64,000 nucleotides of DNA from Lineus longissimus. Taxonomy: Eukaryota; Nemertea; Pilidiophora; Heteronemertea; Lineidae. Below the pieces are notes generated by a model, which saw only the letters and a list, made by a program, of their open reading frames with translations, searched no databases and was not told where the DNA came from. Positions 1-64,000 of the stretch are shown one piece after another (position 1 is the first letter of the stretch; the number at the start of each line of letters is the position of its first letter). The stretch is from the NCBI RefSeq assembly GCF_910592395.1, contig NC_088324.1, positions 11,930,953 to 11,994,952 of the forward strand, in the 5' to 3' direction. A program made the translations under genes and the position numbers.

Positions 1-1544
1 CGTCGATGTGAATGGATGTTGTGTACTTTCTAAACCACAAGTGTCCATTTCATTGTTTTCAATGCAGTTTTGATGACGGTCACCGTTATAATGGTATACA
101 TGGATGCAGCAGTTACATGCAGGTTGGCTCAAAACAATGCTGGTGGTGTAGGAGTAGTAAAATGGTGCAGGTGGTCTTGCCTCATGGTTTTGCTGTCCTT
201 ATTCACAATGGATTAATCCTTGTGTTGAATTTCTATGTTTTCGCATATCCAGGATGAGCGAAATTAGTGTTACATACATGAATACGAGGAATACAAGATG
301 AACCAAATTCACGGAAGTTTTTTTTTCTTGTCTTTGCTTTGTTTAAATTGCCACCTTACCTTTGGTGTCTAATTTGTTTTCACTTGGATATGACCTTTAA
401 ATTTTGATTTAAACCTACCCTCGTTTAGAGTAAGACATTGACCTTTGCATCTTTTATATCAATTTGATATGACCTTGATATCCAGACATTGGATAGGACC
501 TTGACCTATGATGAGTGATGTCATTTTGGCCATAAAGGATGCACCCTGAAGAGGAGGAGGAAGAGTGGGCTAATGAGAAAAGGTACACAGGTCCTATTTG
601 GAGAGTCTGGTGATGGGACAATATATCTCCTGCCAAAAGATCATGTCTTCTGTATGCATAGTATACATTTTGACACCAACCCATGCTTACAGGGCAATAT
701 CTGAGGTAGCAGTTGAGATACTGACTTGTTCATTTAAGCATCGAAAGTCGTCAGTTGCACGGTCTAACAGGAATGTTCACAGCAAAAGGAGGCTGATTTG
801 TTTGGGTGATGATGATTGCATGTTGAATGAAGTCATCATTGTGCATAAAGATACAGAAAACGCTTTCTTTGGGATGGTAGCGAAATTGGGATTATGTTGT
901 TGACATACTTTTATACATTGACTCTAAATCCTTTTTTTTTCGGCAAGATATTTCCCACATTGTAATCGAAAAACGATAGGCTTTGGATAACCATGGTGAT
1001 TCTGCATAGAGTTTCTTTACTGTGGCATCATTTCACAGTCCGCTGTTGGCAATCTGACACTGGCCCATTTTTTTAGTCAGAATAATCATGGCAGATAAAC
1101 GGCAGTGATGTGAGGTGAATTATTAATCTCTGTTGAAACACTATGGGATGACGAGGAAATGCTAATGGGAAAGGTAGACTGTTCAGTTTGTTGGTCTGTT
1201 TTGCTCTCTGGGGCCAACAATTCATGATAATGATTCTGGAATTCATGTAGCATCCATGAAATGATAATATATTGACATAAAATCTGTCCATCTCTTGCGG
1301 ATGGGGTGAATTATCACATACCTGAAACATTGTTTTTCAACTAATTTTAGGCTCATCCTTTCTTTGACTCATTTTTCAGATTCAGGTTTTTGAAATCAAC
1401 ACATGTTAAGCTGATTGGGGCCATGGAATCCAATATAAAATGCATTGATCTGCGGTGGTGCAAGCTTCCCCCAGCTCCATCTTCATACCCTCAAAAATCA
1501 TACTTGTCACATTTACTTAGGATTTCAATGTTTATATTTTTCAG
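1..1544 (+). other. Upstream region or first intron of KCNT; nothing supported
   Basis: The missing first coding exon must end two bases into a codon. I found no ATG-containing frame with a convincing donor here. Small frames present look random. Confidence 0.5.
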
Positions 1545-1624
1545 AGTACGAGTTGAGTTCTTTACGAATGAGCGGTCGTTCAAAGAGAGATTGCAGTTGT
1601 ATTTCATAAAGAATCAGAGATCAA
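1545..1624 (+). CDS. KCNT1: KCNT exon: cytoplasmic N-terminus before S1
   Basis: The acceptor is TTTTTCAG at 1544 and the donor A|GTAAGATT. The exon enters in phase 2 and leaves after one base of a Ser codon. It reads [20 protein letters not shown], the conserved Slo2 N-terminal segment. An open frame continues upstream to an ATG at 1390, but that stretch looks like intron with a polypyrimidine tract. Confidence 0.88.
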
Positions 1625-4600
1625 GTAAGATTTAATTCATGTAAAAACTTGTTCAATTTTTTATAATAACTGTAAATAACTCTGAGGGGTTTCATTCATT
1701 CCTTACAAATACATTTGCTGAACAGGTATCACAAGTAGCATTTCATAACCCGCTGTGTACTGAACGTGTATTTTATCCTAACGAAATAGATGGTTTCATT
1801 TTGTTACGTCTTGTGCATCAGATGCCAGTAATTGGCACTTCCACTTATGGAGTGGTTTTGTCTCGTATATCAGACTTGATGATTTGCTGTTCAATTCACA
1901 AAGCTAATGCACACTCTGTCGACAATGAAAATCACTATGGCTGGCCAAGTCTGATAGATATTGATATCTCAGTGATCGGATATCCTAAAATGTAGTTAAT
2001 GGTCAATTACATGGCTCGTTGTGGCATTGACAATTCATTTCCGGCTTAACCAGTAATGCCTACTGAGAAGTACAATATTAGGACCTACTTGTATTGAAGG
2101 ATGATTCACCAAAAGCATGAGTAAAAGCCACCGTTTCTTCATAGATTTTCATGCAGTTTGCCTATATATACGATTTTTGCTTGGAACATAGAGAAATAAA
2201 CATGTTCGTAACTTATATGGAAAAAAACAATATCGTCACTTGGCTCAGAGAGAAGCAATCCATTGTTCTAGCTAATGCAGAAAAAAGCATCAAAGCATCG
2301 AAGCAGTAATGATTACCTCATAAACATTGGAGAAATCAACTTTGGTATTGTGAAGGCTTGTGCAAACTTTCATCTCAGTGACGAAACTGCATGATTCCTG
2401 GCCTCAAAGAAGTGTTCCAAGAAGAGGCTTGTTATGAAATGGAAGTGTCTTATTTGTTCTCATCAGTAATAAATGATTAAACAACAGTCTTCGCTATCCT
2501 CTTTCAGGTCTTCGCATCCGTATCTTTAACCTAGTGATCAAATTATTAACATGCATTCTGTACGTGGTGCGTGTGTGCCTCGACAACCCAAGCGAAAAAC
2601 CACCATGGTATTATCAAATTTCCAAATATTTGCCTGTTGTTTCTTTGGTGTGGTTTTTAGCTCACCTCTGGGGAGCTTATATGATTCTGTGGCGTCCGTC
2701 GTCCGTCAGCATCCATCGTCGTCGTCCGTCGCCATCCGTTAGCGGAGCACGTTTCGTCACTTTGACCATTTCATGTATCTATCATTACGTTCACTAATTT
2801 TCAACATCTTAGTATCGCTCGTGTTTGCCTTGAAAATCCATCCAAAAATGACACAAAATGATATATTGTTATAATTGATATCTAGACATGTCAGAACCAA
2901 TAAAACACTGCCAATGTAGTTGTTGATGTCGTTCATATGCTGCATGCAAAAATCAGCTCAAAATTCCAACCGCTTCATGAAACTGTTCTACCCATATCCA
3001 CTGCAAATGACATGTATTACATTACCCGACGTGAGCACATGGTCCCTTGACCATTTCATTTAGGTTATACCTTTACGTTGGTACCCTTTTCATTTCATTC
3101 AGAAACTGCTACAGTGGCATGTTTTCAAATGTTTCCCTTTTGTTTATTGGTGTGGTTTAGTATCAAAATCTTGATGTACTCTTTATTAGGGAACCTTTCT
3201 TCATGTCGTACATTTTTGCAACTGCTTGTAAGTTGCCACAGCACTGTTATTTTTCTAAACATGTCAGCGCCTGCTAGTCCTTTGGTGTGGCTTAGCATCA
3301 TGGTATTGATATATTTTTTGTTGGCATGAATATACTTTTTATTTAATTCACTTACTATACTTTGCATGTCCGTCTGCACGTTAGGTTTTGATGGTTTTTC
3401 AGTTGCGCAAACTCATTTCATTACCTTTCCCTGTTGGGAATGTTGGGAAAGGTACAAGGAAAGGTACAAGGAGACACCAAAGGCTTAAGCTAGTCATGCT
3501 AGCCTGTGAATCCGACTTCTATGGAATTTTATGTCTTTCATACTTTACCCGGGCAGGTCAGACTTTTGGTAGGTATAAATTGACTAAATAGGAATTTTAG
3601 CACTACACCACCTATTAGGTGTCAGATTAGTTTAAATTGCATGCAGTCTTGTTTTTGCCACAAAACGTTGAATCAGCCAGGAAAAATGCCAGCATGTATT
3701 AATTTTACTCAGATTTAAGTTATTTTAGATTTTGAAGTTGAAATTCTACCACTCTCGATGCCTGTCTGATTTCTATCAATATTTCAGTTCTGTAGTGGGA
3801 GTGATGCTATTTCTATTTGGCTGTGTATTTGTTTAAAGAATTTCAAATAAAAGTTGCATGTTTCAATTGTTACCGTTTTGTAATGTACTAATTTAGCTAG
3901 TTTTACTGGTATATATAGTTTATTGCCATGGATATTCTGCCTGTGAAAATTTTCAGAAATAGATCACGCCTTCTTAGTATCTTGCAAACTGGTACATTTA
4001 TGGCCGTGATTTACAAATCATGAACTTTGTGTCCAATGTATTCAGAGGCCAATCAAAATTGACAAAAACGTACCAGTAGCAAGTGATTATCGAGAGCTTT
4101 CCAGCGATTGTCATGTGAAAAGGCTGTAAAAGTATTTGTCACCTGCCGGCCCTTGCTATACCATTAGTCCTCAAAGTATATAACATGTATGCAGACTAAA
4201 AGAAAAGACTTTTTGGCATGGCCTATATGCATAGTCTTTATCAATTCTTGCTAATATCAACTAATGTAGACGATCAAGCTTGATCTATATTTGATAGTAA
4301 TCCCCTTTTATAGCACGTCAAGTTGTGGACCATGCCTCAACGTTACGGCGGAGGAGAGATTTCAATCCGTGGAAGATTTCAGGAAAAATCCGGTGATAGA
4401 ATGGTAAGGAATGGGTTTTTCCTAAAAATTTCTTGTTTCTGTGATTTTCACACCGTGATATAAATTCCATGGTGATCTAAACATACATTTTAGTTTGGAA
4501 AGGTGGCCCATACTGAGGGAAAGTACTAATAGGCTGAAATAAATATATTTTTTTAAGTGACAGATCTACTGATCCCAATTGCTACACCAATCCACTCTAT

Positions 4601-7600
4601 ATTCAAAAAGTCTTCCACTCCCCTTTGGTATAAAGTTATTCCGGTAATCTACATGTTCTGTGATGCACTTTTTGTTTTATTTTTTCTAGGGTGGCGATAG
4701 GTTATGTAAATCGAAGCTACTGGCTTTGGGTGACACAAGTGACAGTAGCTGTGATCAGTTTAACAGAAACAATGCTCGTCACATACCTTGGCTACAAAGT
4801 AAGTTCCCCCCCCCCACGCATTTACCAACCCAATTTGGGATTCACTGCAGTATTGATATCACATCAATAATTGCTTCCAATTTTCCTGATTCAACACAAT
4901 TTCTGGCAGGCCAGAAAAATTCATCAGCAAATGCATATTTTTCTCAGTATCTGTGCACAATTTCATTTAACATGATAACTTAAAAACACATAAATTCAAT
5001 CCTTGTGCAATTTGAGAGTCAGATGAATTGATATGGTATAAAATTAATTAGAATTCAGTTTCTATTCCTTGGAGGGTTTTCGAAGGCATGATCCTAAAAT
5101 AATTCTGCAAGAAACTAGCTGTTGCATGAGACCACATTATACAGCTCTACGCCACTGGCCTCTAACAAAAAGTTGTAAATAAATTTTGATTATGAAAATA
5201 TCTTATCATGCTAATTTTTTTGAAGAAAGCCATACTACTTGTATAAATAGTCAATGTATTTTCTGTTATTCAATCAATCTATCAATTTCTATATCCAGGG
5301 CAACATCCTCCAGCTAATCCTTGCCCCATCATTCATCCTGGAATTAATAAACACAGTACCTTTTATATCAACTGTAAGTTTAAAGAATTCATCCCCTCCC
5401 CCAACGTTCCCAGTACCCTGCTCCCTGTCCTTGAACCATCCTGAACCACCCAGCCCCGGGCCAGGTTGAATAATAAATCCAAAGACTTTCGATTCAAAAC
5501 ACATTTTTTAGAGGTCAGTAATTAGCTCAGCAATGAAAATACATTTCATTTCAAGAGTACATCTTAGTGCATCTCCAAAGGACCCCTGCGAAATTCGACT
5601 GGAAATTGTCGGCAAAAGCCGGCAATTTCCACCTAATTCCAAACTATTTTTCCTTGCCAGGAGGCTGGAATTAGCTGGAAATTCCAGAAAATGTCAGGGC
5701 TGGAGTTTGGCGGTATTTTGGTAAATGGCAGTGCCAGAAAATGCCAGCTCTGGAAAAAGCTGGCATAACCTGGCATTAGCTGGAACCTTTAAATTTCCAG
5801 AGCTGGAATTAGGTGGAAAAATCTTGACCCAGGCCTTCCAGCTGATTACCAATGTCAGGGCTGTCATTTATTGGAAATAGCTGGCATTAGTTGACATTAG
5901 CTGGAAATTACAAATTCAGCATGCAACGAGGAATGTCAGGGCTGTCATTTATTGGAAATAGCTGGCATTAGTTGACATTAGCTGGAAATTTAATATTGAG
6001 TATGTGACCTGCTCTACGTTTGAATCGATCAGAGCACTGCACACTAATAAACAGGCGTTTTTTGTCACTCAACAGTGACTATGATTAGAATCGTTGTGAT
6101 ATGCAACAAGAAGATCTCTTGTCGTGGAGTAAAACCAATAATCGCTTAGTTTTGACTTTGCTGATTGCAATCTTGTCACACGCACCTGCGATTATCACCA
6201 CAGACAGGCAATTTTTCACATGCAAACATGATTGCATGTTGATTTTGCTTGATCCCAGGCCGTGCGATTTCCAATTCTAATTCAATTTTGATGGCATCTG
6301 CAATTATAACTGCAAACAAGCAATTTCTGTCACACAGAAATATGATTAAAGGTTGCAGGTTGATTTTGCTTCCAACAGAGGTTGCTAGGATGACCAGTTC
6401 TTGTTGCGGGCACCTGAAATTATCTATGCAAACAAGTGATTTATGTCACTTGCAAACATGATTGCTGTGGCATTATCAAGTTTTGAGCATATGCCACTGA
6501 CCTAATCCCTTAGTTTTCTGACACAATCTTGTCACACTGTTATAATGTAAATATCATTCTTGGTGTGTGTTGACCATGGACTTACACGAGCATAAGAGGC
6601 CCTATCATATAAAACGTAAGATTATTGCTTCACTGAGGCTCCTTGCAGACACCTCTGCCAGGCGGACACTTCCCCATTGCAGATGGTTTAAGTTGCCACA
6701 TGACCTGGGTTGGAGTGCCCGTCAATGCCGACTGGCGTCGTCAGGGCTCAATGCCCATCCTGGAGACAGCACGTCATTTACATCATAGCTAATTGTGATC
6801 AGTTGATACGATGACGTCATTGACAATCACTGACAGGAAAATTTTGCCTCTCGTTTAATGATATAGATAGTGCAAAGTATTCACATTGTAATATTAGGCT
6901 CGTAAGTTTGAGGATCATGGATTGACCAGATTGGTGTGAATTGCCCCAGGGCCCATGGAACATATGTAGGCCTATACCAATTTTAAGTCCAGACTTTACG
7001 AAACGTGCCGCGCTAACAATACGGCCGCCACCGACGATGGACGCCACATCATCGCATAGGCTCACAAGGAGAGCCAAATAAAAAAGAGGTGCCGTTTTAA
7101 CTGGATACCGTGACATCAACATGATGTTAACCACACATAGCACACTCTGTCACTTTGATGTCTGGAGGGCAGGGTTACAGACGGGGACTGACGTCCAAAA
7201 TGGATGTCCAAATAACATCACTGCACGACCTTGAAAAGAACGATGGAGCAAGCCGACTGTTGATTGACTCCATCACTTACATGAGTCATGAGCTGTGGAC
7301 ATCTCCCATGCAAAATCTTACAGTTATGATACCGTCCGGGTCTACGACCATGCATACAATAATACAGGCTTACAGCACATACACTGATGCAGGCTTCATC
7401 ATATGCTAAAAAAACAACCTCAAGGCCTGTCCAGATTACCCTTTTTGCATTCATTTGAATCCTTATGTGTTCCAATTCAATTTGTGTAAACTTTGGATAT
7501 CTTGATATCGAATTCGGGGTAAAAATCAAGAAATAAGAAGAGCTCCCACATGATTTCTTTGTTTGACTTGAAAATTCAAACCTACCAGTTCCTGTCTGAG

Positions 7601-10600
7601 GTGTAATGCATCATGGGATAGGTCAGGTGATAAGACCACATGATAGAATTGCATAACATAATAGCAATTTGCATAATGCCAGCAAATGCCAGCTTTTTCC
7701 AACAATTGTCAGAAACATCGAATTTGAAATTTCCAGCTAATTCCAGCTCTGACAATCTCATAGTAAAGTGACAGAGATTTCCAGCGCTGGAACTTTTACG
7801 AAAAGTAAAGTTCCAGAAAATGCCAAGAATTTCCACCCCATGGATAAAGTTCCAGTTTTTGTCAGCTTTTGCCAGCTATAACTTTTCGATGAAACTCTCT
7901 AAATTCAAAGTGTCAGCTTATTCCAGCCAAGAGCTGGAAATTCCAGCTATTTCCAACAAAATCCACCTGAGGTAAAATTCATTTCGCAGGGGGAATGATC
8001 ACAACCGGCAACAGGCAGAACTGAGCATAGCAAAATGTTTTGGCTATAGAGCTTGTTGATCACAACTCCTTCATTTCTATAAAGAGAATATGTATGGAAA
8101 AGGAGGTGAAAACTGCCCTTTCTAATTAGAAGATGATAATGATTTGTTTGTGTTTTCACATTTTATATTCTCCCTGCAGATTTTCTGGGCGAGATTACGG
8201 TGCCTTTTTATTCCTGTATTCCTAAACTGCTGGCTTGCCAAAAGTGCATTGGAAAATATGCTGGTGAGTTGCAATGTGCTGGCGGTAAATATCCATTCCA
8301 AAGTCATCAGTATTGGGAGCCGTGCTAGTTTTTCTGATAATGCTTCTCCATTATGCAGATCTCAGCCATGTTATTCAGAGCTTGCATTAACTCTATACGG
8401 ATTCATTGGGACATCTAGTGCCCATTTTAAAAATTGAAAATAGTCTGTCGCCTAAAATGCATCTATTTTGTTTTCCATTTCAGAATGACCTCCACCGTGC
8501 CATGCAGAAGTCACAATCTGCACTATCACAACAGATACTCATTCTGATGGCTACTTTAACTTGTATTATTTTTACCAGGTGAGGTACCACAGAAGATATA
8601 CTAGTTCTGCTTCTGTCTGTGATCAATATTTTGTGCATCTTCTTGATGTTCAAAATGCTAGTGGACCTCATCAAGAACGTTAGAAATCACAGCTTGGCGC
8701 ATATATGCAATAAACTTAGAATTAAACTAACGATCACAATATGAACCACATGTGTTGTTTCGTGTATCATCCCCTTTTGTAAATTCACTGACATTCCTTT
8801 AATGTAAGATTTCTATCTAGATATTGATGTGTCATTCTTTTTTATTTGCAGCGTGTGCGGTGTACAGCAGCTACAGCGTGGTGGCTATCAGCATATGGAT
8901 TTCTTTGGTGCATTATGGTTTGTGATAGTTACATTCTCGACAGTCGGCTACGGTGATTATACGCCGGATATATGGCCTAGTCAACTCTTCATGATGATCA
9001 TGATAGCAGCAGCATTAGTGGTCGTTCCAACGCAGGTATGGTGATCAGGGAGTCATGAATGTCTAATTGGTGCCACAAATGTCTCATTAGTACCATAATT
9101 AGTGGCAAGATCCCTGATGCATAGGATGCTAGGTTGGTGAGGAGGTAGAGGAGGCACAATAATGAATACTTGGACTGTGTCCTATTCAATGGGTTGAGTC
9201 AATATGATAGGTGGTATTCGCTCGACTAGAAACAACTGGTAATGCTCAATGCAGCAATTATAATCACCGGTGGCAGATACAAAAATTGCCTCTTTGCACG
9301 GCCGTAGACAAATATGAATTTTCTAAAGACACCTTATTATTTTTTCAGTTGGAGCAGCTTGCCTTCACATGGATGGAGCGACAAAAACAGGGTGGCACTT
9401 ATAGTAGTCATCGAGCACAAACAGAAAAACATGTTGTTGTATGTGCTACAGCGTTACATGCAGATACTATCATGGATTTTCTAAATGAATTCTACGCCCA
9501 TCCAAAATTGCAGGTGGGTGGATAATTATGGAGATAACCATGGGTAGTGTGATCTTTGATCCTTTAATTTGTTAGGGTTTGGAGTTGTGTTCTTTTGCCC
9601 TTTAATTTGTCATAATTCTCACCTCAGTTGACTTCAAAACCTATGATTATGTTGTTGAGATAATTTAAACACTTTATTTAAAGCTTTGATCATTATTGAT
9701 CAGAAATGTAGCTGTTGGATCACACCCTACTATTAGTAAAGATGCGGTTGAAGAACACATCCCATCACACTACATTTTTGATTGATCGTGGATCAAAAAG
9801 TTTCATCGAGATTCAATATTTATAAGATAATTGATGTGTCCTGCCTCCAATTCTTATGGCACATCATGAACCTTCATACTAATTAAGTTGATGACATTTA
9901 TTTGCCATATCCTCGGTGATATTAATAGAGGTGTGGTCAGTACTGATTCTGGATGATCTTTGAGTTTAAATGAAAAAAAGTGGGTTTCACTAGTGTAACT
10001 TATTCCTGATGAACTCTCGATTATTCTTTGCAGGACTATTTTGTGGTGTTATTGTCCCCTTGTGAGCTGGACCCCACAATGAGGATGATATTACAAGTAC
10101 CCATCTGGGCGCAGCGGGTGATTTATATCCAAGGGTCGGCATTGAAAGATGCTGACCTGACGAGGTGCAGGTAAGGGTACTTAGCCAAGAGAAGGGTTAT
10201 GGCTATTTGAGCTTCCACACAATTCCTTCATTTTCCGACATTTCATATGTATTTTGTTATTTTCTCCTGTTTAAAGTTGAAGAAAGTTTTACTGACTTGA
10301 AGTTTCTTATCTTTTTTTAGAATGCAGGAAGCAGAGGCTTGTTTTATCCTAACAGCCAGGAATTATGCAGATAAAAATGCTGTTGTAAGTATTGATCCTG
10401 TGGTATTGGTGGCATCACCCTTATCTCGAAATTGATATGCCGGCAAAATTTCCTGGAACGATGTCGGGAACAATACGACAATGACACGAGTTTTCATTTC
10501 CGATTTGTTTACCTAGTTGATCTGTCTACATACTATTCATTGCTGGCAAGTTGCTATCAATGCTGATATCCTTCCATCCAATTTTCAGGATCAGCATACC

Positions 10601-13600
10601 ATATTGAGATCATGGGCTGTGAAAGATTTTGCACCTACATGCCCACAGTATGTCCAAATTTTTCGGCCGGAAAATAAATTCCATGTGAAGTTTGCTGGTA
10701 AGTTATCCCAAGTGTAAAAAAGACCATTATAGACGCAGCATGAACCTGTTGCCTCTAACATGTCAGAGTGTATAGAATGGAATGTTTGAAACATTGCAAC
10801 ACCAACTTTCAGTCGGAACATATCTCGGGGAATCAAGTTGAAATGTTTGAATGTCATTCCTCAAATACATTTTCTCTATGACTTGTTAATAGCCATCCAG
10901 GTCAAAGACTAAGTCTCTTAATCTTCTTTTTTTTGCATTTCAGAACATGTTGTCTGTGAAGATGAATTCAAATATGCCTTATTAGCCAATAACTGTCTTT
11001 CACCGGCTACCTCCACACTAGTGACTCTTCTTCTTCACACATCAAGGGGACAGTAAGTAAACATTTTATTTTTATGCTGCCCCACTGAAGTATTCTTACC
11101 AAAGTTGACTGATGAGATAGTCTTCCTCCCATACCCCTACCTCTGTAAAGGACATGTCGAGACAATTTTTACCTTAGTTTATCAACTGGAAGACTCACCA
11201 ATTAGCCTACCCACTTCCATGCTACCATTTATCAAAATCATCCAATGAACTCATGATTGTCTGTTGAATTCTCTGTTTGAGTAGGACGTATTCATAATGA
11301 AACTTGTATCTTTCAGAGAGGGCCAGACCTCATCTGAAGAATGGCAGCGTGTGTATGGCCGATGCTCAGGGAATGAAATTTACCATATTAAACTTGGTGA
11401 TAGTCAATTTTTCGGAGAGTACGAGGGAAAGAGTTTTACATATGCTAGTTTTCATGCACACAGAAAGTAAGTTCAACTGGGACTTTGAAGAGGTGTCTTT
11501 AAAAATAGGACCAGTTAAGCCCCTGTATGATCACTGGCGTCCCTGGTGATGACCACCTCCACAAGAAAACAGTCAATGTCTTTAGATAAACAATAGGTTA
11601 AAATCACCTCTCAACAAGTGTTATTGCTACATGTAGCATTGCTTAAGTTGTAGTTTTTAGACTTTTAATCACTGAGGAAGTTTTATAAAAATAATGTTTT
11701 AAAAAGTTGCTCTCGTTGACGAAAGGGTTTAGGAGATGCCAGTGCTTTTGTCATCATTGAACATTTGAATGAGTTGTTTCTTATATTTTTCAGGTATGGC
11801 GTTAGTCTTGTTGGTGTCTTGCAGAGTCTTCCAGGATCCACAATCCAGTTGAATCCTGGTCCAAGGCACATTATGAAAGGTACTATAGTTGTAATTCAGA
11901 GCTAATACATTTACTACTTAACCAGGCTATTTTGGGGTACCGTTGTCATATTCTAACAATTTCAGGTCTGTTGCCATTTCCAACAATGAGCATCTTTATT
12001 ATGAGATAAGGCAATGCAACTAGTGCATAAAACACACTTTAGCAGACATTTTTTTAATTTTACTTGTCCGGAGAATGTTCACCATGTTGTTTTCTTCAAC
12101 TAGGTGCTGATATATGCTTCTACATGAACATAACCAAAGAGGAAAATTCGGCTTTCATCCTCGCGCATCCAAACAATGATAAAGATACGCGAATGGATAA
12201 AATGAAGCCACCTGCTGGTGGAAATTACTCCAAAGTCGCTAGCATGATTGCAAGCGTTGGTAAGTATGTTATCCTTGGATACGCCTGTGAACATGGTGAT
12301 GTTATTTATTGTCGACCTTGCTTTTAGTCCATGACCTTTGATATTTGGAACATTATGCAAATCACTTGCACAGGCGGAACTTCAGCATCTCCTAAACATA
12401 CATGTGACAACTCCCTTGCAGCTGTGGCAATTTTCTGACCTTGTATCGCAATGTTATACACTCATTGATCATCGTCACATTTGTATCGTAAGCCTTACAG
12501 TCACTATCTACATCTCCTTGCATTCTTAGCTACAAAAACGTTGAGACTTATTTCAAACATGTACCAAGACTGTCAATGCGGCTTTGGCTTACCCTTTAGA
12601 CCGATTCAGCTCAAGTTCAGATTTCCTTTTCAACAGAGATAAAGAGACCCAAGAACTCCCAATAATACCCTGTTGTAGCATACCCAGTGTGATGTTATGA
12701 TAATGTGATGTTAGCTGACTTGTTTCTTGGTGGTACAGGTTAACTGTAAGGAGGCTTTTTGTGTGTTTGTTTGTTGGACTGTGAGTGGATGTAACCGGTT
12801 AAACTGTGTATAATCTTTCCTGAATGATTTGGGAAATCTTCGCCATCTTACTTTGAAAGTATTACTTTGAACACATCTATTTTATACCTGTGAAATTAAC
12901 AAAATGTTGATCGATTTACTGATGGATACGTTATATGGTTTACATTGAGTCCTTCATTACCTTTACTATTCTCAAGTAGAACATACAGGCTTTATAATTT
13001 TCTATCATGAAGTGTAGTCTATCTACAAAAGACTCAAATAATGACAAATTATTGTTCCGTCATTATTTCTGTTTGGAAATGAATGTTCTGTTCGAATTGG
13101 AAAATTATTATGATATCAGTTATACGATATACTTCAGTTGATGTCACCTTCTTTATAATCAGCGCCATGTGAAGGTTCAGTGTATTGTCGTGGAGAAAAA
13201 AAAAAAAAAAAAAAAATTTCATGAGTGTTTTATTTACGTTCCTCCCTAGTTAATAAATGTTTGTTGTATTTAAAATATTGTAGAAGAATTGCCGAGAAAA
13301 CTATCTTTTCGGAAAAAAAATCAGACGTACCATCCACCACGACCTCGGCTAAACCAAACGAGCAAGTATCCCTTGCTATACTTTCTCTCCTACTAACGCT
13401 ACTTCCTTCTTTCTCGATCTTGACTAGAAATAAACGGTGCATGAACATCCAGAAATGTAGATTTGAGATTTTGATTTGCAGAAGCTTTTGTTTTGCGGAA
13501 AAATAAAACTACTGTTTGCTTAAAGCAGGATTCATTGGGCTTGGCTGCACTGCTCTGGTGTATTTTGCTGAATATTTCTGCTGGGTATGTCTGCTGGCAT

Positions 13601-16600
13601 TATGGTTTAATTAAATGTAGTCAGTTTTATTTGAATATGTTAAAGTTGTGCACGTCAAAGAAAAAAAAGTTATACCTTTTTGGTTGGAACTAAAGTCAAC
13701 CTTTTGAATTGGAACTAAAGGTTTCCCTTTTGAGTTGGAACTAAAGTTATACCTTTTGAGTTGGAACGTAAGTTATACTTTTTGACTGGGAACCTTTAAA
13801 TGACATTTTGGTAGCATCATTTGTTGTCAAACAGCTTGCATGCAATGCTTTAAACTTTATCACTTCAAAAAAGGGAAACGAAATTTAGCAATTAAAAAAT
13901 CTGCATTTCTGGATAAGAGTAGGAATATTTTTTAGAATGATATCAATTTCGTCAAATCTTGAATTGACTGTTGTAGAGTGAATAGTTTAAAATCATGATT
14001 AAATGAATATCTTCTTGTATGCACATTGTGACTGTAGAAATCAGTAGATTTTGTTTAGACTTTTTGGAATTGTCTCTTTCCAAAGTAGCGCTTCTAGAAC
14101 TAAGTGTGATCTTCATAGTTTGTTCATACTCTTATACTAGATGCCAAAATGAAAAATCATGCATGATGCCATTTTCAATGTTAGTAATGAGTGACCCCCC
14201 CCCCCCCAACTTCCACCCAGGTTTAACCAATAAAGGTATTACTCATGAAGTTAAAATGATTCCATCTCAACCCAGGGGTAACCACTAAATGTATTACTAA
14301 TAAAGTTAAAATGATCCCATCTCCAGCAAGTTGTGTCGAATATAGTGCTTTCCCATTCTCATCCATGTTCATGTCTTCAATCCTATCTGTGTTCAAATCT
14401 ATCTATATAAGAAAATAGATAGATTACTCAATATACAATCAAACATTATGCCACGAGATCCAATCTGAGCTTTTTGCCGTAAGCTATTGTTTTTGTGTGA
14501 GTTGAGCTTTGGTCCAATGATTAAATCATTCTCTCCACAGTCTTTCATGCCATTTCCGTTCTAGAATGACCAAAGATGTAATATTATTTCCAAAGCATTG
14601 ATTCTCATGTGGACCTGAAGCATGTTTTAACAAATATAAATAGTGTCTTGTACAAAACTAATCTGTGATAGTTTGTGGAAAAACTTAGATGGGTATGACC
14701 GGTTTTGGAGAGAACAATTTATGTTTGTATACGTAGTCTAGGTGTTACCTGTATATTGGTGGAGTTGCTTCTTTGTCCTGTTTACATCCATACAAGACCA
14801 GAAAGCACCCTAGTTTGGTCTCACGTGTATTTTGTAGGGTTGTCGTCTTTCCTTATTTCAGTATCAAGATGTTATATATCAGTTATATTTTTTTTAAACA
14901 TATCAAAGCCTTTCTCGTCAAATATTTTCCTGCAACTATTGAAGAAATAAAAGAGACAAGTCCTCGAGTGCATTCCAAAAGTTTGATGAGCCAGTCAATG
15001 TCCTTTTGTTAGAAACATTCTGACCTTGTTGAAATGTGCCTCGATCCCGATCAAGGCTGTGTCTTAAGCAAACAAGTCCCGGGCTCGAGGACAGACAGGA
15101 CAGCTTGTGACACAATATCAATGTGTAGCTCTACATGGTCTGTCTTTAATCTACAAATAGCTATATCCTCTCCACGGGAAGAATTGCTTTACCTTTTGCT
15201 GTACTGTCCTGTGAAACTGTCCTTTCCCCCATGTTCGTGCTTCCTTCATTTCTCATCCTTTGTTTCTTTGTTGACCTCTCCCAACAGGCAAGCAGGGTAC
15301 CGTGGCCATGGTAGTCAAGGCTGGCGACGGTGGGCCATATGCAACCTATACTAAGAACAGTATTACCCCGCCAAATTCGAACCAAGGTGCCGCATATCAT
15401 GTGTTCATAAATCTTGGTGTACGGCTTTTGCTTTTTATGTCCGGACATGGATGTGCAGGGTGAAGGAATTTGTAAGTTTTGGCTTGGTTATGAGGACTAT
15501 GTCAGTTATGAGATTAAAATGTTTTTTGACTTGAGCTGATCTCACTTTTACTTATTTTATTGACAAAGAAAGATTATGAAAATGAATGTTGTCACTCCGA
15601 TGCGGTGTTTGAAACATCCTCAGCTCATTGCAACTGGATATTATTTTTAGCTGAACTTATCCTTCAAAATTTGTTCGTCAGGAGACATTGCCCTCATGAT
15701 GAAACTAAGCCAAATTCCACACATTCCTCTTTCTGTGCGCATGTGTGGTGAGAGCTCTTGCAAAATTTCAAAGTTCATGTCATCTTCTTGTTTATTAAAA
15801 AGTTTCTAATTAAATCATTTCAAAAGTTAAACTGTTTTTGAGAAAAATGCTCTTCATCTTTTAGATCTTCATCAGCCTCATCATTTTGATGATCATTTCT
15901 CTTTTAAAGTCTCTATCTTAAGCTTTCTCATATAGCTTTTTGGTCATGTTGAAATGGGATATAACTTCTCGAGAGGGCAGTTTAGATTTGCAGTTGAGTA
16001 TTGATCAGTCTTCTAAATTGAGGTCTTCAGATTCATATCATGAATACAGTAGAATCAAAATACAGTAGAAAAAAACTCGCTTTTCAGATATTTTCATAGA
16101 CGCACAAGGTGCACAGGACTCAAAACACTGTAGAAAACCTTGTTCTCAAATCTTCTGATCAGCTGTTTTCATTTGCTTCTCATCATATGAACTTTGAATT
16201 TTCTGCATAAGGTTTCTTTACGTTTGTTACTGGGGAGTTTACCATACTTGTAGAGGTGGTAAAATGGCAAACATGTTCCAGTCCTTGTCAACAGCCTCTT
16301 GTCTCTAGCTCCAACTTGGATGTAAGTTGTTTTGCCACTGATGAAATGAAAGAAAGCTTTTGGAGCCTCGACTGAAATCTTTGTTATTGATCTCACATTC
16401 TCAATATCTTTACATGAGGAGTTGATTCTTTTTTTTTAAGATGAGTAAAATCAGATGAAGGAATAAGCTTTAACATTCAACAACTAGTGGCAAAACAGTT
16501 AACATTGATTGTTAAATTAGATGGCTAAAAGTATTGTCACCATATCACTGTTACCTCTTCCTAGATATTTGTGTCCCGAAAATCAAAAGATTTGACATCT

Positions 16601-19600
16601 TTTGACTTGACCCACTTTGATTTGGAAAGTGGGTCACTGTGACCTAAACAATTTGATCAATAGTCCCAGATATTGTCCAATGTGTAATTCGTGCTCATCA
16701 GTATTTTACCAAGTGGTTTGTGCTGCATTTTTATTCACAAATTTTGTGATGTATCAAGTCATTATTGTCCAGGTCAACCTATCAGTGTTTTAGGAAATCT
16801 TCTATCTATGTCATTTATGCCCACCTTTTATCCAAAGGATGTTTTGTGAATTTTATATCAAATGGGTATCCCAATTTTATATCCATTGGATATTAGAAAA
16901 TATTGCCCATGTACTATATGCTGATAGATAGCCATCCTGTAGAGATAGGGGATAAGACCCTACCCTTAGGAGACCAGGATTTGAATAGCCCGTTCCTGAT
17001 GTGTTTGCCGAATGATGTATTCTTGTCGCAAAATAAATGGAATTATAAGTGGTTCCCTTTCCCCGTTGTCGTTGAGTTTTACCTTGACTGAAGCAGTATG
17101 ATATTGCATGCCATTATACTTTAATACCTTTCCGCACTCCATTTTTAAGGAGTTTCTGACAAATAATGGAAGGTTGAATCTATATACTGATGATAGATTG
17201 GTAGCTTCTTTGATTCGAGATGTTCTGTACTTGAAAGAAGTTACTGAAGTAGAATTTGATCAAATAGAGAAATAAAACTTGGTTAAAAGTAAAAGAAATA
17301 TGGTTGAAACAAATGCACTAATGCGCATTTCTAACTCCTTAATTGTTACTGTGACCTTCATCTTTCAGGTACTGTGGCCTTGGAGCTCCAACACACAAGG
17401 GATAAGTCTAACAGTCAGGTGCTAGATCAGAATGGACAAAAGACAGATTCAATGGCCAACAAACTAGAACTTCCAAAAGGCCTAAGTATACAGAGTCTAA
17501 ATAAGCGGCCTAGTATTGCTCCAGTGCCGGCCGTTCTTGATGCAGCAGGTATTGAGATTACGGTAGAGTCAGAGGACTCTGATCAAGATAGCAGTATAAC
17601 TGAAGAAGAGCCACCTTGGGTTACACCCAACTCGGAGTAAGTTGCCCCTAAGTTTGTCTTTCTTTCAACTTGGAATACTAGTGTTTTTTGGCAATATTAA
17701 AGCCAATAGTCAAGTCATATCAATTTGCTGGATTACATCCGCCTACCTGTACAGGTACCTGTAGCTGATTAGTGTATACACTCATCATGTCCATTGTACC
17801 TTTTTTGATCCACTGAAGTCATCATTTTTACAAAGAAGTTGATCTTTAACTCAGTAAATATTTGATTTCAAGTAATTAGTGGAGAACTTTTTCCATTCAC
17901 AGTCTAGTTAAGGGCTACCCTCCGAATGCCCCATTTATTGGTCAAAGTCCGACAATATGTCACATACAACGGGTTAAGCGACATTTGTGTTGCCTCCAAC
18001 TAGCTAAGGTATTCAATTCATTTCAAACCAAAATAAACTGAACAGAAATGGAAACTCCATGTAACATGCCTAACTATCTTTCATAGTCTTGGTTTATGAT
18101 TAACTCTACCCTGCTGCAGTGAAATTTTGGGAAACTTTATGAGATACATTTGGTATTGCACAGACAGAACCTGCTTATTTCTGAAGCCCTCCTCCAGCTG
18201 ATGTTTGGCCTGATACTGTGAAAATGGTTTTGTTGCCCATCCCTCATGAAAGATGAGTCACAGAAGACGTACTGAACATTTCAGGGCAATATCTTGATCA
18301 CATTTATAGGGTGCTGTGTCAATTTATGGATCAAAAGTGTTAAAATAGGATGTCACTCTCTGCCACAGACGAAGATAACTGAAGAACGTTTCTCTTTGAA
18401 GGTGATAAAATAATGTGATATATCACCATATACTTCACCTCAATCTGTTCATAAAATTGAAATATAAATAGGCTTTGTGCCCAAGGGGTTGTAATTTTTT
18501 CGATGAATATATAGGCTTCCATTTCTGTTCTGTTTGCCCTGATGCACTGTGGCTGTGTAAATATCAGAATCTGCTTATAGCTCTGTGTAGTGTCGTATTA
18601 GAAGCAAAAATACCCCCAGATGCACACCCCATTCTCCGCACTATTTCTCTTAACTTTTCTAAAAGCCCTTCATGCCATTTCTTCCAGGCATGTTTATTTC
18701 TTGCATGGTTTGCAGCATTCTCTATTTTGTAAATTGAGCATAATCATTGTTTTCCCTTCCCTAATACCTCCACATGCTGATAATACAGCTTCCTTCAATG
18801 TAATGTCGTGGAAAGAGCCATGGCTCCAAATTGGAGTGGGAATTTAGCCTCCCCTCCTCTTTTAAAAGTGTTCAAACGTTATTGTCTTGGTACACTTTTT
18901 CTAGCCATGCTCTAATAATTCAGTTTTAACCTATCAAATTGTATTCCTGAAGTGTCTCTCAAATTCTTGCCGAACTAATATCCAAACAGCTTCATCTGAT
19001 CTCTTGAATACGATTGCCAATGGTTTGATTGTGAGATCCTATGGATCTAAAGATGTTTGCCTTGGTGACAAAGTTTTTGCCATTTTCTCGAAGTCTGATG
19101 GCAACATTTGGAGAAAATGGTGTAAATTTTATCGAGGCAAATATATGTCGTTTTATCTCAAAAATTAAGCCATTGACAATGCCTAAATATTGTCATCTCA
19201 ATACTGCTATGCTTTCCTTGGATGATATTAATAAAACTCTGATAAATTTTCTGTGATTTCATTTTGAGTTTTCCTATACATTTGCTTTCTCATCTTGCTT
19301 TAATGTCAGCCTGCTTTCACATCAACACACTGTGGCTTTGCAATAGGATATATCATCACTTCATTTCTCATTCTCAACTTGATAAAATGTTCATAGAGTG
19401 GCTCTGATTTCATCCCATTTAATTGATTGCAATTTCTTTTAAATTTGATTTAAATAAAACATTCTGACTGTCACCATGTAGATGCTTCAAATCATGTCAG
19501 TTATATCATGCTTCTAATTTCCTCAATTTGATTGCATAGCATACTTCCTGATTCCTTTGTCCCTATAAACAATTTGAAATTTCTAAAAGTTTTCATTTCT

Positions 19601-22600
19601 TATAATGACAGCCGGTATATAAATTATCAATGAACATTTAACTTCAATCATCATATTACTTTTGATTTTCTGAGTAGTTATTTCAATAACGGCAGCTTCC
19701 AGATTCTTAAGTTGCTGTTTCCCTACAATATGTTCTTGTTATTTCAAGATCTCAATGAATAAAACCCATACAAGAATACTCATTGCTGTAATCATATAAA
19801 GATATTCATGAGAGTTATGGATGAGAATTTTGTTGTATAGATAAATGAATCATTGAATGGTCTGAGATTTGCTACTCAGCTAAAGGACTGCCTCCAGAAA
19901 CAAAGTTATTTCAGAAACAAAAACACTATTAAATTTATTGTCTGCAGTGCTGGCACGTGCACGGTGCGTAAAAAACTAGCTTTGCTTTAAGTGTATTTTA
20001 CCTTTTAGTACATGTATAAGAGACGGCCTACTAACCAGCGAGTGGTGGAATCTGGTCAGATGTCCCTTGTGCTAGGGAGTAAGATACATAAATCACCCAC
20101 ATAGGGTCCAGCACAGTATGCACGAGGCTCTTCCGAACCTGAAAATTGATCCTCTTACACTACGTGCACGGTGCGTAAAAAACTAGCTTTGCTTTAAGTG
20201 TATTTTACCTTTTAGTATAAGAGACGGCCTACTAACCAGCGAGTGGTGGAATCTGGTCAGATGTCTCTTGTGCTAGGGAGTAAGATACATGAATCACCCA
20301 CATAGGGTCCAGCACAGTATGCACAAGGCTCTTCCTAACCTGAAAATTGATCCTCTTACACTACTTTAGAAGAAGGCTTTATCTACTAACTCACTGACTG
20401 TCAATTTAACCGCCCATGGAGAAAATTGGAGAAATGCACTCCCTGTTCCCTTTTTGCCCCGCAAACCAAAGAGAGCAATGAGTTTTATAGCAAGAATACT
20501 TTTTTATTCTTGGCAATTACATGTAAGTGCTTATGTGATGTGACGTCATCAGAGTCTGTCTTCAGATTTCTCCATTTTCAAGAAATAAAAAATTACAATG
20601 ATGTGGACTTGTGAAACAGTTTTTATTGCCAACGGGTTCTGATATTGCACAGCCACGATTTAGCCCTTATTGTTGCTATCTTTCTGGTGGCTTCTTAGTG
20701 ACATTCTTGTGTCACTGATCAAAGACACAAAGGCCGGCCCAGCGCATGACGTCAGGGACATCGGATGACTTGCTATTGCCAACTTATTGTTTGTACAGAT
20801 TGAACATTTAGAATGGGTAAAAGCGTTTGACTAAGTTTGGCCAGCAAGAAATTAGCACTCATCAGTTTGCCGACATCAAGAAAGAAACCTCTTGGGGGGG
20901 GGGGGGGAATCACCAAGGAGTTCTTACAGATAAGTCACAACCCAAGTTTGTTCCTATGTCTGCAAAGCGTTTCATTCTATTATCCATAGGCCATGATAGT
21001 TCCTTGAGAAGCCATCAGATTGTCCCCCTCTTTGTGCTCGCCAATCGCTCGTTTTCTCTTCACATTATGAATGTACCGTCCATCACCTATTTTCACAGTA
21101 CCGTAAAAGGGTTCCCGCCACTTACACCCTACATTGGTACCACGCCCACGCTGACCCATATTATGCGGGAGAAGCGGCATATATGTTGTCTCCAGTTGGC
21201 ACAGGTATTACATAGTAGACTGTAGTCAGTCCAAATCTGCCTAGCAAAATCACTGTCAAACCAGGTGTAAAAAACAGGATGTTTTTGATATTGAACAGCA
21301 TCACAGCTGTCAATTTCACAACCTATTTTGATGAGTGCAAGATAAAACGACTAGTCTCAGCTACATTATACTGTGGCTCTGAATGAAAGTTATGATGCTA
21401 TTCAATTCTGAACGTGTAACATATGGGGTTTTTATACCTTACCGCTTTAACAAATACTGATGACAAACTCATGAAATCAAACTTTCATGTTACACTTCCA
21501 GTCAGATTTGTTGTTGTTGTTGGAAACTATTTGAATCAGGTGACTGGCATAAGGCTAGATTTGTAGCTGGGCAGATTTGGGTAAGCGTTGGTTTTAAAGC
21601 TCAGAGACCAAGGCAAATTTGGCCGTCAATGTATGTTTGTTAAAGGTTCTGCTACATGCTCAAAACAGTCAAATATGCTATTCCTTGATTAGATCAGTAG
21701 GTAAAACTCAAGTTAGAGTTTAGCAAACACTTCATGTGGTGACCATAGGCATATCCTTATTTGAATTAATTTGATTTTGAAAACAATCATTCAATCATGT
21801 CACGATAGCAATGTCAATACATCAGTAACCACCAAACTATTCTAGGTGTATTTAATTTTTATGAAATATGTGGCGTAAGTTTAAGTTACATGATCATCTT
21901 AAGGTGAATGGAAGCATGTATACTCATACTAACGGCTCCGATCCTACACTCTTCCTTCTCATCTTCTAGACATGTGACCATTGCTCATTCAAACATGCAA
22001 AGGAATACCATTGGTCGAACCGAACGATCATCGTAGCTGCTGATTATGCAAGCAACGGCTTGTATAACTTTATTGTGCCATTGAGATCTCATGCTCGACC
22101 AAAAAATACTATGAATCCGATTGTGCTACTCTTAGAAAGAAGGTAAGAGGAAAATTTATTTTTCTTAAGTTTATTCAAATCATACTTGAGAAATTTCATC
22201 TTTAGTGAGTCTTCTTTCTCTTCTTCTGCATGTACCTTGTGATGTTTCGTAATTGCGTGCCACCATGGTTAAATATCATTGGGATGATATGCTTGGTGTT
22301 TCTCTCTTGGCCAGGCAGGGGTCCATCACTACAGCTGCGTCAAGTAAAATATCAACCTTGGCTATGGGCATGCATTTGTTTTTATCAAGTATACCATTTA
22401 TCATTTTCAGACCAGACCAGAGCTTCTTAGAGACAATTTGTTACTTTCCTCTTGTCTACTGGATGATAGGATCTATAGAATGGTAAGTATATAATAGTGG
22501 TTGAGAACTTGAACAAGATGCTTCATTTTCCAATTTCAAGCTCAAAACTCTGATTTTTCGACTGGTACATACATTTTTATGCATGGTTCTGGCACCTTCT

Positions 22601-25600
22601 CTATTCAAAGTAGCTAATAACATACACTATACTTCTAACCTGGTCCTGTAGAAAAACTTTTACCCTCTTTTAATCTAGTTTCCTTTAAACATTTTTTGGC
22701 CAAACTGGCACAGCCCATATATATCATCTGTAGGTCATGTTACTTTACATCCTCCCTCTCTTTCAGCCTTGATGACCTGTTACGGGCTGGTATCACTCTG
22801 GCAGACAATGTGGTTATTGTCAACAAGGAGAGCTCAAACTCTCAAGAGGAAGACTACTTAGCTGACTGCAACACCATTGTGGCAGTACAGACGATATTCC
22901 GGTAATTATAGCTCCGAAAGGCAATTTCAGGGATTTATTTGAATCAGTCAAACATGATTACATGATTCTCTTGTATAATTCCATGGATGTCAAGTTCTTG
23001 CTGAAAGCTCTCCCTCTTCACTATCCATTTGTTAGACTGCCTCACTTCTGGTACCAGGAAAAGACCATGCCAGGTGTGAACCTCCATCATCACAGAGTTC
23101 TCCCAGTCCTCCGACATCAAGTTCATGCAATTCAGAGACAAAGATCACTATACCTTATCTCGCCTTACCTCGCCTTACCTCGCCTTACCTCTCCTCTCAA
23201 ATTATGGTATTCTATGTAACAATCCACATCTTACTCAAATTCCTTTGCATATTTCAGACTATTTCCAAGTGCTAACATCATAACGGAGTTGTCCCAGTCC
23301 TCCAATATGAGGTTCATGCAGTTCAGAGCCAAAGATCACTATGCTTTAAACCTCTCCAAGGTGGAAAAGGTAAGTCCCCATGTACGTGCGCACCAATCAC
23401 TTCCTCACTCTTTTACATGTGTTTGTTAGACCAGATTGTACATAGTGTTCACATTGTCACTTGTAACGTGTCACTCTGAGAACGAAAAAGTCATACGCAA
23501 AGACCTTAAGGCTATTTAGTATTCATGGTGTCACTTTCAACCTCACCTCTATGTCATTTCATATCATATTTTCTAGCCAAAGTCAGTTCTTGAACAAGCA
23601 TGTGACAATACATTTCACACGTGAACAAGTGACCCTGTAAATCCTATCAAAGCCTCTGGTCTCATAAACAAATGTTGTTGCACATTTGTCTTTTTCTGTC
23701 ATGTTTCTTGTCACAAATTTGACACTATATATTGACGGATTACTTTGCATCTTCATTTCAGAAAGAAAAAGAAAGAGGAAGCCACATCTCTTACATGTTC
23801 AGGTTACCATTCGCAGCAGGAAATGTATTCAGTGCTAGTATGTTGGACACGCTTCTATATCAAGCATTTGTCAAGGACTATCTCATCACATTCGTTCGAC
23901 TGTTATTAGGCATTGACCAGGCTGTGGGGTCTGGACATTTGTCTTGTGTGAGTATAATACTTTAGCGATATTTTATCACTTGCTGGCTTTGAAAATTACG
24001 AACCTGGAGAGCAATTTGTGAACTGATATTATTTTATTGAACAAGTCGGGGACAATTCTTCTTGTGGCCATTTGTTGTTTGCCAGCCTTGTACTAGCTAT
24101 TATTTCATTACATGCTGACTGCCCTACTTGTTTCAGATGAAAATTTCCAAAGATGACCTGTGGATACGGACCTACGGCCGACTCTATCAAAAACTCTGCT
24201 CAACCACCTGTGAGATTCCTATTGGTATTTACCGGACAATGATCCAACACACAGAAAACACATCTGCTGTAAGTTAAAACCAGAAACTCATAAAGTTATC
24301 ATTCTGAAAATTTTATTCTTTATTGATCCTTTAAAATACTTTAATCCAACATGTAGACTAAGTACATGTAATATAGTCCAGAATATATCACCATTCAAAC
24401 ACTTTGTAACAGTCATTAGACTACTTAATGTTGAGGCAGAAATTGGCATAATAGTAGTAACGTTCCAAACAGATTATTTTTGAGTGGTATATTGTTGTAC
24501 AGTCTTCACCAGCATCACCCAGTGATCACTAAGCACTGCTACGGTAACAGTCCATGCTGTCCATCACAATTAGACACGCCACCACCCAATGTCTTCTGTA
24601 ACATGTTGCACATACATATGGATACCATGTCCATGTTATTTTGCTGCAAAACAAGAATCCGAAATTGAGACATTGCACAATTTTTTCTTAGTAACAGCAT
24701 ACTTAAAGCGTTCAGAGTGAATTAGCAAATGATTCAATGTTGGCATTGGCAGTAACATGGATGATCCACCAGCCCCGGACATAACGAAAATGTGTCGGGG
24801 AAACCTGTGTGGCAAAATGGCAGTGTATTTGGAGTGACCTTGGTGTCTCCCTCCCCTAACATTCTGGTATTATCATATCAGGATGGTGTCCCTGGGTCAG
24901 GTCATTCATCACAGGTGAGTTTGTATATCATGTCAGATGTAAATGTCAAACTTTTTCCAACTTCTCAAATTTGTGCAAAATTTCAAAATTGGGACTCTCA
25001 GATTATCGCGAGACCAAAGCTTACGAGTTGAATTTCGTAAGTAACACATCTTGTTTTTTGCAGTTCTACATTCTGCATACTTACGAGGCAAATTTCGACC
25101 TAAGAAAGCTGTACCCTTGAGTCAAGATGTAGTGTTAATTTTACTTTAAAGAAGTTGGAAAAATTTGTAGTTGGAATGCCATATCTGATAGTATCCTGTT
25201 AGGATGTTCAGTGTATGAATGTTTTCATCGTAGTTTGGTTAACTGTCCAGGCTTGCTAACACGAATAACAGTGTAGTACAAAAGAACTTCAGAACTCAAC
25301 TGAAATTCAATGAGAAAAACAAAAAGTAAAGTTAAATTAGAATTAGTTGGAGGAGAAACCAAAGACCATACTGAAGATTATAGATGTTATCTAAGTAGCC
25401 TGATTCACCCAAGATCTTAGCACATCTTGCTGCTTTTGACACACACAGAAAGCGTCTCTATATGTACGTCATGACGTAATTTCGTAATGTCACATCATCG
25501 AACTACATATGTTCGAAGTTGTAGCACAGTTGGATATCGAAGTCGGGGCTTGGGTTTTGTCAATATTCCGTTTGTAAAGTTGTCGTCACCCTGGACAGTT

Positions 25601-28600
25601 TGCCACTTTCACGGTGTCATAATATTCGTAATATCAAATGTGTTTTACTTTTGATCTTGGTTTCAGGGTTTGTGTGTTATAATTTCCATCAGTGTTAGAA
25701 AATGCCTGTTGCAAAATACTGCTCTGGAAGTCATGCAGTGACGTGTATTTTGATTTCGTTTTCACATCCTGGCTTATATCTTTGCTGTCTTTAGACTGAA
25801 ACTATAGCAATATAAAACAATTTATGGAGTGTATTTTGGAATAGGCAATAGTTTTCCTGTGGGTGGTGGTATTTTGAAGAAAACAAATTGAATCATTGAA
25901 TCTGTGACATTCCTCATTGTATGTGTGATAAGTATCTATCTTCAGGATGATCTTCTTCTTCTCAGTCTTGTTTTGACGGTATTCTGAAGATATCTTCTAA
26001 ATTGATCACAAACATTGCTGTGTAGTATGGGACTTCCCCATTTATTTCAACCCTGTACCCTGTGTAAATATCTGTGAAAATGAATAATCATAGGCTAGTG
26101 CTAGTTGACAATAACTGTGAATGTCTCATTGACGGAGTCCGCTAACTTGTAGTGTACAGAGCCCTTGATTTTCAGCAATTTGTCGTTAAAGTCTTTATTT
26201 CAGCTTGCTAATTAGTCTATGGTTGGAAATATGAATGTTTTTCATGAGAAACTTTTATCACAATCGCACTTAGCTGTCCATATCTAAAGAGCAATATTAG
26301 ATAGATACGTACATGTTATTTCTATGCTTTACACATAAACATGAATTTTCGCCATTTTTTCAAACTGATTTACTGTGGTTGTTAGCTTTGAACTGGCGCA
26401 CAACGACACTAAATCTGCATACCATTTTACATTTACTTTTGCTATCTTTTTTTCCTCAAACATGTTGTCGTGGAAGAGGAATTTGGGGAGGAGTGGTTGG
26501 CCATAAATAGTAGTATCTTCATACACAAACCAGGGCCCAGTTGTTCCTGAAGGCACAATATTCACATCATCTCGAAGGTTTATGTTATATATCCTATGAG
26601 ATTATGTCTTATATCACTAAAGATTCTCTTTTGACACAGGCATCTCAGGCAATGGTTTTATCCTAAACAGATTGAGGGGTGACAAAATCTAAATTTGGAT
26701 CATTAATGGTGGGTTAAAAGTCTGGGAAACATATCAATATTTCACGACTACTGACCCATTCTGCTTATTATGTGAGATTGAATTCAGTCAAATATTATGT
26801 ATTAATTATGTAACTTCTTGTGATTCTTAGTCTGAATGTTGCATTCGTTTTCTTAAAGCAAACACCTCACTTTGATTTCAAACGGCGCCTTTCGACTCGT
26901 ATCCATCAAAAACTTGCTCAACGATGTTCAGGTGTAAGTAGTTGTGATTATTGGGTGTGCATGGCTCTTGGAACTGCTTTGGCTGTGCATGATTGCTGAA
27001 GCAGATGGTTCTGTGCTTCTTTAAGAGCAGATATAGATGTTGCATGAAAAAAATAGTTTTAAATATTGATTTGTCATAAATTTTGATAGTAAAAATCCTT
27101 TAACTCTCTTAACAAACGTTTAAATACTTTCTCGAAATTTATCTACAGGGAGATAACAAATCTTTATTATTGGTTTGAATGTCGGTACAAAGTTTCTACT
27201 CCTTTATTCTCAAGCAAAATTGGTGTCAGCAACAAATGGACAGAGCATGCTAATCCTGATTGTCAGCAAAATGAAGACTGTACAAAAATATTTGCCTCGG
27301 ACATGCAAAGAAGGAACACTTTGGCATCTCAAATAATGTCAAAATCTGTAGATACAAAACTCTGATGAAAATTGCTTGGTTCAGTGTGATTTTGCCTTCA
27401 TGCATCTATATCTGCAGCTGTCAGTGTTTCTATAAACAAACTAAGGACTAAAGCCTATGGAAAAGATGTTACCCGCATGTAGTTTAGGCAGAATTCCGAC
27501 AAAGGTCTGTTTTTGCTGCCAAAATTTAACAGTTTGATGTGATCTTCATCCAATAACTCTTTTGAGCATTAGAATATTTCAAAAATCTAGTCAGGCTATA
27601 ATTTGTAGCAATTCTTAGTCCTTAATTTGGTTCCTGCTTATAACTTTCTTTTTCATGCACACTTTTTTTTCCTTGTCATTTTGTAAAACATATGCACCAT
27701 GCTCTTCTCATGCATGCAAAAAGCCAAGAAAACCACAGCAATTTCTGACGTATGTTTATAGTATAGTCATGTATAGTTTGCCATTTTTGACTTCTCTAGA
27801 AATTTACCCGCCAACCAGTGATTCAAAACCAAGCTGTAAAGTAATCACATGGCCCATGGTCATCACATTACCCTCCCCCACCAGAACTACCCCATCCTTC
27901 TTCTCACCTCCAAGCTTGTCATTGCACTTTTTCCTCAAATGTAAATTGTACCTTTTTCTCTGTACCTGCCAGCACACAAATACTTGTTTCAACTGTTGTG
28001 GATACAGACCTGGCTATGAGTAAATTGGTGTATTGCCTGCAAAACTTTTGCATTACTATAGTCTGTAGCCATATCCAGGGGGCTATCATGCAATCCTCTT
28101 GAAGAATGTTTGGATAACAAGAAAATCCTCTAAGCTGACATACGTACACACATAATGTCCTCTTAAAAATTGGCAGATTATCTGTTGTATTTTTGAAAAA
28201 TGATCAGCACCCCCGTTGGAAATCCTTCCAATCTACTAGTCTTGGCTACAGCTATGGAAATATGCCAAATGTTGCATGTGCAAGGATATTTACTCATGGA
28301 CAGAACAGTATTTTCTTTCAGGTTATATGTTTCAACCTCTTTGATCCTTCGCACAGGTTCCAAATGTTTGATTGTGGGGCTCGCTTCCACCATGTTTCAG
28401 TCTCCTGGTGTGTCCTTGGACATGTCACTTAACCTTTATGTCTACTTTGACTTTGGAACTTGATCAGTATAATGTTACATTATAATGACACTGGTATCAT
28501 TGACACGAAGGAGAAGTCATCTGTTCACTTTACTGAAATTTTATGTTTGTCCTTTTCCACTCACAGAGAAATCGAAATAACCTGGGCGCAAAAAATAAAA

Positions 28601-30450
28601 CTGCTGAACCTAAAGAAAAGGAGGTAACACTTGTGAATTAACTCCGGTTTTAGATTTCTATCCTAAATCGTATTTGCATGTTACATTATTCCTTTTGAAA
28701 CTTTTCAAATTCAGGAGGAAAAGACTGCTAATGAAAAAGCCATTGATGGCTAGATACACTGTGTCAAATATGGGAATCACTGTGTAAGGGCGTTTGCATG
28801 AACTAATTTGTGCAGTGCATTATTTCAAGGGTTGCATGTTGCTTTAAGCTGGTTGAATAAGGTCGCTTTTCACTGATAGGCCACAAAACACAAAACTTGC
28901 AGCAGTAACTGGCTTTTGCCAGAGAGAGAGAGCAGGCCAAAGAGGCAAGAATGCTTGCTCAGTGGTCAAACAAAACTTTCCTTGCATTTTGGAGTCCTTT
29001 TTCCATAATACCTTTGATATTTTGAGTGTGCCATAGCCACCCAGCCAGTGTAACCATGGGATCGAATTGGCATTCTCCATATTCCTTAATCAGCAATTTG
29101 GGACTTCCGATTTGGTATTGACGAATCAGATGACCCCTATAATGCCTGTTCATCCCATACAGCATGAGCCATTGAGCTTACAGGGCATCTGCTTGGCCAA
29201 TACCTGAGCAGAGTCCCACATTCTAGCTTGAGGAAAGTGGCAAATGGTGTTTTCCTAATGCGGTTATCAATGATTTGAAATTTCAAGTTTACTTCTATTC
29301 TGTAAACAGGGTAGTGTTCGAGAAGCCAAAGTTTGCGAGTTTGCTCATTTGTCATCTCGCAATAAACAAAATGACAGATTTGCCACAAAATTAAAGAGTT
29401 GATGAGTTAGAGTTGACATTTTAGCAGTTTAGTGTTCGTACTTGCCTACCAAATTGTAAAAATCATGAAAATATAACAGTCTCGAACGATACCCAGTTTA
29501 TGGTATATGTTATTCAGATACATGTTAGAATGCGTTGGAGTGACTAATATCCTCAATCTACTCCCTGTCAGTATTTAGTACACCATCTCTCAGATATCTT
29601 TCCTTGCCAAACAAATGTAAATCCCAAAATTTTAAAAATCAATTTGCAGCAATTTAAAACACTGTCCCTTATCATAAGGATTGGTTGCTTTTCCAATGTT
29701 GCCAAAAACTAAACCTGAGACTAAAAGGTCTGTAAACATTTGGGGGCCTACAGTATATATGTTTCTATCTTCCTACTACGATTTGATAAATTCTAAATTT
29801 TCTCTGTTTTCTCTTTAAAATTGTTGTCTAAGTTCTCTCAAGTTTCTTTCTTCTTTCTTTTTTCTTCTTTCTTCTTCTAGCCCTGATATTTCAATCACTG
29901 CAAAGGATAGTAGCCCTTTTGTTAGTTGATATAGTTTACCCCTATAGTGATGTAACCACAAGAGTGGATTGTATTATCATCTCAAAGAGGTGTTAGGTGA
30001 AAATGTTACTCTTAATGCTGATGTTTCAAAGTCCCCATTATTACATTATTTCTGGGATGGTAAAATAGTTTCTTTTTTCCTGACCAGGTTTCTCTGAATG
30101 TGATGCACACCGACGATGAAGGAGGAAGTGACAGCCTGGGATCGGAACGGCAAGAGATCTGCCAACTAGTCAAGTCGAGGATGCAGAGCCTTGGACTGCC
30201 AACAGATGATTACGGTAAGAGAACACCCCAATCCACCCACCCTCAGGAGAAATTGTGATTCTTTCCACATACCATACAGTGGAACCACCATCTACATGAA
30301 GTTGCTTTCAAATAAAGGACTATCAATGGCTCTGAGCATCATAATGCTAGTCTCTTTTGTCAGTGTCTTTGCCCATCTCCATAAAATTTGTATATTTTTA
30401 GCTCACCTCTTAGCAGAGGTGAGCTTATCCCATACCGTGGCGTCCGTCGT

Positions 30451-30485
<35 letters not shown>

Positions 30486-33400
30486 CGTCGTCGTCCGTCG
30501 TCCGTTAGCAGGGCACGTTTCGTAACTGTTAGAGCTATTGAGTTGAAACTTGGTACACATGTACCCTTATGTAATGACACCTTGGAGACCAAGTTTCGGT
30601 CCGATTCGTTTCATGGTTTGGCCACCAGGGGGCCAAACGTTAAAAGTGAAAATATGCAATATCTCCCTTAATAGTAGTCGGGAAATTTTGAAAAAAATAT
30701 GGTAGGTACTTCTAGCAAAGGTGCATAATATATCATCCGGGTTTTTGATTTGACCTCCTTTTCAAGGTCACAGAGGTCAAATGGTGTAAATTGGCCGTTA
30801 GGATGTAACGATGGCACGTTTCTAAACTGCAATGACTATTGATACCAAATTTGGTACACATTTACCCCTTAGTCAGGTGATCTCAGGGACCGAAGTTTGG
30901 TCCATTATGATTCACCACTTGACCACCAGGGGGCAAAATCCAAAAACCTTAAAAATGTGATTATTCCTTAACTTCTTGCCCGATTGCCACCAATTTGATA
31001 TCATGGGTACATCTAACCACCATACAGTATATGTCACACAGGTTTTTAATTTGACCTTCTTGTCAAGGTCACAGAGGTCAAATGGCGTAAATTCGCCGTC
31101 AGGCCGTAACTATGGCACGTTTCTTAACTGCAATGATTATTGATCACAAATTAAGTACACATGTACCCCTTGGTCAGGTGATCTCAGGTACCGAAGTTTG
31201 GTGCGATCTGATTTGCCGTTCGGCCTCCAGGGAGGGGGCCAAATCCTAAATTCTTCAAAGTGCCATTATTCCTAGTAATGACTTGCCCGATTGGCACCAA
31301 TTTTATATCATAGGTACATCTAATTCTAGCAACCATTCAATGTGTCACCCGGGTCTTCTTTGATTTGACCTACTTTTCAAGGTCACAGAGGTCGAATGTA
31401 CTGTAAATTGGCCATTTTGGGGAAATTGTAATTGCTTGGACCTACATCAAACCTAACACTACATGACACAATACCATGCTCTTTATCCATCTTTCCTCCA
31501 CATGAGGTGAGCACAATGGCCCTGGCCATTTCATTATGAATTAGGATTTCACTTTATTTTTTCAGATGATGTTAGTGATAAGAGAAATACGTTATCATAT
31601 GTGATCATCAACCCAAGCTATGACTTAAAGCTTGAAGTGGACGATGTTGTGTATGTATCAAGTGTTGAAGTCAAATGTTTGAAGTTTGAGTCAAATGTTT
31701 GAAGTAATTTATGCCTCAGAAAATTAGCTAAACTTTCATGAGATAAACGGGTCTTATCTGCCATGCTTGAATGGCACGAAGCAGAACGTACATATTTGTA
31801 GTGGAGGGTGAAGATCAAAGGAGGCTTTAATTTTAACCAGCTTTGCAGAGGTAGGACAATAAGGAAGGAAAATGAGGTTGCTAATTTTTGAGCAGTCAAC
31901 CATTCTTATTTATTTTCAGATACTTAATTCGACCAAGTTCACTGTCAGCCCAGGCATCACCGTTGATTGATGAACGGAAACTGTTGGCCCGGAAACGATT
32001 TTTACCACATAAGAGAGAAGAGCCGACTGGTGCTGATGAGGAACCAATCAGTAGAAGTTCTACTCCTGACTGTGATCATGATGCTAAGGTGGGTTACAAT
32101 GACAATGGATGCCATCTTGTAAATAGTACCAGGAGAAATTCTAAAGATGTTTTTTTTTTTTTTGGAGTATGAGGTTTTTTGTGGAAAGGTCAGTCACTGG
32201 ATGACATCTTATTGCTGTTCCCTATCTTCGAACGTACATGTAGTACAACTCATTTCTTTTTGTCGTCCGATTCTGTCCTCCTGTACACTTGGATGTGTAA
32301 AGATTTCTATCAACATGCAACCAAAAGTTCCAAGAAAAAAATAATTTCCTCCAGTCTTTCTTTAATAATCTGTTCAAGCCCTGTATCTCTGAGTTGTGCA
32401 ATAATGCCTCGATTGGGAAGAAAAGGTTTCTGACTCAAATTGTTTGTTAATAAGTGGTCTTGGCATGCATTGCTAAACATTCATGAACTTTGAAGAAATT
32501 TCAAGGCAATATACTACATCCAAAAGTTGATTGTGACATGTTTTGACTTACTAGAATGAGCCTGCTACATTAGAAATAAGTGAGTAGTTTTCGTCCAGTT
32601 GTGGACCCTAAACAATGACAATACCCGCATGCTGCCAGTGTGAAGAACAGTGCACACGAGCAAGTAAATGGAGAGTGGCAAACCTCCTATTTTTCGGTCA
32701 AGATCCAACTGTTGTTGCTCACAGCTAGATGCCCGTGTGCCCTGTACTTATAGGATGTCAATGTGACTGTAGCCTATATAGTGACTGTACATTAGCTATG
32801 TACTGGTCCGAAGTAATTGCCAAGCATGTTGGCGTGTGGGTTTTACATCTATTGCATGCTTGTCTTGACTTTACTTCTGAGCAGTACTTTGCCAAGATTT
32901 TATGATAATACCGGGGGTAATGCAAAATTTGATTGATCAGTGATCTGTGAGATCAGATGGCTTCTAATTGCTAGCTCAAACTAAAACATGTTGAAAATTT
33001 TTGTAGTCCTTTTGTTGATTTTACTTCATATCATTATCATAAAACCAAGGTATTATCAAACAGCTCATTGATACTCTAAACATTGAGCATGCATCTGCAA
33101 AACAATTGGCTGTCTTCTCTTCAAAAAGCATCGCATGCTATATCACTTACATGTCTAATTTCTTGGATTTTCTCAATATTTCATAATATCTGAACGTCTT
33201 CTTCTCAATGTCAATCATTTACAGATAATTGTACATCTGTTGTCAGAATAGGTATGTGGATTGGTTCTTTATGATTTGGGCCAAACTAGGAAGCTTTATT
33301 TAGAGCCTTCAGGGAAAGGAGGGAGCAGTAGTTAAGCATGCTTAGCATCAGACTGAGGACTGACGAAAAAAACTTCCCCAATACGTTTTTAATTTTTCAT

Positions 33401-35799
33401 GTTTTTTTATGCTGGTCAAGGGTGCCCTAATCAAACATTGAGAAGCTGTTATTTTTGTTGATTCTTCTCTACCAGGTTTTGAACTGCCAATAGAAATATT
33501 ATTCATATCATAACACAGCTTTATCCTGCCATCTTTTCCTGTCGCTGTTTATGTATGTAACCTTGAATTTGTATATCATTTGATCTTTGATCTGAAATCT
33601 TTCTGTCTTCTCCAAATTCAGACATTCTCGGCTGATGCACCACTGCTATCTGTTGACTGTGGTGTATGAAAGGGTAAAAACCATTAGGATCAGCAGAAAT
33701 AGAATTATAAAAATACAGTAAAGATTTTTTACTTGTATTTCTGTAAATACAGAAAAGGCTTGTTGCGATTCGTATTTCGGTAAATATTGATATTTTGGTA
33801 TCTCTGTATAACAGAAAAATGTATTTCTGTCAATACAGAAACATCTTGGTACCATTCATCAGTAGATATAGAAAGGCGTGGCATTTCTGGAAATACAGAG
33901 AAATAGTATTTCTGTATTTCTGTATTTCTATAATTCTTATTTTTTGTTTCATAGGCACGACACTGTTGTTTGTATGGTTATCATCAGTGCTAACCATTTT
34001 TTGTACACATATTTGAATTTGAATAAATTTGTTAGTTCAATTTTTCAATTTTCTTTATTTGACACTTAACTTTCTTCTACTTAATTTCCTTTTATTTGAA
34101 ATTAAATTATGAGCTTATTTTATCTTTAGTTTTGTCAACATTCTTCCAATTTGCAGAGTTTAGACCTAGAAAACCACCATTTATTGCTGATTCCACCAGA
34201 TTTCAATTAGACGCAACCACGGTTACCATGCATGAGTGACAGTTTTGGCAGGTTGGTCCCATCAACTGCTCTAATTGGCCCATTTGGGAAGGTAAACTAT
34301 GTTGTCCTTGCAGCTTGTTGGAACACTACACTTCCAATGCACTGTTCACTCATGCATGGATTGATGACGATGAAATGCAAAGTCAGTTATGATGCTGTTA
34401 CTTTTATCATTGCATCAGCACAGAACAGATGTTTTCTCGAGGCTAAAAAGGTTGCACACCTTTCTTGGCTCCTGGCAGCATCAGAGTGGGAGTTTTAAAA
34501 GATGTGTAGCATTTGTATTACTGGCATACAGCTTCACCTGTATCACAGGCATGCAGCCCACTAAGTATCGAAAAGAAAAGGAACTATTGGTAAATCGGAG
34601 TACCTGCAGTTTAGTTTTAGTTAAGTTTAGACCCTTTAATTAGACAAATTTATTGACACTAACTTATATTCATTCTTCATGCATGCTCCAACCAGATTGA
34701 TTTCCCTTTCCTGGCTGATATCCATGCATAATGGCAACACTTAAGTCATATTCACAACTGACAAAATTTATCAGTTTGGGATTAGACATTCGTCTCCCTC
34801 TTACACTGTAGTTTAGATGACCTTCACTTTGACCTACGCAGTGATTTTGACCTGTAATCCTGACCTTCACCTTCCACTCTTATGACTAATCTTCCTGCAC
34901 TTGACCTCGACCTCAGTACTAATCTTGTTGGTGTCTTTTCTTTCTTTATCTTTGGAAGGGGATTCTCAACTTCCTTTGAATCCATAGTTTCATCTAAAGC
35001 ACTGTTCTAAAACTCTTCTTCTGCTATCGTTTGGGAATGGTTTCATAGCAATTGTTGCATGGTGTTTATAAAACTAAAATCCATAGACCATATCCAAGTT
35101 CTATGTTAACCCTTCATGTATTCTAATTAAAAGTTTCTGTATAATAGTAGTATTTGTTTATACTTACGTGGTGATGATGACGTATTTTAATTTTGCATCC
35201 ATTTCGGCAGTTGCAGTGCGGCATGATGTACATGTATATTGCATCCAGGTGTATAAATGTGTTTATATTACAGGTTTTTATATAGATATAAACACCACAT
35301 CCTTATGGGTTTCAGTCATGCAATTTTCAGTCAATCATCTTCAAAATGTGCCTCGGGTCTAATATGCCATCTCAAAATGCTAGGTTGATGTATGTTCCTC
35401 TTGGCATTAATTACATAAGTGTACATGCTATTACAGCTGTGACATATCATCACAGTCCAGTACCTACTCATACTGCAGGTCTGTGTTGACCTTAGTGCTC
35501 TGCCTCCAAACATCAGCTGCAATTCATAAAAAACATTCTTGGTGTTCCATCTGTTAATAAAAGTTATCACAAAATAGTCCAGAGGAATTCCAATGTTGTT
35601 AAAAACGCTAGATAGCTGAACCAACAGCAGAAGATTGTTTATGTTTTTTAAAACCAAAAATAATTCAAAGATATGGGTATCATAATCGCCATCTTCTTAC
35701 ATCTTATTCTCCTCGTTATCCTTTTTGCAGGTTAGTCCCCTCTCGGCAACGAGTATGGCCCCAGGCATGGCCGATGGCATCGCGGGGACATTTGTGTGA
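1545..35799 (+). CDS. KCNT1: Slo2-family potassium channel (KCNT1/KCNT2 pro-orthologue), gene span, 5' end missing
   Basis: Plasma-membrane K+ channel subunit, tetrameric, gated by intracellular ions. The spliced reading frame is open through 30 coding exons (about 1185 visible residues; human KCNT1 is about 1230). Order: N-terminal [21 protein letters not shown]1, N-glycosylated S1-S2 loop (NVT), S2, S3, S4, S5, pore with [10 protein letters not shown]6, RCK1 ([12 protein letters not shown] to [11 protein letters not shown]), a variable linker, RCK2 ([32 protein letters not shown]) and a C-terminal tail ending TFV. S4 lacks the regular arginine ladder, as in Slo2 channels. Every listed junction has GT/AG and matching phase. 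The first exon listed starts in phase 2, so at least one coding exon lies upstream and was not recognised. Alternative exons are described separately. Family assignment is very secure; KCNT1 versus KCNT2 is not, because it looks like a pre-duplication gene. Confidence 0.95.
2508..2607 (+). CDS. KCNT1: KCNT exon: S1 transmembrane helix
   Basis: The acceptor is CTTTCAG. The donor CATG|GTATTA is inferred from phase, because the exon joins the next one as a Cys codon (TG|C). It encodes [20 protein letters not shown] and [12 protein letters not shown], matching S1 and the start of the extracellular loop. An interspersed repeat begins 47 bp downstream. Confidence 0.87.
2654..3060 (+). repeat. TTTTAGCTCACC interspersed element, short copy (KCNT intron)
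   Basis: It starts TTTTTAGCTCACCTCTGG, has CGTCCGTCGTCCGTC words, and ends GTGAGCACATGGTCCCTTGA. The same ends and interior words occur in the longer copy at 30400. The interior is shortened or diverged. Confidence 0.75.
4314..4403 (+). CDS. KCNT1: KCNT exon: extracellular S1-S2 loop
   Basis: The acceptor is TTTTATAG and the donor GAATG|GTAAGG. The reading is [18 protein letters not shown], then KNPVIEW. The Cys cluster, the NVT glycosylation sequon and the Trp before S2 match the vertebrate loop in position. Sequence is divergent, so support comes mainly from phase and flanking exons. Confidence 0.8.
4690..4798 (+). CDS. KCNT1: KCNT exon: S2 transmembrane helix
   Basis: The acceptor is TTTTCTAG and the donor AAA|GTAAGT. 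It encodes [20 protein letters not shown] then [16 protein letters not shown], matching S2 of KCNT channels. Confidence 0.93.
5299..5373 (+). CDS. KCNT1: KCNT exon: S2-S3 linker and S3
   Basis: Phase 0 at both ends, acceptor ATATCCAG, donor ACT|GTAAGT. It encodes [20 protein letters not shown] then PFIST, matching vertebrate [20 protein letters not shown]. Confidence 0.95.
5583..7993. mobile_element. Non-autonomous DNA transposon with short TIRs and inverted subterminal repeats (KCNT intron)
   Basis: CCCCTGCGAAAT at 5583-5594 and its reverse complement at 7981-7992 bound a 2.4-kb unit. Inside each end lies about 300-400 bp of degenerate TGGAAATTCCAGC / CCAGCTAATTCCAGCT words, running in opposite orientations (about 5600-5995 and 7675-7975). 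There is no transposase-length ORF. No clear target-site duplication was seen. Confidence 0.6.
8180..8263 (+). CDS. KCNT1: KCNT exon: S4
   Basis: Acceptor CCCTGCAG, donor CTG|GTGAGT, phase 0. It encodes [20 protein letters not shown], nearly identical to the vertebrate S4/S4-S5 segment. The preceding intron holds a 2.4-kb inverted-repeat element. Confidence 0.96.
8484..8578 (+). CDS. KCNT1: KCNT exon: S5
   Basis: Acceptor CATTTCAG, donor CAG|GTGAGG. It encodes [20 protein letters not shown] and [11 protein letters not shown], the S4-S5 linker and S5. Confidence 0.95.
8852..9035 (+). CDS. KCNT1: KCNT exon: pore helix, selectivity filter and S6
   Basis: Acceptor ATTTGCAG, donor CAG|GTATGG. 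It encodes [10 protein letters not shown], the pore helix [10 protein letters not shown], the K+ selectivity filter TVGYGDYTP, and S6 ([20 protein letters not shown]). This exon by itself identifies a Slo2 channel. Confidence 0.98.
9349..9513 (+). CDS. KCNT1: KCNT exon: S6-RCK1 linker and RCK1 start
   Basis: Acceptor TTTTTCAG, donor CAG|GTGGGT, phase 0. It encodes [20 protein letters not shown], then HVVVC and [11 protein letters not shown], the first strand and helix of RCK1. Confidence 0.97.
10034..10170 (+). CDS. KCNT1: KCNT exon: RCK1
   Basis: Acceptor TTTGCAG, donor GCAG|GTAAGG. It encodes [20 protein letters not shown], then [18 protein letters not shown], matching RCK1. Confidence 0.96.
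10321..10384 (+). CDS. KCNT1: KCNT exon: RCK1 (short)
   Basis: Acceptor TTTTTTAG, donor GTT|GTAAGT. It encodes [20 protein letters not shown]. Confidence 0.94.
10589..10697 (+). CDS. KCNT1: KCNT exon: RCK1
   Basis: Acceptor ATTTTCAG, donor GCTG|GTAAGT. It encodes [20 protein letters not shown], then [11 protein letters not shown], almost identical to vertebrate KCNT. Confidence 0.97.
10944..11052 (+). CDS. KCNT1: KCNT exon: RCK1
   Basis: Acceptor CATTTCAG, donor GGACA|GTAAGT. It encodes [20 protein letters not shown], then [13 protein letters not shown]. Confidence 0.96.
11317..11466 (+). CDS. KCNT1: KCNT exon: RCK1
   Basis: Acceptor TCTTTCAG, donor AGAAA|GTAAGT. It encodes [20 protein letters not shown], then [17 protein letters not shown]. 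Confidence 0.97.
11794..11879 (+). CDS. KCNT1: KCNT exon: RCK1
   Basis: Acceptor TTTTTCAG, donor GAAAG|GTACTA. It encodes [10 protein letters not shown], then [10 protein letters not shown], matching the conserved LNPGPRHI motif. Confidence 0.95.
12104..12259 (+). CDS. KCNT1: KCNT exon: end of RCK1
   Basis: Acceptor TCAACTAG, donor GTTG|GTAAGT. It encodes [20 protein letters not shown], then [11 protein letters not shown], matching [15 protein letters not shown] of vertebrates. It ends after one base of a Gly codon. Two different phase-compatible exons follow, at 15288 and 17369. Confidence 0.96.
13664..13800 (+). repeat. Minisatellite, about 29-bp unit, five copies
   Basis: The unit resembles GTTATACCTTTTGAGTTGGA followed by ACTAAA; copies diverge slightly. 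Lies in KCNT intron. Confidence 0.75.
14215..14324 (+). repeat. Tandem duplication, about 60-bp unit
   Basis: AAAGTTAAAATGATCCCATC and a preceding CCACTAAATGTATTACT-like stretch occur twice in tandem. Follows a poly-C run at 14204. Confidence 0.55.
15288..15386 (+). CDS. KCNT1: Candidate cassette exon in the RCK1-RCK2 linker of KCNT
   Basis: The acceptor is CTCCCAACAG and the likely donor CCAAG|GTGCCG. Length is 99 nt, entering and leaving in phase 1, so it can be included or skipped without changing frame. It encodes [20 protein letters not shown], then [17 protein letters not shown] follows ASVG here just as GTVAL does in the exon at 17369 and GTVAM does in vertebrate KCNT1, so it may be a duplicate or alternative version of that exon. 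A second in-phase donor (CTTG|GTGTAC) would end it at 15416. Both donors are weak. Confidence 0.5.
17369..17636 (+). CDS. KCNT1: KCNT exon: variable linker between RCK1 and RCK2
   Basis: Acceptor TCTTTCAG, donor TCGGA|GTAAGT. It begins GTVALELQH and contains [15 protein letters not shown], matching the vertebrate RRPSIAPVLELAD motif. An acidic Ser-rich stretch ([17 protein letters not shown]) follows. It ends in phase 2 and can join either 17903 or 21099. Confidence 0.94.
17903..18008 (+). CDS. KCNT1: KCNT mutually exclusive exon, version a (RCK2 entry)
   Basis: Acceptor TTCACAG, donor AAG|GTATTC, 106 nt. It encodes [20 protein letters not shown], then [11 protein letters not shown]. This is the counterpart of vertebrate [20 protein letters not shown] and the first strand of RCK2. 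The exon at 21099 has the same length and phase, and 22 of 35 residues are identical. Confidence 0.93.
19955..20364 (+). repeat. Recent tandem duplication, about 205-bp unit, two copies
   Basis: Both copies run from ACGTGCACGGTGCGTAAAAA to GATCCTCTTACACTAC. They differ by a 6-bp deletion and a few substitutions, so the duplication is recent. It lies between the two mutually exclusive KCNT exons. Content not recognised. Confidence 0.85.
21099..21204 (+). CDS. KCNT1: KCNT mutually exclusive exon, version b (RCK2 entry)
   Basis: Acceptor TTTCACAG, donor CAG|GTATTA, 106 nt. It encodes [20 protein letters not shown], then [11 protein letters not shown]. Length, phases and position in the protein are the same as for 17903-18008. 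Reading both exons in series gives a TGA nine bases into the next exon, and skipping both gives a TAG in the next exon, so exactly one must be used. The open frame upstream of the acceptor is incidental. Confidence 0.92.
21970..22142 (+). CDS. KCNT1: KCNT exon: RCK2
   Basis: Acceptor CTTCTAG, donor AAG|GTAAGA. It encodes [20 protein letters not shown], then [11 protein letters not shown] and [11 protein letters not shown]. The last residues are where vertebrate KCNT has LLLDNK, the start of the sodium-coordination motif; here Asp is Glu. Confidence 0.96.
22411..22482 (+). CDS. KCNT1: KCNT exon: RCK2 (short)
   Basis: Acceptor ATTTTCAG, donor AATG|GTAAGT. It encodes [20 protein letters not shown], then SIE, matching [20 protein letters not shown]. 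The vertebrate motif His is Gln here. Confidence 0.95.
22767..22901 (+). CDS. KCNT1: KCNT exon: RCK2
   Basis: Acceptor TCTTTCAG, donor TTCCG|GTAATT. It encodes [20 protein letters not shown], then [19 protein letters not shown]. Confidence 0.96.
23040..23160 (+). pseudogene. Decayed duplicate of the following KCNT exon
   Basis: About 24 codons ([20 protein letters not shown] and HYTL, near 23088-23156) are clearly related to [20 protein letters not shown] in the true exon at 23258. By eye, nucleotide identity is above 80% over that core. Upstream, a 4-base offset after a PGVN match, and an in-frame TGA in the phase set by the core, break it. The 3' part with the VEK donor is replaced by a 10-bp tandem repeat. 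No acceptor gives a usable phase, so I call it a dead exon copy. Confidence 0.72.
23160..23192 (+). repeat. 10-bp tandem repeat (CGCCTTACCT)
   Basis: Three exact copies plus a partial, replacing the 3' end of the decayed exon copy. Confidence 0.8.
23258..23369 (+). CDS. KCNT1: KCNT exon: RCK2
   Basis: Acceptor ATTTCAG, donor AAAAG|GTAAGT. It encodes [20 protein letters not shown], then [17 protein letters not shown], matching vertebrate [20 protein letters not shown]. Confidence 0.96.
23762..23947 (+). CDS. KCNT1: KCNT exon: RCK2
   Basis: Acceptor CATTTCAG, donor TGT|GTGAGT, phase 0. It encodes [20 protein letters not shown], then [20 protein letters not shown]. Confidence 0.97.
24137..24268 (+). 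CDS. KCNT1: KCNT exon: end of RCK2
   Basis: Acceptor GTTTCAG, donor GCT|GTAAGT, phase 0. It encodes [20 protein letters not shown], then EIPIGIYRT, matching vertebrate [17 protein letters not shown] and EIPIGIYRT. Confidence 0.97.
24882..24914 (+). CDS. KCNT1: Candidate 33-nt microexon in the KCNT C-terminal region
   Basis: A pyrimidine-rich tract leads to ATCATATCAG|GATGG, and the donor CACAG|GTGAGT is strong. The 33 nt encode [11 protein letters not shown] in phase 0, between phase-0 exons ending NTSA and starting QTPHFD. Inclusion keeps the frame. There is no protein-level conservation to support it beyond a loosely similar Gly/Ser stretch in KCNT1. Confidence 0.45.
26859..26933 (+). CDS. 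KCNT1: KCNT exon: C-terminal tail, basic segment
   Basis: Acceptor TCTTAAAG, donor CAGGT|GTAAGT, phase 0. It encodes [20 protein letters not shown], then QRCSG. It resembles the basic RRKSLQW-type region after RCK2, with RRLS as a possible kinase site. Sequence similarity is weak; splice signals and phase carry the call. Confidence 0.78.
28567..28623 (+). CDS. KCNT1: KCNT exon: short, Lys/Asn-rich tail
   Basis: Acceptor CACTCACAG, donor GAG|GTAACA, 57 nt, phase 0. It encodes [19 protein letters not shown]. No family conservation; placed by splice sites and phase. Confidence 0.65.
30088..30214 (+). CDS. KCNT1: KCNT exon: C-terminal conserved segment
   Basis: Acceptor TGACCAG, donor TACG|GTAAGA. 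It encodes [20 protein letters not shown], then GLPTDDY, matching vertebrate RQELSELVKNRMKHLGLPT. Confidence 0.94.
30400..31535 (+). mobile_element. TTTTAGCTCACC interspersed element, long copy with three internal 300-bp units (KCNT intron)
   Basis: It has inverted ends AGCTCACCTC (30400) and GAGGTGAGC (near 31504), a (CGT)n microsatellite at about 30444-30500, and three internal units of about 300 bp starting GGCACGTTTC at 30512, 30813 and 31114. Each unit contains AAGGTCACAGAGGTC and a CCACCAGGGGGCC-like word. Elements of this style are common in marine invertebrate genomes. No protein coding. Confidence 0.75.
31566..31650 (+). CDS. KCNT1: KCNT exon: C-terminal conserved segment
   Basis: Acceptor TTTTTCAG, donor GTTGT|GTATGT. 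It encodes [20 protein letters not shown]-like sequence (here [17 protein letters not shown]), matching vertebrate [20 protein letters not shown]. Confidence 0.95.
31920..32088 (+). CDS. KCNT1: KCNT exon: end of conserved core and basic/acidic tail
   Basis: Acceptor ATTTTCAG, donor AAG|GTGGGT. It encodes [20 protein letters not shown], then a basic stretch ([14 protein letters not shown]) and [13 protein letters not shown]. It ends in phase 0 and can join any of three downstream terminal exons. Confidence 0.93.
33622..33669 (+). CDS. KCNT1: Candidate alternative 3'-terminal exon a of KCNT
   Basis: Acceptor CCAAATTCAG, phase 0. It encodes [15 protein letters not shown] and a TGA stop. An AATAAA lies about 355 bp downstream at 34022. 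It would give a C-terminus without a class I PDZ ligand. Short and not conserved, so tentative. Confidence 0.4.
   Translation, partial: TFSADAPLLSVDCGV
33700..33940 (+). repeat. Cluster of short palindromic repeats (TATTTCTG / CAGAAATA)
   Basis: TATTTCTGTAAATACAGAAA-type hairpin words occur at least five times, with ATTTCTGTATTTCTGTATTT at the end. It would lie in the 3' UTR of alternative terminal exon a. Confidence 0.65.
34022..34027 (+). promoter_or_regulatory. Possible internal polyadenylation signal
   Basis: AATAAA downstream of alternative terminal exon a. It would serve that isoform if it exists. Confidence 0.3.
34157..34210 (+). CDS. KCNT1: Candidate alternative 3'-terminal exon b of KCNT
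   Basis: Acceptor CAATTTGCAG, phase 0. It encodes [17 protein letters not shown] and a TAG stop. Only the splice site, phase and protein-like composition support it. No close polyadenylation signal was seen. Confidence 0.35.
   Translation, partial: SLDLENHHLLLIPPDFN
35731..35799 (+). CDS. KCNT1: KCNT 3'-terminal exon with class I PDZ-ligand C-terminus
   Basis: Strong acceptor CTTTTTGCAG, phase 0. It encodes [20 protein letters not shown], then FV and a TGA. The final T-F-V fits the class I PDZ ligand S/T-x-hydrophobic, in the same place as ETQL in vertebrate KCNT1. The 3' UTR runs to an AATAAA at 36396. Confidence 0.78.
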   Translation, partial: VSPLSATSMAPGMADGIAGTFV

Positions 35800-36395
35800 C
35801 AGCGTCCCTTTACCTGATGGAATATTGAACAAGTAATGAAAGACTGCATTCCTCGGATGACAAGATGACAGGGTGTGTAGGCATAAGTCTTGGCCTGTTC
35901 AAACAGTTTTGTAAGGAAGTGGTATTACTGACCACAGATCTAGAGATATTCAAGAGACAGCATCAATCAAGTGTTATTGGAAAAGAGTTGCACCATTGAA
36001 TATGGACTATCTTGCACAATGAGCACTGACCTTTAGGTAGTAATCCCTTTTTCTCTTAATTGCTACCAAGTGGAAAAAGGCGAATTTTTAAATGTAACGT
36101 GCAGTACATAATTCCACTCAGATTGTGCAATTACGGTAATAATTTGTTAAGGTTTCCATTAATGTTGACGTTTCCGACACCAAATTTCTTCTGAATTTCA
36201 TAAAATTATTTGTAAATAATATTTAGGTTTTAGGACTTTGATCTCGTTAAAGAGATGAGGTGCAGGAAAGTTCAAGGAGTTTTGTTCATAAGAAGAAGAA
36301 TGTTCATCATTTTTTTCATAACTTTTGTATTGCTCATTCCAAAGAGGATAACATTTTAGATGTAATTATTATCATTATGTTATTTTGTCATTGTG

Positions 36396-36401
36396 AATAA
36401 A
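36396..36401 (+). promoter_or_regulatory. Polyadenylation signal of KCNT
   Basis: AATAAA about 600 bp after the TFV stop, followed by GT-rich sequence (GTTGGTATAAGTTGTGTTTTTG). Confidence 0.7.
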
Positions 36402-37715
36402 ACAACTCATGTTGGTATAAGTTGTGTTTTTGGGCACAGGGTGACAACCCTTGAGGACCAAGACATTGTAAATATCTTTTATTTGATGCATCCTGCTGGC
36501 TCAGCTATTTTATTTGTACATATCTATCCAATAGATAGATATTTGATGACATCGGGACTACTTGTAAACACGTTGCATGTTGTGTTCGTTCAGAAAAGAA
36601 ACCTGTCTTCTGTTGATAGTTTTCTGTACAACATAATGATTCTTACACATGATGTACAGCTGTCCTTGTACCAAAATCATATTCAGGTTATATTCTAAAA
36701 TATCCTGCATGTCATGAGGTCAGCGAGTAAAATTCCTAGTACCCAAGTGAATCAGATGTTGAAACTGTTAAGTATTTGAGTACAGCTATATTTAGTGTTA
36801 TTTAACTTAAAAAGGAGATTAATAGTTTTTGTCAATCACAAGTTATATCTTTAAAATTGGTCTCAAAATGTATTTTAAAAGCACACCCTCCCTGGTTGTT
36901 TTGTTCCTTTTCAATGCATTTGTGTACAGTATTTGTATTCTCATTAATGTTTTCATTGCTGTTTCTATATGACACAGAAGCATCTAAAGTTTATCATCAC
37001 AGATATTTATACAGAAGTTATATTTTTACCCTTAGATATTTGCTATTGGCATGGTGAGCAGAAGTGAGAGAGTGAATGTTGTTGAGCGATGTTAATTTTG
37101 GATTGATGTATATACTTCAGCTTGAAGCTTTAATCCACTCATAATTAAGTCATGTTTGTTGATTGTGATTGTTGCCATTTCTATCCATCATACCTCATGT
37201 GATCGCCCGATGGCCACTACATTTCTTCACTTTAGCGTCTTGAAGGGGGACTTTAAGCAGGAGCCAACCATCGAATTGGTGGGCTCCAGGATGCTGTTGT
37301 TTACCTCCCTCATGTCTGGTCTCCATTTAAAGGGAACATCATCTGAAGAGATCTTTTGTTGGTGATGGCCTTCCCAAATTCATAAAGTTACCGGTACACA
37401 TTTTCTGCATAAATGGCCCAGTGTGTCCATTTAAGAAGCTTTTAAAACAATTGCTAGAGAAGGTGAAGGTATCAAGGAAGGGTTTCAAGGCTTCCAGATT
37501 AAATATAGCATGATAAAAAGACCAGGCGTTTAAGATAGAGTTAGCAATTTGTATGCATTTGCATTTTTGTGTATAATTTTTAGAAATAAAATTGTTCATT
37601 TCCCTCCCCCAAATGTGTTTTAAAATATCAGAGGTGCTGTTCTCATATTGTATATGACATAAATATGAAAACTGATTTTTGTATTTTTTCATTAAATCAA
37701 TTTGAAATGTATGTA

Positions 37716-38316
37716 AAGTATTTGCCATTGTTTCTGTTTCAAACATCTGGCAAACCACTGTCCCATTGAAAGCATACAAAGCTATACCTGCAGAATGGGA
37801 CCATTCAGCTGTTGACTTGTTTATCCAATAGTTAAAGTTAAAAGTCTGCTAAACCACAAATGCCTCATCAGGTCAGAGCTTATCCTGGATTCCATACCAT
37901 TAAGTGACTAAGGTATCACTCCCCGTGGAAAGGATGCTAATCCCTCATAGACTTCTCAGCAAGCCTGGTACTTATTCCTCCTGGGTCAAAGGAAGCAATG
38001 AAGGGTTAGGTGTCTTGCTCCAGTATTAAAAAGCGGTGATCCTTGTTTGTCCAACCGGACGCCTAAAAACAAATAGTTGTGACAGATTTCCTTTTGTTGA
38101 CATAGCAGCCAAAGAACCCCATTTAGCAGGGAGAGGTCCTGTTCCATAATATTGCTTTGTATGCTGTCCACTGTGTTTATTGTAATAGAATACTGAAGTT
38201 CCCTTCATAGTCATGAGCCAAACTAACAGCAGAAACAACAGTTTCTTATTTTGCTGTTCATGCCAAAAGCCATCAAAAATGCTAATAACTAGCTGTTTAA
38301 ACTGGTTCAGTTAACA
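37716..38316 (+). repeat. 600-bp direct repeat, copy 1
   Basis: It starts AAGTATTTGCCATTGTTTCT and ends CTGGTTCAGTTAACA; copy 2 is at 39265-39866, nearly identical. It contains CTCCTGGGTCAAAGGAAGCA and a GTGTCTTGCTC word typical of a dispersed invertebrate repeat. Confidence 0.85.
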
Positions 38317-38575
38317 ATTGTATATTATATTGGTAAAAACCGTATATATTCTATTTACAACAATATTTTGAAGTTAATGGTACATTCAGTGTAACCCATA
38401 GCTGGTCACTGAAGCTAATGGGATCTACAGTATCTAATGAGCGCTACATTATAATGATGTATCTTTTTAAAGGGAAATTATAGGCAAGTCATGAGGAACG
38501 TGCATACTGAAAGCAAGCCTAGGCCTCCAAGGGATCAAAGGAGCTATCAATCTCCTAATGACATGCATTGAAAAT

Positions 38576-38790
38576 AGAGATTCTTGAGGAGACTGATTCA
38601 TTGGAACCTATCTTAGCAGATGCCTCTCTCCTAAGGACACCCTCTCTATTGAAGGACAATGCATTGATCATTTCTATTGACATTTTTTCTATTGAATTGA
38701 CCTCCGTAATGAAGACACAGTCTCAATTAAGGAGAGTATTTGTTAGTCCCAAGGATGTCCTTAAGAGAGGTTCTACTGTATATAGACTGT
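38576..38790 (+). repeat. Degenerate CTAAGGACACC / GTCCTTAAGAGAGG repeat
   Basis: Several variants of CTCTATTGAAGGACA occur, ending GTCCTTAAGAGAGGTTCTAC. This is a familiar dispersed-repeat style in invertebrates. Confidence 0.5.
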
Positions 38791-39264
38791 ACAATTGGGA
38801 CCTCCCTTTGAAGGAAGTTCGGTCATCTGCCTGCCCAGGTCAAGCGATAGATTATGTCATGTGACCCTAATCATCAGACTTTTTTCCATGCTCTGTATTT
38901 GAATGTTTCATGGCACACCATCCATTTTAACTCTCCTCCATGTACATTTTCTGCACAATAAATTAATGTTTTATTTCTTATAAATCTAAACAAATTGGCT
39001 TGTTTTCACTTCTTTAGCATCCTTCTTAAAAAATATATTTGAATTGATAGCAAAGCCTCAAGTTGGACATACAGTGGAATGAAAATCATCTGATGAATCT
39101 ACCATCAAAGGCAGACTGAGGGTGGCAGCTTGAAAATGAAGATGATGAGATAGTAACCAGGGCAATGGTGTTTTCCAGTTGACCTTCCGATTCTCCATGA
39201 CCTTTTTTCCACTGATCTCCCTAAATAATTGAATAGGACTATTCAAATTTAGGGACTTCTAGTC

Positions 39265-39866
39265 AAGTATTTGCCATTGTTTCTGTTTCAAACACCTGGC
39301 AGACCACTGTCCCATTGAAAGCATACAAAGCTATGTATACCTGCAGAATGGGACCATTCAGCTGTTGATTTGTTTATCCAATAGTTAAAGTTAAAAGTCT
39401 GCTAAACCACAAATGCCTCATCAGGTCAGAGCTTATCCTGGATTCCATACCATTAAGTGACTAAGGTATCACTCCCCGTGGAAAGGATGCTAATCCCTCG
39501 CAGACTTCTCAGCAAGCCTGGTACTTATTCCTCCTGGGTCAAAGGAAGCAATGAAGGGTTAGGTGTCTTGCTCAAGGTTTAAAAAGCGGTGATCCTTGTT
39601 TGTCCAACCGGACGCCTAAAAACAAATAGTCGTGACAGATTTCCTTTTGTTGACATAGCAGCCAAAGAACCCTATTTAGCACGGAGAGGTCCTGTTCCAT
39701 AATATTGCTTTGTATGCCGTCCACTGTGTTTATTGTAATATACTGAAGTTCCCTTCATAGTCTTGAGCCAAACTAACAGCAGAAACAACAGTTTCTTATT
39801 TTGCTGTTCATGCCAAAAGCCATCAAAAATGCTAATAACTAGCTGTTTAAACTGGTTCAGTTAACA
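39265..39866 (+). repeat. 600-bp direct repeat, copy 2
   Basis: Same orientation as copy 1, with scattered substitutions and 2-6 bp indels; flanks differ. The pair encloses about 950 bp of unrelated repeat-derived sequence. The ends are not the TG...CA of LTRs. Confidence 0.85.
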
Positions 39867-41286
39867 GTTAACAAAAATGCCACATCTTTATCTTCCTCTT
39901 CCATAGACTCCAATCTACCTGGCGTACGTCTGTTGACATTCGTGCGTGAGGATATCGCCGGGTGTTTTGTTTGATCTGGGTATAGAAAGCGGCTAACCAC
40001 ATCTGGAAATAACTTTTTGCTCTGATCCACTGGTTTGGTTATTGTCCGACGCACACATCAATGTATCCTTAGGGGAGAAAGACCATTTGCGTGCAACCAG
40101 TCGCTCCTCTTTCGAGAGTCATGAGGTTGCTTGGAACCAACGGTATTATACATGTTCCATTTTATGATTTATTAATTCGAGAGAAAAAATGTTTAGATTA
40201 CATTGTACCCGATCCTTTTTGTGCAATTTCATAGGGTAAATAAACACGTTTGTAATTATACTAGAGAAAGATCATTTACCCGAGACTGCAACCGGGTGAC
40301 CGCACGGGATAATTCAAAAAGTCCTTTTATTTCCCGCGCGCACTTCGTCCTTAGATCTTAGCGCTAAGATTCGCATAGACATTCAGTTATGGGGAATGTC
40401 AATCACAGTAAGGTTACACAGCAATAAATGTCGCAAGAGACGTTCAGTCGTTGCGAAAACCCGCTTTCGGGCATCCTTACACGTACAAGGACAAAGGGTC
40501 ACATCCATGTGCTGTTAGTCACACCAAGTGTCCTCGAGATAATCACGGCACCTCCGGAATAGATGAAATCCGGTGAGGCCGTGAACGTCCCGAAGACACT
40601 GGTTGACATGGGTCATAAAAGGGGAGACAGAGTAATCGCAAGAGATGTTGTCTGATTCAGGACACAGGCAGCGAATGTCGATCAGTCACCATCGACATTC
40701 TGTCAGGGGGCTTGGCAAATACCGTAGATAATTTAGATGAAGAATTTCACAAATTCAATTAAGTCGGACATTCACAACCGACAGACATAATTCTGATAAA
40801 AGCTGTTGTCCATAATCCTCGGACAGACAATGTCACATTCATGTGATGTTAACCACAACCACCCAATGATCGAACCGATGCATTTATTGCTATTATTACT
40901 GTCGACGTCCGAGGCATCCTGGCACCAGTGCATTAACGGTTTTCAATATACTCCCCAAGGGTGGTTCTGAGGTCTTAACATTTGCAATACCACCTGACCG
41001 ACTTTACACTAGAATGGTTTTCTCCAGTTCTCTGAGCTGTGATATGAAAGTGGATCGTCTCGTCCCACTTGTCAACTGTCCTTGTAGGTGTAAAGTTCTT
41101 TTAATCCTTGGAGGTGCCCAGTCTTTCTTAACATAAGTTACAAGGGCAGTAGCCATGGTGCTGTCAAGCCTTTTCAGAGGCAAAATCAGACAATGTCGGG
41201 GGGGGGGGGAAGGAGAAGTAGCAGTAGCAGTAGCTTCTTGCAAAGAAAAGTGAAAATCCATATATCATGCTAAAATAATACTATTA

Positions 41287-41292
41287 TTTATT
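41287..41292 (-). promoter_or_regulatory. Polyadenylation signal of the zinc-finger gene
   Basis: AATAAA on the minus strand, about 100 bp after the TAA stop. Confidence 0.6.
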
Positions 41293-41394
41293 AGACACTC
41301 CCTAGCTAGCCATATCTAATTCATCTCTGACCATCATCAAGTGAACAATGAATTGGACTATACCCAAAGACTTGTCCAGAACAGCTGTCAAATA

Positions 41395-43101
41395 TTATGA
41401 AAACACGCCACGGTTCATGATAGCACTTTTTCTCACCGGCATCGCCCCTGGATAAATACCCTCATGTTTCCGTTCATGTTTATTCAAATTTCCTGCCGTA
41501 GTAAAGGTTGTACCACAATACTGACAATTGAATGCTTTCTCCCCTGAATGGGTAATCCCATGTTTAGAAAGGTCATTTTTCCGCCTGAAAGCTTTATTGC
41601 AAACTTCACACTTAAAAGGTTTAATCCCCGAGTGAATCTGTTCGTGTTCTTTCAAAACGTTCGGAAGGTAGAAGGATTTTTCACAGAACTGACACTGAAA
41701 AGGTCTCTCCCCACTATGGCTCAACTCATGCAGTTTCAAATTCCGTTTTTCGACAAAAGTTTTATCACACTGGTCACATTTGAATGGCCTCATACCAGAG
41801 TGGGAACGTTCATGTGCATCGAGACCGTGTTTCGTGGTAAATGAGCTCTCACATAAGGTACACGGAAAAGGTTTCTGATCCAAGTGGACTAATTCATGTT
41901 GTACTTGTAAATGTTTCTGGGTGAAGCCTTTATTACAATGTTTGCATTTATAAGGTCTTTCTCCTGTGTGGATGTATTCATGTATCCGAACCTTACTCCG
42001 CTCACTGAAGGCATCACCGCAGTATTGACAAGTATATGGTTTAATACCGGTGTGCATATTCCTTTCGTGTGATGTCCGTGAACTCGTCTGATTAAATGTC
42101 TTGTTACAAAAGGAACACTCAAATGGTCTTTCACCAGTGTGAATACGTTCATGTTGCCGAAGCCCTGCTTGATTGCTAAACAACTTACTACAATATTGAC
42201 ACGGAAATGGCTTTGTACCCGGATGGGTACGCAAGTGCTGCTGCATTTCATTCAAACTCGAAAACTCGAGTTGACAGATTCCACAGTTGAATGACTTTTC
42301 ACCAGTCTGAATATAACTGTCTTTGGTTTGATAATTAGCACCCGATACAAGATTGTAACAACCTTTATCAAATGATATCTCATCTGATTCATGTTTAGAC
42401 TTGTGCTTTTTCAAGTCACCAGGCCATTTATAAGTCTTATTTCTACATTTGAATGTTTTTTCACCTGTATGAATTCTTTCATGTGATTTCTGTTGGACTG
42501 AAGTCGCAAATGATTTCTCACAATGTACACAAGCAAATTTATTTTCGTTGACTGCAGCTGTGTGGATTAATTCATGCGTTGTACAGTCGCTTCTACGCCA
42601 AAATGTTTTATCACAATCGGGATGAGAACATTTGAATGGTTGTTCACGTGTATGAACAAGCCGTTGCCTTTTTAGTTCAGAATTAGTCGCAAATGCTTTT
42701 TCACAACGAAAGTACTGAAATGATTTTTCCTGTGAATGAGTCAACTCATGTTGCTGACAATCCCTCTTGTCAAAGAAACCCTTCTGACAAATTGAACACT
42801 TAAATTGTGTTTCAAGATGCGACTTTAGCTCCGTTTTTTTACAGACATTGCCATCTTCCAAGTCCTCTACTTCATCGTGATGTTCTGTAAAAGACTCCTT
42901 CTCCTCAATCACCTCCATTGTCAATGGGAGACTGTCTTCTTGGTTCTTGACCCAAGCGCTCTCCAAAGATTCCACATTTTTCTTCTCATATTGGCTCATC
43001 TGTGCCTTTTCACAGTTGCTGGCATCTGACAAGACAGAAGATGTTGCCTGGGGCTCCAGGTTTGACTTTTCCAGGGGTTCTCTTGGCTCCATCGAGTCCA
43101 T
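41395..43101 (-). CDS. C2H2 zinc-finger protein, 568 aa
   Basis: Probable nuclear DNA-binding protein. A 100-residue acidic, Ser/Glu-rich N-terminus without a recognised KRAB, SCAN, BTB or ZAD domain precedes 13 intact C2H2 fingers (about residues 100-547), many joined by TGEKP/TGERP-type linkers (HERIHTGERPFECSFC). Two fingers are broken: the second (FQYFRCEKAF) lacks its first zinc Cys and first His, and the one starting FKCRNKTYKW lacks its second Cys. A degenerate stretch follows the latter before fingers resume at FNCGICQLEF. The CDS is one exon; TTTTCTAG just upstream (43121) looks like an acceptor, so a 5' UTR intron is likely and 43101 is probably the start. It lies between two convergent conserved genes, in the orientation of whirlin. 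Orthology cannot be assigned. Confidence 0.9.
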   Translation of the reverse strand: MDSMEPREPLEKSNLEPQATSSVLSDASNCEKAQMSQYEKKNVESLESAWVKNQEDSLPLTMEVIEEKESFTEHHDEVEDLEDGNVCKKTELKSHLETQFKCSICQKGFFDKRDCQQHELTHSQEKSFQYFRCEKAFATNSELKRQRLVHTREQPFKCSHPDCDKTFWRRSDCTTHELIHTAAVNENKFACVHCEKSFATSVQQKSHERIHTGEKTFKCRNKTYKWPGDLKKHKSKHESDEISFDKGCYNLVSGANYQTKDSYIQTGEKSFNCGICQLEFSSLNEMQQHLRTHPGTKPFPCQYCSKLFSNQAGLRQHERIHTGERPFECSFCNKTFNQTSSRTSHERNMHTGIKPYTCQYCGDAFSERSKVRIHEYIHTGERPYKCKHCNKGFTQKHLQVQHELVHLDQKPFPCTLCESSFTTKHGLDAHERSHSGMRPFKCDQCDKTFVEKRNLKLHELSHSGERPFQCQFCEKSFYLPNVLKEHEQIHSGIKPFKCEVCNKAFRRKNDLSKHGITHSGEKAFNCQYCGTTFTTAGNLNKHERKHEGIYPGAMPVRKSAIMNRGVFS

Positions 43102-43120
43102 GTTGCAAGGTCCTCACTCT

Positions 43121-44247
43121 CTAGAAAAGATATAACCTACATATTTTAATGAATTACTACAGTGAATCAATGCATATCAAAGCTGTTGAACAGTTGGGTA
43201 AACTTCTTACAGTTATCTTTTTGAAATATTTCGATTTCCCAATGAAATTTTTTTGAGACATCCTGTAGGCCATAGAGGGTAAATTTATCTAGCACGTACA
43301 CACTACGATTACAGCCTAGAGCAGATAATGTACAGATATAACGATTTTACACTTGATAGATGTTTTACTGAGCTATCAGCTTGCAAAGTTTAAAGAATAA
43401 ATACATACTCTTGAGGATTTATTTGCAAAAAAATCGAGTGGAAAAATATAGAAGTTTTCTTGGTTGTTGTTGTCGTGAATGTAAACCAGCCTTCCTTTTC
43501 CTGTCTCACCGCTCGCTCTCTAGTCACATTCTGTCTTCGGCACATTCAGCTGGTTTTCGTTGTTGAGGCAACTGAATAGTGACTGTCATCTCGATTTATT
43601 CTATTACAGGGACTTGCCATTTCCACCTGATGTCACAATCCATAATCCGTATAATACCATTTTAATATGTAAAGAGCAAGCTCTAGTGAACTCACACAAC
43701 TGTTTGACATGGGGGAGTCCCTCCCCCAACCCCCGTCCTTCTGACATATTTAGCCAGTACATTGGGGGATCAGTCCCCCAAACCCCCTCCCCCGTTCTCT
43801 GAAAGTGACAGGTTTTAGCCAGTACATTGGGGGAAAGCCCCCTAACCCCCCCCCCCCATTGGACTCTAAAAATAGAATTCCTTGGAGACGCTGAACCATA
43901 AGGCCCCCTAAAGAAATAGTCCCCGCCCGCTTACTAATGTTGACTTTATTATAGCCTACCTTTTAAGGCACTATGGCAAACTCCCATCTCCAATCACATC
44001 AACGTATGTTGGATCAAACACCCACACAGGGTCTCCTAATTATCATGATCATTATACATAATCAAATAATAACATGTCGCCTTCTTTTCGGTGAAACCGA
44101 GACTGAATTATTCACATTGTGTTCAACTGTGTTCATTTCGCAGTAAATTCATTAGCTGCCAATATATATGCCTTAGAGGGGGCAGAATGGCACTGTTTAA
44201 ACAAGAAGCCTCATCAACAGCCTTGTGTATGTTTCTTCACCAGTTAG
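43121..44247. other. Upstream region of the zinc-finger gene
   Basis: Presumably holds its 5' UTR exon and promoter on the minus strand; none was recognisable. A C-rich tandem repeat sits at 43743. Confidence 0.5.
43743..43862 (+). repeat. Tandem repeat, about 64-bp unit, C-rich
   Basis: TTTAGCCAGTACATTGGGGG occurs twice, 64 bp apart, each followed by a C-rich tract that could pair with the G-run. Confidence 0.65.
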
Positions 44248-44251
44248 TTAA

Positions 44252-45351
44252 CACCTTCAGCGCCGAACCACGTAGATCTACGGCCCAATTCCCCCTTTTT
44301 GAGCTGGTTATCGGAGTCTCATGGACTTCATGAGAGAACTACGCCTTTGCCATCTTCAGGGCAAGGTAGGAACCAAACGGTCTTTTCAGTTCCTTCCTTA
44401 CCCTGAAGATGGCGATGGCGTAGTTCAGGACTTCAGGTCTCATTAGGGAGTTTTTTTTGTTATACATGCGCGGCCAACCCTAACCGTAGTTCCTAAAATC
44501 ATTGATTTCTCGGTCCTTACAGTATACTTACAGCGTTGATTCAGCAGTTGTTTTGGCAAAGACATGTTTTTTTGGAGTTTCTGAAACCTGGAGCGCTACT
44601 CAATAGGCGACTAACAAGAAACTACGCATTTATACTGTTGTTGCCGATGTATGTGTACACTGAACTTGGGATGTACGTCGGCCCCGTGTTGAAATGCCGT
44701 CCATTGCCAGTTGGTGCGTTTTTCGCTGAATTGTGCAAAATTCAACATATCTCAAAAGTTCAATGGTTGACCCTCGATTTTTTTTTGATTTTTGTGTAGC
44801 GTAAACAACTGTCTTTCATGGGAGAATGGTCTCTGTAAGAATTATTCAGGAAGAAATGTATAATATTTGGGGTTTTTCCTGATTGTCCGGCCCAATTGGC
44901 AATATTGCCATTTGGGATGGTGAACAGAGCTAGGAGCAAATGCGACGCTTATGATTTATTTAAAGAAATAAAATGCCCGATTTAACATCCTGCAGAATCA
45001 GGGGAATCGGGCGTTTCCAGTGATATACGGCACAAATGGGTTGTCCTCATGCATTCACTTTAGAAACGCATTTTAAAATCGATGTTACGTCCTGTTAATG
45101 GGGCACTTCATCATCGCGTACATTTGGGAAAAACTCCCTAACGAGACCTCAAATGACTTCATGAAAGAACTAACGCCATCTTCAGGGCAAGATAGGAACT
45201 GAAATAACCGTTTGGTCTTCTCAGTTCCTATCTTGCCCTGAAGATGGCAATGGCGTAGTTCTTTCATGAAGTCCATGAGACTCCGATAACCAGCTCAAAG
45301 GGGGGGGGGGATTTGGGCCACTTAGATCTACGTGGTTCGGCGCTGAAGGTG
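44252..45351. mobile_element. TTAA-flanked inverted-repeat element, 1.1 kb
   Basis: TTAA at 44248-44251 and 45352-45355 flank CACCTTCAGCGCCGAACCAC and its inverted copy. The terminal arms are about 200-230 bp. Each carries a CGTAGATCTACG palindrome near the tip and its own long hairpin (about 44336-44426 and 45167-45261, around CCATCTTCAGGGCAAG). TTAA duplication is the signature of piggyBac-type transposition. No transposase ORF, so non-autonomous. Confidence 0.82.
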
Positions 45352-45761
45352 TTAATAACGAATTTTTGTATCTTATATATTATATTCTTAATTGTTTTAA
45401 ACGCGTTTTTTTGGATTTGTTTGGCGCCAAAATCAAGAATGGCAAATTTACAATCTTGACACTAGAGGCGCTGATGTCGTTCCGGCACGGTAGATGCTAA
45501 ATCGGATAGCCAGGCGGTACGGGAGCTCCTGCACCCTGACCACGTGACCTACATCAGGGAATTCCTCGGTTACTTCAAAGTTCCGGCACAGGGTCAAGTT
45601 TGTACGGTGGCCCATACAGGACATGCGTTTATTTTCAATATAATAGAAAATTTTCCTTTTTACAATGCGTTTTTTTTCTCTCGAATTACAACCGCCGTCG
45701 GATTTATTTCTCACCGCCGAAAAAATAATTCCCACCGCCGGGTAAAAAATAATAATTCCCA

Positions 45762-45882
45762 CCACCGCGGTGGAAATTAATATCCACCGCGGTGGAAATT
45801 GGAAATTGATATCCACCGCGGTGGAAATTGGAAATTGATATCCACCGCGGTGGAAATTGGAAATTAATATCCACCGCGGTGG
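45762..45882. repeat. Array of five CCACCGCGGTGG palindromes
   Basis: Perfect 12-bp palindromes start at 45762, 45784, 45813, 45842 and 45871, the last four at 29-bp spacing, separated by AAATTGGAAATTGATAT-type sequence. Confidence 0.9.
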
Positions 45883-47776
45883 AAATTAAACTGTACCGGA
45901 ACCAGAATTGTCATGGGTCTGCACAATTTTTTTCAGATTCGATGGACATGATGGATATATGAATTTTTTGCTAACACTTTACATACAGTGTATAGGCCCT
46001 ACATACGTAACCATTACACTCACTACGTTGTGTGAGTGATAAATCTCCAGGAGAAACTAGAAGCCCATTAATGGTGTAGGGTCAAGGCAAACAAACTAAC
46101 AAGAAATTCATAGATCTTAGTATTCAAAATGTATTTGATAAGTGAGAAGGTATAATCATAATATACATACAAAACCATAACCAGGAAAAAGACAGGATAA
46201 AGAATAATGGAATGTGAACACTCGGGAAGGGATGGTCGTAGATTCACAAGGAATGATTGTTTCTTCAGGAAATTACCTGTTCTTCATGCAGAGGTCAGGA
46301 CATCATGTTTAGGAAATGTATATAGAAAAAAAATTCTGTGGAATTCAGTATATATGAAATTTGGTGAATTTTCTAAATATTATGGAGGTAATCAATAAAT
46401 GAATGGTTAAAGATTCAATATTTCAAGACTCATACGTGTATGGATTTTTTATGCGAAGAAATAACTATATGATGATGTTTAAAGATACAAGTGATTTGTG
46501 TAAATAATACATTACTATGTTAGGAAAGTGATATATAGAAATGAGATACATGTAACAGGTACTTGAAGGTGAGGTAGGTCATTAGCCATTTTTCACAGCC
46601 TTTTGTACAGAGGTGGCCTTAAGTTACCAAAAGTAGGTTGGCGACAAATTATTTCAATAGCAAGTGGACATGAAGTGCTATATATAGGAAACTGCCACAA
46701 GGTTCCCACCCTCAGATCAAAAATGGCACGGATAAAACCACAAAAACAACATACAATCCATGAAAAATAAGTCCATAGCATAGATAACATGGAATGCTAA
46801 GAGTCAATCACAAGTTTTGGAGGAAATTTCCCAATCTTATGGATGGAGGCTGAAGTGGACGAATATCAAGGATGACCAAAATTAGGCATTTTCATTTACG
46901 TAATACCTACAACATCAACAAAGGTTCCACCCAACCCTCACTGTTTTAGATGAGAAAACCAATATCTACAGCTTGGTTTCAATTCCTAACTGTTGATATA
47001 AGTCCTTATACAATGAACAATAGACAGGTTGCAGGTACATCAGTTCCCTGCACTCAGGAAACAACCGGCTCCTAAGATCTCTTCCGATTCCAAAGGAACT
47101 ATTATTTCAAGATATTTGCAATATCACAAAGTTGCAGCTGTAATACCCGAAGAAATACTTATAAATGTTAATAATTTGTATAAATACACATTTTTGTATG
47201 CCTTGAAGTTAATATTTAGTAACAATGGACAAATATAAGACATTTCAAAGTGCTTGGTTAATAACTGAATGTGGTAATTCATAAAAAGATTATTTAAATG
47301 TAAGTAAATAACTAATCACAGAATCAGATTCTTTTTTTCATTATGATAATTTACAGACATAATCAAGTGAATTCATTGAACCAAGTTCAAATAGTTTTGT
47401 TCCTAATTTCAATGAAATAATGTGATGTGCCTACAAACAATGCAATACCTCACACCAGGTGCAGTCAAATCTACCATCTAAACATCTAACCTCTATCTAA
47501 AGAACTAAAAATTTCTTGATATTCAAAAAAGCTGCCACATATTTACAAACAAGTAATCACCTTTTCAACACAAGCTGTTCAGATGCTTACACCGAATATT
47601 GCACCTCAAAACTTGACTGAATTTCCAGGCTACTTCGTCAATATAACCTGGGGATTACACACCTTATCATTTGGTCTTTGCCTTGTCGAATCGAAATTCA
47701 CTCCAGCTCTACAAGTGGGATTTGAATATTGGTTTGACCAGCTTATAGAAAACAAACCTCCAGGAACAAATCCTTC
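45883..47776. other. AT-rich intergenic region
   Basis: No exon, RNA gene or clear repeat seen, downstream of the probable WHRN polyadenylation site. Confidence 0.55.
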
Positions 47777-47782
47777 TTTATT
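47777..47782 (-). promoter_or_regulatory. Candidate polyadenylation signal of WHRN
   Basis: AATAAA on the minus strand about 400 bp after the stop. Other AATAAA words occur in this AT-rich stretch, so it is only a candidate. Confidence 0.4.
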
Positions 47783-48182
47783 TACAATCCTTTCAAAATG
47801 AAGGAGAAAAGGCACAATAAATCAGACAGTGGAACCTCCATATATAGTGAACCCCTCTGCTTCTCAATCTATAATCAAATTTTACCAGCACTTCACTTTT
47901 GCAGTTAGTCTTTGCTCCCAGCCGATTTTGAACATTTCAGTTTCGAGAAACCCTGTGTCCGTAAGGTTGGGTATCCATAGACTGAGCATGCAGTTTTGAC
48001 TGTATCTTGTTTGCTTGTGACCTGAGAGACAATGGACACAACACCACAAGTAATAAGGGAACAGCCAATGGATACACAGCCTAAACAAGTATCTGTCTCT
48101 GTGAGAATCTCGCCTCTGAAGCCAGTTCCTTCCAGATCTCAATGACATAATCTCCTCAACAATACTGCTTCAGCTGTTCAGT

Positions 48183-48377
48183 TTACTTGACTTTTGCTTG
48201 CCTGGAGTTGGTCTCCGCTACCAACAACTCCATGTAGTCTTTGTCCTTCTTCTTGAATGCCTTGGCGATCACCTGCGCCACCTGCTTGTGTTCTAAACCC
48301 TTCAATGATTGGCCGTCCACCTCCAGGATCACATGACCAACTTTCAAGCCACCTGACTCGTGCGCTGAACCACCAGG
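48183..48377 (-). CDS. WHRN: WHRN last coding exon: second half of PDZ3
   Basis: Acceptor CGTTTCAG, phase 0, stop TAA at 48183-48185. It encodes GGLKVGHVILEVDGQSLKGL, then IAKAFKKKDKDYMELLVAE and a basic end (SRQAKVK), matching human LKVGHVILEVNGLTLRGKEH and DYIDFLVTE. It is shared by both PDZ3 versions. Confidence 0.97.
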   Translation of the reverse strand, partial: PGGSAHESGGLKVGHVILEVDGQSLKGLEHKQVAQVIAKAFKKKDKDYMELLVAETNSRQAKVK

Positions 48378-51300
48378 CTGAAACGAAAAGGGAGAAATTG
48401 ATGAAATATGTGATGGATGTCAGGTCTATTGATAGGTGAACATCCTTAGTCGCTCAACGAGAACTACTTTCTAGTAAACTTTCCATTATTTCTAGTTCTA
48501 TTTACACCCTGAAACCCAAACTAAAAAATTAAACTTTTTACCAAGCCTTTTGGTCACTGCATAGGAAGGCATTCCTGATATTACTGATAGCACTATCAAT
48601 TACAATAACCATTACACAGCTTCCCGATACCTCAACATCAATATCATGCCTAAAATCCAAATAGTAAACCACACCAATTGCAACATTGTGCATTTGAACA
48701 CCACCTGCGCTGGCATAAGATCCTTTACCCTATCCTCTAACTGGAGCAAAAGCATTTCATGAAGAGCAGACAGAGTTCGTGTTTATTTTGAAAGGAGCAA
48801 AGGAGGATACAAGCCTACGAGCAGAGGGGAAGCTGCACTCTACAGATACTCTGTGAAGTCAGAAATGTACATGTACCACTTTTGTGTGTTTTTGTCCAGT
48901 GCACACTACAAGAAATAGATGAAAAAACCAGGCTCTAGTGACAAATCCAGATCAGTGCTTCCAGAAACTTCACATCAATGCACTCGGTATACTTGCCAAT
49001 CAAAGTATTTAAAGCTGTATGACCAAAACAGAAAAGGTTCATTTTATGCTTTTACCAAATGATGAGGAAAATGCATAAGACCTGAATACCCCATGCAGGA
49101 ATACAGTAGCAACGTTGGACATTTTAAAAACTTAAGTTCCTATCAAAACCAACACCACACCCTTCCACTGGATGAAAAACTTGAGATATATCCCATAATC
49201 CTTGCACAGCTATAAGATTGTATCAAAACCAAAGCACTACATGTACTATTTTTTACCATCCCATGATGTTCTGAAAGGCTACTCTACGTCAAGCAACAAA
49301 GCAGATTTCTCCATGCCAAAAGCTCAAACTAAAATGCCCGTCCTATTAACATGTCATCAGGAATGACTACCTTAACGTCAATGACTTTCGGCAGGGGTTC
49401 CACAGTCCCCGCCCCACCAACTATTCCTATACCGATCTTAGGCCGCAACTTGAGAATGCGAATTTTCTGTTCAAATATTGAATAAAGTAAAGCAAATCAG
49501 GATTTCTAAACACACACAGTTTTACAAAAACAAAAGTCTCCCTGAAAAAAGCTATATATTTCAAATGTTATAGGACTCCGGACCAAGTTGTGCTCTCACT
49601 TTAACTGTATGGCCACCAAATAACCATCTTAGATTTCACCTTACTTTTATACTTTATCAGATTTGCGCCAGTCTGTATGTTCCCAATCAGCTTATGTCTG
49701 ACAGCTGTTAGCAAATCATCCCTTACAAAATCAATGAAACCCATCATTTTCAACAATTGTTTGGTGCCCAAACAAAACTTAGGTCTCAGCTACGCACCTG
49801 TATATTGATGATCCTTGGTAAAGGTTGCCGTGTATTTGCACCCCCCTCAATAGCCACTCCCAGGGTTGGCTGCGTTTTGTAGACCGTGACATTCTCTGGG
49901 TTGATCACCTCATCACGTCCTCGTGCCATCTGTGGAGAGAAACCGAACATGAGCAAGGGAAGGATAAGCTAGTTATGATTGCACAATCAGATGCAGGAGA
50001 GAGTCTAGTTGTACATTCAAGGTGACAAAAGTCAAAACACTGCCCAACACAGCTGGTCATTGACATTAGTAATTTAGTAAAACTTCAGCTCAAAAATCAT
50101 AAAGCAACACTGTACGATACATAAAAATGATGTTTTAAGCTCCATCTATCTAAAATAGATATAAATGTTAGTGATATTAGTCAAAACGCACACTAGTGTG
50201 AACTACAAGCTGAAATATTAAAAGCAAAAGTACGGGTAAAACTGTGCATTAATTGGTTAATTTGGTGAAAAGTCATGCACAAAACACATTGGTTCATCAC
50301 ATTTGGAATACAGATTATAGGCTACAGACATAGCAGACTCACAGAATTCATTCCAGATTGCAAAGGTAAGGTGTGTTTCACTGACACTCGGAACGAAAGC
50401 TTAATCAATCTGATGAACCAGGGTGCAAGGGTTAATGAAAATAATAATTGTTAAAATTGTGCATCACATCTACAACAGAAAGTAAACTGAAAACCTACAT
50501 CCGCCTCAGGCTCAGGTTTAGGAGCCTGTTCCCGTGGCTCCACCACGGGCACAACGGGGGCTGGAGGCAGCACTGGTTCTGGTGGGGGAGGAGGAGGGAA
50601 GTTTGGTGGCTGTGGGGGCTCATAGTCCTCCACGGCAGCATCTAGAGCCTTCAGGAGATCATCCTCCTGGGAGTCACTCTGCAGGAGGGATAAAATGAAG
50701 GGTGAAATATAAGGTCATGTGAGGAAGTGACAAATAGAACCGAGGGGTACAGGTCGATAATGAAAATAATATGACACGTTGACCAATACATATTGTATCC
50801 TTGAAATGAATTTGTTTGGCCAAAATACTGTCTCAATGTCTTCCTTTAGCTCATACATGTAGCTAAACCATCACAGTTAGTTTCACTGACAGCAAGAACC
50901 TGGCAAGTACAATGCTTGATGCACTGAGTGCGACAATACTCTCATGAAGAAGAGAATCAGTGGCTGACGTCATTGGCGCTAACTTTGTTTGACCCAGTTC
51001 TTGCCTGGTTCTTGCTCCCAGGTCTTTACATGTACAGCACCCAACTTTACAACAAATCATGACAACATCTTTGTTTGTACTTTTCTAGATTTGATGGATG
51101 AAGCGATCGAGGATGTGGTTGTTGTTGACGTGTCATCCGGATAGTCTACGGCAGGACGAGGGATACGGAATGGTGTCACTGTCAGGCAACCATCCATGAT
51201 TCACGATAAATAATAGGTGGAGACAATGCTGTCAAACAAATAAAACAGAACACAAAATGTAATCGCAGGAATGAAAAAAAATAGGGATTATGCAATGAAA

Positions 51301-54300
51301 ATTTACATCCAATCATCTAAGCATAGGCCCTTTGAGAAAGAATGGCCTATGCAGAAGATGGAGTTGCAATGCCAGTGATGTGATCGAAATCTAGTGATGT
51401 GATCGAAACTGACCAATGTTTTAACCAGAATGCTTGCTTCCAAGTAACAGTATGTCCTAAACTCAGATTATTCTCACAACTCTCTTTGCTAAATGCTTCA
51501 CAAAAGAATAGAACCAACACTTAGAACCACCTGCAGAACATCATCCACTCAGAATATCAACATCAATCCTGACACAGAATACATCACAAACTTATATTCA
51601 TTTTTCCACATATCACTGCACAGATCAATCAACATCCACCAGGGACAGGTTATCGAGTCAAAATTCTAAATGTTACAACACAGAACCAAATTCAAGCCCT
51701 TCTTAAAATAGAGCAGAAAGACAAGATGTTTTTGAACTCACCATAGACTGAACATCAACCCGGCCACAAAATACAATCCATGGGGAAGAAATTTGATAAA
51801 ACTCTTTCTCTGAATGGTTACACAAATCAATCTCAAGTCCACCACCAACAGGTTTTATCATTGATATCAAGCCTTGATCGCTATTCTACAATAATCAAAA
51901 GCCATCGCCATGGAAACAGAAGTCATGTCTCAGATAACGCCACACCCAAAAACACTGGCATAAAACATATCAATGGGAAAAGGGATAATGGCTGGAAGTG
52001 ACATGAACCATTGTTATGACTCTTGACTGTAGATTGGATTCAGAGATTGGAGATGATTAACGTCAAAAGCTTTAGGAATTCTCACCATAATGAAACCTTG
52101 AAATGGAAATTCTGCAGAAGTCACTTCACCAGATTGGCAATCGATTCCAGAGATACTTTAACTGGATGACGAAGCTTCCAATATTCTAAACCGCAAATGT
52201 CAAGCTCCCAGACACAACCCACTCAATTCTTGCTCCTTGTCCACAACTACTACAATCAGCTTGTTATTGAATGATTGGCACAAGGTCCGACCCGAACAAT
52301 CTCCCATTACACGGTGTAATAATCGAGCAACCACTGCTTAAATATCATGAATTTTAGATGAGTTTATCAAATCAATCCATTGCCACATGCAGTTCCTTGG
52401 CAAACAATCAATCTGGATGTAGTTCAGGTGGTGATCAACACTGACCATGCCAAAAAATCAATTAAACATCATTTGAAATCGAAATTGTAAATTGTGTAGA
52501 CAATCTCTGACTATACCTAATTTAAAACTCCTACTGACATGGCTCCAATGCTAGGAAGGTAGCCATATCGCATTGGTGAAGGAACCTAGAATAGACTACA
52601 TGAACACCCAGAGGCAGTGGTTTAAGCCATGTTTAAGTCCTTGCCACTGTTGTTTATGAGCTACGAATACCACTACGTGAGGTATGTAAGATGAGATAGG
52701 AAGCACTATTAACTGGTTTCATCCTATTGGAGAGGAGGAGAAAGCTGAGCCAAAACTATAAAGCGAATATCACACACAGAAGCCTTCTTCACAATAATTT
52801 TAAAAGGGAAGGTACATATCAAAAAGAATCATACATAGCAAGTCAATACTGTAATCTGGTTGACATCCCTATAAAGTATAGTTTTTCAGTGAAACTACTT
52901 CACTGAAGTATCTGATTAAAAGTGGAATAAAATCTGAGGACTTTCTCAAAATCTATGAGAATTTCACTGGCTAGATGAGAGTGAGTTGCTGCAACAAGCA
53001 AAGTGCCTCAAAAGGCATTTACATTAGGAAAGCACACAGACATGTCTGACTATGAAGAGTCCAGGCAGCTATAAGAATAGTGCTGTTGAGATAGAACACA
53101 ATCCGAGAAAGCAATCCCACGAACTGTCTGAACATGCATAAGTGGTCATGTCCGTGAAGGGCATATCAGAGTTTATTTTCACTAACTTTTTTGTCAGAAG
53201 TGACGCACTTCTATCAAATAACCCAACATAAACTATGTGCATCTAGAGACAGTATATGTGAGAAGAAACTCTGGATAAGTTGATATCTCAACCAATCTAA
53301 AGTCCTACGGACTAGAAGAATGGACCGGGCAAACAAACGTACAGAGCTCGAGTCCTCACTGTCTTCAGAGATGAGCTCTAACTCAACGGCAATCGTCACA
53401 TTACCATACCTGAAGTCAAACACCTGAAATAATTGATTCCAGAAAGGATTAAGCATGTGTCGACCATCCATGTTGGTTCCTCATTCTTTCACAAGAGGGA
53501 CACAGTGTCAGGAATGGCCACCGTGTTGATTTTATACAGTATAGGCTATGCGCAGCGACTAACAAACCCAACACTATGAGTAAGTCCCTAAATCCTTTCT
53601 GGAATTTCAGAAACTCTACATACTGCCTAGAAGATTATGAAATAGATATGGGCTATCATCATGGCTTAAGACAAGGAAATAAACTTTTTAACCCAAACAA
53701 TTTGGAGTAATAATTAATTTAAACTCACCAAAACCAAAGTTGATTAAGCAGGAATTGGACAGCACATTCAGGATACAACACTGTGAATGAGTAAAATAAG
53801 GGCAGAACCATCTAGGGAGAGAGGTGATAATTGCAGTATCATGGACATCTCCTTGGTTACCACTCTATCATTGTTGCTAGGAAACACATTGTGGTTATGC
53901 AACAACTACCTAGGTAACACACTGTGGTTATGCAAGAACTATGAACCAAAAGAGAAGTATTGCCTATAACATCATATGACATTAGAGCCATCACCACTGT
54001 CACAGCTCAATGCCGTCTTAATGAAGCCTCGAAAAAAAGATTCTACCTCCACCTTTGACCATCACCTTTATGTCCTCAAAAGGTTGGCGAAACAAGTACA
54101 ACAGTCAAGAAAAATTAACTGCAACCTTTACCTGTGATGACCGTGAACTGTCAGGTGGTGAAGTCTCCTTCTTGTGAATTTGGACCGGGCCTAACCCGTC
54201 CATATCCCGTACCTGAACCTGCCGGCCAGGCGAACGCTCTACTTCGGGAGAACGTGGTGGAGTTGATTCTAAAGCTAGGTTGAATTTTTGTTGCATGATT

Positions 54301-57300
54301 GGTGACTCGTTTGCGGTGTATTGAGGAGGTTCTTCTTCTCTCCGTGGGGAGTTCTGTGGCGTCCGGTGTGGTGAGGGGACGGGAGAATGCCGCAGAGACT
54401 CTGGCTTCTTCTGATGTACACTGAAAGGAAGACAAATCAGTGATATACACTTATTTGAATATTCCATATTCACATCAATATCCCCATGTCTTATGGGAAG
54501 CAAAGCAGAAATGGATCTATTTGGCCTAAAAAGATAACTTTGAAAATGGTCTTTGCAGGTATCACTCACCCATGATGTTGATCAGTATTATTGCTGCAAC
54601 CATTTACTTCAACTCCACTGTCCTCACTTGGACTTCTCATGTCTTCATATATCTGTCAGGATGAAGAGTAGAACAACATGTGAATAGTTCTTCAAAAGTA
54701 AGAGAGGTGACTACCCCTAAAACTATGGGAGACACAATCCTTAATTGTCGAGGCATTTCTTCAGAGAGAAAGCCCCTGAGCTAGTACTGATATTGCACTG
54801 ATATTTTATATACCTTTGCGTTCCTTCTTCTCTTTCCTGGATTCTCGCCACAACACAGTCCCAATATCACCATCATTTTGAGACGTTATAACCAGAATAA
54901 TTTGCAATACAGAAATACTATCCAAAGTCACAGAATACTATGATGGCCTCTGCACACTTCAGCTAATGTTATCCTCTACTGAAGTATTGACTGCCACAGG
55001 ACTTCAACTCAAAATCTACCACTGACTTTCATATGTGATAAACAAGCTGAATTCAAATCGTTATCATATGCACTGAACCTAATCACCATGATACTTCAAA
55101 CTCTTTGGCTGTCTTTCTAACAAGCTAATGTAGAAGAGAGATAGGGCGTTCTAATAAGCCACTTTACCTATTCCACACCTGGGGTTCATCTGAAGGAGAC
55201 AATTTTCTATTCAATTTGATTGATTTAAATAAATTTTTTTAAAGGCCTAGGAAGCAACATAGAATATATTTTCTTCCTAGAAATCATCGATGCCCAGGTG
55301 GCAGACTTTTTGTTCCTGCTATCAACCTGTCTCAGATAAACTATAACCTATGACCTCTAAAACCTTATGCTATGCATATTTTCTATCCTACAGTATTCAA
55401 ACAGGAATTGATGTGAAAGATCCCAACACCGTGTTGTGAAAAAAGGCCTTACCAATGGAGGTGGAGCCTTTGCCTCTTGATGTACCTCAGCCACAATGAC
55501 GTTCTCCTTTGGGCTGGATTGAACTGGAACCGCATGAGTTGCTTGGATCTCATTGATGTTGTTCTGGAAAGGAAACAAAATAAAAACATACACTTGAAAG
55601 CATAAAGTCTCTTTTGCATTTGACGGGGTCACTTTGATTGAAAACCCTTCTCATCCAGTGACAAAGCACAACAGAGTCAAGCTATCAGCTACCAAACTGA
55701 CTACCAAAGAAGATATGAGTTTTTGAATACACCTCGACCAGCTCTAGTCATGATGGTCAACAGATCAGCTGAAATTCTGAGATCCAGAAAAACTCAGAGA
55801 CTTACATCTCCTCTAAAGAAGTCAGGTAATCCATCTGTATCATCATTAATCTGCTCAATGGCGGCTGTGAGGGGATCGTTGTTATTCTCATGGCTTACCT
55901 GAAATGGAAATATACTTCCTATAAACACCCATTTCGAAGATGATTTTCGAGATAATGTCATTACGTCAAGACCAAGACTGTCTGTCTATCTGACCTCAGC
56001 TGGAGATAGAAGCTGACAATTAGGGTCGAATGCTGAGGAGAAGACCGACACAACAGAGAGTGCTGATTGCTGAGAAAGGGCCCTACCTTGACATGAGGGG
56101 GTAGCTTTGCTGGAACCACAGGTGGCGTTATGGATTTGCCATCCCCAGAAACCTACAGAACAGAACAGAAGGTCATGGACAAACAGTTTCAAATTTAGCA
56201 GAAACCTCAGAGCCGTCAAAGTATGCTATCCTAATACTAACTAAATTATATTCAACGATTTAAGTTGTGGAGACATAATCTTCTAAATGTTTCACTACTG
56301 CCAACTCTACAGAGCATGTACTGTTGGCAAAGTACATTCTAAAACCCAAATATATCCTGAACATATGCCACTTCCTCGTAGTGCTTGGAAACTTTCCAGC
56401 CCCCTTTAACTCTTTCAGTGCCAAGGACGTACATGTACGTCCTCAATATTAAGGTATTTTAGTTCCTCCAGACGACACCAGATGTCCCCAGCTACTCAAA
56501 TGTGGTTCATATGGTTTCTCTGGCCTGGGGCGTCCAAATTGAATAATTTTTTCGACTGAGAGGGTGGGTGGGGTTTGCCACCCCTCATTTTAGGTGAAAA
56601 ATGGTGAAAATCGGCCAAAAATACCACTCCCTCAAAAAAATTTAGAACATAATCCTAGTATGCCCCTACTTATTACTGCTGTTTTATTGAAACAGGAGGT
56701 AAAGACAAAGGTTTTGAAGAATTTTGATGAGTGTATCTCAATTATTTTTGTGAGATTTTGGGTAGTGACAATGCCCAAAAATGCCCAAATCCTGGGCACT
56801 GAAAGAGTTAATTGACACTAGATCACTTTGTTTAGTACTAAAACACTTTTCAGAACATGTCTTTTTCCATTTTTTTTAGATGAAAGGTTGGCTTCTATGA
56901 TTATTGATTTTTTGTTGGTATGCTAAATCTGGAGTGAGATTGTCAAAGCGAGATTCAATTATGTTACAGAAATATCATGAATGAAGGCAAATGATAGGTC
57001 CCAATTAGTGGTTTTACACATTTTTTTTTACAGCTTTCTTTATTTACTGCATATTTGTGTGACTGGGTTTTTTTTCCAAATCAAATGTTCAATACAAATG
57101 TAAATGTAAAAGTAGGCTAATAAGAAAATCTGGCTAAAGGTCTCCTTGCTTTGAACGACAACTGAATCACAGCTAAGCAGAAAAGTTCAGTTCAAGCAAT
57201 GTGTGTGAGTAGCTGAGTAGAGAAAATGTGGAGAACTTTTAAATAAATCAAGCTTAGAAATTGATCATTATGGCACATGCTACCAACCTGGTTCTCCTCT

Positions 57301-60300
57301 TGCTTGGCACTCTCGGCCAGCTAGTAAAATAGACAAATATTTGTTCACATTTTTTGTTTACACAGCTAATTTTTTTTCACTATTGTTGATGGAAAATGAT
57401 AAATTTGTTTCAGATGAAGAAACACAGGTGGCCAGCCATTATTACTGTACAAAAGAATATTCATCTGTTCCCCATCACAGAGGGCAGATGGTTTTGACAA
57501 ACTTTTTACGAATGCATGTGCATGCAGGTGTCATGATGTATGTACATGTATGTGTGACTTAAATGTATCTCCCTAACACTGCCAAATACTACTTGGTATT
57601 CACCTACAGAAGTCAAGTAAGGTGGTACAAATATATCCTCTGTGTGCATTAATGAGGACTGCCAGCTGGGAGCTATTGTACCAAGGCTGTCATTCTACCA
57701 CTCCACCTTACAACTTTGGGCAATCTTCAATGCCTACCCACCTTCATCGATTCAACCTCCTTCTTGAGTACAAGCGTGTCAAACCGATCAATATCCTTAG
57801 GAGAGATGATCGTACGAATCTCCGATAACAATGAAAACTGAAACAGAAATCACAAATATGAGAGGAAACGGGTTGGGTTCTGAAAATATGAGTAGTACAA
57901 ATCGGGCTTGACAGTGTTTCTCACTTGAATAATGACTAAGTACTGATCCAGCAGTACTTACTTTAGCATGCGTATTGAGCAACTCGAACAGCGCCAGGAC
58001 CAACGCGTCAACCGTCACATGATCCTTCTGGTACTCATTTAAGTAGTAGTTTAACGTCCCCCGCTCTGTTTCATTGAGGAGTTGTCGGGACTGCTCCTCG
58101 ATCATGCCCCATTGCTGGCTGGCCGTGGGGTTGTACATCAGCTGGGAGCCGGCCCCGCGTGAGAATACTGACTGTAAAGGAGGAAGGTCTGGCTGCTGAA
58201 AACGAAGAAGATTAGGTGCGTCAAATAAAATGGTGCAAAGATATCACTTCATCATGTGTGCCACTCATAACTGAACATTCAGGCAAGCCTCAGAAGACAA
58301 ACTTGTCCAACCGATGACATCACACTAAATTGCACTCTGGAACTTCACAAATTGTTGCAAAATATACTTTACAATATAGCACTCCACAACAAAATGTACA
58401 GATTCAAAAATTGATTTCATTCGAAAGTTTACGACTGCAAGAGAACCTGCAGGATATCTAAAGATTACAACGTATGTTAGACTTTTCAGCATCAAGTGAG
58501 TAAGATTGAATATGGGTGGCACGACCGGTGAAACGGCAGGCATTGACAATGAGCACCGTCTGCTCCAAACCCCAATCTCATTAAATGCTTACGTCTGTTC
58601 TGACTGGCCGTCTTTCTGCTGATCCATAACCATTGGACAAAAACCTGAAAGAAATTTTTAAAAGATAATTTTTTATGCATCGCTTGCATAATTGTTGCTC
58701 ATGTCGTTGCCCGAGGGCAAACCTAGCATAAAGCAGTAGGAGGTATGATAAAAATATAACTTAAAAGACACAAGTGGCCATGATCTTTGTGTTTGTTCAA
58801 TCATAAAATGGACAAAGTTTGCCAAGTGGCAAATTGTTTGACAGTATTTCTCAACATTTCGTAGGGGCTGAACTGATCTGCTCAGTCAGACTTAACATAG
58901 TGTAGTTTCTGTGTTGTTCAGTGAAACGAATCAGTATCAGTGTTAAGTGAATTGCACCAACCATTCAAATAATGTAAAATGTTCTTGTCTTTTATCTTGA
59001 CATAGACCATTGTGGACTGCTCACAATGTAGTCTAAAATAGTTGGCGACTACCAGAACTTTAGTATCAAGTTTGAAACCAAGTATCACAGCAGAATATCA
59101 TTTATTCCAACCCATAGTCGTACAAAAGGTGTCCCAGGGTGCATTGTCCATGCATCAACGTTATTGGAAATCTTTCATCGCGCATACCATTGACTAGGTG
59201 AAGTGGGGTAACTGTTGCATATTTTCCCTTCCTAGACAAGGCACTCGGGAGTTGATTACATATGTACAACCCCTGTGAACAGCTCCAGCTCATTTCAACT
59301 GCAGAATATACATGTATATATGTACATGCAGACGACCAGACAAGAATTGGTGTGTCAAATGGAAAATGCACACAAAAATTTGAAGCTTCCTGTCGGGGTT
59401 TCTAATGAAATTGACAAGTCTCTTGATAATTTGAGCTACAGCATGCGGGTCAATACATGGTGTGGGTTCATTTCAAGTATGATGTGTCTCGATGTACCAG
59501 CTGGAACAAGTAGCAGTACTGTTGGTGGAGATCCAGTTCACCAAATGTACTCACCACATCTCAGCACATTGCAACCCCAGAGTACCTGAGTGTGGAGACC
59601 TATGAAAATTGTTGAAAATGCTTTGAGACTGACTTCGGGCAAGCATAAGATACGGCAGATGTCCTCACCATATGAAGCACCATATTTTACGCACTTATCG
59701 CAGTACAATTACTTACGGTTGTTTTGATTTCACTTGGTTTTGATTACCCATAATCCATTGCGTTTGATCGTACGTCGTCCTGGCGTACGGTAACCGCCCA
59801 ACATCTTTTATCGTCATCATCATATGCCGTGACGATTTGAGAACTTTGACGGCATCTGCATGGGAAATGTCCAGAAAACTCTGACCATTCACATCGAGGA
59901 TTTGATCACCAATCTGAAGAGGAGACAAATTACGCTTTAACTTTCCTGGAGGAGCCTAGAGCCTTGCAAAGGTGTCTTTTTTCAATAGGGACATCCCATT
60001 TTGGACCTCAATCACTCAGTCACTATCAGTACAAATTATACTTGCTTGTAACACACACAAGTCCATCAACTTTTTAACAGACGCACTTTTTAACAGACCT
60101 ACTTCTGTTTGTTGTGTGCCACTACACTTAGGTCCTAATTTGGGTTATTGGCCATGTGCTTCCTCTGGTTGCTCTAGTCTATAACAATGTCTATATTCTT
60201 TGTAAACTCACCTTTAAACCTGCATTTTCAGCCACAGAGTATGGATCAACCCCTGTAATATAAATCCCTAATCCAAACTCATTGCCCCCACGAATCATTA

Positions 60301-60800
60301 AACCCAAACTCTGGCCGTCCTCCACGACAACATTCACCTGAAGAAAGAATGAAGGAAGTATTAACAATGAAGCTGGGTTGCAGTCTCTTTACAGATCATC
60401 CAGGATGGCTGCATCCAAATTTAGGCATTATGGCCTTCAAGGTTCTGACAATATTGACAATGATCGATATTGTCACCTTTCACGAAAAATACATCGCAGG
60501 ACACATAGTTTGTGAAGAAGGACAGCTGGCTCTACTTGGAGGTTCCCGAATTGGCAAGTTGACCAATAAAATTAGCCACTGCATCCTTACCTTTCGTTCA
60601 TCACTATCTTTCAGCAGCATGAGACCACTCTTCCTCTCCCCCTTTGACTCATAACGCCCCGACCGATCGATCTCAGGCGGTGGTGACACGGGTCGACCCT
60701 GGGGGTCCACCCACGTGTACGTCTGATGGACGACATATGACCCTGGTATCCGACCGACATTTTTCACAGTTAAATCTAATTTCTTTGCTGACTTGATGAT
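48183..60800 (-). CDS. WHRN: Whirlin (PDZ scaffold), gene span, 5' exons missing
   Basis: Cytoplasmic multi-PDZ scaffold; in vertebrates it acts at stereocilia tips, the photoreceptor periciliary region and paranodes within Usher type 2 complexes. About 725 residues are visible (human is about 907). Order: end of PDZ1 with YVVHQTYTWVDPQGRPVSPP, PDZ2 (SLGLMIRGGNEFGLGIYITG, GDQILDVNGQSFLD), VGRLPYARTTYD, the HN2 domain (LLNETERGTLNYYLNEYQKD to ISPKDIDRFDTLVLKKEVES), a Ser/Pro-rich linker, a polyproline segment, and PDZ3 (TLGVAIEGGANTRQPLPRII, LKVGHVILEVDGQSL). All junctions have matching phase. HN1 and the start of PDZ1 were not found and should lie upstream, beyond about 60.8 kb. PDZ3 has two alternative 5' halves. 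Assignment is very secure. Confidence 0.96.
49371..49466 (-). CDS. WHRN: WHRN PDZ3 first half, version B (alternative exon)
   Basis: Acceptor TTTGAACAG, donor AAG|GTAGTC, 96 nt, phase 0. It encodes KIRILKLRPKIGIGIVGGAG, then TVEPLPKVIDVK. It aligns with version A over strands betaA-betaC (12 of 28 residues identical), keeping the GG and the P-L-P turn but with KIGI as binding loop. Including both versions would duplicate half a PDZ fold, so mutually exclusive use is expected. Confidence 0.88.
49798..49929 (-). CDS. WHRN: WHRN PDZ3 first half, version A (canonical)
   Basis: Acceptor CTCCACAG, donor CAG|GTGCGT, 132 nt, phase 0. It encodes MARGRDEVINPENVTVYKTQ, then PTLGVAIEGGANTRQPLPRI and INIQ. 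The TLGVAIEGGANTRQPLPRI part is nearly identical to human whirlin PDZ3, and TLGV is the carboxylate-binding loop. Confidence 0.96.
50499..50678 (-). CDS. WHRN: WHRN exon: polyproline segment
   Basis: Acceptor CTCCTGCAG, donor GAT|GTAGGT, phase 0, 60 codons. It encodes SDSQEDDLLKALDAAVEDYE, then FPPPPPPEPVLPPAPVVPVV. It corresponds to whirlin's proline-rich region before PDZ3, a likely SH3/EVH1-type ligand. Confidence 0.92.
51081..51197 (-). CDS. WHRN: Candidate alternative first coding exon of a short C-terminal whirlin isoform
   Basis: An ATG at 51197 opens a 39-codon frame (MDGCLTVTPFRIPRPAVDYP, then DDTSTTTTSSIASSIKSRK) ending at AAA|GTACAA in phase 0, as required by the next exon at 50678. 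No acceptor upstream gives the right phase, so it reads as a first exon. Vertebrate whirlin has short isoforms from internal starts carrying the proline-rich region and PDZ3, and this would be the analogue. No conservation was verified. Confidence 0.42.
53343..53423 (-). CDS. WHRN: WHRN candidate exon: acidic segment
   Basis: Acceptor ATTATTTCAG, donor TCT|GTACGT, 81 nt, phase 0. It encodes VFDFRYGNVTIAVELELISE, then DSEDSSS. Frame-neutral, so it may be alternative. Confidence 0.65.
53876..53942 (+). repeat. Tandem duplication, about 33-bp unit (WHRN intron)
   Basis: CACATTGTGGTTATGCAACA and CACACTGTGGTTATGCAAGA follow each other, each preceded by CTAGG(A/T)AA. Confidence 0.7.
54132..54420 (-). 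CDS. WHRN: WHRN exon: Ser/Pro-rich linker (largest)
   Basis: Acceptor CCTTTCAG, donor CAG|GTAAAG, 289 nt. It encodes VHQKKPESLRHSPVPSPHRT and several SP/TP motifs (STPPRSPEVERSP, KKETSPPDSSRSSQ). Likely disordered, with potential proline-directed phosphorylation sites. Confidence 0.88.
54570..54652 (-). CDS. WHRN: WHRN exon: SEDSGV segment
   Basis: Acceptor CCTGACAG, donor CATGG|GTGAGT. It encodes IYEDMRSPSEDSGVEVNGCS, then NNTDQHH. SEDSGV equals the human LSEDSGVDAG stretch. Confidence 0.87.
55453..55563 (-). CDS. WHRN: WHRN exon: linker with VIVAEVH motif
   Basis: Acceptor CTTTCCAG, donor TTG|GTAAGG, phase 0. It encodes NNINEIQATHAVPVQSSPKE, then NVIVAEVHQEAKAPPPL. VIVAEVH parallels human HFVMVEVHRPDSE. 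Confidence 0.85.
55806..55898 (-). CDS. WHRN: WHRN exon: linker
   Basis: Acceptor CATTTCAG, donor GAT|GTAAGT, phase 0. It encodes VSHENNNDPLTAAIEQINDD, then TDGLPDFFRGD. Not conserved at sequence level. Confidence 0.78.
56087..56152 (-). CDS. WHRN: WHRN exon: proline-rich linker
   Basis: Acceptor TTCTGTAG, donor AAG|GTAGGG, phase 0. It encodes VSGDGKSITPPVVPAKLPPH, then VK. Confidence 0.75.
56410..56807. mobile_element. TTAA-flanked MITE, 398 bp (WHRN intron)
   Basis: TTAA at 56406-56409 and 56808-56811 flank CTCTTTCAGTGCC and its inverted copy GGGCACTGAAAGAG. A perfect palindrome, GGACGTACATGTACGTCC, follows the left tip, in the same place as the palindrome in the 44252 element. piggyBac-type MITE. 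Confidence 0.85.
57288..57320 (-). CDS. WHRN: WHRN candidate microexon, 33 nt
   Basis: Acceptor ATTTTACTAG, donor CAG|GTTGGT, phase 0. It encodes LAESAKQEENQ. Frame-neutral, so it may be a cassette. Supported by splice sites, phase and composition only. Confidence 0.6.
57742..57837 (-). CDS. WHRN: WHRN exon: HN2 domain, end
   Basis: Acceptor CTGTTTCAG, donor AAG|GTGGGT. It encodes FSLLSEIRTIISPKDIDRFD, then TLVLKKEVESMK, matching FSLLSEVRGTISPQDLERFD. Confidence 0.97.
57962..58195 (-). CDS. WHRN: WHRN exon: HN2 domain, first part
   Basis: Acceptor GTTTTCAG, donor AAA|GTAAGT. It encodes MIEEQSRQLLNETERGTLNY, then YLNEYQKDHVTVDALVLALF and ELLNTHAK, matching human EEQARHLLNEQEHATMAYYL and LVMALFKLLNTHAK. 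This is the harmonin-N-like helical domain. Confidence 0.97.
58593..58644 (-). CDS. WHRN: WHRN exon: short linker before HN2
   Basis: Acceptor CTTTCAG, donor GAC|GTAAGC, 52 nt. In the phase set by its neighbours it encodes FLSNGYGSAERRPVRTD. The phase matches both sides; conservation is weak. Confidence 0.82.
59717..59913 (-). CDS. WHRN: WHRN exon: second half of PDZ2
   Basis: Acceptor CTCTTCAG, donor CAACC|GTAAGT. It encodes IGDQILDVNGQSFLDISHAD, then VLKSSRHMMMTIKDVGRLPY and ARTTYDQTQW, matching human KSSRHLILTVKDVGRLPHAR. Confidence 0.97.
60212..60337 (-). CDS. WHRN: WHRN exon: first half of PDZ2
   Basis: Phase 0, acceptor TTCTTCAG, donor AAAG|GTGAGT. It encodes VEDGQSLGLMIRGGNEFGLG, then IYITGVDPYSVAENAGLK. 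SLGL is the carboxylate-binding loop. Confidence 0.97.
60591..60800 (-). CDS. WHRN: WHRN exon: end of PDZ1 and PDZ1-PDZ2 linker
   Basis: Phase 0, acceptor CATCTACAG, donor AAAG|GTAAGG. It encodes IIKSAKKLDLTVKNVGRIPG, then TYTWVDPQGRPVSPPPE, matching human KGSKKLVLSVYSAGRIPGGY and YTWVDPQGRSISPP. Confidence 0.97.
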
Positions 60801-63800
60801 CTGTAGATGGAGATGAAATTGGTAAGACAGTGCTATGAATTATTGTGTAAAGTAATTGAATTTGCTTTGAAGTAGATCGATCCATGTCAGTTGATGAAAT
60901 TTATCTGCAAGAAGACAAAAGAAGGGTGAATTATGGATCACTGTGAAGAAGTAAAGAAGCGAAGTTGTGGTTTTTTGCATATAATGCAGTCGTAGCGGAA
61001 CAGTTTAAACATAGTGATGTGTCATACTTTTTACGTGTTACTTCTAATATTGCATTGTGTATCCTCTTGTAATTTTGGTGGGAGAAATTTAATACTATAC
61101 CATGCATGCACGCAGGTTTTCTATGATAAAGACACTGATAAATGAGAGCAGGAAAGGTCAGCTTTAAAGTTCAAGTCAAGTGCTCTCAGTTCAAACCTGA
61201 GAGGTAGAAATAGCTATCTCAAGTCTGCAATCAAGTACTCTTCAGCGCACTGACTTTTGACAAACATTTTTCTTTCCTAATCTGAAGAGGGCCGTGATAC
61301 CTTTTACCTTTGAATAGGCCTATTTGCATTGTTCTTGACCTCAATTCAGAGTGTTTTAGGATCTGTTCGTGTTGTTCTTGCTTTAATACCCATTGCCTCA
61401 TGAAAACTGAACCTCACATGCGGGCATCGCGACTAACTGGCTTTCAGGCCTGAACCTTGAGGTGAGGTTCTGAAAAGTTTGTGAAACGTTTCACACATCC
61501 ACCAAGGACAAAAAGCAATTTTGAGACAAAAATCCGAGGTCAGGCCTTCACAAGACATTTACAAAAATCGCCCATTTAAAAATCAGATTAATTCTACTTG
61601 ACTTAAGACCTAAATTTCTACCTGCTATAAAATTCTTCATTATTGTCATTCACAATAAATATTATGTGATTTTAAAAAGGTATGTCGACGTAGAACCCTC
61701 GAGGGCATTCCGATTTTTAAATACATATAATTATAGAGTGTCCACAAGCCGCCAATCAATGTAGGCCGTGAACACATTGTTGGTTTACTTGTCTCGCAGT
61801 CCGACATGAGAGGTAGATAAAAATGTTTGAGGGACCACTACACGACTTGTGAACAACCTACCACTAACATTCTCCAATCCAATATAGGGCATAGGCCAAC
61901 AAGACCGCTCATTTTAAGGGCTGTTGTTGGTTGGAATCTGCTGGGACTGTACACCAATGTGAGAGAGAGAGCAAGTAATATCATAAATCGAACTTACATA
62001 AATGGTAGATCCATGCATTGGTCACAATTCATATCGCAGCAACCCAATATGGAGAAAACCAACGTCCTTATGCGAGGACACGCCAGAACAACACATCCAA
62101 TGACGCACATCCGAGAGGAATGTGCCAAACGATTACCGCAGGCTTCAACCAAATACGTGTCTAAGCTTACTTTGCTGTGAAAACATCCATTTTGAAAAAT
62201 GAGTTTTGGCACCATATGATGTTGATTGAATCAATAGCACAATAAGATCGAATCTTGCGGCTGTATTACAATGTGGCTGATATCGAATCCATTATCAAAC
62301 CATTTAGGTCAGTCTCATTGTAAAATCACAATAGTTTTTATAGTATTTTATTCTAATTTTGAATGGTCAAATCTGACAGATACTGAGTATCAAATGATAT
62401 GCTACACTAGAATATACATTTATCATTGTCATGAGATTAATTGAATAATTTACTATGCAACAGATGCCCCACAAGCAAACTTGAACAGACCGGAAATATT
62501 GAGCCATCGCACAACCAATCTCACTTCCAGTGGATTATCAATAATTCTTGATAAACTCAGTAGAGATGTTTACAATGCCATCGACCCACAATTTTTAACA
62601 GACCCTCCTAAATTGAATATCGGTAACTTTAATCATGGCCCTTGGGCAAGGTTTGTACATTCATTTCGAACAAGACAGTGCTACACACGAGATGACCTAT
62701 CCATTTTGCATCAAACTGGTACTTTATTAGATCTGCCAGTGGCATCTTAAATGTCATTACCTTCAAGTATTTTTGAGCAGGTATGACCTTCCTGGACAGC
62801 AGAAGACTGAATATACCCAAGATGGTATACAGATCATTACTTCGCTACAATAAAATCACAATGTTCAATCTGTACAAGGAATAGAATGACACAAAACCTA
62901 ACATTTATGTTTTGTGATATTAAAGAAAATACCTTACAAATGCAATGAATATTATTGTGATATTCCACCAATTACAATATCACTTCCCGATGAGAGATAT
63001 GCCAATTCAGCTGAGCTGATAAATTCATTTGTTCAATCCCTGCAAAACACAGTGGGATACAAATGTAACATGTAGAAAAATTGTGATCAACTCCTTAAGG
63101 TATAAAAGGCCTTACAAACGATACAAATATATGACTGTGATATTTGACCATCCCTGACCACCAATATATTAGGTACAATATCGATATTGACGAAAAAGAG
63201 GAGTATTTGAGGTATCTTTCAAAAGTGTTATCATTTACACTCCATTAGGTCTAGTTTGCAGGGGTCTCCGTCCAAGGCTGAGGTGTTTTGATAAAGATTG
63301 AGCACACGACAAGGCCAGATTGAGGTGAGGATAAGGCCAGTATTCAATGTGGGGGAAATCATGAATGTGTCCAAATTGTGTGCACACAAAAACGAGCCAA
63401 ACTCACCCTTTTACAAGACGGGTTGTTCCTCTTGTGTGGGGAATGAATGTAGACCTCCCCATTGGGTTGTATGTCAACACCAACACCCAACTTGTACCAC
63501 TGACCGGGGCTGCTCAGATATTTGCGATAAATCTTTCCCGTGCACATGTCACTTAGGATATGTCTCCTCGGAACATATGTTTTTATGATATTTTCTTGAT
63601 TGTGCAGACGAAGGAATATTGGGTGAAAAAAACAATTAATCCGAAAAATCTATTAAGGAATCGCTGAACAAATTTATCCAAGCGGTCAGAATATTCTTCA
63701 TTGCCTGATATTATGACTGAGTGTGGTGAATATCCTAACGACATGAATCATGAAACTATGACCCTTTCTGGACATACGATGTGTGTGGCACACTTTGTTG

Positions 63801-64000
63801 GGAAGGGGTGAGACAAACAGACACACTTTAAGCTACCAATGCACGATCGAGACTCAAGATAATGTCATGCGATAACTGTAAGAAACATTTTTAGGCCTAA
63901 GTGTGTAAGTTAGCATTCGACCATCAAACAGTCCATCCAGTTCAACAGGGCTTTTTTGACATGACCAGTTTTACATTCAAGATTACTAGTGCCTGTGAAG
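60801..64000 (-). other. Probable WHRN intron; no exon recognised
   Basis: PDZ1's binding loop and HN1 should lie upstream on the minus strand. I found no GF/LGF-I-RGG-like frame here, so they are probably beyond the window. Confidence 0.5.

Follow-up and report, generated by a model that had tools for sequence, protein, structure and literature searches.

The stretch of DNA that was analysed (64,000 nt of Lineus longissimus, hereafter the window) contains the whirlin gene of this species on its minus strand. Over the queried region the encoded protein was 100% identical to "whirlin-like isoform X3 [Lineus longissimus]" (P0001), a predicted NCBI model translated exactly by 16 genomic exons. 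The window corresponds to positions 11930953–11994952 of contig C17. Exon 1 lies above the window, and exons 2–16 of X3 span 60800–48183 (Table 1). Genome searches covered 391,118,348 bases in 30 contigs; the published assembly is given as 391 Mb and 19 chromosomes in the excerpt of its report (PMC8593623). The Pfam PDZ profile matched three stretches of P0001, indicating three PDZ domains. Both harmonin-homology regions were matched by tblastn with the human whirlin sequence as query, and the Pfam harmonin N-domain scored 20.2 bits at residues 492–544 of P0001, below its 27-bit cut-off. The Lineus gene resembles whirlin (WHRN/DFNB31; dyschronic in Drosophila) in its three PDZ domains, harmonin-homology matches and proline-rich region, with exons A and C together encoding a canonical PDZ3.

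Table 1. Exons of the Lineus whirlin gene and the intron between exons A and B (positions in the window)
Feature	Position	Strand	Size	Content
Exon 1	above the window (L004)			first harmonin-homology region and first part of PDZ1
Exons 2–12	54132..60800	-		second part of PDZ1, PDZ2, second harmonin-homology domain region, part of the proline-rich region
Exon U (exon 13)	50499..50678	-		linker exon rich in proline, 5' of PDZ3; phase 0 at its end
Exon A (exon 14 of NCBI X3)	49798..49929	-	132 nt, 44 aa	canonical whirlin PDZ3 first half, beta1–beta3, ...TLGVAIEGGANTRQPLPRIINIQ
A–B intron	49467..49797	-	331 nt	
Exon B (exon 15 of NCBI X3)	49371..49466	-	96 nt, 32 aa	tandem duplicate of A, KIRILKLRPKIGIGIVGGAGTVEPLPKVIDVK
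Exon C (exon 16)	48183..48377	-		common PDZ3 second half (alpha1 to beta6) and stop codon

Every junction among U, A, B and C has phase 0, the acceptors being AG and the donors GT, and A+C, B+C and A+B+C each give a frame open down to the same stop in C. The U–A and B–C introns measure 569 nt and 993 nt, respectively. A first-pass annotation had described two phase-0 exons, 331 bp apart, preceding the same PDZ3 second half. The coordinates, phases and splice borders all held, and the junction at 50499, where U ends, was confirmed.

Between exons 12 and 13, positions 53343–53423 (minus strand) form an open stretch in phase 0 that is bordered by AG and GT. It was first proposed as an exon of the gene and dropped since it is absent from X3; it is possibly another optional exon or a product of chance. 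Downstream of the whirlin gene, an uninterrupted frame of 572 codons (41395–43113, minus strand) encodes a C2H2 zinc-finger protein, with nine stretches matching Pfam zf-H2C2_2.

Exon B as a duplicate of exon A

Exon B is a genuine whirlin-derived tandem half-PDZ3 exon. The last 31 residues of A aligned with B without gaps and were identical at 12 of 31 positions; no other offset between -6 and +6 gave more than three identities. The BLOSUM62 sum of the alignment was 80, a value reached in none of 100,000 shuffles (maximum 40). At the nucleotide level 49 of 93 bases differ (~53% divergence), with the frame and both splice sites intact. When solved structures were searched, whirlin PDZ3 was the top match for both A+C (123 bits) and B+C (102 bits), and the top four matches of each were three chains named whirlin and KIAA1526, another name of whirlin. 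For B+C, the next-best solved structure after whirlin PDZ3 was PDZD7 (7weg, 49.7 bits); PDZD7 and harmonin are related Usher scaffolds that share domain types with whirlin. The Pfam PDZ profile scored 49.6 bits with A+C and 45.7 bits with B+C (cut-off 23.2), and neither the A half nor the B half alone matched a Pfam family at E<=1.

The origin of B was also examined. Among the fetched proteins, as listed, the best-scoring relatives of B were whirlin PDZ3 first halves. B was 55% identical to the half from Glandiceps, up to 52% to an arthropod half and 39% to Lineus A; that some distant whirlin halves are nearer to B than Lineus A is hints at an old duplication, with 31 residues being too few to date it. 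The DNA of exon B had one match in the genome at E<=0.001, which was B itself, and derivation from another gene was rejected. The protein search with B+C returned one other PDZ match (L003, contig C7, E 9.7e-4), which looked GRIP-like on inspection by eye. No duplicated second half (C') was found in the window or in L004 beyond the similarity to PDZ1 and PDZ2.

We then considered whether B is decaying. Differences between A and B numbered 15, 10 and 24 at the first, second and third codon positions (of 31 each), a pattern that by itself argues only weakly against decay. Taking into account that silent changes in A can also raise the third-position count, we simulated the amino-acid outcome instead. 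Simulations started from present-day A rather than from the ancestor, with 100,000 copies per scheme. When as many differences as observed were scattered at random over A, on positions of the same kinds, 36,650 of 100,000 copies were free of stops, and only one copy was both stop-free and at a BLOSUM score of at least 80. With 49 differences placed anywhere on A, the stop-free copies were 28,904 of 100,000, none of which reached that score. Stop-free copies with at least 12 identities were found 4,644 times per 100,000 under the observed pattern and 78 times per 100,000 with differences placed anywhere, so that counting identities discriminates less well than the BLOSUM score does. In a further run, 227 of 36,741 copies lacking stops had hydrophobic residues at all nine positions occupied by V, I, L, M or F in A; B keeps nine of nine. 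By BLOSUM score B is far too conservative for neutral decay, and it is best read as being kept by selection at the protein level. The alignment score against shuffles, together with the decay simulations, rules out a chance open frame.

The residues of B, numbered as in the A half of P0001, were compared with those of 229 proteins, insects and mammals included, which gave 169 distinct whirlin PDZ3 segments. B retains K855, I864, A868 and T870, as well as the positions already described in the first-pass annotation as shared, namely G (G861), GG (G866, G867) and PLP (P873, L874, P875). On the other hand, B carries L860I, A863G and E865V at invariant positions, the replacing residues occurring in 0 of the 169 distinct segments, and it also differs at the strongly conserved positions T859K, N869G, R871V, Q872E and R876K. 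By alignment with PSD-95 PDZ3, K855 would be the basic residue before the carboxylate loop, 859–862 the x-Phi-G-Phi loop, and 863 and 865 residues of beta2 beside the ligand; the class-defining histidine of alpha2 would lie in C and hence be shared. The two exons had been proposed to carry different binding loops. The loops do differ, but x-Phi-G-Phi is the carboxylate loop motif, and K-I-G-I of B matches it, so that B has a second version of a normal loop rather than a loss of it. Because the changes fall at 863 and 865 while the loop motif and the alpha2 histidine of C are kept, B should be competent for binding, with an altered beta2 face.

Splicing and occurrence of exon B

Isoform evidence comes from one NCBI model, X3, itself a prediction and not a read. 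In X3, A is followed by B and B by C within a single protein (...RIINIQ-KIRILK...VIDVK-PGGSAHES...). This model stands for a cluster of seven member sequences on one contig, the six others of which may be A-C, U-B-C, other A-B-C forms or duplicate records. We found neither a frame shift nor a very short intron that would bar A from being joined to B, as U, A, B and C are in phase 0, and an A–B intron of 331 nt is presumably long enough for A to be spliced to B without steric hindrance. The donor of B (AAG|gtagtc) was the weakest of the 15 in the gene, at 0.6 bits against 1.5–8.3 for the other 14 by a donor matrix, and the pyrimidine fraction of its acceptor, 0.62, was the second-lowest of 15 (lowest, 0.56). 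A weak donor and a poor pyrimidine tract suit an optional exon. TGCATG, the RBFOX-type hexamer, is present near B (49097–49092). The whole window contains 84 such sites, some of them overlapping palindromic ones, against 53.7 ± 8.1 expected, and 0 of 100 shuffles had as many; the site near B was given no weight as a splicing signal in view of this window-wide over-representation.

These results bear on the proposal that A and B form an exon switch. B is a real half-PDZ3 exon that is included in the X3 model, keeps the fold positions and changes invariant ones. An exclusive switch cannot yet be claimed, since predicted X3, the one isoform examined, has both exons. The first-pass annotation had itself anticipated that joining both would insert a second half-domain, and A-B-C is exactly what predicted X3 contains.

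We next examined the junction between A and C in 233 whirlin-type proteins, including the best 120 of 1,583 from one search, among which are all five proteins of another. Two of the searches used words from regions including B (proteins of ~490–1555 and 230–720 residues) and would miss a strongly diverged or unannotated B. In 229 of the 233, an A-type half ran gap-free into the C half, and the Lineus protein was the only one with 32 extra residues there. Version B had been expected to be sought in other invertebrate whirlin loci; at the level of proteins, no B insert was present in the other 232 inspected, which include another nemertean, Tubulanus polymorphus (P0002), whose protein joins A to C. 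Judging from these relatives, a form free of B would also be made in Lineus. P0081 (Arapaima gigas) has one extra residue at the A/C junction and P0230 (Batillaria attramentaria) lacks the A half up to this junction; both would fit an intron shared in position by a fish and a mollusc. The match to P0099 (Lingula anatina) lay solely in a different PDZ domain, and this protein stops short of a PDZ3. It may be an incomplete model or a short form, as with the short form of dysc, which is said to end without PDZ3 in the excerpt of PMC3330124.

Possible roles of exon B in PDZ3

Structure prediction was carried out on X3. With an alignment of 32 rows, AlphaFold2 modelled the A half and the C half confidently, and B came out disordered (pLDDT under 50 at 884–899 and 901–912). 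The model superimposed on the crystal structure of whirlin PDZ3 (6y38) over 92 residues at 0.7 A, covering 846–969 of the model with 32 residues unmatched, in an alignment from which the program omitted long stretches under pLDDT 60. The 32-row alignment has no other row bearing B and leans towards A, and therefore the model cannot decide between A-C and B-C packing. A run free of alignment gave a mean pLDDT of 36.6 and was uninformative.

The explanation that we favour, with roughly even confidence, is that the exon coding for the beta1–beta3 half of whirlin PDZ3 was duplicated in tandem, that copy B has been kept by selection on the protein, and that it is spliced as an in-frame, cassette-like alternative exon, at least sometimes joined to A as in predicted X3. 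Contiguous with C, B would most likely supply beta1–beta3 and thereby replace the usual ligand-facing residues of beta2. Its half could take the place of that of A either when A is skipped or by displacing A within the A-B-C form. That B has kept the PDZ core pattern presumably argues for its folding as beta1–beta3 in some isoform, as there would be little reason to keep it unless B had a second half to fold on. Against the favoured explanation, B was not found as the sole first half in an isoform, X3 as the one model examined having both halves, and the AlphaFold2 model, built from an alignment free of B, packs A with C and leaves B disordered. The presence of B in no other protein of those inspected also counts against it. 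Within A-B-C, the first halves might even be rivals for the one second half in an intramolecular half-domain swap, which we consider quite unlikely. If this were true, inclusion of B would make PDZ3 a switch between two states, with two surfaces for peptide binding and no need for mutual exclusivity.

Other explanations were weighed against the same data. A and B may be truly mutually exclusive, with X3 a rare form or an over-joined gene model. Tandem homologous exons of equal phase before a common downstream half are the classic layout of such exons, the sequence of B+C by itself makes up a complete PDZ, and X3 is a prediction; nevertheless, this model does join A, B and C, the frame survives double inclusion, and the 331-nt intron presumably imposes no steric bar. 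We consider strict exclusivity rather unlikely. B could instead disable or regulate PDZ3 as a cassette insert, either as a disordered 32-residue beta3–alpha1 loop on an A+C fold or through halves that spoil each other. The joining of A, B and C in X3, the weak donor of B and the disorder of B beside confident A and C halves would agree with this. However, the supporting model is biased by its alignment, and a mere loop need not retain nine of nine hydrophobic residues and the GG..PLP positions; we regard a disabling or regulatory insert as unlikely. Finally, the weak donor, the poor pyrimidine tract and the occurrence of B in only 1 of 233 proteins would be compatible with a non-functional duplicate swept into the gene prediction, or with low-level splicing noise. 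Taking into account that the divergence of B is far too conservative at the protein level for neutral decay by BLOSUM score, and that frame and splice sites survive a nucleotide divergence of 49/93, we find a non-functional B highly improbable.

Comparison with known splicing systems

Mutually exclusive exons that arose by tandem duplication are found, for example, in Dscam. Lineus A and B resemble these exons in their adjacency, homology, same phase and one shared continuation, and differ from them in that double inclusion is in frame and is present in predicted X3. Alternative splicing inside a PDZ domain also occurs, as with the five-residue insert in PDZ2 of PTP-BL. There the domain is likewise altered internally near the beta2–beta3 region, but by a few extra residues, whereas in Lineus a whole diverged copy of beta1–beta3 is involved.

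PDZ specificity is usually altered by duplication of genes or whole domains. With a duplicated half-domain exon, a single gene could vary only the carboxylate loop and the beta2 side of the groove while the alpha2 side stays fixed. Whirlin is a scaffold linked to deafness and blindness, and Lineus provides alternatives at three PDZ3 positions invariant in the 169 segments inspected. Splicing can probably alter what the Lineus scaffold binds, and B may re-tune ligand choice, making the A/B pair a natural experiment on PDZ specificity and half-domain complementation.

No description of a duplicated whirlin PDZ3 exon was found in the listed titles and beginnings of abstracts, a weak test of its absence in print. 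In the excerpts of PMC3330124 and PMC7532178, splicing of whirlin and dysc gives long, short, PDZ3-lacking or PDZ3-only forms, in contrast to the half-domain exchange proposed here for Lineus, which, as far as these excerpts show, would add a new kind of variant to the alternative splicing of this gene. Mammalian whirlin PDZ3 binds, for instance, the tail of CDH23 with a Kd of about 4 uM, according to the excerpt of PMC7532178.
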